Source: Deltaproteobacteria bacterium (lineage in GTDB: Bacteria > Myxococcota_A > JAADFL01). From it: DNA of 43,588 bases. How positions within the stretch are numbered: position 1 is the first letter of the stretch; every line of letters starts with the position of its first letter. Under the pieces are notes generated by a model. It was not told the origin of the DNA. It did no database searches and worked only from the letters and a program-made list of their open reading frames with translations. Of the stretch, positions 1 to 43,588 are shown in pieces. The stretch lies in assembly GCA_013152945.1 (NCBI GenBank), contig JAADFL010000189.1:1-43588 (forward strand), in the 5' to 3' direction. Both the position numbers and the translations under genes were made by a program.

Positions 1-238
1 GTTAGGAGCGGTTCGCGAACCGCCCATGCGAGATCCAATCCAAACGATTTGTTTTTTTATCTCCTGGACCAGGCCCGCTTTCCACTGCCCTCACCCCCTT
101 TTGTCCCCCTCTCCCGCAGAGCGGGCGAGGGGAATCGTTTGGTACCAATAATTCCAGGGGCAACGCCCCTGGAATTGTTGCGAACAGCCTGAATCCGAAT
201 GGGACGAATCCCCTTCCTACTGACATTTTCATTCGGCT
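1..238 (+). repeat. Structured dispersed repeat, copy 1 (left end outside window)
   Basis: This non-coding block is closely matched by 18841-19117. Visible secondary structure: a perfect 16-bp palindrome at 8-23; a long-range stem 40-49 with 133-142; a hairpin 106-117/121-132 with an AGA loop and one internal mismatch; and a perfect 12-bp stem 150-161/165-176 with an AAC loop. The right end is ATTCGGCT (231-238), which in copy 2 is part of a terminal inverted repeat. The left terminus would lie just before base 1. No transposase is present. It resembles a MITE-like or RNA-structured intergenic element; the family is not recognised. Confidence 0.8.
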
Positions 239-373
239 ACCACAGCATTGCATTACGCGGTTGCTTGAATTGCAGCAATAAATTAGACTTTGTCATTATG
301 TAACTGTATATGGGTGAAAAAAGTAAGAAAAAATAGAATGGCGCAGCAAGACTAAATAACAGGAGTGGATGGC
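239..373 (+). other. AT-rich leader before the first lipoprotein gene
   Basis: AT-rich spacer between the repeat and the first gene. It should hold the promoter, but I see no hexamer pair good enough to call. AGGAG at 361-365 is the ribosome binding site that sets the start at 374. Confidence 0.4.
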
Positions 374-3364
374 ATGGAAAAATCCAGTTTGCTTGGCTCG
401 GTTGGCATGTTGTTCGTGGTGGCGTTTGTTTCCTTCACGACATGGTCCGGTTGCTCCTTAATGGTAGATCCCGCCTCGGAGCAAGGATTCAATTGCGGCA
501 AGGACGACTTTTGCCCCAATGGATTCGTGTGCAAGCAGGGAAAGTGCGTCAAGGGCCAGGCAGGCGACACTGACACAGACACGGATATTGACACTGATAT
601 CGATATTGACATTGATACGGACATTGATACTGACATTGATACTGATATTGACATTGATACTGATATTGACACCGATACTGATATTGACACCGATACTGAT
701 ATTGACACCGATATCGACACTGATATCGACACCGATACCGATATCGACACCGATACTGATACCGATACAAGACCCGGTGACCTTGGAAAACCATGCCAGG
801 CAGATGGTGAATGCGTTTCCGGTCTTTGCATCAAGTATCCAACCAAGCTCAAGGGATATTGCTCCGGGGATTGCATGCAAGACATTGATTGCAGTGATGA
901 CCCGAGTTCATGGACTTGTTGGTTGGAGGAACCTGGTACAGACGGGTCAGGCCTCTGCTTACTCAAAACCCAGCCCTCGTGCCAGGACGATAACCTTTGC
1001 GGGAAATCCTGTAAAGAAGACTCTGATTGCCCGTCTGAAAACGGGTTTGCAGGAAAATGCATAACACCCAACCAGGACACGATAGGGTACTGTTCGTATC
1101 CGTGCCAGCCAATGCGGCCGGGATGCGGGGAACACATGACTTGCCTGGACTCGCAGGTGAACAGCTTGCTGGACGTGCCCAGATGCGTATTCACCGGCGA
1201 TGCTTGCTACTCTCCCACATGTCCTTCGGACGAGACGTGCGCACCGGCCCTGAATACAAGTCCTGGTTCAGGGGATCCAATTGAAAGAATAGATTTCAGG
1301 TGCCTGCCCGAAAAGGGAGCCTTGGACTTCATGCAGTCATGTTCTGACAATGGTGCGCCGATCGATACCTGCTCCACCCGGTGGTGCGTGGAAGAACCAC
1401 AGGGTAGTGGCAAGGGATACTGCACCATGCCTTGTAGCAACGATGAGGACTGCTCGTTTCCAAAAGGCTCGCTTGCGGCACATTGTTCTCCGCACACCGT
1501 GGACATGTTCGGAATGACGGCGCCGTACGAATTCTGCGACAAGAACCAGGAGTGTTCTTCTGACTCGGAATGTCAAATCGTGGACTACGCGTGCTGGCTC
1601 TCATGGGAGGACGACATTGACGGCGACGGGTTCGGTGACGATCCCGTGGGCCGTTGCCGGCCCAGGAATCCGTCGTCCACAAAGAAGGTCGGCGACCTGG
1701 ACTGCAGCGATACCGATCCCTGCCCGACCAACATGTGCCTGCCTCTCTATCCGACAGAGGGAACCAACTTCTGCTCCGCCAAGTGCATAGGCGACAGCGA
1801 CTGTCCCACAGGCATGAGGTGCGAATATACAGAACTCCGGACTCCTGCCGGAAACGGTATGATAGCCGCGGCCAAGCTCTGCTCAATCGTGAAGGATTGC
1901 TCGACCGGCCAGGACTGCCAAGCAATGGGCAAGGTGTGCGGAGTATTCGGTGCAGAAGAGAGAACAACCTGTATTCAGCCCGAGGGCAAGGAAGCGGGAC
2001 AGAACTGCGATCCCGGCGTAACCAGTGATTGTGCATCCAACATCTGCCTGGGCCCGTGGGGAACGAACCTCGATTACAAGTGTGCCGCGACCTGTTCAAC
2101 TGATACCGATTGCGCCCCGAGCCGGCATTGTATTCATCCGCAGCCTGACGCGCCTTGGCTCAAGATTTGCGCAGACTCGAACCCCTGCCAACTCGACTCG
2201 GAGTGCCTGGGAACCGAGCACTGCGCAGAAGAGTATTACTGTGCCCCGGGCCCAAGAGTATTTACCCCCGAGTACAACTTGTGCAATCCGGACGCCGACA
2301 CGTGCGAGCAAGGCACGTCGTGCACGGCATTCAAAGACGCCAACGGTGATTACCACGAGCCATTGTGCCTGAAGCCTTGTAGCGGGAATGCAGACTGCAA
2401 GACCTGGTACTCCTGCGTGGAACTTCCGGACCAGCCAGGCGTCAAAAAGTGCTTGCTCGACACGTTCTATACCTCGGGGAATTCATGTAATGCCTGGCTC
2501 GTGTCTGACGGCGATCACTGCGTGAGCAAAAAAAAGAACGCCCTGGATTACGGCTATGCCTGTGCAATAGACGAAAACTGCAAGAGCGGCCTCGCGTGCA
2601 GGGACATGTGGCAGGGCGTGAAGGCGTGCCTCAAGACTTGCGCCACTACGCAAGATTGCACAAACCTCGGGACTGACATCTCGTGTTCACGGTCGTTGTG
2701 CCGGCCCGGAGAAGGAGCAGGCACCTGGCCCGACGAATGCACCGGCACCGCGATGTGCGATACAAACAATATGTGCAGCACTCATCTCTTTCCAGAAATG
2801 ACCGGTATTACGAAATGTTATAAAAAAGGACATCCGGGCTATGCATGCGATGCAGGTTTTAATATGATAAAGAGCAACGCCGGCTTGCCCGTATGCCTGG
2901 AAAACTCTGATACCCTGGCATTCGACTTCTCTACCCAGTATGTGACCGATCCGCAAACCACGCCGCCGAGCACCGCCATTAATCCGCCAATCACGGTGCA
3001 CACCAGCCAAGGAGACAAGAAACTGAATGCGGTACAGTCATTGGTAGGAAAGCTGGACACATACAGCCACGAGGCGGTCGAGTTGCTTTTCCTTGATTTA
3101 TCAAGTAATCCCACCTTGTTGCTGGCCTGTGTATTCCAAAGGCCGGGAACAGACTTAAATGGCACTTACACGATAGGAAACGACATGATAAGTGCACCGG
3201 TGGAATGTGGTTTACAGTTCTTCACACAAGAAAACGGTTCAACGCTGGAGGGCGTTGCAACCAGCGGCACGCTCACGATCAACAGCTTCGACTCGAATCA
3301 AAAAACTTACTCCGGCCACATCGAAGTGTCCCTGGCAAAGGAGATACTCAAATCCGGTTCCTGA
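374..3364 (+). CDS. Large Cys-rich lipoprotein with Asp-Thr/Asp-Ile tract
   Basis: Predicted surface or periplasmic lipoprotein of 996 residues, function unknown. The ATG at 374 is preferred over the in-frame GTG at 365 because AGGAG (361-365) lies 8 nt before the ATG. The signal peptide ends at a lipobox-like WSGC with Cys27 as lipid anchor. A short Cys-rich unit (about 40-60) is followed by an Asp-Thr/Asp-Ile tract at 65-132, then many repeated units with spaced cysteines of the form C-x-x-D-x-D-C...G-x-x-C...C through about residue 840. The last 150 residues lack this pattern and look like a separate beta-rich domain. The acidic tract may bind Ca2+ or act as a stalk (inference). Its design matches the lipoprotein at 20692-24915. 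Convergent with the penicillin-binding protein gene, 51 nt apart. Confidence 0.85.
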   Translation: MEKSSLLGSVGMLFVVAFVSFTTWSGCSLMVDPASEQGFNCGKDDFCPNGFVCKQGKCVKGQAGDTDTDTDIDTDIDIDIDTDIDTDIDTDIDIDTDIDTDTDIDTDTDIDTDIDTDIDTDTDIDTDTDTDTRPGDLGKPCQADGECVSGLCIKYPTKLKGYCSGDCMQDIDCSDDPSSWTCWLEEPGTDGSGLCLLKTQPSCQDDNLCGKSCKEDSDCPSENGFAGKCITPNQDTIGYCSYPCQPMRPGCGEHMTCLDSQVNSLLDVPRCVFTGDACYSPTCPSDETCAPALNTSPGSGDPIERIDFRCLPEKGALDFMQSCSDNGAPIDTCSTRWCVEEPQGSGKGYCTMPCSNDEDCSFPKGSLAAHCSPHTVDMFGMTAPYEFCDKNQECSSDSECQIVDYACWLSWEDDIDGDGFGDDPVGRCRPRNPSSTKKVGDLDCSDTDPCPTNMCLPLYPTEGTNFCSAKCIGDSDCPTGMRCEYTELRTPAGNGMIAAAKLCSIVKDCSTGQDCQAMGKVCGVFGAEERTTCIQPEGKEAGQNCDPGVTSDCASNICLGPWGTNLDYKCAATCSTDTDCAPSRHCIHPQPDAPWLKICADSNPCQLDSECLGTEHCAEEYYCAPGPRVFTPEYNLCNPDADTCEQGTSCTAFKDANGDYHEPLCLKPCSGNADCKTWYSCVELPDQPGVKKCLLDTFYTSGNSCNAWLVSDGDHCVSKKKNALDYGYACAIDENCKSGLACRDMWQGVKACLKTCATTQDCTNLGTDISCSRSLCRPGEGAGTWPDECTGTAMCDTNNMCSTHLFPEMTGITKCYKKGHPGYACDAGFNMIKSNAGLPVCLENSDTLAFDFSTQYVTDPQTTPPSTAINPPITVHTSQGDKKLNAVQSLVGKLDTYSHEAVELLFLDLSSNPTLLLACVFQRPGTDLNGTYTIGNDMISAPVECGLQFFTQENGSTLEGVATSGTLTINSFDSNQKTYSGHIEVSLAKEILKSGS
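566..769 (+). repeat. Low-complexity GAY-ACN/ATH codon repeat (Asp-Thr/Ile)
   Basis: In-frame hexanucleotide-type repeat encoding alternating Asp with Thr or Ile (residues 65-132). Codons vary (gacact, gatatt, gatacc), so the repeat is more conserved in protein than in DNA. It creates long spurious open frames on both strands. Confidence 0.9.
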
Positions 3365-3415
3365 ACAGGCATGAACTCTTGCCGACACCTCGTTGTGGTC
3401 CCTTGAATCATCCTG

Positions 3416-5899
3416 TTACCTTTTTCCCTGCTTGTCCTGCATCATGAACTGCATGGAGCTGTCATCCGGAGGGGCCATGGAATCGCCGGTAGACACCTCT
3501 TTGGGCTCTGTCCCCTCGATGAACACCTCATCCACTGCATCATCCTCGTTTTCACGGGCAAGAAGACCGGTCTTTGGATCTATCTTTGCCACCACGACTC
3601 CGGGAGGCTGCGAAAAACCCTCGATTGTCCTGTCATCCAAGGCAGCCTTCATGAAAGATGTCCATATTGGACAAGCAGCCGAACCACCGTATTCCCCGTA
3701 ATTGGGCTTGTTGTCGTCTCGTCCGACCCATACACCGGCCACAAGGTTCGGCGTAAAGCCGATGAACCAGGTGTTCCTCGAGTTATTGCTCGTTCCGGTC
3801 TTTCCTGCCGCCGGCCTGCCCAGGGCCAGGGCCCTCCTTCCCGTGCCTTCCCGGATCACGGATTGCATCATCGAGGCAAGCACAAATGCAGCGGCCCTTG
3901 TCAATGGATGTTTGGGCGCCATCTCGACCGGTCTCCAGATAACCTTGCCGTCCCTGTCCACCACCTTTTTCACCATCTTTGCCGGCTCGGATTTTCCATG
4001 TGCTGCAATAGTGGCATAGGCGTTCGTCATCTCAAGTGGAGTCAAGTCTGCTGCGCCCAGGGCCAATGCCAGGTTGGAGGGCAACCTGGACCGAATACCC
4101 ATGTCATGGGCAAACCTCTTGAACCTCGAGATACCCACGTCCTTGAGCAACTTTATTGAAACCATGTTCACCGAGTGAGCAAGCGCCTCGCGAAGCCTCA
4201 TGGGTCCCTTGAACGACTTTTCGAAATTCTCGGGCTTCCATGAGCTTCCCTTCAGCAGATTCTTGTAAACTTCCGGTGAATCATCGACTATGGTGGCCGG
4301 GGTATACCTCCCGGTCATGAGGGCTGCGCCATAGACCAGCGGCTTTATGGCCGAGCCGGGTTGCCTGTACGCCTGGACCGCCCTGTTGAAATGACTCTCG
4401 CTGAAATCATATCCTCCGACCATGGCCAAGATATCCCGGGTGGCGGGGTCGATGGCTACAAGTGAACCCTGTACCCTTGGTCTCTGGAACAACTCGCCTG
4501 AAAAAAGTCCGTCTTTATCCATGCTTTTCAGCCTGACCTGTATCAAGTCCCCCACCGAGAGCACATCCGAAACCTTGCCGGGTCTCCTGGCCCCTCTCCT
4601 CTTTCTTGCCCAAGCCAGACCGTCACGTAGCATCGAGGCCCTGCCTCCACCGAGGTCGATTTCAGCCTTGCCCCCACGCTTGTCATTGACCACGCGGATC
4701 ACAAGGCCAATAACCACCTTGTGCTTTTTGAGCCTCACCGGGATACTCTGGTCGAGCAGTCTATCGAGAATTACCTTTCCTTTTTCTTTGGTTGGGACAT
4801 CTTTTGACAAGGCCTTTACAAGGTGTAAGCCGTAACCGCCCGGGCTTTCACCGAGAGCTTTTTTCAAACGCCTCCTCGCCCACGCAACATTGTTATTAAA
4901 TTTTGCAACCGGCCCCCTGTACCCGTATCGATGATCAACCTGCTCAAGACCTTTCTTCAAGGCAAGTACGGCCTGTCTTTGCATGTCCAGGTCAGCGCCG
5001 GTATTTACCTCTAAACCGCCGGTCAATACCCGTTCTTCGCCGAATTTTTCCACCAGGAAACGCCTGACCTGCTCTGAATAATAGCCTTCATTGCCGGTTC
5101 GCCCGCGACCCGTTCGCTCCACTATTTCAGGAAACTTTATCTCCTTTGCCTTTTCATTCTCAAGCAGCCCCTTGTCCACCATCTCGGAAATCACCCATCT
5201 CCACCTGGCAGCGCACCGGTCCCTGTGGCGCAACGGGGAGTAGCCCATGGGGTTCTTGGGTAATGCAGCCAGCATTGCGGCCTGTGCAACGGTCAACTTT
5301 GAAGCAGGAACATCGAAATAGAATCGTGAAGCCTCTGCAACACCGTACCTGCCGTGTCCCAGATAAATCTGGTTGAGGTAAAGCTCCAGTATTTCATCCT
5401 TGGTCAAGTTCTGCTCGAGTCGCCTTGCCAGAATGGCCTCCTTGAGCTTCCTCTTGTAAGTACGTTCAGGAGAAAGCAACACCAGTTTTACGAGTTGTTG
5501 AGTAATAGTGCTTGCGCCCTGTTTTGCAGCGCCGGGCCTGAAGTTTTTCAAAGCAGCCCTTAAAATACCCCAATAATCCAAGCCTTCATGCTTGTAAAAA
5601 TCAGCGTCCTCTGCCGCCAGTATGGCCTTGACCATGGCCTTGGAAATACTCTTCAAGGGAATATCCGTACGCCTTTCCTTGAAAAATTCGGCCATGAGCC
5701 TGCCGTCTCTTGCAAAGACCTTGGTAGCCTCGGGTGGGACATAGGTCTTGAGTTGTTCGACCGATGGCAGATCTCTTGACAGGTATAGTATTATGCCTCC
5801 AAGCGCCAGCGCAGACACGATAACAGCGCTACACAGCAGCAATCCGAGCCAGACGGCTACTCTCCCAAACTTGGATTTGCGGCCGGCTTCTCTTTTCAT
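3416..5899 (-). CDS. Penicillin-binding protein 1A (transglycosylase/transpeptidase)
   Basis: Class A PBP of 827 residues, which polymerises and cross-links peptidoglycan at the outer face of the inner membrane. An N-terminal membrane anchor lies at about residues 11-37. The GT51 transglycosylase domain shows AAEDADFYKHEG and GASTITQQLVKLVLL. The transpeptidase domain shows the serine motif in RQPGSAIKP, an SVN motif (HSVNMVSIKLL) and KTGTS. The open frame extends upstream, but the ATG at 5899 is chosen because it overlaps the TGA of the MATE gene by one base (TGATG) and starts just before the basic residues and the anchor. Co-transcribed with the MATE transporter. The C-terminal tail is acidic and variable. 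The family assignment is secure. Confidence 0.95.
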   Translation of the reverse strand: MKREAGRKSKFGRVAVWLGLLLCSAVIVSALALGGIILYLSRDLPSVEQLKTYVPPEATKVFARDGRLMAEFFKERRTDIPLKSISKAMVKAILAAEDADFYKHEGLDYWGILRAALKNFRPGAAKQGASTITQQLVKLVLLSPERTYKRKLKEAILARRLEQNLTKDEILELYLNQIYLGHGRYGVAEASRFYFDVPASKLTVAQAAMLAALPKNPMGYSPLRHRDRCAARWRWVISEMVDKGLLENEKAKEIKFPEIVERTGRGRTGNEGYYSEQVRRFLVEKFGEERVLTGGLEVNTGADLDMQRQAVLALKKGLEQVDHRYGYRGPVAKFNNNVAWARRRLKKALGESPGGYGLHLVKALSKDVPTKEKGKVILDRLLDQSIPVRLKKHKVVIGLVIRVVNDKRGGKAEIDLGGGRASMLRDGLAWARKRRGARRPGKVSDVLSVGDLIQVRLKSMDKDGLFSGELFQRPRVQGSLVAIDPATRDILAMVGGYDFSESHFNRAVQAYRQPGSAIKPLVYGAALMTGRYTPATIVDDSPEVYKNLLKGSSWKPENFEKSFKGPMRLREALAHSVNMVSIKLLKDVGISRFKRFAHDMGIRSRLPSNLALALGAADLTPLEMTNAYATIAAHGKSEPAKMVKKVVDRDGKVIWRPVEMAPKHPLTRAAAFVLASMMQSVIREGTGRRALALGRPAAGKTGTSNNSRNTWFIGFTPNLVAGVWVGRDDNKPNYGEYGGSAACPIWTSFMKAALDDRTIEGFSQPPGVVVAKIDPKTGLLARENEDDAVDEVFIEGTEPKEVSTGDSMAPPDDSSMQFMMQDKQGKR

Positions 5900-7332
5900 C
5901 AGAAATCGACCTTCTTCCAGGCGCCCCGATGCCATTTGACACCAAGGATTGTCGAGAGCCCCACCACGTATAAAACAGCCGCCAAAAATACCCCGTGAAT
6001 ACCCCAGTCGAGCACCAATCCGAAAACAAAAGCACCCGGGACGAGCACGCCGAAGTGGAGGGTCAATTCCAAGAACATGACGAATTTTGCCAAGCCTGCA
6101 ACAAACAGGCACTGTGCAAGGATCAAAGCACCGGCCATCAGGAACTCAACAGATGCGAGCATGCGCAGAGGATCCCTGGCGGCGTCTATAACACCCTGAC
6201 TATGTGTAAACAGCGATGTGAAGGTATCAGGTGTAATCAAGGTAATGATTCCTATCATGCCGAAAAAGGTACTCCAAATTTTTACAGACTGCCATCCGAA
6301 ATTTTCGGCCAAATCCGGCTTCTTTGCACCCAGGCTTTGGCCGACCAGGGTCGCCGTGCCCATGCCGAAGGCAATAGAGGACATGAAGGTGATTGATAGA
6401 ATATCGATCACAATCTTGGTGGCCGCTGTGTTGAAAGTCTCTCCCACGGCAACAAGCCCTTGACTTACAGCCCGGTGGTCCAGCTCCAGTACCACGAGGT
6501 TCAAGAGGTAGAACCCGGTCATTGCAATAACCGTGGCTACTCCGGAGGGAATGGAAAGACGCACAATCTTACCTATTATCCGCAGGGAAAGGTTTGATAG
6601 CCTGAAGTACTTGAACACCTTTCTGTATCTTGGGAGGCCGGACCAGCCGAATATGATGAAAAGCCCGATGAATGATGCAATGGTCGAAGCCAGGCCGGCT
6701 CCCTCAACACCCATCCTTGGAAAAATCCACACACCGAAGATCAACAGCCAGTTTAGAACGAGGTTGAGAATGTTCATCACCAAGGCTGCCGTCATGTGGA
6801 CATAGGTTTTCCCGATTCCATCGAAGAAGGCCTTGAAGGAAATGGTGACCACCATGGTGAAAACATTGATCATTCTCCACCTGCAATAGGGAATGCCCAA
6901 CTCCACCACCCTGGGATCGGCCTTGTCCATGAGAGAAAGGACCGCCGGAAAGAACTGATCAACCAGAACAGCACCTGCAACCGCACAGGCAAGGCCGGTC
7001 GTTATCGAGATAAACAGAGAGTTGGTCAGTGCGGCCCCGGCCTTTTCAGTATAATTGGCACCCATACGCCTGGAAGCCAATGCCTGTGTGCCCACTTGCA
7101 CGGCGGAAAGAAAGCCACCTACCGCCCACAGCAGGATCAGGCTTAGTGACAACGCAGCCTGGCCTGGTACGGATATCTTCGGATCCAACATGCCGACCAT
7201 CACGGTGTCTGCAATATTTATCATGGTCTGCGTAAGCATACCTATGACCACGGGCCAGGATATTGTGACTACCTGCTTTGCAAGGGATAAATCTAAGGAG
7301 AAAAACTTCTTGAAATTATTAACTTTTACCAC
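5899..7332 (-). CDS. MATE-family efflux transporter
   Basis: Multidrug and toxic compound extrusion type transporter of 477 residues, an inner-membrane antiporter expected to use an H+ or Na+ gradient. About twelve hydrophobic segments are visible, with the family-typical start (VVTISWPVVIGMLTQTMINI), PGQAALSLSL and a second-half repeat ending before a short basic C-terminus. The start is GTG at 7332, with AGGAAG 5 nt upstream. It overlaps the PBP1A gene by one base, suggesting translational coupling. The substrate cannot be read from the sequence. Regulation may involve the leader hairpin at 7363-7393. Confidence 0.93.
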   Translation of the reverse strand: MVKVNNFKKFFSLDLSLAKQVVTISWPVVIGMLTQTMINIADTVMVGMLDPKISVPGQAALSLSLILLWAVGGFLSAVQVGTQALASRRMGANYTEKAGAALTNSLFISITTGLACAVAGAVLVDQFFPAVLSLMDKADPRVVELGIPYCRWRMINVFTMVVTISFKAFFDGIGKTYVHMTAALVMNILNLVLNWLLIFGVWIFPRMGVEGAGLASTIASFIGLFIIFGWSGLPRYRKVFKYFRLSNLSLRIIGKIVRLSIPSGVATVIAMTGFYLLNLVVLELDHRAVSQGLVAVGETFNTAATKIVIDILSITFMSSIAFGMGTATLVGQSLGAKKPDLAENFGWQSVKIWSTFFGMIGIITLITPDTFTSLFTHSQGVIDAARDPLRMLASVEFLMAGALILAQCLFVAGLAKFVMFLELTLHFGVLVPGAFVFGLVLDWGIHGVFLAAVLYVVGLSTILGVKWHRGAWKKVDF

Positions 7333-7362
7333 ATCAACTTCCTACAGCACTCGATTTCACTC

Positions 7363-7393
7363 AAAAAAACCGCCATTCGGTAATAAACCGAAT
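7363..7393 (-). promoter_or_regulatory. Leader hairpin plus T-run before MATE gene (attenuator or operator)
   Basis: Inverted repeat ATTCGG (7375-7380) / CCGAAT (7388-7393) with a 7-nt spacer, extendable by two G-T pairs. On the minus strand it is followed after GGCGG by seven T residues (7369-7363). It sits just downstream of the predicted transcription start of the MATE-PBP operon. It could be an intrinsic terminator used as attenuator, or a repressor operator. Confidence 0.45.
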
Positions 7394-7403
7394 AACTTTG
7401 GCT

Positions 7404-7432
7404 AGCATAGTACGTGTTTTTTTTCCAGGCAA
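7404..7432 (-). promoter_or_regulatory. Candidate promoter for MATE-PBP1A operon
   Basis: On the minus strand TTGCCT (-35, 7432-7427), a 17-nt spacer with an A8 run, and TATGCT (-10, 7409-7404). The start would fall near 7397, about 65 nt before the GTG start codon. Confidence 0.45.
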
Positions 7433-7461
7433 TTACATGAATAAGCCGGGGTTGAAAAACG

Positions 7462-7490
7462 TTGACATAGCGTGTTGGATGGAATAGGAG
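7462..7490 (+). promoter_or_regulatory. Weak candidate promoter upstream of pal-like gene
   Basis: Perfect -35 TTGACA (7462-7467), a 17-nt spacer, then a poor -10 TAGGAG (7485-7490). The leader would be nearly 200 nt. Little else is visible in the 351-nt divergent gap 7333-7683. Confidence 0.25.
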
Positions 7491-7683
7491 TAACCGAAAA
7501 AGGATGAGGGCCGTTATTAAGGATTGTTTATTTGAATAAAAGAAGGATTGTTGAAGCTGTTGTCCATATTGGTTTTACAAATCATGCGGAATTATGCTAT
7601 TGGCCATGGGGTTGTGTCGCTACGATGTGTATTGAAATCTAGGTGTTTCGAGACGCGTACAGGGGTGACGCGGAGGGAAAACA

Positions 7684-8355
7684 ATGGAATATGTTGAAAG
7701 ACGAATATTGCATTTATCAATATTGACTGCTCTTTTGTTGGCAGCCGGATGGCTGGGATGCAAGACAGAGCCGAAAACACCGCCACCTGAATGTGCAACA
7801 GATGCGGACTGTCCCCAGGGCAAGGCGTGTGAAGGTGGAAAATGCGTTGTAAAGGCGCCGCCACCCCCGGAATGCACCGTGGATTCGGACTGTCCCGAGG
7901 GGAAACAATGCAAATCCGGCAAGTGTGAACTCATTCCGGTTGCCAAGAAAGCAGAATGTATAACCGATGCAGACTGTGCTCCCGGCATGGCGTGCAAAGA
8001 CGAGAAATGTGTTCCCAGACCCGATTGTGAACTTGAAACAGTGTATTTTGATTTCGATGATTACACCATAAGGCCGGATATGAAGGATGTTTTGGAAAGA
8101 GATGCGGAATGCCTGAAAAACAGGCCTGACTACAAGGTGACTGTCGAAGGAAACTGCGATGAAAGGGGGACCGAGGAGTACAACCTTGCCTTGGGCGAAA
8201 AAAGAGCAAGGGCGGTCGTGGATTTCCTTAAAGACCTTGGTATCGATCAATCCAGGTTGGACTTTATCTCGTACGGCGAAGCAAGACCGGCCGATCCGGG
8301 ACACAACGACGCCGCATGGGCGAAAAACAGACGTTGCGACTTTTCGAAGAAGTAA
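7684..8355 (+). CDS. Pal-like OmpA-domain lipoprotein with three Cys-rich repeats
   Basis: Peptidoglycan-associated lipoprotein type protein, 223 residues, expected to tie the outer membrane to peptidoglycan. Start ATG 7684 with GGAGGG at 7672-7677. Signal peptide with lipobox-like WLGC (Cys26). Residues about 37-112 hold three similar Cys-rich units (C-x-x-D-x-D-C...G-x-x-C...C). The C-terminal OmpA/Pal domain begins near VYFDFDDYTIRPD and includes VEGNCDERGTEEYNLALGE, ARAVVDFLKDLGI and the final NRRCDF. In ordinary Pal the linker is short and Ala/Pro-rich, so the Cys-rich insertion is unusual and matches units in the lipoprotein at 374-3364. A CpoB-like gene follows, as in tol-pal loci, but tolQRAB is not in the window. 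Confidence 0.92.
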   Translation: MEYVERRILHLSILTALLLAAGWLGCKTEPKTPPPECATDADCPQGKACEGGKCVVKAPPPPECTVDSDCPEGKQCKSGKCELIPVAKKAECITDADCAPGMACKDEKCVPRPDCELETVYFDFDDYTIRPDMKDVLERDAECLKNRPDYKVTVEGNCDERGTEEYNLALGEKRARAVVDFLKDLGIDQSRLDFISYGEARPADPGHNDAAWAKNRRCDFSKK

Positions 8356-8392
8356 TACAGGCCGAGAGAAGCCTGATAAAGAACCCTATCAA

Positions 8393-9304
8393 GTGACGCG
8401 TTCAACCTATCAAACCGGCTTCCTGCTTTCACTGATAACAGTATTCCTTTTTCAGCAAGGCTGTCTCATGACAAAGGAAGAAGGAAGGCGACTGGAAGCA
8501 CGATTGAAACACCAGGGCATGCTTGTGCAGGAGCTAAAGGAAACACAACGGCTGGCTCAGAAAAATCTTCGCCATTCCATCAAGGAGGTATTCAAGGAGG
8601 TCAAGGATAGAGACAAGAAGAACATAAAGCACAAATCCGACTTGGTGATGGAGATCCAGGATCTTGAAAAGGAAATTCTGAAGCTGAACGGCAAGGCTGA
8701 AGAAAGCAACTTCAAGCGCGGCAAACTGCAAAAGGAACTCGAAGAAGACCAGGAAGTTATTGCCGCCAGGTTCGCAGATGTGGAGGCAAGGCTTCAGAAC
8801 CTGGAGAAAGCTTTCAAGAAAATCCAGGAGTCCTATACTCAAGACGAGAAAAACTCCAAAGGAAAACTGCTGGTAAAGGCGAATGAACCCAAATCCGCGG
8901 AAGACCGTTACGGGCAAGCATTGGCGGTCTTCAAGCTGGGAGACCAGACCCTGGCCAGGAAGATGTTCCAGGACTTTCTGAAGGACTATCCCAGGCATAA
9001 ACTAGCGGGTAATGCCCAGTACTGGCTTGCAGAAACCTACTATGAGTCCAAGGACTACAAGAAGGCCATACTGGAATTCCAGAAGATCCGGGACAACTAC
9101 AAGAAGACAGACAAGCGCGACGATGCATTGTTGAAACTCGGGTACTGTTTCGCAGCATTGGGGTTGAAAAAAGAGGCAAAGATATTCTTGAAAGAACTGA
9201 TTTCAAAATTTCCCCGTTCAGACTTGAGGAGAGCTGCCAAGGCCAAGTTGAAGCAACTCAGGGGCACAAGAAAGCGATCCAGGCAAAGGCGTAAAATGCA
9301 CTAG
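8393..9304 (+). CDS. CpoB/YbgF-like coiled-coil TPR protein
   Basis: Periplasmic protein of the Tol-Pal system, 303 residues. In Enterobacteria CpoB links Tol-Pal constriction to PBP1B activity. The open frame extends back into the pal-like gene, but GTG 8393 is chosen because it begins 38 nt after the pal stop and directly precedes a hydrophobic signal ending in FQQGC, so it may be lipidated. Residues about 27-160 are a long charged coiled coil. The C-terminal half holds three TPR units: AEDRYGQALAVFKLGDQTLA, NAQYWLAETYYESKDYKKAI and DALLKLGYCFAALGLKKEAK, the classic YbgF C-terminal signature. The Shine-Dalgarno is weak, so the exact start is uncertain. Confidence 0.88.
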   Translation: MTRSTYQTGFLLSLITVFLFQQGCLMTKEEGRRLEARLKHQGMLVQELKETQRLAQKNLRHSIKEVFKEVKDRDKKNIKHKSDLVMEIQDLEKEILKLNGKAEESNFKRGKLQKELEEDQEVIAARFADVEARLQNLEKAFKKIQESYTQDEKNSKGKLLVKANEPKSAEDRYGQALAVFKLGDQTLARKMFQDFLKDYPRHKLAGNAQYWLAETYYESKDYKKAILEFQKIRDNYKKTDKRDDALLKLGYCFAALGLKKEAKIFLKELISKFPRSDLRRAAKAKLKQLRGTRKRSRQRRKMH

Positions 9305-9332
9305 GGCAGCAATTCGAGATTAGGAGCATCCT

Positions 9333-9434
9333 ATGGCAATCAAGATTGAGAAATTGCACGGGAAAAAGGCCGGAACGAATCATTCAATTTCCAATAACAG
9401 ACCAATAACCATAAAAAGTCGGTACAACTCATAG
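9333..9434 (+). CDS. Possible 33-residue small ORF
   Basis: ATG 9333 is preceded by AGGAG (9322-9326) with 6 nt spacing, encoding a basic 33-residue peptide beginning MAIKIEKLHGKKAG and ending SRYNS. It lies between the cpoB-like and the selenoprotein-candidate genes, 32 nt before the latter. No family is recognised and no hydrophobic segment is visible. The good ribosome binding site is the only support; it could be a leader peptide or chance. Confidence 0.3.
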   Translation: MAIKIEKLHGKKAGTNHSISNNRPITIKSRYNS

Positions 9435-9466
9435 ATGAAAGGACCACCACAAAAAAGGACTGGAAC

Positions 9467-11002
9467 ATGAGAAAAGAAGAAGCAAGATTTATTTTCCTGT
9501 CATTGGCCATGGGCCTGGCGTTGACTTGGCCTGGCTGCAACCATGGAGGCAACACTGGAAACCAGGCCTTGTTGCAGAAAAAAAAACCGGCTCTTACAAT
9601 ATTCTATACAGGCAACCTCTGGGGTGAACTCGCCCCTTGTGGGTGAGGAGCCCACAAGCTGGGCGGTCTTGCCCGGCAAGCCGGCATTATAAAAAAATCA
9701 CTGGCCAAGACTCCCTCGTTACTGGCCTTGAGTGGAGATATGTTCACGAGGTATACAAGGCACAGGCTGACCGAAGAAGCAATAAAGGCCAAGGCCCATC
9801 TCATTCTCGGCGTATATTCCAAGCTCGGGGCATGTTGCCTGGTCCCAGGTGAAAGAGACATGGCGTTGGGTACGGATGTACTAAAACAAGTAGCAAGAGA
9901 TGAACATATAACCCTGCTCGCAGCCAACATAGTGACCATCGATGGCGGCAAGCCTGCTTTCAAGGCCTCGTTGCTGAAAAAAGTGGGCTCCACCAATATC
10001 GGCATCATCGGTATCGTGGGTAAGAAAGCGGGCTATGACAGTGAAATGCTTTCCAAAGCAGGCTTGAAGATAACCGACCCATCCCAGGCTGCGAAACGAG
10101 AGGCTGCTGTTTTGAAATCAAAGGGCGCCAAACTCATATTGGCCATCTCCCACCTTGGTTTCGGCGAGGAAGATATGGTGCTAAAGTCTGCGCCGGACAT
10201 CACATTCTTGTTAGGCAGTCACCAGGGCAGGAGACTCACGAGAAAAATAGAAAGGCCCGGAGCCGGACCTGCATGGGTGGCTGATGCCGGTGTTCGCGGG
10301 CAGTACATGGGCCGCATCGACCTGTACCCGGCTGCAAACGGGGAACCCTTTAAACACCTTGAAGACGGGGGCGTGGAAGGAAGACTCAAAAAGGAAATCG
10401 CGAGGCAGGAAAAAACCCTGGAGCGCGAAAAGGCACGGCTGAACAGTCAAGGTGATGTGAAAAAATCCATGGAACAGGAGAAAAGGCGAAGAACTGCCAG
10501 GATCGAATCCCTGGAGCGCAGGATTTCCAGCCTTGAAAAAGAACTTCCGGGATTAAAGAAGGACAGGACCAAGTCAGCTCTTTTTGCCAGGAAGAGTACG
10601 TACCTAAAGCGGTACAAGGAACAAATCCAATCCTTGAAAAAGGCTCCGTTCCCGACTGAAGAAGAAACCAAGAAACGCATCGAAATCCGGCGAAATTCCA
10701 TAAAACAATCTATAGACAGGATGACCAAACGACTAAATGAAAAAAAGAAAGAGCTGAACAAATTGAAGCCGAACGATCCAAATAAGGCTCACTTTATAAG
10801 CAAGGCGATTCCCTTGGACTCCTCGGTCAAGCAGGATCAGAAAATCGCATCCAAGATCAAGGCATTCAAAGCATCAGGGATTCAGGAAAAAGCCATATCC
10901 ACCAAACCGGTGTTACAACGAAAGCAACCCCTTATAAAGCCTGTAATGCCTCTTCATATTCCCCTTGAGCCGAAACACCCGCTGCCGCTGATAAAAAGAT
11001 AG
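9467..11002 (+). CDS. Candidate selenoprotein: metallophosphatase-fold lipoprotein, UGA (Sec) at codon 60
   Basis: Reading from ATG 9467 (AGGA 7 nt upstream) gives 511 residues if the TGA at 9644-9646 is read as selenocysteine. Signal peptide with lipobox-like WPGC (Cys24). The segment YTGNLWGELAPCG-U-G, then KLGGLARQAG and LLALSGDMF, matches the start of 5-prime-nucleotidase-like proteins in which I recall PCGC before GGLARR; the TGA falls on the second Cys, giving a Cys58-x-Sec60 pair. A 7-bp hairpin with a G-starting loop follows 18 nt after TGA. Further fold segments: PGERDMALG, ILAISHLGFGEED and LLGSHQGRRL, where the usual metal ligands are partly changed (GERD for GNHE, SHQ for HxH), so phosphatase activity is doubtful. 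Residues about 310-440 are a highly charged coiled coil. The alternative is a nonsense-mutated gene, but the frame on both sides is intact. Confidence 0.82.
9644..9677 (+). promoter_or_regulatory. Sec UGA codon with bacterial SECIS-like hairpin
   Basis: TGA at 9644-9646. Stem 9658-9664 pairs with 9671-9677 (7 bp, one G-T), apical loop GGTCTT at 9665-9670. The loop starts with G and lies 18 nt after the TGA. As I recall the bacterial SECIS rules, the loop should sit 16-37 nt from UGA with a G in its first two positions; both are met. Confidence 0.75.
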
Positions 11003-11070
11003 GGGTTTCTTAGTAATTCCTAAAAATTATAAACCTGGAACCTGGAACAAGAAGATCTATTAGGTAATTA

Positions 11071-11160
11071 GGCACGTGCCGTCAATTCATGCCAATTGCT
11101 TATTATTGTTGGTGATTCCTGCCTCCGTCCCCTGTTTACCCTGCCTCCGTCCCCTGTTTA
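11071..11160. repeat. Palindrome and 22-bp-period tandem repeat
   Basis: The gap 11003-11219 has no gene. It holds a perfect 10-bp palindrome GGCACGTGCC (11071-11080) and two identical 21-bp units at 11118-11138 and 11140-11160 (CCTGCCTCCGTCCCCTGTTT plus A), separated by one C. The arrangement resembles a remnant of a REP-like intergenic element; no transposase is nearby. CCTGGAA is also doubled at 11034-11047. Confidence 0.7.
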
Positions 11161-11219
11161 CCCCGTCACGCAAAACAGGCCGCGATTTCCGGGGCGTGTT
11201 GCTGTTCACTCGGAAGTGC

Positions 11220-11969
11220 TCAACCAATACTCTCCAGGACCTCGGTCACCCTTTTAGTAACACCTTCATCATTCAATGCTTGAGCCTTCTTCAACAGCTT
11301 TGCCCCGACTTTTTTTGCATCTTCCATGCGACCCTGGCCTTTCAATGCCCCCACCTTGTGCACGCCCGACAGGACCCATAGCAAATCCAGCGAATCCCCT
11401 TGCTCTTCACAAAACTTCTGGGCTGCGCTACTGACGTTTTCCAGGTAAGGCCACCACTCGTTGTGCTCTGCAAAAAGCATTAGGTTCATCCACGACCTGA
11501 CGCACTTTTCCAAATCCCCGAGTTTTTCCGTGGCAATAAAAAGAGATTTTCTCATTGCCTCGTCCATCAACGCTTTCTTACCCAAGGCCCCGAGCACATT
11601 GGCAAATGAAAAAAAATACTCGTACAACACTTCTTCGCTGAAACTATCGAGGTACGGGCCCATGGAGTCATCCGCCAGTAACTCTTCCGCTTCCTCGTAT
11701 CGATCGAGATCCATGAGAGCCCATGCCCTTCTCATCCTTACCTCACCTTTGAAAGATAAAGGCAAATCACCTTTGTAGGACTCGACCCGGTTGAAGAGGA
11801 CATCCCATTCCTTCAATGCAGGTTCTCCTTTTCCATCACCTGACTTTACTTCAAAGGACAAGGTCGCCGCATGTTCAAAGGCTTCCAGCATACCGGCCGG
11901 AACCATTTGAGGGCTTTCGATTTTTACAGTTTCTTTTTTCTTCACGTCTTCTTGCTTGTCTCTGGACAT
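11220..11969 (-). CDS. Helical-repeat (TPR-like) cytoplasmic protein
   Basis: Hypothetical protein of 249 residues, no signal peptide or membrane segment. The sequence is alpha-helical, with TPR-like stretches such as RRAWALMDLDRYEEAEELLA near 80-100 and a C-terminal pair of helices rich in Lys and Ala. The first 20 residues are charged and probably disordered. Start ATG 11969; GGAGG lies 11 nt upstream. It is last of a four-gene unit, 34 nt after rdgB. Function unknown; probably a protein-interaction scaffold (inference). Confidence 0.75.
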   Translation of the reverse strand: MSRDKQEDVKKKETVKIESPQMVPAGMLEAFEHAATLSFEVKSGDGKGEPALKEWDVLFNRVESYKGDLPLSFKGEVRMRRAWALMDLDRYEEAEELLADDSMGPYLDSFSEEVLYEYFFSFANVLGALGKKALMDEAMRKSLFIATEKLGDLEKCVRSWMNLMLFAEHNEWWPYLENVSSAAQKFCEEQGDSLDLLWVLSGVHKVGALKGQGRMEDAKKVGAKLLKKAQALNDEGVTKRVTEVLESIG

Positions 11970-12003
11970 CAGTACACGAACCTCCGTAACTCCGTTCCAA
12001 TCG

Positions 12004-12606
12004 TCATCGGGAACCCTGAAACCTATCGGCCAACAACAAGGCCAGCTCCCTGGCCGCTTTGCCCCTGTGACTTATCCTGTTTTTCTCGTCCTGCTCCAGT
12101 TCAGCCATTGTCCTGTCGCGTCCAATCTCGAAAATAGGATCGTAACCGAACCCGCCTCTTCCCCTTGCACTTGTTGCAATCCTGCCCTCGCATGTTCCCC
12201 GGGCAACCACGGGTTTTCCTCCAGGCTCATAGTACACCATTACGCAGACAAAACGGGCTGTTCTTTTTTCAGGCGGCAACCCTTTCAATTCCGTGAGAAG
12301 CCTATTGTTTCTCTGTTCAACGCTTTTTCCATACCTTGCGGAGAAGACGCCGGGCCTTCCCGAAAGAGCATCCACGACCAGGCCGGAATCGTCTGCAATA
12401 GCAGGCAAACCGGTCTGTCCGGCGGCTTCCCTTGCCTTTTGAAGAGCATTGTCTTCAAAAGTGTCTCCGTCTTCGGCCAGTTCTCCGACTTCCGGATGAT
12501 CGTTCAATGTCTCCAGCTCAATATCGATTCCTGAAAACAACCGGGTTAATTCTCTTACTTTTCCATTATTCCTGGTGGCGAGAACCACCCGTTTCTTATT
12601 CCCCAT
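12004..12606 (-). CDS. rdgB: RdgB/HAM1 non-canonical purine NTP pyrophosphatase
   Basis: Cleaves dITP, ITP and XTP to monophosphates, removing deaminated purine nucleotides before they enter DNA or RNA. 200 residues, the family length. Visible motifs: VLATRNNGKVRE at the N-terminus, EDGDTFEDNALQKA, IADDSGLVVDALSGRPGVFSA, and GRGGFGYDPIFE with the C-terminal KNRISHRGKA. The open frame starts further upstream, but ATG 12606 gives the canonical N-terminus and overlaps the end of rph by 11 nt. The rph-rdgB order is common in bacteria and supports both calls. Confidence 0.96.
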   Translation of the reverse strand: MGNKKRVVLATRNNGKVRELTRLFSGIDIELETLNDHPEVGELAEDGDTFEDNALQKAREAAGQTGLPAIADDSGLVVDALSGRPGVFSARYGKSVEQRNNRLLTELKGLPPEKRTARFVCVMVYYEPGGKPVVARGTCEGRIATSARGRGGFGYDPIFEIGRDRTMAELEQDEKNRISHRGKAARELALLLADRFQGSR

Positions 12607-13327
12607 GTTCGAACTCCTGCAGGACCTCGGCCTGCAATTCAGCCAGGTCCGCGCAACCCTGAATCGCCAATTCGACCATGCCGGACAATTCGGCCGGCGA
12701 CATGTGCCTTCCCTCGGCCGTGGCCTGAACCTCCACCAGTTTTCCACGACCGGTAACCACGAAATTGGCATCTACATCCAGTTTCGAATCCAGGGCATAA
12801 TCGGGATCCACCACAGGTTGATTGTCTTTCAGGCCGACTGATATTGCAGCAACAGAATCGAGTAAAATGTTCTCCGGCAGAATGCCCTCTTTGGCCGCAT
12901 TCTTCACGGCAATTGCAAGGGCCACGAACCCGCCGGTTATGGAAGCGCACCTGGTGCCTCCATCTGCCTGCAGAACATCGCAATCAATTGTAATGGTTCT
13001 CTCTCCCAGCAGGTCCCGTCTTGTTACCGCCCTCAATGAACGCCCGATCAACCTCTGTATCTCCATGGTGCGCCCGCCCTGCCGGCCCCGGACCGCCTCT
13101 CTCTTGGACCGGGTCCCTGTGGCGGCAGGAAGCATTGAGTATTCCGCCGTCACCCAGCCCTCACCCGTGTCCGACAAGAACGGAGGCACCCTGTCTTCGA
13201 TGGTTGCGGCGCAAAGAACCCTGGTTCTGCCGATCTTTATCTCCGCCGACCCGGCGGCGAAGTCGAGCACCCCGGGAATAATCTCAACTCTTCTCAACCG
13301 ATGTTCATCTCTTACGCCTGATACCAT
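12596..13327 (-). CDS. rph: Ribonuclease PH
   Basis: Phosphorolytic 3-prime exoribonuclease that trims tRNA 3-prime ends. 243 residues from ATG 13327. This start is chosen over the ATG four codons earlier because GGAGG lies 5 nt before it, inside the earlier codons. Motifs: RVLCAATIEDRVPPF, GEGWVTAEYSMLPAATGTR, the Arg-rich GRQGGRTMEIQRLIGRSLRA, ITIDCDVLQADGGTR and ITGGFVALAIA, all typical of RNase PH. It is second in a minus-strand unit, 63 nt after the PaaK-like gene. Confidence 0.96.
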   Translation of the reverse strand: MVSGVRDEHRLRRVEIIPGVLDFAAGSAEIKIGRTRVLCAATIEDRVPPFLSDTGEGWVTAEYSMLPAATGTRSKREAVRGRQGGRTMEIQRLIGRSLRAVTRRDLLGERTITIDCDVLQADGGTRCASITGGFVALAIAVKNAAKEGILPENILLDSVAAISVGLKDNQPVVDPDYALDSKLDVDANFVVTGRGKLVEVQATAEGRHMSPAELSGMVELAIQGCADLAELQAEVLQEFEHGE

Positions 13328-13390
13328 TTCAACCTCCATGCCTTGGTCGCCGGGCTCGGGGCAATCCCAAGTCCGGATCCTGGCAAAAGA

Positions 13391-14812
13391 TCAATGTGTA
13401 ATATTGCCACCACCGGGTGACGGCACCTTTGAAAAGATCTGCCTCAGCTTCTGCCCCTTTTCCGGACGTTTGATATCCTGAACCAATTCGATATCCAGAT
13501 TGACCACATCCTCCAAACCGTGCCTCTCAAGATATTGCTGGAAATTGGCAGCCAATCTCTTAGCCGCTTCTTTCTTGTCATACGTGGGATCGCACACAAA
13601 ACGCACCCTTAGATAGTTCTGCCATTCGTGTACGAGCTGGTACTTGATGACCCCGGGAGAATCCAGGAAAAGAACCTCGAAGGGGATCGGCGTATGGGCT
13701 TGGTACACTCCATACTTGTCCCTCAGCCAGACCGTGTCATCAGTGCGTCCCTGTACCTCTATGACAGGCATACTCCTTCCGCACGGACATTGTTCACCGG
13801 TGAACATTACCGAGTCGGTCAGCCTGTACCTTATCACTGGCTGGATAAAATTCGTCAGGTTGGTGATGAGCACATGGTGCGATGCATGACCCGCCGGAAC
13901 AGGCCTGTCTTCCTCGTCCACGGGTTCGATTACGGCATAGTCGGTGTTAACGTGCATCCTGCCCTGGGAGCACTGGTTTGCCAGGACAAGGCACTCGGAG
14001 GCTCCGTATGTCTCGCTGATTATGGAATCAGGGAATGCCTCCTTCAAGACCTGCTTGGCCACAGGAGTAAAAGGTTCGCTGCCGAGAGAGATGAATTCAG
14101 GACTGAAGTTTGCCCTGCCGGCCAATCTTTCATATGCCAGGGATTCTATATAGGTGGGATACCCATGCAAGTAATGCGGCCTGAACTCGTTCAAGGCCTT
14201 TATATTCTCTTCCAACGGAGTGAGCACCGAGTACTGCCTGATATTGGCCAGGAGCGAAGCCGCCTTTGGGCTGTCCAGTGCGAGTTGATACGTAATGTAA
14301 GGCCCGCCGCCTGCAATAACAAAAGCCATTCTGTATCGCCTTCCGAAAGAAAACCTTGCGATCTGGTATGGTGTCAACCGGTCCCTCAATGTTCGTGCGA
14401 AAACCGCCCCTCTCTGGCCTTGCCACGAGCACTTGTCGTTCAGGAAGTAACCCACCTGGCCGGAAGTGCCCGAGGTAACCGAAACAAGGTACTTGCCATG
14501 TATCCAATTCATGGCCTTGTCTTCCATACGCGCTGCATCAAGAACTTCCTCTGCTGTCACGACCCTGTCCGTTATCGTGTCACCGAGCTTCTCCATCATG
14601 GTGACCTTGTCTATTGGCGGCAGGTCTTCCAGTTTGAAGTTGTCCAGATCCAGTCCCTTGTAGAGAGTCGTGTAGAAAGGAACACGCTCCGTTGCATGTC
14701 GCACCAGTCTTTGCAACCTATCCTGTTTCAAGCGTTCGAATTTTTCAGCGCTGTACTTCCTGTCCCTCCAGATCGCGGCCAAGGCGCTTGATATGAAATA
14801 GAAAAAGGACAT
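13391..14812 (-). CDS. PaaK/CapK-like AMP-binding (adenylate-forming) protein
   Basis: Member of the phenylacetate-CoA ligase / CapK branch of adenylate-forming enzymes, 473 residues. The N-terminus has the family pattern RLVRHATERVPFY. The nucleotide-binding loop is SVTSGTSGQ near residue 112, the adenine region SETYGASECLVLA, and the later YRLTDSVMF...CPCGRSMPVIEVQGR matches the Cys-containing stretch of this branch. Substrate unknown: CapK relatives act in polysaccharide or peptide modification, so phenylacetate should not be assumed. No paa genes are nearby; rph and rdgB follow. The promoter at 14845-14873 suits it well. Confidence 0.85.
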   Translation of the reverse strand: MSFFYFISSALAAIWRDRKYSAEKFERLKQDRLQRLVRHATERVPFYTTLYKGLDLDNFKLEDLPPIDKVTMMEKLGDTITDRVVTAEEVLDAARMEDKAMNWIHGKYLVSVTSGTSGQVGYFLNDKCSWQGQRGAVFARTLRDRLTPYQIARFSFGRRYRMAFVIAGGGPYITYQLALDSPKAASLLANIRQYSVLTPLEENIKALNEFRPHYLHGYPTYIESLAYERLAGRANFSPEFISLGSEPFTPVAKQVLKEAFPDSIISETYGASECLVLANQCSQGRMHVNTDYAVIEPVDEEDRPVPAGHASHHVLITNLTNFIQPVIRYRLTDSVMFTGEQCPCGRSMPVIEVQGRTDDTVWLRDKYGVYQAHTPIPFEVLFLDSPGVIKYQLVHEWQNYLRVRFVCDPTYDKKEAAKRLAANFQQYLERHGLEDVVNLDIELVQDIKRPEKGQKLRQIFSKVPSPGGGNITH

Positions 14813-14844
14813 CGCTCTTGTGTTTCACCTCTAAAGCAGACTGG

Positions 14845-14873
14845 AATCTAGCCTGACTGTAAAACCAGGTCAA
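14845..14873 (-). promoter_or_regulatory. Candidate sigma-70-type promoter for PaaK-rph-rdgB unit
   Basis: Minus strand: TTGACC (14873-14868), exactly 17 nt, TAGATT (14850-14845). The start would be near 14838, giving a 25-nt leader before ATG 14812. Confidence 0.55.
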
Positions 14874-15227
14874 GCGCTCCAAACTGTTCAGCCATTCCAG
14901 GGACCGCACAAACTTCGATAAGATTTAGTGTAATAACTATAGTTTTTTTACTTGCGCCACGTTGACTTGTCATTCAATCTCATCCTCAATCGAAACAATA
15001 TAGCAAATAAACCTACAACAGGCCCTTCAACAAGGATAGCATAAGACAGGTTAATAGAAAGGCCACGAGGGGAGTCATTTTCCCGGCGCCCCAAAAAATA
15101 GACAACTCCCCTCCGGATAATGGCAAAAAAACTTTCCTACAGGTTTTTATTGACGAATATAACTTTATAAAAAGTCGAGGGGGGCCTTCATGGAGCCATA
15201 CATTTCAAACTTTTAAACAGTCTTTCC
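14874..15227. other. Gene-free stretch with long inverted repeat
   Basis: No credible gene. It contains a perfect palindrome AACTATAGTT (14935-14944) and an inverted repeat GAGGGGAGT (15067-15075) / ACTCCCCTC (15105-15113) with a 29-nt loop. Roles unknown. Confidence 0.4.
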
Positions 15228-15246
15228 AATCATGGGACCCATAATT
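15228..15246 (-). terminator. Hairpin after the papain-like gene
   Basis: AAT-C-ATGGG pairs with CCCAT-A-ATT (one mismatch), 24 nt beyond the papain-like stop codon on the minus strand. No clear T-run follows, so this is only a weak terminator candidate. Confidence 0.3.
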
Positions 15247-15269
15247 CAAGCTCCGGTTTTTGGAAGCTG

Positions 15270-16682
15270 TCAATAGAGGCCCCTTCTCTTTCTGATGACA
15301 AACAGGACTGTTAAAAACAACGGGCCGAGAGAAACAAGCCCGGCCCCGGACAACTCCATTGCCGAGCATCCCCCCGAACCTCCTCCTCCCGACTCCGAAC
15401 CGGCCGGGTTGAGGACGACTGCTATCTTCACTGTCTGCGTCTTTTCCTTTCCGGATGAGTCGAAATCGGCGATCTTGGTTCCTTGCAAAGTAATGGTTGC
15501 GCTGCCTCCCTGGGAAGGAGCGTCTTGGATGTCTATTCGCAGGCTTGTAGGCGGGTACACGACCGCCAGTCCATCTTGCTGTGAGAACCTAAGCCAATCC
15601 GCATCGCTCTTGATTGTCCATGCCATGCCGTTACCGCCGCAGTTGGCGATTGACAACATCCTGAATCTTTCAGGCTTGTCCGCCGTAAACTGAATTTCTT
15701 CCGGTAGATCGCAAAACTTTGCCTCAACGTCCTCCTTGTAGTCGAGCCTTAATGCGCCTGCTCCAACAGCCGATGTCCCCCACCTCACCCAAAAATGACC
15801 ATCCAGGGCCCAGTTGTAACCCCAGGAGTTCTTGACCTCCCAAGCACGGGTATCATCATCCCAACCTACTATGGCTACTGCGTGCCCTCCTAGCTGTTTC
15901 GCGCCCCTGGACGGTTCGTAGACACCGTCCTTGTAGAAATTCAGGTCGTCATAAACACTCATGGCCGTAGCAATGGGTCGCTGGTACACCTCGAACTTCA
16001 AATGGTCTATTTCGCTCTGGGCCACAGGCGGTCTGTACATAAGGTACACATGGCCGTCGCCTTTAACGCGGCCCGTACAACGCTCGTTCCTGCACGTCAT
16101 GTTCTTGGCTTCGTACGGGTAACATGACTCCCACGTCACTCCGGTGCTCTCCAGGTACTTAAAGAGAGGTTCCCAGGAGTCGCCGCCTTTGCAACCGCCG
16201 AACCCCGGGCAACAGTCGATCAATTCCTGCTCCGAGAAATCACAGTCGTTCTCTGCCGGAATATAAGGTGTACCTTGCCTCCAAAGGTACAGCGCCTCGA
16301 AAGCGCCCAGAAAACCAAAGGCCATGCATGAGCCGCATTGTCCCTGGTTCCTGACTCCTGATACGAACCTGTAACCCTTGACATCCCTCCAGGAAAAGTG
16401 CTTCGGAAGCTTTGCCTTGGACTCGACCGGATTGGGAGGCGCCAAGGGATACTGCTTTATCTCTTCCAGGTACTCACGAAACTTGTCCAAGGGAATCAAT
16501 CTCGCTTTCCGCTCTTCTTCAGACAACTTGCTCCACGGGCTCTCTCCGGCCGTCCAATCCAGGCCTTGCTCCCGTATCCTGGTCTGCACCTCCTCAAGGG
16601 TGAGCTCGTGAGCTCGGACTCCGAAAGAAAGGGTGAAAAAAATTGTAATTGAAGCGATCAACGATGATGTCAGCTTTGCCAT
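15270..16682 (-). CDS. Papain-family cysteine protease with C-terminal sorting tail
   Basis: Exported C1A peptidase of 470 residues. Signal peptide about 1-24, a propeptide-like region 27-90, then the mature domain. Catalytic set: Gln113 and Cys119 in NQGQCGSCMAFG (Met replaces the usual Trp after Cys), His267 in GGHAVAIVGW, Asn285 in KNSWGYNW. Cys-rich substrate-side segments CCPGFGGCKGG fit the fold. An Ig-like region follows (about 325-425). The tail is a Gly/Ser linker, Cys439, a hydrophobic segment and RKRR near the end, closely resembling MYXO-CTERM tails that are cleaved and anchored at the Cys. Start ATG 16682 with AGGAG 8 nt upstream. A palindrome at 16722-16734 lies just upstream. 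Probable surface-attached protease; substrate unknown. Confidence 0.92.
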   Translation of the reverse strand: MAKLTSSLIASITIFFTLSFGVRAHELTLEEVQTRIREQGLDWTAGESPWSKLSEEERKARLIPLDKFREYLEEIKQYPLAPPNPVESKAKLPKHFSWRDVKGYRFVSGVRNQGQCGSCMAFGFLGAFEALYLWRQGTPYIPAENDCDFSEQELIDCCPGFGGCKGGDSWEPLFKYLESTGVTWESCYPYEAKNMTCRNERCTGRVKGDGHVYLMYRPPVAQSEIDHLKFEVYQRPIATAMSVYDDLNFYKDGVYEPSRGAKQLGGHAVAIVGWDDDTRAWEVKNSWGYNWALDGHFWVRWGTSAVGAGALRLDYKEDVEAKFCDLPEEIQFTADKPERFRMLSIANCGGNGMAWTIKSDADWLRFSQQDGLAVVYPPTSLRIDIQDAPSQGGSATITLQGTKIADFDSSGKEKTQTVKIAVVLNPAGSESGGGGSGGCSAMELSGAGLVSLGPLFLTVLFVIRKRRGLY

Positions 16683-16721
16683 TTTGACTTCTCCTATTCA
16701 AGTCCAGGGATATACGCTACC

Positions 16722-16734
16722 ACCCTGACAGGGT
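16722..16734. promoter_or_regulatory. Palindrome upstream of papain-like gene (possible operator)
   Basis: ACCCTG-A-CAGGGT, a perfect 6-1-6 inverted repeat 40 nt upstream of the protease start. Too short a loop for a stable RNA hairpin, so a protein-binding site is more likely. Confidence 0.3.
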
Positions 16735-17030
16735 TTCAGGCAAGCGGCATCGCTTATATTTAGATAGTTGCTGCTTTTCTCCAATTTTGACACGGATCCC
16801 GGGATATTGGCAATCGAGAATTTTGAAGTTTCAAGAGATTCACTTGTGACAGGTTGCTGCCTTGTACGGTGGGTGCCGGCATCCGGACGCCATTACCAAG
16901 CCTGGGAACGCCTGGAAGAGTTGCTGGTGGAGCGCCTACGGCCCTTGACGCTTAAAGGTATGGTGCTTAATTTATTTACAGCCGTAAGGTAAAGGGTTTC
17001 GATAAAAACAAATATTTTAAAAACAAAAGG
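16735..17030. other. Gene-free stretch upstream of hsp20
   Basis: Divergent region between the protease and hsp20. One 74-codon open frame starting from TTG (16768-16992) has no ribosome binding site. TTGACA at 16787-16792 has no acceptable -10 partner. No CIRCE element or clear sigma-32 site was found. Confidence 0.4.
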
Positions 17031-17039
17031 AGGTGCATC

Positions 17040-17483
17040 ATGTCACTTGTAAGATGGGATCCTTTCAACGACCTTTTCAAGATTCAGGACCAGATGAACC
17101 GGGTGTTCGAAGACTACACGAATAGGCGACAAAGGGAAAAGGCACTGGACGCGACATGGGCTCCGGCAGTTGACGTGTACGAGGACACGGAACGCTTTGT
17201 AATCAAAGCCGAGCTCCCGGAAATTTCGGCAAAAGACGTGGATATCAGGCTGGAGAACAACGTGCTCAAGATTTCGGGAGAACGAAAATTGGAAAGGGAT
17301 GAAAAAAAGGATCAATACCACACGATAGAGCGTTTCTACGGCAGATTTTCGCGGTCCTTCACCCTTCCCGACACTGTGGACCAGGAAAAGATATCGGCGG
17401 AGACCAAGGATGGAGTCCTGACGATATCCCTTCCCAAGAAGCCTGAAACAAAACCTCGCGCAATACAGATCAAGGTCAAGTAA
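17040..17483 (+). CDS. Hsp20 / alpha-crystallin small heat-shock protein
   Basis: ATP-independent holdase chaperone of 147 residues. The N-terminus MSLVRWDPFNDLFKIQDQMN is the form seen in bacterial class A small heat-shock proteins. The alpha-crystallin domain begins near WAPAVDVYEDTERFVIKAEL and includes the hallmark YGRFSRSFTLPDTVD, KDGVLTISLPK and the C-terminal I-x-I-type IQIKVK. Strong ribosome binding site AAAGGAGGT 7 nt before ATG 17040. Probably monocistronic, as a strong hairpin follows. Confidence 0.96.
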   Translation: MSLVRWDPFNDLFKIQDQMNRVFEDYTNRRQREKALDATWAPAVDVYEDTERFVIKAELPEISAKDVDIRLENNVLKISGERKLERDEKKDQYHTIERFYGRFSRSFTLPDTVDQEKISAETKDGVLTISLPKKPETKPRAIQIKVK

Positions 17484-17508
17484 TCACCACCCCAGGGTCC
17501 ACCGTCTC

Positions 17509-17537
17509 TTCCGGCCGGGCACCTCACCCGGCCGGAA
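17509..17537 (+). terminator. Strong hairpin after hsp20
   Basis: Perfect 11-bp stem TTCCGGCCGGG / CCCGGCCGGAA with a 7-nt loop, 26 nt after the hsp20 stop. No T-run follows, so it may stabilise the 3-prime end or need Rho. Confidence 0.55.
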
Positions 17538-17627
17538 CACCCCATATCATTATTATGACCGTGATTGAATAACTTGAAAATCATTTCTCAAGAGTCTATT
17601 GAATATCATGAACAAGGTGGTTTCACT

Positions 17628-18821
17628 ATGCAGATGGAAAACGCAACCCCCAGGTGCCCGGTCGATCATACCTTGTTGAAATCACTGGTTTTCAATGGCG
17701 TGACACTGGACCAGTGCCCGAATTGCGGCGGGATTTGGTTCGATAGAAACGAACTCGACGAGACAGTACGCCGGCTCATCAGGTTCCCACAGGAGGCAAG
17801 TGCAATCGACGTCCCACTCGGTGAGACACAAGACATAAACGACTTGGAACAGTATCGTTCTCTCTCCTGTCCGCGCTGCAGGGACACCAAGCTGTCTGCC
17901 GGACGTTTTGGCAGAATTTCCAATGTCGTGCTCGACACATGTCCAAGGTGCAGGGGCGTATGGGCTGATCACGGCGAGTTGACCGCACTCGTGGAATTCA
18001 TGCACACACCGGCCGGCACAAACAATTCAAGCGCTTCGATCAATACCAGAAAAATGGGTGAGGCGATTGCATCCGCCGTGAAACAACGCCAGCATTACAA
18101 GGAAATCAAGGAACTCGGCTCTTCGTTGAATCGCCGGATCGGGTTCTTTTGGTTCTTCTTGCCAAAGATAATCATACCCATCTCGGCCAGGGCGGGACAA
18201 TACGAGTTTCCCCTGATGACATCCACGCTGATAGTGCTGAACGTGATTTTTCTTTCGGCCCTGGAGCTTTTTTCCACCAAGGCCGGATTCGATCCGGGAT
18301 TCCTGGGTATGATTCCCTCCAGGATCTTGAACGGTGAAAGGCTTTATACGATATTGACATCCATGTTTACCCATGCAGGTTGGTTCCACCTGTTCGGAAA
18401 CATGCTGTACTTGTGGATATTCTCCGTGCCTGTCGAGGATGTGTTCGGACTAAAGAAGTTCATATCAATGTATCTTGCAGGCGGTATCACAGCAGAATTG
18501 GTTTTCCTGGCGTTGAACCCGCAAAGCATGATTCCCCTGGTAGGTGCAAGCGGCGCTGTATCATGCATCATGGGTGTGTATATAGTCAGGTTTCCTTCAT
18601 CCACTGTAAAGACATTTGTAATCAACCGGGTCCTGGACATTCCGGCATGGATATACATAAGCACATGGATCTTCTACCAATTCCTGCTGGCATTTCTTGT
18701 GAAAACCATGGGTGCCTGCTCTACGACAGCATTCAGCGCCCATGTCGGCGGTTTTGCGACAGGAGTCCTGCTCGCCTATTTGAATAAAAACCGGCCGGTT
18801 GCAACCAAAGGCTGTGTGTGA
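17628..18821 (+). CDS. Rhomboid-family intramembrane protease with two N-terminal zinc ribbons
   Basis: 397 residues from ATG 17628, chosen because AGGTGG lies 8 nt upstream; the frame extends to a TTG at 17565 without such a site. Two TFIIB-type zinc ribbons: C10..C30-x-x-C33 (the first CxxC is replaced by C-P-V-D-H, so Asp13 or His14 may be a ligand) and C81-x-x-C84..C105-x-x-C108. After a linker come about six membrane segments with the rhomboid signature: HLFGNMLYLWIF, Ser308 in GASGAVSCIMG and His372 in SAHVGGF, the catalytic pair. Expected to cleave membrane substrates within the bilayer. The ribbons on the cytoplasmic side may bind a partner or sense zinc (inference). Confidence 0.92.
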   Translation: MQMENATPRCPVDHTLLKSLVFNGVTLDQCPNCGGIWFDRNELDETVRRLIRFPQEASAIDVPLGETQDINDLEQYRSLSCPRCRDTKLSAGRFGRISNVVLDTCPRCRGVWADHGELTALVEFMHTPAGTNNSSASINTRKMGEAIASAVKQRQHYKEIKELGSSLNRRIGFFWFFLPKIIIPISARAGQYEFPLMTSTLIVLNVIFLSALELFSTKAGFDPGFLGMIPSRILNGERLYTILTSMFTHAGWFHLFGNMLYLWIFSVPVEDVFGLKKFISMYLAGGITAELVFLALNPQSMIPLVGASGAVSCIMGVYIVRFPSSTVKTFVINRVLDIPAWIYISTWIFYQFLLAFLVKTMGACSTTAFSAHVGGFATGVLLAYLNKNRPVATKGCV

Positions 18822-18840
18822 AGAAAAAATAACCTGGCTA

Positions 18841-19117
18841 AGCCGAATTGCTAGGGGCGGTTCGCGAACTGCCCATGCGAGATCAAATCCAAACGATTTG
18901 TATTTTATCTCCTGGACCAGGCCGGCTTTCCACCGCCCTCACCCCCTTTTTGTCCCCCTCTCCCGCAGAGTGGGCGAGGGGGATCGTTTGGTACCAATGA
19001 TTCCAGGGGCGTTGCCCTTGGAATTGTTGCGAACAGCCTGAATCCGTGTGGGACGAATCCCCTTCCGACTCTACTGACATGTTCATTCGGCAGTACCACT
19101 GACATTTTAATTCGGCT
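18841..19117 (+). repeat. Structured dispersed repeat, copy 2 (complete)
   Basis: Same element as 1-238, complete here and bounded by perfect 9-bp terminal inverted repeats AGCCGAATT (18841-18849) and AATTCGGCT (19109-19117). The palindrome, two internal hairpins and the long-range stem (18889-18897 with 18983-18991) are kept; the differences from copy 1 inside three stems turn G-C into G-T pairs. The right end is doubled: ACTGACAT-G-TTCATTCGGC (19073-19091) and ACTGACAT-T-TTAATTCGGC (19098-19116). Ends 87 nt before rpsU. No obvious target-site duplication. Confidence 0.85.
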
Positions 19118-19204
19118 ATCACAATAAATGATTTTTTTCTTGATTCAAAGGTCGGGATGTGGCAGATAAGACCTTCTTCGATGTTTTTTTTCAGTGAGGT
19201 GGAG

Positions 19205-19414
19205 ATGATCGAAGTAAGAGTAAAAGATAACGAGACACTGGAAAGGATTCTCAAACGCTTCAAGCGTAAGGTTGAGCGTGAGGGCATACTCAAGGAAGTA
19301 AGACGCAGGCGCCACTACCTGAAGCCCAGCGAAGAGAAGAGGCGAAAAAGACGTGAAGCAGAGAAGAGGCGTAAGAAAAAGGAAAAAAGGCGTCGCCAGG
19401 CGGTCAGTAGATAA
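19205..19414 (+). CDS. rpsU: 30S ribosomal protein S21
   Basis: Small basic ribosomal protein of 69 residues that supports mRNA binding during initiation. MIEVRVKDNETLERILKRFKR and EGILKEVRRRRHYLKPSEEK are the S21 signature; the tail is Lys/Arg-rich. ATG 19205 gives the canonical start, with GAGGTGGAG directly upstream; the open frame before it is not S21-like. It stands alone, directly downstream of repeat copy 2, which may supply its leader. Confidence 0.96.
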   Translation: MIEVRVKDNETLERILKRFKRKVEREGILKEVRRRRHYLKPSEEKRRKRREAEKRRKKKEKRRRQAVSR

Positions 19415-19537
19415 ACGATTCCCAAATCCTTGACTCTTCGTCAAACGTCATTCTCGATCCTCGATTCGAGCATTAAAACCTGTTGGATTTTCCCCGGTCC
19501 GTGTCTTGATGTAATCCACTAAACCAAGATGTCCCCG

Positions 19538-19551
19538 ACCAACCGGTTGGT
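19538..19551. terminator. Palindrome between convergent genes
   Basis: Perfect 14-bp palindrome ACCAACCGGTTGGT, followed on the plus strand by TGCGTTATAATTTTTT. It lies between rpsU and the minus-strand gene at 19580 and could terminate one or both. A second palindrome CTCGATTCGAG occurs nearby at about 19461-19471. Confidence 0.35.
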
Positions 19552-19579
19552 TGCGTTATAATTTTTTCGAGGCTAAATA

Positions 19580-20500
19580 TCAGTGGTTCCTGTTTTTTAC
19601 CTTGCTGGAAAGCTTTTTCAATTCCTTTACATACTCTATGGCAACCTCGACCTCGGGTGAATTCCATAGCCGCTTTTCAATTTCCAGTTCGCTCATCGCC
19701 TGCCTGGTCTTGCCCAGCCTGGCATAGACAAGTCCTGCAGCCAATCTCGGCCTGAAAGACGGGTCCAGCGTTGCGAGGTCATGAATCGCCTGTATTCTTT
19801 GTTCGAGGCTCGTGGTATTTGAATGCCACGCCCTCCATTTCAACACCGCCGAATAATCAGCCTTTGACAAAGCCGCGGACATGGGGAACCTCGGCTCCAG
19901 AAAACCAGCCCACCTTGCGAGAAAAAGCGCGCGTACGAAAAACTTGTGCTTATGCGGCAGAATCAAATGTTGTTCTTTATCACGATAAAGCACCCCGGCA
20001 CTCAAAGCAGCATCCACGAAGCCTCCACCCCAGGAAAGCAGGCGTTCCTTGTAAAGGCCGCTATCCGGGCCGCCATCAGATCCCAGCATGTTATCCAAGC
20101 TGTCTGCAAACCGGCAATATGCAAATACTCCAAGGGCCTTGTAACGATCCATTCCCGATGATTTCACCAACTCCACGGCTGCTGCTTGAAGATCTCTCTT
20201 TGCTTTTCCAAGTTCCTTACCCCGGCTATCAAGCCTGCACCCCCTCTCCTTGATATTGAACCTCCTGAAAAGCTCCAGTATATGCTCCTCCTTTTCACTT
20301 GGTTTGAAAACAGACCGGATCCTATTATCTTGATCTGACGATTGCTTCTCGCTTTCGCTTGAAACAGCGAAAATCCTTTCAGGCAAATTTATCGGCGCGG
20401 GTTTGGGCGGCTTGGGACCGAATATTGCGATTGCGCCGGCTACTCCTGCTGCCAGGATCAGCGTGGATGCAAGCACAACCCATTCTTTGCGCGAACTCAC
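19580..20500 (-). CDS. Membrane-anchored helical protein, hypothetical
   Basis: 306 residues, unknown function. One N-terminal membrane segment (about 7-28) is followed by a Pro/Lys-rich linker and a mostly helical periplasmic domain. The last 80 residues contain a TPR-like unit (FRPRLAAGLVYARLGKTRQA). Start GTG 20500 with GGGAGG 6 nt upstream. Divergent from the 1407-residue lipoprotein gene; a 7-bp hairpin GATGATC-TTC-GATCATC (20587-20603) sits between them. No catalytic motif is visible. Confidence 0.75.
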   Translation of the reverse strand: MSSRKEWVVLASTLILAAGVAGAIAIFGPKPPKPAPINLPERIFAVSSESEKQSSDQDNRIRSVFKPSEKEEHILELFRRFNIKERGCRLDSRGKELGKAKRDLQAAAVELVKSSGMDRYKALGVFAYCRFADSLDNMLGSDGGPDSGLYKERLLSWGGGFVDAALSAGVLYRDKEQHLILPHKHKFFVRALFLARWAGFLEPRFPMSAALSKADYSAVLKWRAWHSNTTSLEQRIQAIHDLATLDPSFRPRLAAGLVYARLGKTRQAMSELEIEKRLWNSPEVEVAIEYVKELKKLSSKVKNRNH

Positions 20501-20614
20501 CTTGTGCCTCCCGTGTTTTCACTTTAGCCTGCTATACCTGGGTGTCAACCCGTGGCAGAAGTCTTGTACAAGCCTGTTTTCACCCGGATGATCTTCGATC
20601 ATCGCCCGTGCAAC

Positions 20615-20643
20615 TTGCAATTCAAGTTCACAGAATATATAAA
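20615..20643 (+). promoter_or_regulatory. Candidate promoter for EF-hand/dockerin-like lipoprotein
   Basis: TTGCAA (20615-20620), 17-nt spacer, TATAAA (20638-20643, five of six matches). Start near 20650, 42-nt leader before ATG 20692. Confidence 0.5.
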
Positions 20644-20691
20644 TATTGATCAGTAAAGTTATTTTCCTTTTGAGTTTGAGGAGATTAAGAA

Positions 20692-23600
20692 ATGAAATCA
20701 AGAGGGACATTACTATTTTTTATTCTTTCTTTGGTGTTGGTGTCAGCCCCTTACGGTTGTTCCAAAAACAATGATAACAACGGAAACGGGGATACGGACA
20801 CGGATACGGACACGGATACGGACACGGATACGGACACGGACACGGATACGGACACGGATACGGACATGGACACGGATACGGATACGGACACAAGCAAGTA
20901 CCACGGTGTCTTATCCGACCAGGAGTTGAACTTCGATGCCTGGATGGACATGTCGTTCAACGACGTGCTTGCAAGGCTGGATATGGACCAGGACCTGGAC
21001 GTTGACGGTGGTGACGTAACCGCTGTTGAGAAGTGTATCCAGGACGGCGCCGATGCACAGTCACATCCCGAGTGTGACGTGCTTCAGGACGAAGTGATAG
21101 ACGTCAAGGATCAACTGATCATGAGGATAATGGCAGGCACATCCTCTGCACCTTCAGAAGAAACACTCAAGCAGGTGAGCGACGGGTTCGCAGCCTATGC
21201 AAGAGGCGACATAGCCCTCGACGGAATGTTCGAGTCCTTCTCCGACTATGACGGCGACGGAGACAGGGACAAGGATGATGTGAGCATGTTCTCCAAGGTG
21301 CTGGCCGACGACCCGGTACACAAGCTCGACGTGAACAAGGACGGAAGGTTGGACAACCTCGATGCCATGTACCTGGCAAGGACACTGGCCGGTGCGTACT
21401 TCGGAGGCCCACATCCAACAACAGACGCAAACCAGGACGGCGACGTAAACGACCTGGACGTGCTGATGATATCCGGAATCGCTATGACCGCAGGCTCATT
21501 CACACCCGGCATGCTGGACCGTAACAAAGACGGCAGGATCGATGAGAACGACTATTGTTACATCTCGAGCCACGAACTTTCTTTCAACCCGTACGGATTG
21601 CTCATGCCCGATGATCAGGCCGGCACGGCATTCACTGCAGCCAGACCCGATATACTGGTGTGCAGGGCGGACAACAAGAGCATCCTGGATCACCTGGGGC
21701 GCATCGATACAAAGACCGTATTATCGGTAAGACCTCGGAATCTTTACCTGGAACCGATCGACTCGATTCCGGCCGGGTACTCGCCTTTGAACCAGGCCGA
21801 CATTGCCGAAGGTGACAAGCTTTACAAGGTCTCGACCAAGCAAGGCGCCTTGAAATTGGCATCGATCGACCTGCCCGATCCGTACGAGCTTGACGGCTCC
21901 GGCGACATAAGCTTGAACTTCGAGGGCCCGCAACCTTCGGACAGCTCGTGGTTACTGGTTCCGGGCTATGCGATACGGCTTCAGGCCGGGGGACCGCCGC
22001 CATCTGAAACAGGGAACCAGGGCATTGCACCGGCGCCTTCGAGACCCGGCTGGTGGAACATCAACAAGGACATATCAGACCTCACGCTCAAGCCCGGCGA
22101 GGCAGACCAGGTCAAGGATCTCCACGCAAAGCTGGACAAGCTGAAGGCCTCCGTGGATGCGGTGGTAGGCAGTAGGTGCCCGTGTGACCTCGACCTAGGA
22201 ACCAAGGCAGAGCTTATAAGGGAGCTGGCGATGCTCAAGCATTGCCTCGAAACAGTGGAAAAGGCGGTGAAAGAAAGACTGGACCACGAAATGGACGCCC
22301 TTGTAACGAACCAGGTGGCGAGCTGCTCGGCAAACAACGACGCTGCATTGGCCTGGATAAACGTGGAGTACAGTCAAATAATGGCAGCATGGGCCAGCGT
22401 GGCTTTCCTGGTAGTGGATACTGCAGAAGACTTGGCGGAAGGCGGCCCGACACAAGCCTTGATAGGCGCGACTGTGAACCTCGGCATTGAGATTTATAAC
22501 GACTCCAAGCCGGACGAGTTCATGAAGGCCGGAAACGATGCAATGGAATCGAATATGCAGACCATTGTCGACAATGGCGTGAACAACAAGATAGGAGACG
22601 TGGTCAAGAGTATGCCCGACGATGTCAAGGCGCTGAACAAGTGGCTCGATGGACGTTCGGTCGAGGATGGGCTGAAAGACCTGTTCAACGATTTTGTAAA
22701 GAACAACAAGGATCTCCCGCCCAGCGAACTGCTGACCAAGTTCAAGGATTCTTTCGGCTCCAAGCTCAGGGACCTGTCAAAGGCAGGTGCCGAGGCAGGG
22801 GTAAAGGCATTTGTACAAGCTATTCCCACCATGCTTGCAGAGGCTTACAGGAACAGTGCGTTCCAAGCCTTGTTCAAGTCCATTGTGACATCCAGGGTGT
22901 ACTACATTTCCACTTTGAAGGTGGGCCGCTGGGCGGCCATCGCCAGGGAGGCCGTGCTTGCCGGGGAGGCGGTGGACTCGTTGAGCAAGAAGCTGCACGA
23001 GAAGTTCCAGGAGGGTGGTTGCGACATAACCGAGAGCGATGCAGATCCCTGTTACCTGGATTACAAGACCGCGGTGGACAAGCTGTTCCAGGAGTTCGAC
23101 AAGGACATGGGGCTTGCAGACGATGCAATGAAAGAGGCGATGGGGAAGTTTTCGGAGAATACCAAGGACGATTGCCTGGACGACAAACCTTTCGATGAAC
23201 TTCTAAAAGCAGATGCCAGGGTACTCGAGGCATCCCAGGTCTTGAAGAACGCCTCTCTGAAGGGGACCGGTACCAAGGAGTTCGAAAACGCAGCGAGCGA
23301 TTACCAGAGGGCACTCGAGGCACGCAAGAAGGCTGCCAATGACTTTCTTCTTGCATGCAGCTTCTCCGATGCCTTGAACGGCGAGGTAATCCCGGGTGAA
23401 CTGATTACCGGCCTTGTGGAAGCCGAAAAGCAGAGGCAACAGGCATACGATGATTTGGTGGCAGGCCTTCAAAATGCGAGGCAGAAATACAAGACGTGCT
23501 GCGCCAACAACGGTACGTCCGAACCATGCTGGCCTGAAATTTCCTTGCTTGATACAGACCCGTGGGGAGTGGTAAGCGGGTGCCTGTCATGCTTGCCCGA

Positions 23601-24915
23601 AATCACGGCGTTCTGCTGTGACGGTGAAACGGTATGCGAGACGGCCGAGGCCTGGATGTGCTGCATTGAGGGTCAGAAGTGCGACAAGGACCGGGGCTGC
23701 GTGGATTCGTGCGGTGACGGCGTTTGCGATGGGGGTGACATTTTCCAGGAGAACTGCTCGACCTGCCCGGGTGACTGTCCGTGTGCCGAGGGAACAGAGT
23801 GCCAGAACGGCAAGTGCGAACCAAAGTCTCCATTCAAACGGATGCTTCCAACGGTTGGGCAGGCAGAGGGAGCGGTGTTCACACGCGACCAGGCACCGTG
23901 GCCGAATCTTCCTTTGATTGCTGTTTGCGGAACAGCCGCACAGGTAGGCTCGACAATATTGAATGCAGCGACAGGCGATCCCGTGGGCGGTATTGCTTCC
24001 GGAAATCTCTTGAATATGGTCTGCTTCTCCAGCATCTTTACCGAAATTCCGGGTCCAAAGGGCCCGCCTCCCATAGGTGACCCTGTGGGTGCGCCGGGCT
24101 CGGGCGCCTGGACGTGGGTGTACGGAGGACCCAATGGATTGGGTTATGCCACATACGACATGAGTAAACCGGAGTGGATACAAATGATGTCTTCTTTATT
24201 CAGGGGGCACATCACGGACCTGGTGCTGCTCGAGGACGCTGATCCCAAGTACATCCTTTTCACCGTGTACCAGTTCACGGACGGATCCAATTTCCTGAGC
24301 ACTGCCGTGTCCCGGCCCGATGGCGGTCTCTTCGGCCAGCCCACGTGGACGCACGACTACAACTTTGCTTACATGCAAGACGACCCGGACGTGAACGGAA
24401 AACTCATAAGCGCCTGGGCAAAGGACCATTCGTCCAAAGCTTCCATCGCCATAACCGATCAAGGAGACCTGTGGTGGTTTCAGGGTTGGCAGAGCATTGG
24501 TGGCACCAAGACACAGGTTGCCACGGGAATCGGCTCGGACCTGCGCAGGATCCGTTGTCTCGAAGGCCATTGCGGAATAACCGACTATGGCTCGGACGTG
24601 CTAACGCTGGTGGACTGGAGCTCCACTGACAAGGCACCCGAGATAAAGGGTACGGTTAAGGCCGGAGACGGGGCAGTGGGCCTGGACATCCGCAAGGACG
24701 GAGACAACTGGCTGTTCCTCACGACCGGTTACAATGACGGCACCTATACTCTGACCACGGTTGCCGCAGACTACTCCGTGGTATCCAATGCAACCGACCA
24801 GGTGGATCCGGCCTGTAAGAAGCCCGGCCATGCCACGTTCTATACTGATTACAGCGTGCGTTACCTTGCCGTGAGCTGCGAGGAGAGCGGCAACGTGTTC
24901 ATTCTTCCATACTAA
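20692..24915 (+). CDS. 1407-residue lipoprotein with Asp-Thr tract, EF-hand/dockerin-like repeats and Cys-rich motif
   Basis: Predicted surface lipoprotein, unknown function. GAGGAG precedes ATG 20692. Lipobox-like APYGC gives Cys23. An Asp-Thr tract (34-67) is followed by five or six Ca-binding-loop-like segments at about 95-290: DMDQDLDVDGGD, DYDGDGDRDKDD, DVNKDGRLDNLD, DANQDGDVNDLD and DRNKDGRIDEND, in dockerin-like pairs. Residues about 480-930 are largely helical with long coiled-coil stretches. A Cys-rich block near 940-1045 includes CGDGVCDGGDIFQENCSTCP, a pattern common in Myxococcota surface proteins. The last 350 residues look beta-rich, perhaps a propeller. No cohesin-type partner is in the window, so a cellulosome role is not implied; Ca-dependent rigidity is more likely (inference). 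Only 13 nt separate it from the convergent Bat operon end. Confidence 0.85.
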   Translation: MKSRGTLLFFILSLVLVSAPYGCSKNNDNNGNGDTDTDTDTDTDTDTDTDTDTDTDTDMDTDTDTDTSKYHGVLSDQELNFDAWMDMSFNDVLARLDMDQDLDVDGGDVTAVEKCIQDGADAQSHPECDVLQDEVIDVKDQLIMRIMAGTSSAPSEETLKQVSDGFAAYARGDIALDGMFESFSDYDGDGDRDKDDVSMFSKVLADDPVHKLDVNKDGRLDNLDAMYLARTLAGAYFGGPHPTTDANQDGDVNDLDVLMISGIAMTAGSFTPGMLDRNKDGRIDENDYCYISSHELSFNPYGLLMPDDQAGTAFTAARPDILVCRADNKSILDHLGRIDTKTVLSVRPRNLYLEPIDSIPAGYSPLNQADIAEGDKLYKVSTKQGALKLASIDLPDPYELDGSGDISLNFEGPQPSDSSWLLVPGYAIRLQAGGPPPSETGNQGIAPAPSRPGWWNINKDISDLTLKPGEADQVKDLHAKLDKLKASVDAVVGSRCPCDLDLGTKAELIRELAMLKHCLETVEKAVKERLDHEMDALVTNQVASCSANNDAALAWINVEYSQIMAAWASVAFLVVDTAEDLAEGGPTQALIGATVNLGIEIYNDSKPDEFMKAGNDAMESNMQTIVDNGVNNKIGDVVKSMPDDVKALNKWLDGRSVEDGLKDLFNDFVKNNKDLPPSELLTKFKDSFGSKLRDLSKAGAEAGVKAFVQAIPTMLAEAYRNSAFQALFKSIVTSRVYYISTLKVGRWAAIAREAVLAGEAVDSLSKKLHEKFQEGGCDITESDADPCYLDYKTAVDKLFQEFDKDMGLADDAMKEAMGKFSENTKDDCLDDKPFDELLKADARVLEASQVLKNASLKGTGTKEFENAASDYQRALEARKKAANDFLLACSFSDALNGEVIPGELITGLVEAEKQRQQAYDDLVAGLQNARQKYKTCCANNGTSEPCWPEISLLDTDPWGVVSGCLSCLPEITAFCCDGETVCETAEAWMCCIEGQKCDKDRGCVDSCGDGVCDGGDIFQENCSTCPGDCPCAEGTECQNGKCEPKSPFKRMLPTVGQAEGAVFTRDQAPWPNLPLIAVCGTAAQVGSTILNAATGDPVGGIASGNLLNMVCFSSIFTEIPGPKGPPPIGDPVGAPGSGAWTWVYGGPNGLGYATYDMSKPEWIQMMSSLFRGHITDLVLLEDADPKYILFTVYQFTDGSNFLSTAVSRPDGGLFGQPTWTHDYNFAYMQDDPDVNGKLISAWAKDHSSKASIAITDQGDLWWFQGWQSIGGTKTQVATGIGSDLRRIRCLEGHCGITDYGSDVLTLVDWSSTDKAPEIKGTVKAGDGAVGLDIRKDGDNWLFLTTGYNDGTYTLTTVAADYSVVSNATDQVDPACKKPGHATFYTDYSVRYLAVSCEESGNVFILPY
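20791..20892 (+). repeat. GATACGGACACG-type tandem repeat (Asp-Thr codons)
   Basis: In-frame hexamer/dodecamer repeat encoding residues 34-67. Unlike the tract at 566-769 the DNA is nearly uniform, so length change by slippage is plausible; steps of 6 nt would keep the frame. Confidence 0.9.
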
Positions 24916-24928
24916 TGTGCTTCGCAGT

Positions 24929-25921
24929 CTATTGCACAAGCTCCATGTATTTTTCTCTCACCCAACCTCTTTTTCCGTCCGCAAGGCTAATCTTCACCCA
25001 GCCATGTTCCTCTCCCTCCATCCTGGCCTCTGCGCCCTCGTGAAGTTCGAAGAGAACAGTAGCCTTTGGGCTTGTCGCGGACTTGACTTGAACAACAGGC
25101 ACGGAGACTACAGCCAGCCTGGTGGGAGAAATGATCCTGACTACAAGGGAACCTGCAAATGCCAGGGCCAGCGCAAGTGAGACTCCCATTACCCATTTCA
25201 ATGCCTCTGATTCGCGCCTGAACAACCTCAAGATCATCAGGATCCAAAACAACAGGCTGAAAATCCCTGCGGCAATCATTACTTCTCTGAAATTCAGCCC
25301 GTAGTGCCAAAAAAACACTGTTTTTAAAAAGGCGGAGGGTTCAATCGGGTCTATTGCATCCTTTGCACTCTTCCTTGCAAACTTCAAGTTGGCTTTCACG
25401 TCCTGGTCCCTTGGTATAAGCTTCCGGCTCCTCAGATAGGCAGCCACAGCCTTGCCGAGTCTGCCCGAACGTATCAGGCTGTTTCCAAGATTATAGTATA
25501 GGTGTCCGTTTACAAGTCCCGATCTTACCAAGATCGAGTACAGCTTTGTTGCCTTTTGATAATGGCCTGCCTTGTATGCTTCGTTGGCCTTATGCCAGTA
25601 AGACGGCCACTCGTCCCGGGCAACGGGTTTAAAGGTTTTTCCATTACCGCCGGCCCTTGATGGTACGGACCCGCCAACCTCCGGGGGCATGGAGTGACCG
25701 CTTGACCCTTGTCCCCGGGCCGGCTGCTCGGTCTCCTCCCCTCCTCGACCAGAGGTTTGTTGTTCAACACCTGCCTGTCGTGAATTCCGCCGGCCCAGAA
25801 TATTCAATTTGACGTGTCCCGGCCCGGCATGCGTGTGTACAGCAGCCGGACTTCCCTGCCCGGCTCCAAGAACCGGTTCCGTGCACAAAAGAACCGAAAT
25901 AAGAAATAACAACCGTTTCAT
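24929..25921 (-). CDS. batE: BatE-like TPR/SH3 membrane protein
   Basis: Last gene of the Bat block, 330 residues. Signal peptide about 1-20, a low-complexity linker (25-95), TPR units near 105-175 (KANEAYKAGHYQKATKLYS, YYNLGNSLIRSGRLGKAVAA), two membrane segments near 215-265 and a C-terminal bacterial SH3 domain (about 270-330, ending GKRGWVREKYMELV). The TPR-membrane-SH3 order is that of BatE. ATG overlaps the batD stop as ATGA. Likely a periplasmic assembly partner of the BatA/BatB complex; the biochemical role in the family is unknown. Confidence 0.85.
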   Translation of the reverse strand: MKRLLFLISVLLCTEPVLGAGQGSPAAVHTHAGPGHVKLNILGRRNSRQAGVEQQTSGRGGEETEQPARGQGSSGHSMPPEVGGSVPSRAGGNGKTFKPVARDEWPSYWHKANEAYKAGHYQKATKLYSILVRSGLVNGHLYYNLGNSLIRSGRLGKAVAAYLRSRKLIPRDQDVKANLKFARKSAKDAIDPIEPSAFLKTVFFWHYGLNFREVMIAAGIFSLLFWILMILRLFRRESEALKWVMGVSLALALAFAGSLVVRIISPTRLAVVSVPVVQVKSATSPKATVLFELHEGAEARMEGEEHGWVKISLADGKRGWVREKYMELVQ

Positions 25922-27813
25922 CGCCGCTTGCCTCCCAGCTTGGCCAGGTGCCTGTGCAATCTTTTGATCGCCTTCAATGCCCTCTTTGGAGCATCCTGCG
26001 CTGAATCACCGGGAGTTCCACCTCCGTACAATATACCTTCCAGTTCGGACAAAAGGCCGACAACCGGTTTTACCTTTTCGCCCGGAACAGCAAGCTCCCT
26101 CAATATGGTATCCGCCTCATAGGCCGTGAGCGCGCCTCCGCCCGTGTTCAACATGTCACCAAGATATTCCTTGATGGTCCTGGATACCATCTCCAATGAT
26201 TTATCCTTTTCACCCTTCGAAGCCATGCGAGCCGCGACATACAGGTTCTTCTTTGCATTCGAAAGTGCGCTCTTTCTTCTCCTAAGGGCCTTGTCTTCCT
26301 CCAGGCGCCTGCTCCTCTTCCTGCCTAAAAGCACGATCAAGAAAACCATCGGGGATAAAAAAATTCCAAAGAGCGCCGGTATCAAGCTTGAAATATCAAC
26401 CGCCTGGGACTCGAGCCCATTCAGACCTTCATGGATAGGCAGTATGTCCGTGCCCAACACCTTTACCGCCACCTTGCCGCCCAAGGGGGATACCACCTCG
26501 GTCAGTTTCAACTCCTCCTTGCCCTTTGAAGGCAGCACGTTGATATCAAAAGGTCCGACGGAAGCGACCTTGAATTGCCCGGCGCCGGGATCGAAAAACT
26601 TATAATATATCCTGGGCACCTGCAGGCGGCCTGCCTTCAGCGGCACCAGGGCTTCTCTGAAAATCTTTGACCCACTGATACGGGAGCCGTTCCTGTTTAT
26701 CCTGACCGTGGGCTTGTCAGGGTATACCTTGAAATCGTCCAAAGTATTCCGCCATGGATCAGGAATGGCACGTACGTCGCCCGTCCCCTTGACTACGAGT
26801 GTCAAAGTTGCGGAGTCTCCAAGTTTGATCTCGTTCTTCGATAAACTTGCCTTCAGCCCGAAGTCACCCACCAGGCCGGAAAAATCCCTTGGCTCGGACG
26901 GTAACGGCTTTACGTCCATCTCTACCGGGCCGGTACTCAAAACCTTTGTCTGAAGTCTCGTACCACCGAAAAAGTCATCAATGGGACTATTGAAAAAATC
27001 ATCGTTGAAAAAATCGTCGAACGGGTTACCTCGCCGCCTTCGCCTGTCCCTTACGGCAACCTTGACCGTCAATTTGGCCGCTTTGATTGTGACCTTTCCC
27101 ACTTCCTGGGGAAACAAGGCCTTGCGAATTTCACTCACAAGGTACGTCCTGCCTTTTATCACCGTCTGATAATCCCTTTGCTTGCCCAGGTCCTCTGATA
27201 CGAAGCCGTCGAACTCGGGCATGGCAAGGTCGGCACCGGCAACCCGTACGGCCCTGTAGAACCTGAACGTATAGATGACCTGCTCGCCCTGGAATGGATT
27301 ATTATTCGACACACGGGCCGTAACGAATACAGGAGAGCCCCCTTCATTCCCGACCTGTTCTTGCTGCACGGGTCCTGCACGGCCCCGGCCTTGTCCCTGT
27401 GCCGAATTGGAATTGCCTCCGGGCGATACATCCAGTTCGAGAGTGCCTGCCGAGTATTTGGTTCCTCCCACAGGAACCGTAATAGGACCGATGGTCAATT
27501 TACCTTCCTTGATCGGCGTGATCACGAATCGATCGCTGACCACCACGGTCATGCTGCCGTTCACGATGGACACATTTGTTGACCTGCCTGCGGAAAGTAC
27601 CTGCATACCCTGCATGTCGCCGAGGTCGGGATTTCCGGCATCCTGTGAGCCCTGCACCGTGACCGTAAGCATGGCTCTCTGTCCCAGGCTCACATGGTTG
27701 CGGTCAAGCTCCGCCGTAACCTTGATGCCTGCAGCAGCACCAAGAGATGTACACACTACCAGTGTCGCCGCAACAGGCGCAAGTAAGCTTGCAATAGCGT
27801 CACGTGCACTCAA
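25918..27813 (-). CDS. batD: BatD-like oxygen-tolerance protein
   Basis: 631-residue envelope protein. Signal peptide about 1-28, then several Ig-like beta domains starting KVTAELDRNHVSLGQRAMLT, as in BatD. FRFYRAVRVAGADLAMPEFD and GRTYLVSEIRKALFPQEVG follow the family pattern. A membrane segment near 490-512 precedes a basic cytoplasmic tail of about 120 residues. A Gly/Arg/Asp-Phe-rich insert (NPFDDFFNDDFFNSP) is unusual. The TTG start at 27813 follows directly on the batC stop codon (TAATTG), with AAGGA 8 nt upstream; no better start is in frame. Acts beside BatA-C; exact role unknown in the family. Confidence 0.9.
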   Translation of the reverse strand: MSARDAIASLLAPVAATLVVCTSLGAAAGIKVTAELDRNHVSLGQRAMLTVTVQGSQDAGNPDLGDMQGMQVLSAGRSTNVSIVNGSMTVVVSDRFVITPIKEGKLTIGPITVPVGGTKYSAGTLELDVSPGGNSNSAQGQGRGRAGPVQQEQVGNEGGSPVFVTARVSNNNPFQGEQVIYTFRFYRAVRVAGADLAMPEFDGFVSEDLGKQRDYQTVIKGRTYLVSEIRKALFPQEVGKVTIKAAKLTVKVAVRDRRRRRGNPFDDFFNDDFFNSPIDDFFGGTRLQTKVLSTGPVEMDVKPLPSEPRDFSGLVGDFGLKASLSKNEIKLGDSATLTLVVKGTGDVRAIPDPWRNTLDDFKVYPDKPTVRINRNGSRISGSKIFREALVPLKAGRLQVPRIYYKFFDPGAGQFKVASVGPFDINVLPSKGKEELKLTEVVSPLGGKVAVKVLGTDILPIHEGLNGLESQAVDISSLIPALFGIFLSPMVFLIVLLGRKRSRRLEEDKALRRRKSALSNAKKNLYVAARMASKGEKDKSLEMVSRTIKEYLGDMLNTGGGALTAYEADTILRELAVPGEKVKPVVGLLSELEGILYGGGTPGDSAQDAPKRALKAIKRLHRHLAKLGGKRR

Positions 27814-28653
27814 TTACCAATCCTTCTCGGACCTGTACCTTGCTCCGGGCATCTTGGCCCGCCTTGCCTTCAGGTATTTCTTCCGATCCTCCTGGAGACC
27901 TTGTAGATACCTTTCGGCCTCTTCTTTTGTAAGTTTCCTAAGCTTCCCCGCAGGCTTCAACTGCTTGTCTTGCCCCTGTTTCTTCTGAGCACCTGCCTGT
28001 TGCTGCTTCTTTTGTTGTCCCGCTTGTTGCTGCTTCTTTTGTTGTCCCGCTTGTTGCTGCTTCTTTTGTTGTCCCGCTTGTTGCTGCTTCTTTTCACCCT
28101 GCTTTTGTTGTCCCTGTTGACGTGGTTGCTGTTTCTGCTTTTGTCCTTGCCCTTGTTTCTGTTGTTGTTTTTGTTGCTGCCGCCTCTTCTTTGCCTGCTC
28201 GGCCATGCGCCGGATCTTGTCACGCACGAACTCGAGGTTGAACTTGGCATCCTTGTCATTGGGATCAAGCTCCAGGCTTTTCTTGTACCATTCCACTGCC
28301 TGTTCCAATTTCCCCTGCCTGAACGCGGTGTTTCCCAGGTTGTAGAAGGCCTTTTCCCTCGTCTGCCTGTTTCCGTTCATAGCCGCCTGACTGAAGGCCT
28401 TTTCCGCATCCTTGTAGTTCCTCATCTTGTAATGGACGCTTCCAATATGCAAGGCAAGCACGGGGTCCTCCGGATGCTCTATCTGTAAATCCACCAGGCC
28501 CTGCAATGCCTTTTCGTAATCACCGGCCTTGTACGAATCGTACGGGTCGACCTTGCCGCTCGCCCGTGCATCACCTGCCGCAGCGAAAAACACCATGCTT
28601 ACGGCAATCGCCGGGAACCAGGCCGTTCTCATGGATATATTTTCCTGCACCAC
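27814..28653 (-). CDS. batC: BatC-like TPR protein with Gln/Lys-rich repeats
   Basis: 279 residues from GTG 28653, chosen because AAGGAGGT lies 6 nt upstream and the codon follows the batB stop by one base; the frame continues further back without support. Signal peptide near MRTAWFPAIAVSMVFFAAAG. Three TPR units (DSYKAGDYEKALQGLVDLQ, HIGSVHYKMRNYKDAEKAF, NLGNTAFRQGKLEQAVEWYK). The C-terminal third is a Gln/Lys/Gly low-complexity tract containing a perfect 9-residue repeat, then a basic tail. TPR plus Gln-rich tail is typical of BatC proteins. Expected in the periplasm bound to BatB/BatD. Confidence 0.88.
   Translation of the reverse strand: MVQENISMRTAWFPAIAVSMVFFAAAGDARASGKVDPYDSYKAGDYEKALQGLVDLQIEHPEDPVLALHIGSVHYKMRNYKDAEKAFSQAAMNGNRQTREKAFYNLGNTAFRQGKLEQAVEWYKKSLELDPNDKDAKFNLEFVRDKIRRMAEQAKKRRQQQKQQQKQGQGQKQKQQPRQQGQQKQGEKKQQQAGQQKKQQQAGQQKKQQQAGQQKKQQQAGAQKKQGQDKQLKPAGKLRKLTKEEAERYLQGLQEDRKKYLKARRAKMPGARYRSEKDW
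27998..28094 (-). repeat. Perfect 27-bp tandem repeat inside batC
   Basis: Three full identical 27-bp units (27998-28024, 28025-28051, 28052-28078) and a partial fourth, encoding repeats of the form QQAGQQKKQ. Complete identity suggests recent expansion or a length-variable site. Confidence 0.92.
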
Positions 28654-28654
28654 T

Positions 28655-29659
28655 CTAAGACCTCCTTCGTTCCGGGACGAACGGCTCGATAGCCAGTGCG
28701 AGAATCGCAACAGCAATCAACCACTGGAAACGTTGTTCCCAGATCTTCCTCCTTGTGGACGTAAGCTCCTTGTCCTTCAAGGTCGCCTTTATTCCCCTGT
28801 TATAGATGGCGATGAGGTCTATATCACCACTGACGGACCTGACGTACTTGCCCCCTGTGGTAAGAGCAATTTTCTGCAAGGTGGTCTCGTCGAGCTTGGA
28901 TATGACCATTTCGCCCCGGCTGTTCTTCTTGAAACCGCCTCCTGCAAGCGGAATCGGAGCCCCCTCGGGTTTTCCGATTCCAACCGCGAAAACCTTTACA
29001 CCTGCACGTTTTGCCTCCTGCGCGGCTTTGAGCGCCTGGCCCGAGTTATCTTCGCCGTCCGTGATCAATATGATGGCCTTTGATTCCGATGCTCCTCCCT
29101 TGAACGCCTTCAACGACGTTCTCAATGCCTGGGCCAGATCGGTTCCCTTCACCGGTATCAAGTCCGTATCGATATCGTCCAGGAATATGGCGGCAGCCGA
29201 GTAATCCAGCGTCAGGGGGCACTCAACGAATGCCGATCCCGCAAAAGCCACCAGTCCTATCCGGTCACCACGCAAGAGGTGCAATAAATCCCTGATTTCA
29301 CGCTTTGCCCTGTCCAGCCTGGAGAGATCGTCTCCGGTCGAAGCGTCTCTCGCCAGCATGCTGGCGGACGTGTCGATTGCGACGATGATATCCACGCCCT
29401 TTTGTTTCACCTCTTCCCAGTGGTATCCCCACTGGGGCCTGACCAAGGCCAGGACGGCCATTGTCAGCCCCAAAATAACCAACATCCACTTGAGCCTTTG
29501 CGCCGACCGACTCACCTTGGAGGTTATCTTCTCCAGTAAGGCGGACTCGGCGAACCGCAAAAGGACCTTGCGTTTGGCCCTGGTCACGTATATCGAAAAA
29601 ATCACCACTCCGGCCACGAGCCAGAGCAACCAAAAATATTGCGGCGCCTGAAACTTCAT
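28655..29659 (-). CDS. batB: BatB-like von Willebrand A domain membrane protein
   Basis: 334 residues. Two N-terminal membrane segments (about 8-25 and 55-75), a periplasmic VWA domain and a C-terminal membrane segment. The metal-ion site is complete: DTSAS in DIIVAIDTSASM, the Thr of KGTDLAQALRTS, and the Asp of ILITDGEDNSG. FAGSAFVECPLTLDYSAA is the typical Bat VWA signature. ATG 29659 overlaps the batA stop as ATGA. Likely forms a divalent-metal-dependent complex with BatA in the inner membrane. Confidence 0.92.
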   Translation of the reverse strand: MKFQAPQYFWLLWLVAGVVIFSIYVTRAKRKVLLRFAESALLEKITSKVSRSAQRLKWMLVILGLTMAVLALVRPQWGYHWEEVKQKGVDIIVAIDTSASMLARDASTGDDLSRLDRAKREIRDLLHLLRGDRIGLVAFAGSAFVECPLTLDYSAAAIFLDDIDTDLIPVKGTDLAQALRTSLKAFKGGASESKAIILITDGEDNSGQALKAAQEAKRAGVKVFAVGIGKPEGAPIPLAGGGFKKNSRGEMVISKLDETTLQKIALTTGGKYVRSVSGDIDLIAIYNRGIKATLKDKELTSTRRKIWEQRFQWLIAVAILALAIEPFVPERRRS

Positions 29660-30681
29660 GGCACTTTCCTGAACCTGGTGCCGAGCAAGACTATCTCCAG
29701 CACCAGCAACACGATTGCCGGAATCACAAACCAGTCGAAGTGTTCATCGTAGTCCATGTAGCTCTTTACCACGATCTCGGTCTTTTCCAGCTTGTTTATG
29801 GTTTCATAGATGTTCTTCAGAGTATCTGCATCTGTTGCCCTGTAATAGTGACCGCCCGTCTTTTCAGCCATGTCCTTGAGCGTATCCTCGTCTATCTCCA
29901 CATTCATGTAACGCACTTGCTTACCGAAAATACCGGCATCCACGATAAAGGGAGCCTGTCCCCTGGTTCCCGCACCAATCGTATATACCTTGATACCGAA
30001 TGCCTTTGCCACTTCGGCCGCCTTGCGTGGCGTAAGAGTGCCTGCATTGTTTCTGCCGTCTGTCAGTAAGACCACCACCTTGGACTTTGCCTTGGATTTC
30101 TTCAACCTCTTGACCGCCGTACCAAGACCGGCACCCAGGGCGGTATTTTCCCCGGCCATGCCTATCTGCACTCTGTCCAGTAAATCGAGAAGCACGCCGT
30201 GATCCAGTGTCAAAGGACACTGCGTATATGCATCGTCACCGAACACGACGAGACCGATCTGGTCGTCCTCTCTCTGCTTGATGAAGGATCGAACAACATC
30301 CTTGACCACCTGCAGCCTGTTGCGCCTCGCCGAAATCCTTTTATGGGCGTCTAAATCAAGTGCCTTCATGCTGCCCGAAGTATCGATAACCAGCATTATG
30401 TCTATTGCCTTGGTCCTTATCTTGGACTCCTTTCTGCCTGTCTGCGGCCTGGCCGCCGCAACGAGTAGCAAAGCAATGACAATTACCCTCAAGAGCTGGA
30501 TCGCCTTCCTCAATGCCACTGTCCTGGAAGGCTTTATCTGTTTCAGCCTGGATACCTGGGAGAACTTGACCGAGGCCCGGCTCTTTCCAAGAACGAAATA
30601 AAACAAGGCCGCAGTCCACAGCACAAGAAAGGGTATGCCTATCCATAACACCAGCGGGTCTTCGAAGATTAGATTTTTCAA
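29656..30681 (-). CDS. batA: BatA-like von Willebrand A domain membrane protein
   Basis: 341 residues. It begins with FEDPLVLWIGIPFLVLW, the family N-terminal membrane segment, a second segment near 62-78, then a VWA domain with DTSGSMKALD, GENTALGAGLGTAVKRLKK and VLLTDGRNNAG (complete metal site), and a C-terminal membrane segment. The start is TTG 30681, overlapping the preceding TGA (TTGA), with GAGGAG about 6 nt upstream. Paired with BatB, as in known Bat operons. Confidence 0.92.
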   Translation of the reverse strand: MKNLIFEDPLVLWIGIPFLVLWTAALFYFVLGKSRASVKFSQVSRLKQIKPSRTVALRKAIQLLRVIVIALLLVAAARPQTGRKESKIRTKAIDIMLVIDTSGSMKALDLDAHKRISARRNRLQVVKDVVRSFIKQREDDQIGLVVFGDDAYTQCPLTLDHGVLLDLLDRVQIGMAGENTALGAGLGTAVKRLKKSKAKSKVVVLLTDGRNNAGTLTPRKAAEVAKAFGIKVYTIGAGTRGQAPFIVDAGIFGKQVRYMNVEIDEDTLKDMAEKTGGHYYRATDADTLKNIYETINKLEKTEIVVKSYMDYDEHFDWFVIPAIVLLVLEIVLLGTRFRKVP

Positions 30682-31781
30682 GCAGCACTCCTCGAAGAGT
30701 CATCATTCGTCTCTTCTGCAACCTGCTCCACGGTGGTCCGTTGTATCACCTGCAACGCCTCTTCGTAATTCTCTTCGATATCTTTCTCGGAGGGCATCTT
30801 GCCGGCAAACTTCACCTCGTCCGTGCCGAGCAGGAAACTTCGCAACAGCACCCTCTCTTCGTTGCCCAACCCGGGGTAGTATTTGATCCTCGCCAATATT
30901 TCCTGACTGGTAAGGTCCGTGGCGTTCAGCCCGAACCTGGCCTCTATGTACGCACGAAGTATCCCGGACAGCTCGAAGTAGAACAACCTGATTTCTTTCG
31001 GATCATCCAGGTTCATCCGGCGCAGTTTCTCCAGCGCTGAATATGCCGCTTCATGCGGCAAAGGCATAATATTTTCCTTTGATTTTCGCCTCTTGAGCCC
31101 GATTCCAAGCGCAATTGCAGCCATTAACACCAGGGCCACAAGACCGCCGCCGATCCACAAGTAAGGGCTCATTCCATAATCCGGTCTGGATATCGGCTTG
31201 ATATCCCTAATGTCCTTTGCACTGCCGTCCTTGGGAAGTACCGATTTCACCTCGATGAATATCTTGGATGTGGTAGCAGACTTTTCCTTGGCTCCGGACT
31301 TTTCCCTGTACTTGACCTCGACTTGGGGAAGGACGTAACTACCGACCAGATCGGCACGAAGGTAATAGATCCTTTTTTCCAGGATTCTGTCCCCAAGGTC
31401 TTTTTGTTTCGGCGTCTCCGAATCCACCACCCTAAGGCCCGCGATTTCCGCTCCCACTTCCGGAATGGTAACCTTCAAGCCTTTCTTGTAATCGACTTCC
31501 ACTGTGTAGGTTATCTTATCTCCGGTCGTCGCAATCGCCTTGTCCACACCCGCCCGAACTTCCAGTTCCGGCCGGCTCGAACCAGATGATTTTTCGCCCG
31601 GCTTCGCATATTTGCCTTTCCCTGAAGTTTGTTCACCCTTGTTGCACCCCGGCACCGCCGGAATCAGCAGAAAGGACAACACGAGCACGATTACCGGAAA
31701 CGCTGTGCGCCTTGCAGGCCGGACCACCGCCCGTGCCGGATGGAAGTCCCTGGCCATAGCGGCAAAGCGGAATATCGTCAC
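30678..31781 (-). CDS. BatD-like/DUF4381-type lipoprotein with membrane segment
   Basis: 367 residues. A long basic N-terminal region and a hydrophobic stretch end in PAVPGC (Cys46), a lipobox. An Ig-like domain follows (about 72-185, beginning LEVRAGVDKAIATTGDKITY), resembling one BatD module. A membrane segment at about 207-230 precedes a cytoplasmic helical domain of 130 residues (HEAAYSALEKLRRMNLDDPK, FYFELSGILRAYIEARFG) like that found beside BatA genes in other operons. A lipid anchor plus a membrane segment is odd; the upstream hydrophobic stretch may instead be an uncleaved anchor. GTG start overlaps the preceding TGA (GTGA), with GGGAGGGG upstream. Confidence 0.78.
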   Translation of the reverse strand: MTIFRFAAMARDFHPARAVVRPARRTAFPVIVLVLSFLLIPAVPGCNKGEQTSGKGKYAKPGEKSSGSSRPELEVRAGVDKAIATTGDKITYTVEVDYKKGLKVTIPEVGAEIAGLRVVDSETPKQKDLGDRILEKRIYYLRADLVGSYVLPQVEVKYREKSGAKEKSATTSKIFIEVKSVLPKDGSAKDIRDIKPISRPDYGMSPYLWIGGGLVALVLMAAIALGIGLKRRKSKENIMPLPHEAAYSALEKLRRMNLDDPKEIRLFYFELSGILRAYIEARFGLNATDLTSQEILARIKYYPGLGNEERVLLRSFLLGTDEVKFAGKMPSEKDIEENYEEALQVIQRTTVEQVAEETNDDSSRSAA

Positions 31782-33058
31782 TTGTCCCCTCCCAACTTTT
31801 CAGGGTGAAGCTTCACCTGCTCCGCTGACATGGCCTCCTTGAGCATGTCCTGGTACATGGATGTCGACTTCATTACCTTGTAATCCTGCTCCACCCTATT
31901 CTTGACATCCTCGAACCTGATCTTCTTGCCCTTCTTTTTCTTCTCGGTCAAAAAAAGATAGAAGTCGTTTCCCGCGGGGGTAGGATCGCTCACCTTGCCG
32001 ACCGGGGTATTGAATATCACGTCCGACACTACTCTCGGGTCCCCTTGCCCCAAGAAGTTCTCACCCTTTTTAACCCATTTATCCAGAAGCCCGCCCTTTT
32101 TCTTGGTCTGTTCGTCGAGAGAATTCCTGGAAGCAGCCTTCGCAAAAGACATGCCCTTTTCAATTTTCTTTTTCAGCGCCAGGGCCTCCTTCTTCGACGA
32201 CACCTTTATCAATCTTATCCTGGCCTGGTCAGGCACATCATAATCTTTCCTATGGGCCTTGAAGTAATTCCTGAGGTCGGCCTCATCCACGTGCAACTTC
32301 GAAGAGATCTCCTTTTCTATAAAGCGGGCGGCAACAAGCTGTTTCAATACATCCTGCAGCCTCCTCTTTACCTGCGGGTCCTTGTCGTATTCGAGCTTTT
32401 TCGCCTTCCTGAACAGTAGTTCGTCCGCAACATATTTCCGCAGAAACCTCGCCGGTCCGTCCGCGCCGGAAAACCTCTGCCTCAAAAAAGGCGGAAGGTC
32501 ATCGAGGGCCTGCATAACGCGCGAGCGCCTGATCTTATCCTTTCCAATCTCGGCCACTACGGGATCATCCTCTTCCTTCGAAGCAGGCCCAGGTGTATCC
32601 AATCTGGTCCTACTGTCCAATGCGGCCTGAGCGGCATGCACCCTGCCAAGGGCCTCCAGTGCATGCACTATCTTCTTGCCGACTTCCTCCTTGAGATTAC
32701 CGGGTCCGAGTTCATCCGCCTCGTACAGCCACCGTAGGGCTTTTTCATAATCACCCCGCTCCATGTAGAGATCGGCCAAGCTATAGGCAATCTTGGCATC
32801 CCCTCTTTCCTCGCCCTTGGACTGAAGGTATTTTTCATACAATTCACCTGCCTGGTCCAATATGCCGGCGGCCTTGAGCCTTGAAGCAACGGCGCGCACC
32901 CTTTCGGTATCGATCCGCTCCTCTTTCGGTTTCAGATGGATCGACACCGCCAGGCCGATCAAACCTGCCACTATCAGCACCTGAATCAAAAAGATTACCT
33001 TGACCAACGGCTCATTTTGTGTTGCCGGCGAGGGCGTGGGTTTGAGTTCGACGCTCAT
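31778..33058 (-). CDS. Membrane-anchored TPR-parvulin peptidyl-prolyl isomerase
   Basis: 426 residues. One N-terminal membrane segment (about 20-40), TPR-like repeats (YSLADLYMERGDYEKALRWL, about 55-150), a SurA-like helical region (FLRQRFSGADGPARFLRKYV...FIEKEISSKLHVDEADLRNY), and a PpiC/parvulin-type domain (about 260-375; KVSSKKEALALKKKIEKGMS, AKAASRNSLDEQTKKKGGLL). Probably a periplasmic foldase. ATG 33058 overlaps the DUF58 stop by one base (TGATG), with GGAGG 8 nt upstream; a TTG one codon earlier is possible. Its place inside the Bat block suggests it folds or assembles the Bat proteins (inference). Confidence 0.85.
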   Translation of the reverse strand: MSVELKPTPSPATQNEPLVKVIFLIQVLIVAGLIGLAVSIHLKPKEERIDTERVRAVASRLKAAGILDQAGELYEKYLQSKGEERGDAKIAYSLADLYMERGDYEKALRWLYEADELGPGNLKEEVGKKIVHALEALGRVHAAQAALDSRTRLDTPGPASKEEDDPVVAEIGKDKIRRSRVMQALDDLPPFLRQRFSGADGPARFLRKYVADELLFRKAKKLEYDKDPQVKRRLQDVLKQLVAARFIEKEISSKLHVDEADLRNYFKAHRKDYDVPDQARIRLIKVSSKKEALALKKKIEKGMSFAKAASRNSLDEQTKKKGGLLDKWVKKGENFLGQGDPRVVSDVIFNTPVGKVSDPTPAGNDFYLFLTEKKKKGKKIRFEDVKNRVEQDYKVMKSTSMYQDMLKEAMSAEQVKLHPEKLGGDK

Positions 33059-33975
33059 CAACGATACCTCCGTTGACCCGACCTGAAGAAACGTATTATG
33101 GGATCAACTGTGGGCCGGTTCGTCCAGACAGGGATCTTGCCGGCCTCCGAGGACCTGAACAGGTCTTCTTTTTGCCTGCCATCCTTGTCTGCAAGATACT
33201 TGAATCTCTTTCTCAAGTTCTCATCGTAAGTATCCACGAGAACGAAATCTCCTGTTTCCGGGTCTTCCAGTTCGATAAGTCCTATCGGCGGAAGCTCAAC
33301 CTCCCTCGGATCGGTCACGGTTACTGATGTGAGTTCGAATCTCTTTGCCGCAATCTTGAATGATTGCCCGAATTCAGGCGCAAGGAAATCGGAAATCAGG
33401 AAGACCACCGCCTTCTTTCGCACTACGCGTCCGAGAAAATCGAGGGCTCCCGCCAGGTCCGTACTCCTGTTCTCCGGACGAAAAAAGAGGATCTCCCTTA
33501 TCACCCTCCAGACATGCGCCCTTCCCTTCTTGGGAGGAATGTACAACTCGATCCGGTCTGAAAAGATGATCAGTCCCACCTTGTCGTTGCTTTTGATCGC
33601 AGTGTAAGCAAGAACCGCTGCGGCTTCGGCCGCCACTTCATTCTTGAGCTTGTTCACCGACCCGAATGCACCCGATGATGACACATCGACCAGAATCATG
33701 ACCGTTAATTCACGTTCTTCCTTGTATTCTTTGACATAAGGCTTGTTCATCCTGGCCGTAACCGCCCAATCAATGTGCCTTATATCATCACCGGGCCTGT
33801 ACTCCCTCACTTCCTCGAACTCCATTCCCCGGCCCTTGAATGTACTCTCGTACTGGCCTGCCATCACATCGGTGACAAGACGCTGTGTTCGCACCTGTAT
33901 CGCCTTTATCCTGGCGAACAACTCTGCAGGCAGAGGTTGGTTCGCCGTCTCTGTTGTTGCGTCCAACCTATTCAT
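33058..33975 (-). CDS. DUF58 domain protein (MoxR-associated)
   Basis: 305 residues, cytoplasmic, with the DUF58 signature GRGMEFEEVREYRPGDDIRH then IDWAVTARMNKPYVKEYKEE, followed by a VWA-like half with VDVSSSGAFG (partial metal site) and FLISDFLAP. DUF58 proteins are regularly encoded next to MoxR ATPases and are thought to be their adaptors or clients. ATG overlaps the moxR stop (ATGA). Confidence 0.95.
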   Translation of the reverse strand: MNRLDATTETANQPLPAELFARIKAIQVRTQRLVTDVMAGQYESTFKGRGMEFEEVREYRPGDDIRHIDWAVTARMNKPYVKEYKEERELTVMILVDVSSSGAFGSVNKLKNEVAAEAAAVLAYTAIKSNDKVGLIIFSDRIELYIPPKKGRAHVWRVIREILFFRPENRSTDLAGALDFLGRVVRKKAVVFLISDFLAPEFGQSFKIAAKRFELTSVTVTDPREVELPPIGLIELEDPETGDFVLVDTYDENLRKRFKYLADKDGRQKEDLFRSSEAGKIPVWTNRPTVDPIIRFFRSGQRRYR

Positions 33976-34958
33976 GGCACATCCACGGTCTGCAACACCT
34001 TGTCCAATATATCATCCGAACTCAGGTCCCTGGCCTCGGCTTCGTACGATATAAGGAGCCTATGGCGTAACACGTCGGGTGCCATGCTCTTTACGTCCTG
34101 GGGCGTAACATAGTGACGGCCTTCCATCATGGCGTGCACCCGGGCTGCCTGGGCCAGATAGATCGTGGCCCTGGGCGATGCCCCGTAATCGACCAGGGGC
34201 TTTATATCGTCCATGCCATAGAGTCCGGGTTCCCTTGTCGCGAAAACCAGGTCGACCACATAGTCTTCCACCTTGGGGTCTATGTGCAGTTTCCACGCGG
34301 TCTTCCTGGCGTCCAGGAGATCATTCGGCGTTATTACCGGTTGTACAGCAGGCGGCGCAGGACTGGCCATTCGCCGCATTATCTCTTTTTCTTCTTCCTT
34401 GTCCGGGTAACCAATCTTGAGCTTTAACATGAAACGGTCAACCTGGGCTTCGGGCAGGGGGTAAGTCCCTTCCTGCTCGATCGGGTTCTGCGTGGCGAGA
34501 ACCAGGAACGGCTCGGGCAACGGGAACGTGGTATCCGCTATGGTTACCTGCCTCTCCTGCATCGCCTCGAGTAGTGCCGACTGGACCTTTGCAGGCGCCC
34601 TGTTTATTTCATCGGCCAGGAGCAGGTTCGTGAAAATGGGGCCCTTCTTGACCGTAAACTCACCGGTCGAAGGCCTGTACACCTCGGTTCCGAGCAAATC
34701 GGCAGGCAACAGGTCGGGAGTGAACTGTATCCTGGAAAAGCCTGTATCCACTGCAGCAGCAACAGTCTTTACCGCGGTAGTCTTGGCCAAACCCGGCACT
34801 CCCTCCAGCAGGACATGTCCGTCGGCAATGAGCCCCAGCATCAGCCGATCCACCATGCTTCCCTGGCCCACTATCACCTTGGCCACCTCTTCTCGAACCC
34901 TGTTGATCTTTTCCGCTTGCTCCTGCACTTCCCTGGCAAGGTTTTCTTCAGCACTCAT
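33972..34958 (-). CDS. MoxR-family AAA+ ATPase
   Basis: 328 residues. Walker A EGVPGLAKTTAVKTVA, Walker B LLADEINRAPAKVQSALLEA, and the sensor stretch VLATQNPIEQEGTYPLPEAQ are diagnostic of MoxR. The C-terminal lid includes RHYVTPQDVKSMAPDVLRHR. Chaperone-like ATPase that acts on VWA-domain proteins; here the clients are probably DUF58, BatA and BatB. Start ATG 34958, 49 nt after the TlpA-fusion gene. Confidence 0.96.
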   Translation of the reverse strand: MSAEENLAREVQEQAEKINRVREEVAKVIVGQGSMVDRLMLGLIADGHVLLEGVPGLAKTTAVKTVAAAVDTGFSRIQFTPDLLPADLLGTEVYRPSTGEFTVKKGPIFTNLLLADEINRAPAKVQSALLEAMQERQVTIADTTFPLPEPFLVLATQNPIEQEGTYPLPEAQVDRFMLKLKIGYPDKEEEKEIMRRMASPAPPAVQPVITPNDLLDARKTAWKLHIDPKVEDYVVDLVFATREPGLYGMDDIKPLVDYGASPRATIYLAQAARVHAMMEGRHYVTPQDVKSMAPDVLRHRLLISYEAEARDLSSDDILDKVLQTVDVP

Positions 34959-35007
34959 CTGATTTCACCTCCCGGCCGGTCGAACCCTGTGAGCCGAACC
35001 TTTTCAG

Positions 35008-36420
35008 TCAATATTCCTCGTCACGTTTCCTCTTCATTTCCGACAACCTGGTTTCGAAACCTCTCAACCACCTCTCCAACTCCTCCTTGGAAGGCTTCTT
35101 ACCGCCATATTTCACTTGCTCCAACAGCCCATCCAGATCTTGATCATGCATAGCGTCTTCCCCGAAACCAAGTGAGTTCATTTCCTTGACAGATTCCAGC
35201 AAACCCAGCGCATTACCGTCCAACAGGTGCTTCCTGGCTTGCTTCAGGTTTCTGTCCAACACTTCCACCGGATCGAGTTCTACTTTTGCTCCACCATCCT
35301 GTCTCTTCCTCTTTCTCCTGTTTTTTGTCACCAACAGACCGCCGATCGCAAGCAACAAGATAGCACCCATTACAGCCGAGAGCTGCAAAATATCCATTCC
35401 AAGAAAGGTCCGTTCTTCAACTTTTACGGCCGGACCCTTGATTCTTGTTGTCACCCGTTTTCCATCGAGCAATGGAGTATAGGATAGTTGAACCGGATCC
35501 AAGTCGAACTCCCCGGTTTTCTCGGCCTTGAGAGCCACTTGGTAAATTATCACCTGTTTTCCGCCCGAACTCGAGGATGAGGCATGGACATTCAAGAGGC
35601 GGATTCCTTCCGGGGGCTTGAGACTGGGCGGATGCAGTATGTAGTCCTTGATTTCACCTGTCCACTTGACCTCCACCAGCAAGTTGAAAGTTTGACCCAG
35701 GTAAACCTCGGCACTGTCCAATCTTGCCTCTGCGGTCGGGGGCTCGATCCCCTTGGGCAGCTCGATGGTCTTGTCGGCGCCGGCCAGGTACCTCTTTGCC
35801 GCCTGGGCCGACGGCGGCAATGCAGCCAGTAAGTCCTTGAACATGTCCTCTTGACTCGACCAATCCCTGGCTCCCCTTGTGATACCTACTATCCGGCCTG
35901 CCGGATCGATTATAAAACTGGTGGGTACACTAAAGGCATTGTACATGGAGGCAGCCTTACCGCCCTTGTCAACGAGCACGGTAAAACCTATGGAATCAAC
36001 ATTTACGACCTTCCTTACCGCATCAGTAGAGTCGGAAAGAGCAACGCCGACGATATCCAGACCTTTCTTTTCCATGGTCTCGTGTAACTTCTCCAGGCTG
36101 GGCAACTCGGACAGGCACGGGCCGCACCAAGGAGCCCAGAAAGTCAAGAGAACCCAACGGCCGTGGTGGCCGGACAATGGAGCTTTTCTCCCTGACAAGT
36201 CTTCCAGTGAAAAATCAGGGGCATCAATGGCAGGACTCAAAGGCTGCACGTCATTGTTCTTCAGTATGGAAGGAATCTGTTCTAGTGACGCCTTGCCGGC
36301 GCCTGGGAAAAATGCGAGCGTACTCACCATGGTCAGCATGGACATGCTCAGCCTAAACTTGCCCGGCCCGGAGAAGGAAAGGCAGCGACCAGGTTCTGTT
36401 CCGGTTCTGCTATAAACCAT
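35008..36420 (-). CDS. TlpA-like thioredoxin fused to BatD-like domain
   Basis: 470 residues, three modules. After a signal or anchor (hydrophobic part about 25-42) comes a TlpA/ResA-type redoxin domain (about 62-205) with the active site WCGPC (Cys99, Cys102), and SVPTSFIIDPAGRIVGI carrying the cis-Pro. Then an Ig-like domain (about 228-335) of the BatD type, a membrane segment at 342-364 and a basic, helical cytoplasmic tail of 105 residues. Start ATG 36420 with GGAGAG about 10 nt upstream; an internal ATG at codon 26 would give a shorter signal. I know of TlpA proteins and of BatD, but not of this fusion as a standard Bat component. Confidence 0.88.
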   Translation of the reverse strand: MVYSRTGTEPGRCLSFSGPGKFRLSMSMLTMVSTLAFFPGAGKASLEQIPSILKNNDVQPLSPAIDAPDFSLEDLSGRKAPLSGHHGRWVLLTFWAPWCGPCLSELPSLEKLHETMEKKGLDIVGVALSDSTDAVRKVVNVDSIGFTVLVDKGGKAASMYNAFSVPTSFIIDPAGRIVGITRGARDWSSQEDMFKDLLAALPPSAQAAKRYLAGADKTIELPKGIEPPTAEARLDSAEVYLGQTFNLLVEVKWTGEIKDYILHPPSLKPPEGIRLLNVHASSSSSGGKQVIIYQVALKAEKTGEFDLDPVQLSYTPLLDGKRVTTRIKGPAVKVEERTFLGMDILQLSAVMGAILLLAIGGLLVTKNRRKRKRQDGGAKVELDPVEVLDRNLKQARKHLLDGNALGLLESVKEMNSLGFGEDAMHDQDLDGLLEQVKYGGKKPSKEELERWLRGFETRLSEMKRKRDEEY

Positions 36421-36586
36421 TCATGCACAACTCTCCACGGTGTTCAAAACCATCCGGCAAGGGATTTTATTCCCACTGAGATAATATTTTCAGTAACAAA
36501 ATCGCGTGTTCCGTCAAATCACAAGGGAGATTTTCAAAACACCTGCTTCACCCGGCCCTTTGAAACCAATAACACCCGAGAACTTG

Positions 36587-36606
36587 GAGCCGTTGATTCG
36601 CGGCTC
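36587..36606 (-). terminator. Hairpin after Ser/Thr kinase gene
   Basis: GAGCCG / CGGCTC with an 8-nt loop, 9 nt after the kinase stop on the minus strand; no T-run. Weak terminator candidate separating the kinase from the Bat block. The gap 36421-36615 also contains GGGATTTTATTCCC. Confidence 0.35.
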
Positions 36607-36615
36607 TTAAGATAG

Positions 36616-37974
36616 CTAATTTGCGGCCGGCCGGGCCTGTCCTGTCTGCACGGAGCCCTGTCCCGGCCGGTTGTGTGTCGTTTCCGGCCCGGGCTTTGCG
36701 GCCAAAACCAGGATCAGGGTTGCCAATAGGCCGACTACGGTAGCTACCAGTATTGCGATGGCAGCCTTGAGCTTGATGTCACCCGAAAGGCCTCCTGTGG
36801 GATCACCTTGTTCTTCTTGCAATGACCGGGGGCCGGCTTGTCCGGCCGTTTCATTTATTCCATCTGTCTCGGGCTTTACCAGCCCCGAAGCAGACTTCAG
36901 GTCCTCAAGTGCCTTGACCTTTTCGTTGAGTGAGCTTGATTCGCCGGAAAGCGAACTGATAGACCAGTCGGAATCAGTCAGTCTCTTGCTGATATCGCTC
37001 GATTCTTCGAGCATTCCCGGATAGGGCCTCCTGCCCTTGAACACGGATTCCATGTGCTCTGCAAGCGCCAGGTGATGGCCGGGCAACCTTCTTTCGGCCA
37101 GGAAAGACTCGAGTTCTCCCTGCAACTCCCTTGCAGTCGAGAACCTGTCGCCAGGCTCTTTTTCAAGGGTCCGCATGATTATCTTTTCCAATTCCACCGG
37201 GAAAGAGGGCTCTATTTCAGTCGGAGGCAGGACCTCACCCTCCACTATGCTCTTCAAGGTCAACAATTCACTCGACATTTTGTAGAGCCTCTGACCGGTC
37301 ACCGCCTCGTACAAAATGATACCAAGCGAGAAGATATCGGACCTCCTGTCGAGTTCCTTGCCCAGGGCCTGCTCCGGGGACATGTACGAATACTTGCCCT
37401 TTAACACGCCGGACTTGGTCTTGAAAATCTGGCTCTGGGCCTTTGCTATTCCAAAATCGGCAACCTTGACCGCGCCGTCGTACGAGATCAACAAATTCTG
37501 TGGAGAAACATCTCGATGAACTATGTTCAAGGGATTTCCGTCATTGTCCGTCATCTCATGAGCATAATGCAGGCCGGCACATGCATCGCAGATGATTCTT
37601 ACCCCCAATTCCAGGGGAAGACCCTTGCCCGCGTTCCGATCGGTACGCAGCAATCTGTGGAGGTCGCAACCTGAAATATATTCCATGGCCAAAAAGTACG
37701 AATTTCCTTCCCTTCCCACATCGAAAATCTGCACTATGTTTGGATGGTTCAACCTGGCCGCCAGCGCCGCCTCGTCCAGGAACATGGCTACGAAATCCTT
37801 GTGGTCCGCGTACTGAGGCAGAATTCTCTTAACCACCACCTCTTTGTCGAATCTGGCCTGACCTGTCTGGCGGGCGAGGAATATCTCGGCCATACCGCCT
37901 GTGGCTATTCTGCGAACAAGACGATAACGCCCGAATTTCTCTTCTTTTGCTTCTATAATCTGCTTTCCCATCAT
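36616..37974 (-). CDS. Eukaryotic-type Ser/Thr protein kinase, membrane-anchored
   Basis: 452 residues. The kinase domain (about 16-295) is complete: Gly loop ATGGMAEIFLA, Lys49 in VVVKRIL, catalytic HRDVSPQN (His153-Arg-Asp155), DFG 173-175 in VADFGIAKA, activation segment GKYSYMSPEQALG. A Ser-rich juxtamembrane linker precedes one membrane segment (about 405-430) and a short Pro/Gly-rich periplasmic tail without PASTA repeats. Two adjacent ATG codons (37974, 37971) and no Shine-Dalgarno; the promoter at 37980-38009 would start transcription at the first ATG. Located upstream of the Bat block in the same direction; a functional link is only suggested by position. Confidence 0.95.
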   Translation of the reverse strand: MMGKQIIEAKEEKFGRYRLVRRIATGGMAEIFLARQTGQARFDKEVVVKRILPQYADHKDFVAMFLDEAALAARLNHPNIVQIFDVGREGNSYFLAMEYISGCDLHRLLRTDRNAGKGLPLELGVRIICDACAGLHYAHEMTDNDGNPLNIVHRDVSPQNLLISYDGAVKVADFGIAKAQSQIFKTKSGVLKGKYSYMSPEQALGKELDRRSDIFSLGIILYEAVTGQRLYKMSSELLTLKSIVEGEVLPPTEIEPSFPVELEKIIMRTLEKEPGDRFSTARELQGELESFLAERRLPGHHLALAEHMESVFKGRRPYPGMLEESSDISKRLTDSDWSISSLSGESSSLNEKVKALEDLKSASGLVKPETDGINETAGQAGPRSLQEEQGDPTGGLSGDIKLKAAIAILVATVVGLLATLILVLAAKPGPETTHNRPGQGSVQTGQARPAAN

Positions 37975-37979
37975 TTTTC

Positions 37980-38009
37980 AGTGTACGTTTTTACCCGGGC
38001 TGTTGTCAA
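37980..38009 (-). promoter_or_regulatory. Candidate promoter for kinase gene (leaderless mRNA)
   Basis: Minus strand: perfect TTGACA (38009-38004), 18-nt spacer, TACACT (37985-37980). The start at the usual 6-7 nt beyond the -10 falls on the ATG at 37974. Confidence 0.55.
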
Positions 38010-38227
38010 CTTCTGATGGAAAACGAGTACGATCATGGATAACACCGGTTTCAGGCAGGCTGAATTTTCATTATACAGCTTTGTAAAAAGCCGCGGACGA
38101 ACCATGGATCTTAATCTTGTGAATTGGTCGGGAAGGCTGGAAAAAAGTTTGAAATGTATTGTTCCATGAGAAGTCACTCTCGACTATTAACTAAGCCACA
38201 ACATCTAAAATTATTGATTTTGTCTTC
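38010..38227. other. Intergenic stretch between divergent kinase and GAF genes
   Basis: No gene or clear structure seen between the two divergent promoters. Confidence 0.4.
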
Positions 38228-38257
38228 TTGACTGGCGGTTGCTCTCTCTGGTACAAG
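38228..38257 (+). promoter_or_regulatory. Candidate promoter for GAF-domain gene
   Basis: TTGACT (38228-38233), 18-nt spacer, TACAAG (38252-38257); start near 38264, about 31 nt before the ATG. Confidence 0.4.
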
Positions 38258-38294
38258 CAAAATGCATGTAATTGGAATTGCTTTGGAGGGAAGT

Positions 38295-39455
38295 ATGGCT
38301 TTCTTTGAAGTTTTTATACCTGCTGGAGGCACGACTTCGGTCAATGTTACTCTCACTATTGAAGCGCCTAGTTGGATTGCCGCATTAAAATCAGGTCTCC
38401 AAAAAATCGGCGATCAGGGTAACACGATCAAAAATATCATGGTCGATATCAAAGAGGACAAGAGCATCCACGTGTCTCACCCAAAGTCGGGCAGGGTATT
38501 CAAGATAAAGGAAATATCGGCTGAAGAAGCAGCCAAGAAAGGAGAACAGGCGCAAGCCGCTCCAAAACCGGCGCCAAAGCCAGAGGCCAAGGTTCCCACT
38601 GCACCGGAACCCGCGCCGAAACCGCAGCCCAAGCCGGAGCCCAAACCCGCGCCGAAACCACAGCCCAAACCGGAACCCAAACCCGCGCCGAAACCACAGC
38701 CCAAACCGGAACCCAAACCCGCGCCGAAACCGCAGCCCAAGCCGGAGCCCAAACCCGCGCCGAAACCGCAACCCAAGCCGGAGCCCAAACCCGCGCCGAA
38801 ACCGCAACCCAAGCCGGAGCCCAAACCCGCGCCGAAACCGCAGCCCAAGCCGGCACCGGTTCAGAGTGAAGCAAATCAGGGCAAGATAACCCGGGAAATA
38901 ACCACTACCAACCTGCCGGAAATAACCGAGAAGATCGGAAGGGATGAAAAATACGAAGAGTTCAATGCAGAGGAGGTCCTGGCTGAAGTGTTTGAAAAGG
39001 TAATGGATCTTTACTTGATGAGCCGGGAGGAAGCTATTGATTTCATAATGGACTTGACACTGGACAAGGTAAAAGCCGAGGCAGGGTCTATTGTAATCGC
39101 TGATATCAATGCAGGGGACATGTACTTTGCAACTGCAAGAGGACCGGTTGCCGAACAAGTTGTAAAATTCCGAATGCCCATGGGGCAGGGAATTGTCGGG
39201 TTCTCTGTCCAGGAGGGTGTGGGCCTCGCAGTGTCTGAAGTGAACAAGGACCCGCGTTTCTTCAAGGACATCAGCGATAAGACAGGTTTTGAGACAAGGA
39301 GTCTTCTATGCGCTCCTTTGGAAACCCAGGGGAGGTGTTTTGGCGCCATCGAACTCGTGAACAAGACCGGCAGCGACAGGTTCAGCCAGCAGGAATTGAA
39401 CGTAGTGCTCTTCTTGGGAGCAAAACTTGCAGAGTACATGCTGTCTATCGAGTAG
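38295..39455 (+). CDS. GAF-domain protein with conserved N-terminal module and Pro-Lys-rich linker
   Basis: 386 residues, cytoplasmic. ATG 38295 has GGAGGG 4 nt upstream, which excludes the ATG at 38262. Residues 1-75 form a compact module (start [20 protein letters not shown], then [11 protein letters not shown] and [16 protein letters not shown]) without an obvious named family. Residues about 88-195 are a linker with a 12-residue repeat [13 protein letters not shown] helical stretch leads into a GAF domain (about 245-386: [60 protein letters not shown]), which usually binds small ligands. No output domain is attached, so it may signal through protein contacts. The stop overlaps the next start (TAGTG). 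Confidence 0.85.
38610..38851 (+). repeat. 36-bp tandem repeat encoding Pro-Lys linker
   Basis: Six full 36-bp units from 38610 to 38825 plus a partial seventh. Units differ only at a few third-codon positions (cag/caa, cca/ccg, gag/gaa). They produce long shadow open frames on the other strand. Confidence 0.92.
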
Positions 39456-40063
39456 TGGCCTCCAGGACGCTTCTATTTAAAGATTTTCAAGCAGCCTTCA
39501 TTTTCGTGTTGGCTTTGTTTCTCGGAATGCCTGCAGCAAGCCAAAAAGTGTACAAATGGCGCGACAAGCAGGGAAAATTGCATTTTACGGACAATATCGA
39601 GGAAGTCCCTGAACCCTTCAGAAGCAGGTTTCTAAGACAGGATGAACTGGAGGATCTGAAAAAAGGCGCCTCGATGAACAGCGGCCAAACTCCCGCCCCT
39701 TCCTCCGGTCAAAGAGAAAATCAAAAGACATATCAAAATCCAAGGTACGCAAAGCCACCGGCCTACAAAGGTCCAAGTACGGAAGAAACACAAAAGTTAT
39801 ACTGGCAATCAGAGGTTAGCCGCTGGAAACATGAGCTGGAATCTTCAGGTAGGAAATACTCCAAGATGAAAAAAAATTACGACAACCTGATGCGGAGGTT
39901 CAGGGAGACTCACGCCATAGCCCGACGAAACGAGGCTGAAAAATTGAAGAAAAAAATGGACCGGGTCAAACAAAGGATGGACTTGGCCGAAAAAATGCTG
40001 AAGCATGTGTTACCGGACAGGGCACGCAAGGAAGGCGTGCCTCCCGGGTGGCTAAGGCAATAA
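39455..40063 (+). CDS. DUF4124-type exported protein
   Basis: 202 residues from GTG 39455, which overlaps the preceding stop by one base (TAGTG); the open frame before it lies inside the GAF gene. Signal peptide to about residue 28 (FIFVLALFLGMPAAS). Directly after cleavage is the DUF4124 motif, VYKWRDKQGKLHFTDNIEEV. A polar linker follows, then a highly charged coiled coil (about 120-190, RRFRETHAIARRNEAEKLKK). Periplasmic; function of the family unknown. Translationally coupled to the GAF protein. Confidence 0.82.
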   Translation: MASRTLLFKDFQAAFIFVLALFLGMPAASQKVYKWRDKQGKLHFTDNIEEVPEPFRSRFLRQDELEDLKKGASMNSGQTPAPSSGQRENQKTYQNPRYAKPPAYKGPSTEETQKLYWQSEVSRWKHELESSGRKYSKMKKNYDNLMRRFRETHAIARRNEAEKLKKKMDRVKQRMDLAEKMLKHVLPDRARKEGVPPGWLRQ

Positions 40064-40099
40064 AATATTTTATTTTTAGGCAATGCCAAAACATTTTCC

Positions 40100-40123
40100 A
40101 AAGTGAATGGGTTTCTTCACTTT
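40100..40123. terminator. Hairpin between convergent genes
   Basis: Perfect 8-bp stem AAAGTGAA / TTCACTTT with an 8-nt loop, followed on the plus strand by GCTTATTTT. Lies 37 nt after the DUF4124 stop and 92 nt beyond the aroC stop; could serve either strand. Confidence 0.5.
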
Positions 40124-40214
40124 GCTTATTTTCCCCGGCCCTTTTACCTCGGCGCGAACGGCCATTGCAATATTTCAAGCTTCCCAGCCCAATTACATGT
40201 TATTCGAATAAATT

Positions 40215-41318
40215 CTAACCTACGTTCCTGTTTGGGGCCATCCCTGTTTCAAGCTTCCGTGCTTCTTGGAGCATAATGAAATCCGCGAGCACGAGACATA
40301 CCATTGCCTCTGCCACAGGAACCAGCCTCGGCACGATACATGGATCGTGCCTGCCTTTTACGCTCAGCTCGACTTTTTTACCATCGGAGTCCACTGTGTC
40401 CTGCGTTTTCGAAATAGAAGGCGTCGGTTTCACGGCGGTTCTTACAACAATGACATCTCCATTGGAAATACCTCCGAGAATGCCCCCGGAGTGATTCGTC
40501 TTGAACCTGCCAGGGGCCTCCAGTTGATCATTGGACGAGGCGCCTGTCTTTCGGGCCAGATCAAAGCCGTCACCAATTTCCACACCCTTTACAGCGCCTA
40601 TTGAAAACAGGGCCGCACCCAGTCTTGCATCCAGCTTGTCGAACACAGGCTCACCAAGACCGGGCTGTACTCCAAAGGCCCTTACTTCAACTATGCCCCC
40701 GAGCGAATCACCCTTGGCAGCGGTTTCTTTGATAGCCTTCTTCATTTTTTTTGAAGCCACGGGATCCGGGCACGGAAAAGTTAATGCATGTATTTTCGTC
40801 CACTCTTCTTTAATACCCGGTAACGCGGCGACGATTCCACCGATTTCCTTGATGCAACCCGCAACTTCAATCTTCCGGCTTGCCAGGACGAGACGGGCTA
40901 TTGCGCCTGCCGCAACACGGGCGACTGTTTCACGGCCCGAGGATCTTCCACCACCACGCCAATCCCTGAATCCGAATTTTTTCTCCCATGTCCAGTCTGC
41001 ATGCCCGGGTCTGAAAACATTCTTGATCTGTTCATAATCGGAGGGCTGCGCCCCCTGGTTACGGACCAGAACCGCGACAGGAGCGCCTGTGGTTCTTCCC
41101 CGGAAGACGCCCGAAACTATTTCCACCAGGTCCCTTTCATTCCTTCCGGAGGAAACATTACTCGTTCCAGGTCTCCTGCGGTCCATATCTCCTTGTATCT
41201 TTTCTTCCGATAATTCAATGCCGGAAGGTACACCGTCCACTACTGCACCAATCAATGGCCCGTGGCTTTCGCCGAAAGTAGTCACTTTAAATAATGTCCC
41301 AAAAGAATTGAAACTCAT
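40215..41318 (-). CDS. aroC: Chorismate synthase
   Basis: Converts 5-enolpyruvylshikimate 3-phosphate to chorismate using reduced FMN, the last step of the shikimate pathway. 367 residues, normal length. Signatures: TTFGESHGPLIGAVVDGVPS at the N-terminus, DMDRRRPGTS, GGGRSSGRETVARVAAGAIA, GGILGGISNGDVI and the C-terminal RHDPCIVPRLVPVAEAM. GGAG is 7 nt before ATG 41318. No other aro gene is in the window. Divergent from the small gene at 41460. Confidence 0.97.
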   Translation of the reverse strand: MSFNSFGTLFKVTTFGESHGPLIGAVVDGVPSGIELSEEKIQGDMDRRRPGTSNVSSGRNERDLVEIVSGVFRGRTTGAPVAVLVRNQGAQPSDYEQIKNVFRPGHADWTWEKKFGFRDWRGGGRSSGRETVARVAAGAIARLVLASRKIEVAGCIKEIGGIVAALPGIKEEWTKIHALTFPCPDPVASKKMKKAIKETAAKGDSLGGIVEVRAFGVQPGLGEPVFDKLDARLGAALFSIGAVKGVEIGDGFDLARKTGASSNDQLEAPGRFKTNHSGGILGGISNGDVIVVRTAVKPTPSISKTQDTVDSDGKKVELSVKGRHDPCIVPRLVPVAEAMVCLVLADFIMLQEARKLETGMAPNRNVG

Positions 41319-41402
41319 CTAATTGCTCCACGAAGCATACGCCTATTCCAAAGAGTACAACTAACACCGAATTTCACCATGGTCCAGGGACAAAAGCAAA
41401 TA

Positions 41403-41431
41403 TTGACATCAGCCGTCATCAGGCTTAAAAA
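41403..41431 (+). promoter_or_regulatory. Candidate sigma-70-type promoter
   Basis: Perfect TTGACA (41403-41408), exactly 17 nt, TAAAAA (41426-41431). Start near 41438, 22-nt leader containing GAGGA 6 nt before GTG 41460. Confidence 0.6.
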
Positions 41432-41459
41432 GAAAAAAATTATGGAATGAGGACGGAAA

Positions 41460-41753
41460 GTGGGTCGAAAAGGCATAGGAGAACCGGAAGGCAGGGTCCT
41501 GGTATTGCCGGAAGGAAATTTCGAGAAAGAACTCGTACAAGCTGCCGCCGGCGAGAACCTGGCACACCTATTGAAGAAACTCCTTGAAAAAGAACCTTTC
41601 GAACTGAACGAACAGGAACGCAAGGCCCTTGGCAAGGAGCTTTTCGACTTGGATATCTCAAGGGCCAAGATATTGGACAATTTGCAATGGATCGATGTAT
41701 TCATGTCTTTTGTCATGAATGGCAGGTCATCAATCAGATTGCGGGATCTTTGA
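41460..41753 (+). CDS. Small hypothetical protein, 97 residues
   Basis: Start GTG 41460 with GAGGA (41449-41453) and a good promoter upstream. Acidic, mostly helical, no membrane segment: ENLAHLLKKLLEKEPFELNE and DISRAKILDNLQWIDVFMSF. No family is recognised. It precedes the TPR membrane protein by 36 nt in the same reading frame. The promoter and ribosome binding site make it a probable real gene. Confidence 0.65.
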   Translation: MGRKGIGEPEGRVLVLPEGNFEKELVQAAAGENLAHLLKKLLEKEPFELNEQERKALGKELFDLDISRAKILDNLQWIDVFMSFVMNGRSSIRLRDL

Positions 41754-41789
41754 ACCCGGGACTTGAACCGGTATACGCGGAGGGAACGA

Positions 41790-42671
41790 ATGGACCGTGG
41801 TTTGATATTATCCACCTTGCCGTGGATAGGGGCCGGTCTTTTTTTAATAATCTTTTCATTTACTCTCCTTTTCAGAAACAAAGCCAGGAAGGTAAAGGCT
41901 GCCGGTTTGTTGGGGCGGGAAATAGATATAAGCAAGAGTGATCCGCGTTTCGCCCTGGACAACCTGGACGACGATGAATCACTCGCTATGTCTGCCAAGA
42001 GCGTAAAAACAAGGCCCAGAACTTTGAAAGAAATAATTACCCTTCCTGATTCCAGGTCGAGCAAGGAGCTGTCAAAGGCAATCGACAAAATCCATAATAA
42101 GCCTCGAACCGAAGACGCCTTTGAACAACTTGGCCTGGCCCTTGCTCATATCGGTCTTATACATTCAGCCGCCCTGGCGTTCAGACGCGCAGTCGAGTAC
42201 CACTCGTCTTCGAATTCGTACTATTATCTGGGCCTGTGCTTCAAATCCATGGGAAAGACAAGGTGGGCCATCGAATCGCTCAAGGCCTCCATAAACTGTC
42301 ACCGGGGATTTGCAGCAGCCCATTCCCTGCTTGGTTATCTGTACATGGAGGAGGAAGATCTTTCAGAGGCTGCCGTGCACCTTGCCCGGGCCATGTCTCT
42401 CGACCCGGAGCGTCCCGAACCGCATCTTGGCCTAGCCTGGATTCATTCCACGAGAAACGAGGTTGCCGACTCCGAGTTCGAGCTGGAAGCCGTAACACTT
42501 TGCGGCGATGAATGGCTCGATGCCGCACAGATGGTCAAGGCGGGTGTAAGACCGGCCAAGCTCCTGGATTGGAGCCATGCATTCTACAATCCCGTACAAG
42601 GTGAAAATAATCAGTCCGGACGTCACCCCCTGTACGTGCCAGCGTCCAAGCGCAGAACGGCACGGGCCTAG
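41790..42671 (+). CDS. Membrane-anchored TPR protein
   Basis: 293 residues from ATG 41790, chosen because GGAGGG lies 5 nt upstream; the frame extends to a TTG at 41763. One N-terminal membrane segment (about 5-27), so the bulk may be cytoplasmic given the basic residues after the segment. A disordered linker leads to about four TPR units at 110-250 (FEQLGLALAHIGLIHSAALA, YYYLGLCFKSMGKTRWAIES, LLGYLYMEEEDLSEAAVHLA). Interaction scaffold; partners unknown. Likely co-transcribed with the 97-residue gene. Confidence 0.82.
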   Translation: MDRGLILSTLPWIGAGLFLIIFSFTLLFRNKARKVKAAGLLGREIDISKSDPRFALDNLDDDESLAMSAKSVKTRPRTLKEIITLPDSRSSKELSKAIDKIHNKPRTEDAFEQLGLALAHIGLIHSAALAFRRAVEYHSSSNSYYYLGLCFKSMGKTRWAIESLKASINCHRGFAAAHSLLGYLYMEEEDLSEAAVHLARAMSLDPERPEPHLGLAWIHSTRNEVADSEFELEAVTLCGDEWLDAAQMVKAGVRPAKLLDWSHAFYNPVQGENNQSGRHPLYVPASKRRTARA

Positions 42672-42967
42672 GCAGCCGGTTCCTTATATCTATAAGGTTC
42701 GGACCTTGTTCCACCAAGACAAGCTGCCGTGTGAAAGTTGACATGGGATGTCGCTAAAAAGGATAAGGAATCTATTTTTCTTTTCAATTTTTCCCGGCCC
42801 GTTGCAGCGGCATCCGGGGCAAACTTTACGCTGCCAGCTGCATTCGAGTCTTCCCTGCCTCGTAAGGCCAGGTCCGGAAACATCTTATCGGGACGGATTA
42901 CATTGCAGATTACGTCGAATACCTGTTTTCGGGTGAATATGACCGGATTTAGAAAATAACCAGACAA
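42668..42967 (-). CDS. Doubtful 99-residue ORF downstream of rpsT
   Basis: Open frame starting TTG, 10 nt after the rpsT stop, and ending with a TAG that overlaps the stop of the convergent TPR gene. Sequence includes FTRKQVFDVICNVIRPDKMF and a Lys-rich KLKRKIDSLSF. No ribosome binding site and no family recognised. A shorter frame exists on the plus strand over the same bases. It fills the 306-nt gap exactly, but may be non-coding. Confidence 0.25.
   Translation of the reverse strand: MSGYFLNPVIFTRKQVFDVICNVIRPDKMFPDLALRGREDSNAAGSVKFAPDAAATGREKLKRKIDSLSFLATSHVNFHTAACLGGTRSEPYRYKEPAA
42682..42697. terminator. Palindrome at convergent gene ends
   Basis: CCTTATA-TC-TATAAGG, 11 nt after the TPR gene stop; no T-run. 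Possible transcription end signal, or part of the doubtful ORF on the minus strand. Confidence 0.3.
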
Positions 42968-42977
42968 CCAAAGCAGC

Positions 42978-43238
42978 TTAAATAGAATTCACCTTGCGGG
43001 CCAATCTCGAAATAGTTCTCGATGCCCGGCCCTTTGGAATTATTCCCTTGCGCGCAGTCTTGTCCAAGACACTCTCGGCCGCAAGCAGGGCGCTTTTTGC
43101 ACTATCCTTGTTTCCATCCGAGATGGCAGCCAATACTTTCTTGACAGCACTCGCAGACTTAGTACGAAACATGCGGTTGCGTATCCTTCGTTTTTGATTC
43201 TGGCGTATCGCCTTTAGCGCCGACTTGTGATGAGCCAC
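42978..43238 (-). CDS. rpsT: 30S ribosomal protein S20
   Basis: Primary 16S rRNA-binding protein of the small subunit, 86 residues. GTG 43238 gives the canonical (M)AHHKSALKAIRQNQKRRIRN start, and GGAGG lies 4 nt before it; the ATG four codons earlier is inside that site and is rejected. The helical, Lys/Arg-rich body and the KGIIPKGRASRTISRLA end are typical of S20. Monocistronic as far as can be seen. Confidence 0.96.
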   Translation of the reverse strand: MAHHKSALKAIRQNQKRRIRNRMFRTKSASAVKKVLAAISDGNKDSAKSALLAAESVLDKTARKGIIPKGRASRTISRLARKVNSI

Positions 43239-43428
43239 GTTACCTCCCATGCCCCACGGGGCGTCATGGAATTTGAATTTTTAATACCAATCAGTGTTTC
43301 AGGTCAAGCACTTTTTTACGATTCCATGAAAACAGGAAGTAAATAAAAAAAGGGAACCTCCCGGATATGCACGTTGTCCAATCACATGGTGGTGAAAAAA
43401 AACATGCCTTTGAATTTTGGAGGAATAC

Positions 43429-43588
43429 ATGCCTGGAATAAACGACGAGATGAATTACAATACCCTGCTGACAAAGAAAGCACGGACCAGACCGATTCTC
43501 ATTCCCGAGACTACTCCCGGGGAGCGCAAGGGGGAGAGAGTTCTCGAAGTCAGGGGTATCCTGTGGGGTGATACACTTTACAAGGTGG
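43429..43588 (+). CDS. Start of an unidentified gene, cut by window edge
   Basis: ATG 43429 has GGAGG 5 nt upstream. The 53 visible residues begin MPGINDEMNYNTLLTKKART and stay open to the last base. The region ERVLEVRGILWGDTLYKV could be the start of a folded domain. No signal peptide or known family is visible. Confidence 0.6.
   Translation, partial: MPGINDEMNYNTLLTKKARTRPILIPETTPGERKGERVLEVRGILWGDTLYKV

Follow-up and report, generated by a model that had tools for sequence, protein, structure and literature searches.

A forward-strand gene extending from position 9467 to position 11002 very probably encodes a selenoprotein of the UshA-like family, in which the UGA codon at position 9644 is read as selenocysteine (Sec). 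The analyzed stretch of 43,588 nucleotides, hereafter the window, is one whole contig (G000:C189) of a deltaproteobacterial draft assembly (4.84 Mb, 218 contigs, estimated 94% complete). The gene was delimited on the basis of its reading frame, of homology upstream and downstream of the TGA, and of a structure model, and would specify 511 residues with Sec at position 60. The frame is open from the ATG at 9467 to a TAG ending at 11002, and its sole interruption is the TGA at 9644-9646, which corresponds to residue 60 in the context ...NLWGELAPCG-U-GAHKLGGLARQAG..., also readable as ...GELAPCG-U-GAHKLGGLARQ.... A probable ribosome binding site (AAGGA, within 9451-9466 on the same strand) is located 7 nucleotides before the ATG. 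Alignment of homologues points to a signal peptide encoded by positions 9467-9538 of the same strand, with Cys24 as the probable lipidation site. The corresponding lipobox, WPGC, is non-canonical, and Cys24 aligned with a Cys residue in 26 of the 79 aligned sequences. With this nuance, the description of the product as a metallophosphatase-fold lipoprotein in the initial annotation, which was made from the sequence alone, is supported.

In the absence of recoding, standard ORF calling identified a 424-aa sequence starting at TTG 9728 as the longest ORF in this frame, in agreement with the prediction that ordinary gene calling would start at 9728 and lose the N-terminus of the protein. The initial annotation had also claimed that the frame contained a single TGA and that both flanks of this codon formed one protein. 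Translation bore out the former claim, and the latter was verified by homologues that aligned both upstream (residues 40-59) and downstream of the TGA. Because homology reaches upstream of the TGA, the N-terminal segment is part of the protein.

Related genes were detected by a translated search in 77 of 111 genomes from the same phylum, and many of the top matches contained one TGA. To collect Sec and Cys forms, 377 genomes were scanned with a sequence pattern, and the hits were filtered by homology; the pattern for the LGGL stretch fixed amino acids only, leaving the codons free, and the resulting counts are those of the loci examined within one phylum. The collection comprised 72 family members. 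At the column of residue 60, TGA was found in 58 genes, including that of the window, and TGC or TGT in 14, every aligned family member having Cys or Sec at this position. The occurrence of TGA or of a Cys codon at the homologous column forms the basis for assigning the in-frame TGA (9644-9646, forward strand) as Sec60 of a Cys58-Gly-Sec60 motif. The proposal that the UGA occupied a Cys position was confirmed, since the alignment placed TGA or TGC/TGT at exactly that codon, and the recommended search for TGA at this site in other genomes was positive for 57 other genes. The best identities of the window protein to its relatives were only 28-31%. A narrow TGA pattern search returned one true relative (L091, contig G096:C71) and five chance matches devoid of homology, and no relatives were found by a contig scan of genomes using the window protein as the query.

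The TGA is followed by a predicted bacterial SECIS hairpin, GCUGGGC-GGUCUU-GCCCGGC (9658-9677, forward strand), the loop of which (9665-9670) starts 18 nucleotides after the UGA. Bacterial SECIS elements are defined by a loop of 3 to 9 nucleotides with a G in one of the first two positions, a stem of 4 to 16 bp, a spacing of 16 to 37 nucleotides, and a minimum free energy of at most -7.5 kcal/mol (PMC13188914). The window hairpin satisfies each of these rules, with a 7-bp stem including one G-U pair, a 6-nucleotide loop beginning with G, a spacing of 18 nucleotides, and a minimum free energy of -18.9 kcal/mol; the hairpin had been correctly described in the initial annotation. The SECIS element of E. 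coli fdhF likewise displays GGUCU in the apical loop 18 nucleotides after the UGA, its sequence having been confirmed by an exact match in E. coli genomes, but has a different stem sequence. An Rfam search of the window returned no matches.

When only the window hairpin was shuffled by dinucleotides, z was -1.2; since this null does not suit a GC-rich hairpin inside a coding sequence, it was discarded in favor of synonymous-codon nulls computed for all homologues. Stems were scored in both the 5- and 6-nucleotide loop registers; with a fixed 6-nucleotide loop, one group paired poorly since its loop has 5 nucleotides. For the window gene alone, the combination of a GGUCU loop and a stem of 7 bp or more was rare among synonymous shuffles (P = 0.0054). 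The GGUCU loop was present in 56 of the 58 Sec forms versus 28% expected, and the mean stem of these forms was 6.3 bp versus 1.8 ± 0.18 expected. In contrast, the stem of the 14 Cys forms was at the null level (1.86 versus 1.52 ± 0.32 expected), and only four of them had the GGUCU loop. These comparisons, made at the sequence level, indicate that the conservation of loop and stem in the Sec forms far exceeds what synonymous coding explains, which is not the case for the Cys forms. The standard deviations overstate significance because the sequences are mutually related, and a more solid argument comes from the difference between Sec and Cys forms.

The genome encodes a tRNASec (74.8 bits, anticodon TCA) together with selA, selB, and selD, the four components scoring above curated cut-offs, as the initial annotation had advised checking. 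The selD gene (L054, contig G000:C94) itself encodes Sec, having one in-frame TGA within a SelD motif CAGU. selA, selB, and the remaining UshA-like paralogues of the genome were free of in-frame stops, indicating that UGA is not generally read through. A reassigned genetic code in which UGA would be read everywhere was rejected, since other genes of the genome are devoid of in-frame TGA. Together, the Sec/Cys column, the conserved SECIS element, and the presence of selA, selB, selC, and selD make Sec insertion very likely. SelB in complex with Sec-tRNASec would bind the hairpin just past UGA 9644 and insert Sec at residue 60, and the product would be an exported UshA-like PCG(U/C) selenoprotein, probably lipid-anchored.

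Two other explanations of the TGA were considered. A sequencing or assembly error at a TGC or TGT codon, which would make the gene an ordinary Cys homologue, is conceivable in a draft genome of 218 contigs for a family in which Cys homologues exist. It is highly improbable, as 57 other genes also have TGA at this column, the genome has a complete Sec machinery, and the window gene displays the SECIS loop and stem, which are missing from most Cys forms. Ordinary ORF calling, which yields a 59-codon fragment and the 424-aa ORF from 9728, would suit a pseudogene with a nonsense mutation or a genuine stop followed by a separate gene starting at TTG 9728. The alignment of residues 40-59 with homologues, the 451 codons that are open after the TGA, and the intact RNA signal render this explanation barely credible; with a start at 9728, the protein would also lack its signal peptide, the initial strand and helix of the fold, and the only invariant motif.

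Rather than founding a new selenoprotein family, the window gene belongs, as a diverged member, to a known one. The initial annotation erred on this point by not recognizing an established selenoprotein family. UshA-like CxU selenoproteins (COG0737) were listed in the Global Ocean Sampling selenoproteome in 2008 (PMC2398784), and the family is also catalogued in two reviews (PMC9312934; PMC13188914), the motifs being CxU for the UshA-like family and CxxU for UshA-like family 2 (PMC13188914). Two NCBIfam models cover these proteins. The window protein matched NF041198 (UshA_like_PCGU, equivalog) with 163.4 bits (E = 7e-48), below the cut-off of 275, over profile positions 17-344. The two have in common the PCG(U/C) motif after the first strand and the metallophosphatase domain, but NF041198 additionally includes a C-terminal c554-like tetrahaem region (profile positions about 380-519), whereas the window match ends at position 344. 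No CxxCH motif is present in the window protein. The match to NF049981 (UshA-like (seleno)protein family 2), a short profile of 262 positions, was also below the cut-off (63.0 bits versus 140) and spanned residues 43-288; this family likewise has a metallophosphatase-like domain with Sec, but in a CxxU rather than a CxU motif. A SoxB profile matched weakly (42 bits versus a cut-off of 550), and a Pfam search of the window protein returned no match. Three of 10 relatives scanned passed the NF041198 cut-off, all of them haem-bearing (L010, L025, and L034), whereas the haem-less ones failed. In the literature, we found neither a reported function for the UshA-like selenoprotein family nor relevant work on selenoproteins in Myxococcota.

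The AlphaFold2 model (pLDDT of 86) comprises a 5′-nucleotidase-type metallophosphatase domain (residues about 40-300), a long helical bundle (residues 302-432), and a strand and a helix (residues 442-469) followed by a disordered tail. The best structural matches, covering about 275 residues, were 5′-nucleotidases (Z up to 31.8) and SoxB (Z of 30.1), so that the N-terminal metallophosphatase domain has the 5′-nucleotidase/SoxB fold with Z scores of 30-32. The fold is that of the N-terminal domain of UshA and CD73 (VIA-align Z of 31.8 for 2z1a and 30.3 for E. coli UshA, 1ush), but most metal-site residues are replaced, the Cys-Gly-Sec motif is added, and the C-terminal substrate domain is absent. 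The fold is likewise shared with the SoxB thiosulfohydrolase (2wdc), from which the window protein differs by its motif and metal site. The seven metal-site positions, D-H-D-N-H-H-H in the canonical paralogues of the same genome, are N-W-D-E-H-H-G in the window protein, which does not have the full set of dinuclear metal ligands of a functional 5′-nucleotidase. Among the metal-site residues checked, D91, H229, and H252 are kept, and residual metal binding is therefore possible. Across the family, the metal ligands vary widely, while Pro57, Gly59, and Cys/Sec60 are invariant and Cys58 is nearly so. The Cys-Gly-Sec motif lies a few residues past the former first metal-binding motif.

The loss or variability of the metal ligands, together with the maintenance of Pro-Cys-Gly-Sec, makes a phosphatase role unlikely. 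As judged from these conservation patterns, a redox or binding role of the selenol is likely and is favored over phosphatase activity. Being the polar site that the family conserves, the Cys-Gly-Sec motif probably acts in selenol/selenenyl-sulfide redox chemistry or in the binding of a substrate or a metal, in the periplasm or at the outer membrane. A redox role by itself is reasonably probable; for the CxU pair as such, for which the initial annotation had suggested a redox or metal role, the redox role is put forward as a hypothesis. Two Sec forms, L011 and L078, have the motifs PSGU and PTGU, in which Ser or Thr replaces the first Cys of CxU. The C-U pair is thus not obligatory across the family, and these substitutions argue against an obligatory selenenyl sulfide. 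An alternative, which competes only with the functional part of our interpretation, is that the Sec-containing protein is a metal-dependent phosphohydrolase with Sec as a metal ligand or nucleophile. The 5′-nucleotidase/SoxB fold and the retention of Asp91, His229, and His252 at metal-site positions are in its favor, but the window protein has other residues in place of motif I (D, H), the Asn and His of GNHE, and the last His, PCGU is kept family-wide, and the structural matches span the N-terminal domain only, the substrate-binding C-terminal domain of UshA not being seen. We consider this alternative improbable.

Many relatives carry a cytochrome c554-like tetrahaem domain fused to the metallophosphatase domain, and electrons may therefore pass between Sec and haem. 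MccSep is a multihaem cytochrome c selenoprotein with solved structures. A stand-alone tetrahaem protein is also encoded by the genome of the window (positions 1378-1926 of locus L041, contig G000:C201), and its sequence matches the C-terminal portion of NF041198 (E = 8e-15). Proteins of the haem-less branch could, speculatively, have a cytochrome encoded elsewhere, such as this protein, as a partner, and a shared electron-transfer function of the Sec domain and the tetrahaem protein is plausible. The stand-alone tetrahaem gene shares its contig with selB, at a distance of about 20 kb.

A tree was built from the metallophosphatase domain with the Sec column left out. Here the window protein fell into a moderately supported haem-less clade (SH-aLRT of 83), in which 27 of the 31 rows are Sec forms, and its branch was long (1.39). 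At least six changes between Sec and Cys are required over the whole tree, and some Cys forms were nested within Sec forms. Genomes G043 (L015 and L114) and G213 (L098 and L111) each carry the same haem-less protein in two copies, one with Cys and one with Sec, which group together in the tree. Comparison of the homologue loci revealed no shared gene neighborhood pointing to a pathway beyond close relatives.

Several other features of the window were recorded. A Pal-type OmpA lipoprotein is encoded at 7684-8355, with Cys-rich repeats (DUF7107, Dickkopf_N, and Myxo_Cys_RPT) preceding the OmpA domain; this insertion is unusual and resembles animal modules. The lipoprotein gene is followed by a YbgF/CpoB-like TPR gene (8159-9304). 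Just downstream of the selenoprotein gene, positions 11118-11161 contain a perfect tandem repeat of two copies of the 22-mer CCTGCCTCCGTCCCCTGTTTAC. A predicted protein with TFIIB-type zinc ribbons followed by a rhomboid protease domain is encoded at 17565-18821, and two large ORFs are present at 365-3364 (999 aa, no Pfam match) and 20692-24915 (1407 aa, dockerin match only).

What is new here is modest: a mostly-Sec haem-less branch missed by curated models, and the evidence from residue conservation. Since the curated models miss this branch, its genes are probably annotated, wrongly, as coding for N-terminally truncated proteins. More tentatively, and with a good deal of doubt, an unrecognized haem-less UshA-like subfamily may extend through one phylum, in which a metal-poor scaffold would have been repurposed as a Sec redox partner of a separate tetrahaem cytochrome, Sec being more indispensable than the neighboring Cys. 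The 58 Sec forms and the switches to Cys in one clade reveal the constraint acting on the protein, as PCGU is kept while the phosphatase ligands drift. The UshA-like proteins are a widespread selenoprotein family, and the genes collected here provide concrete, testable candidates for its function.
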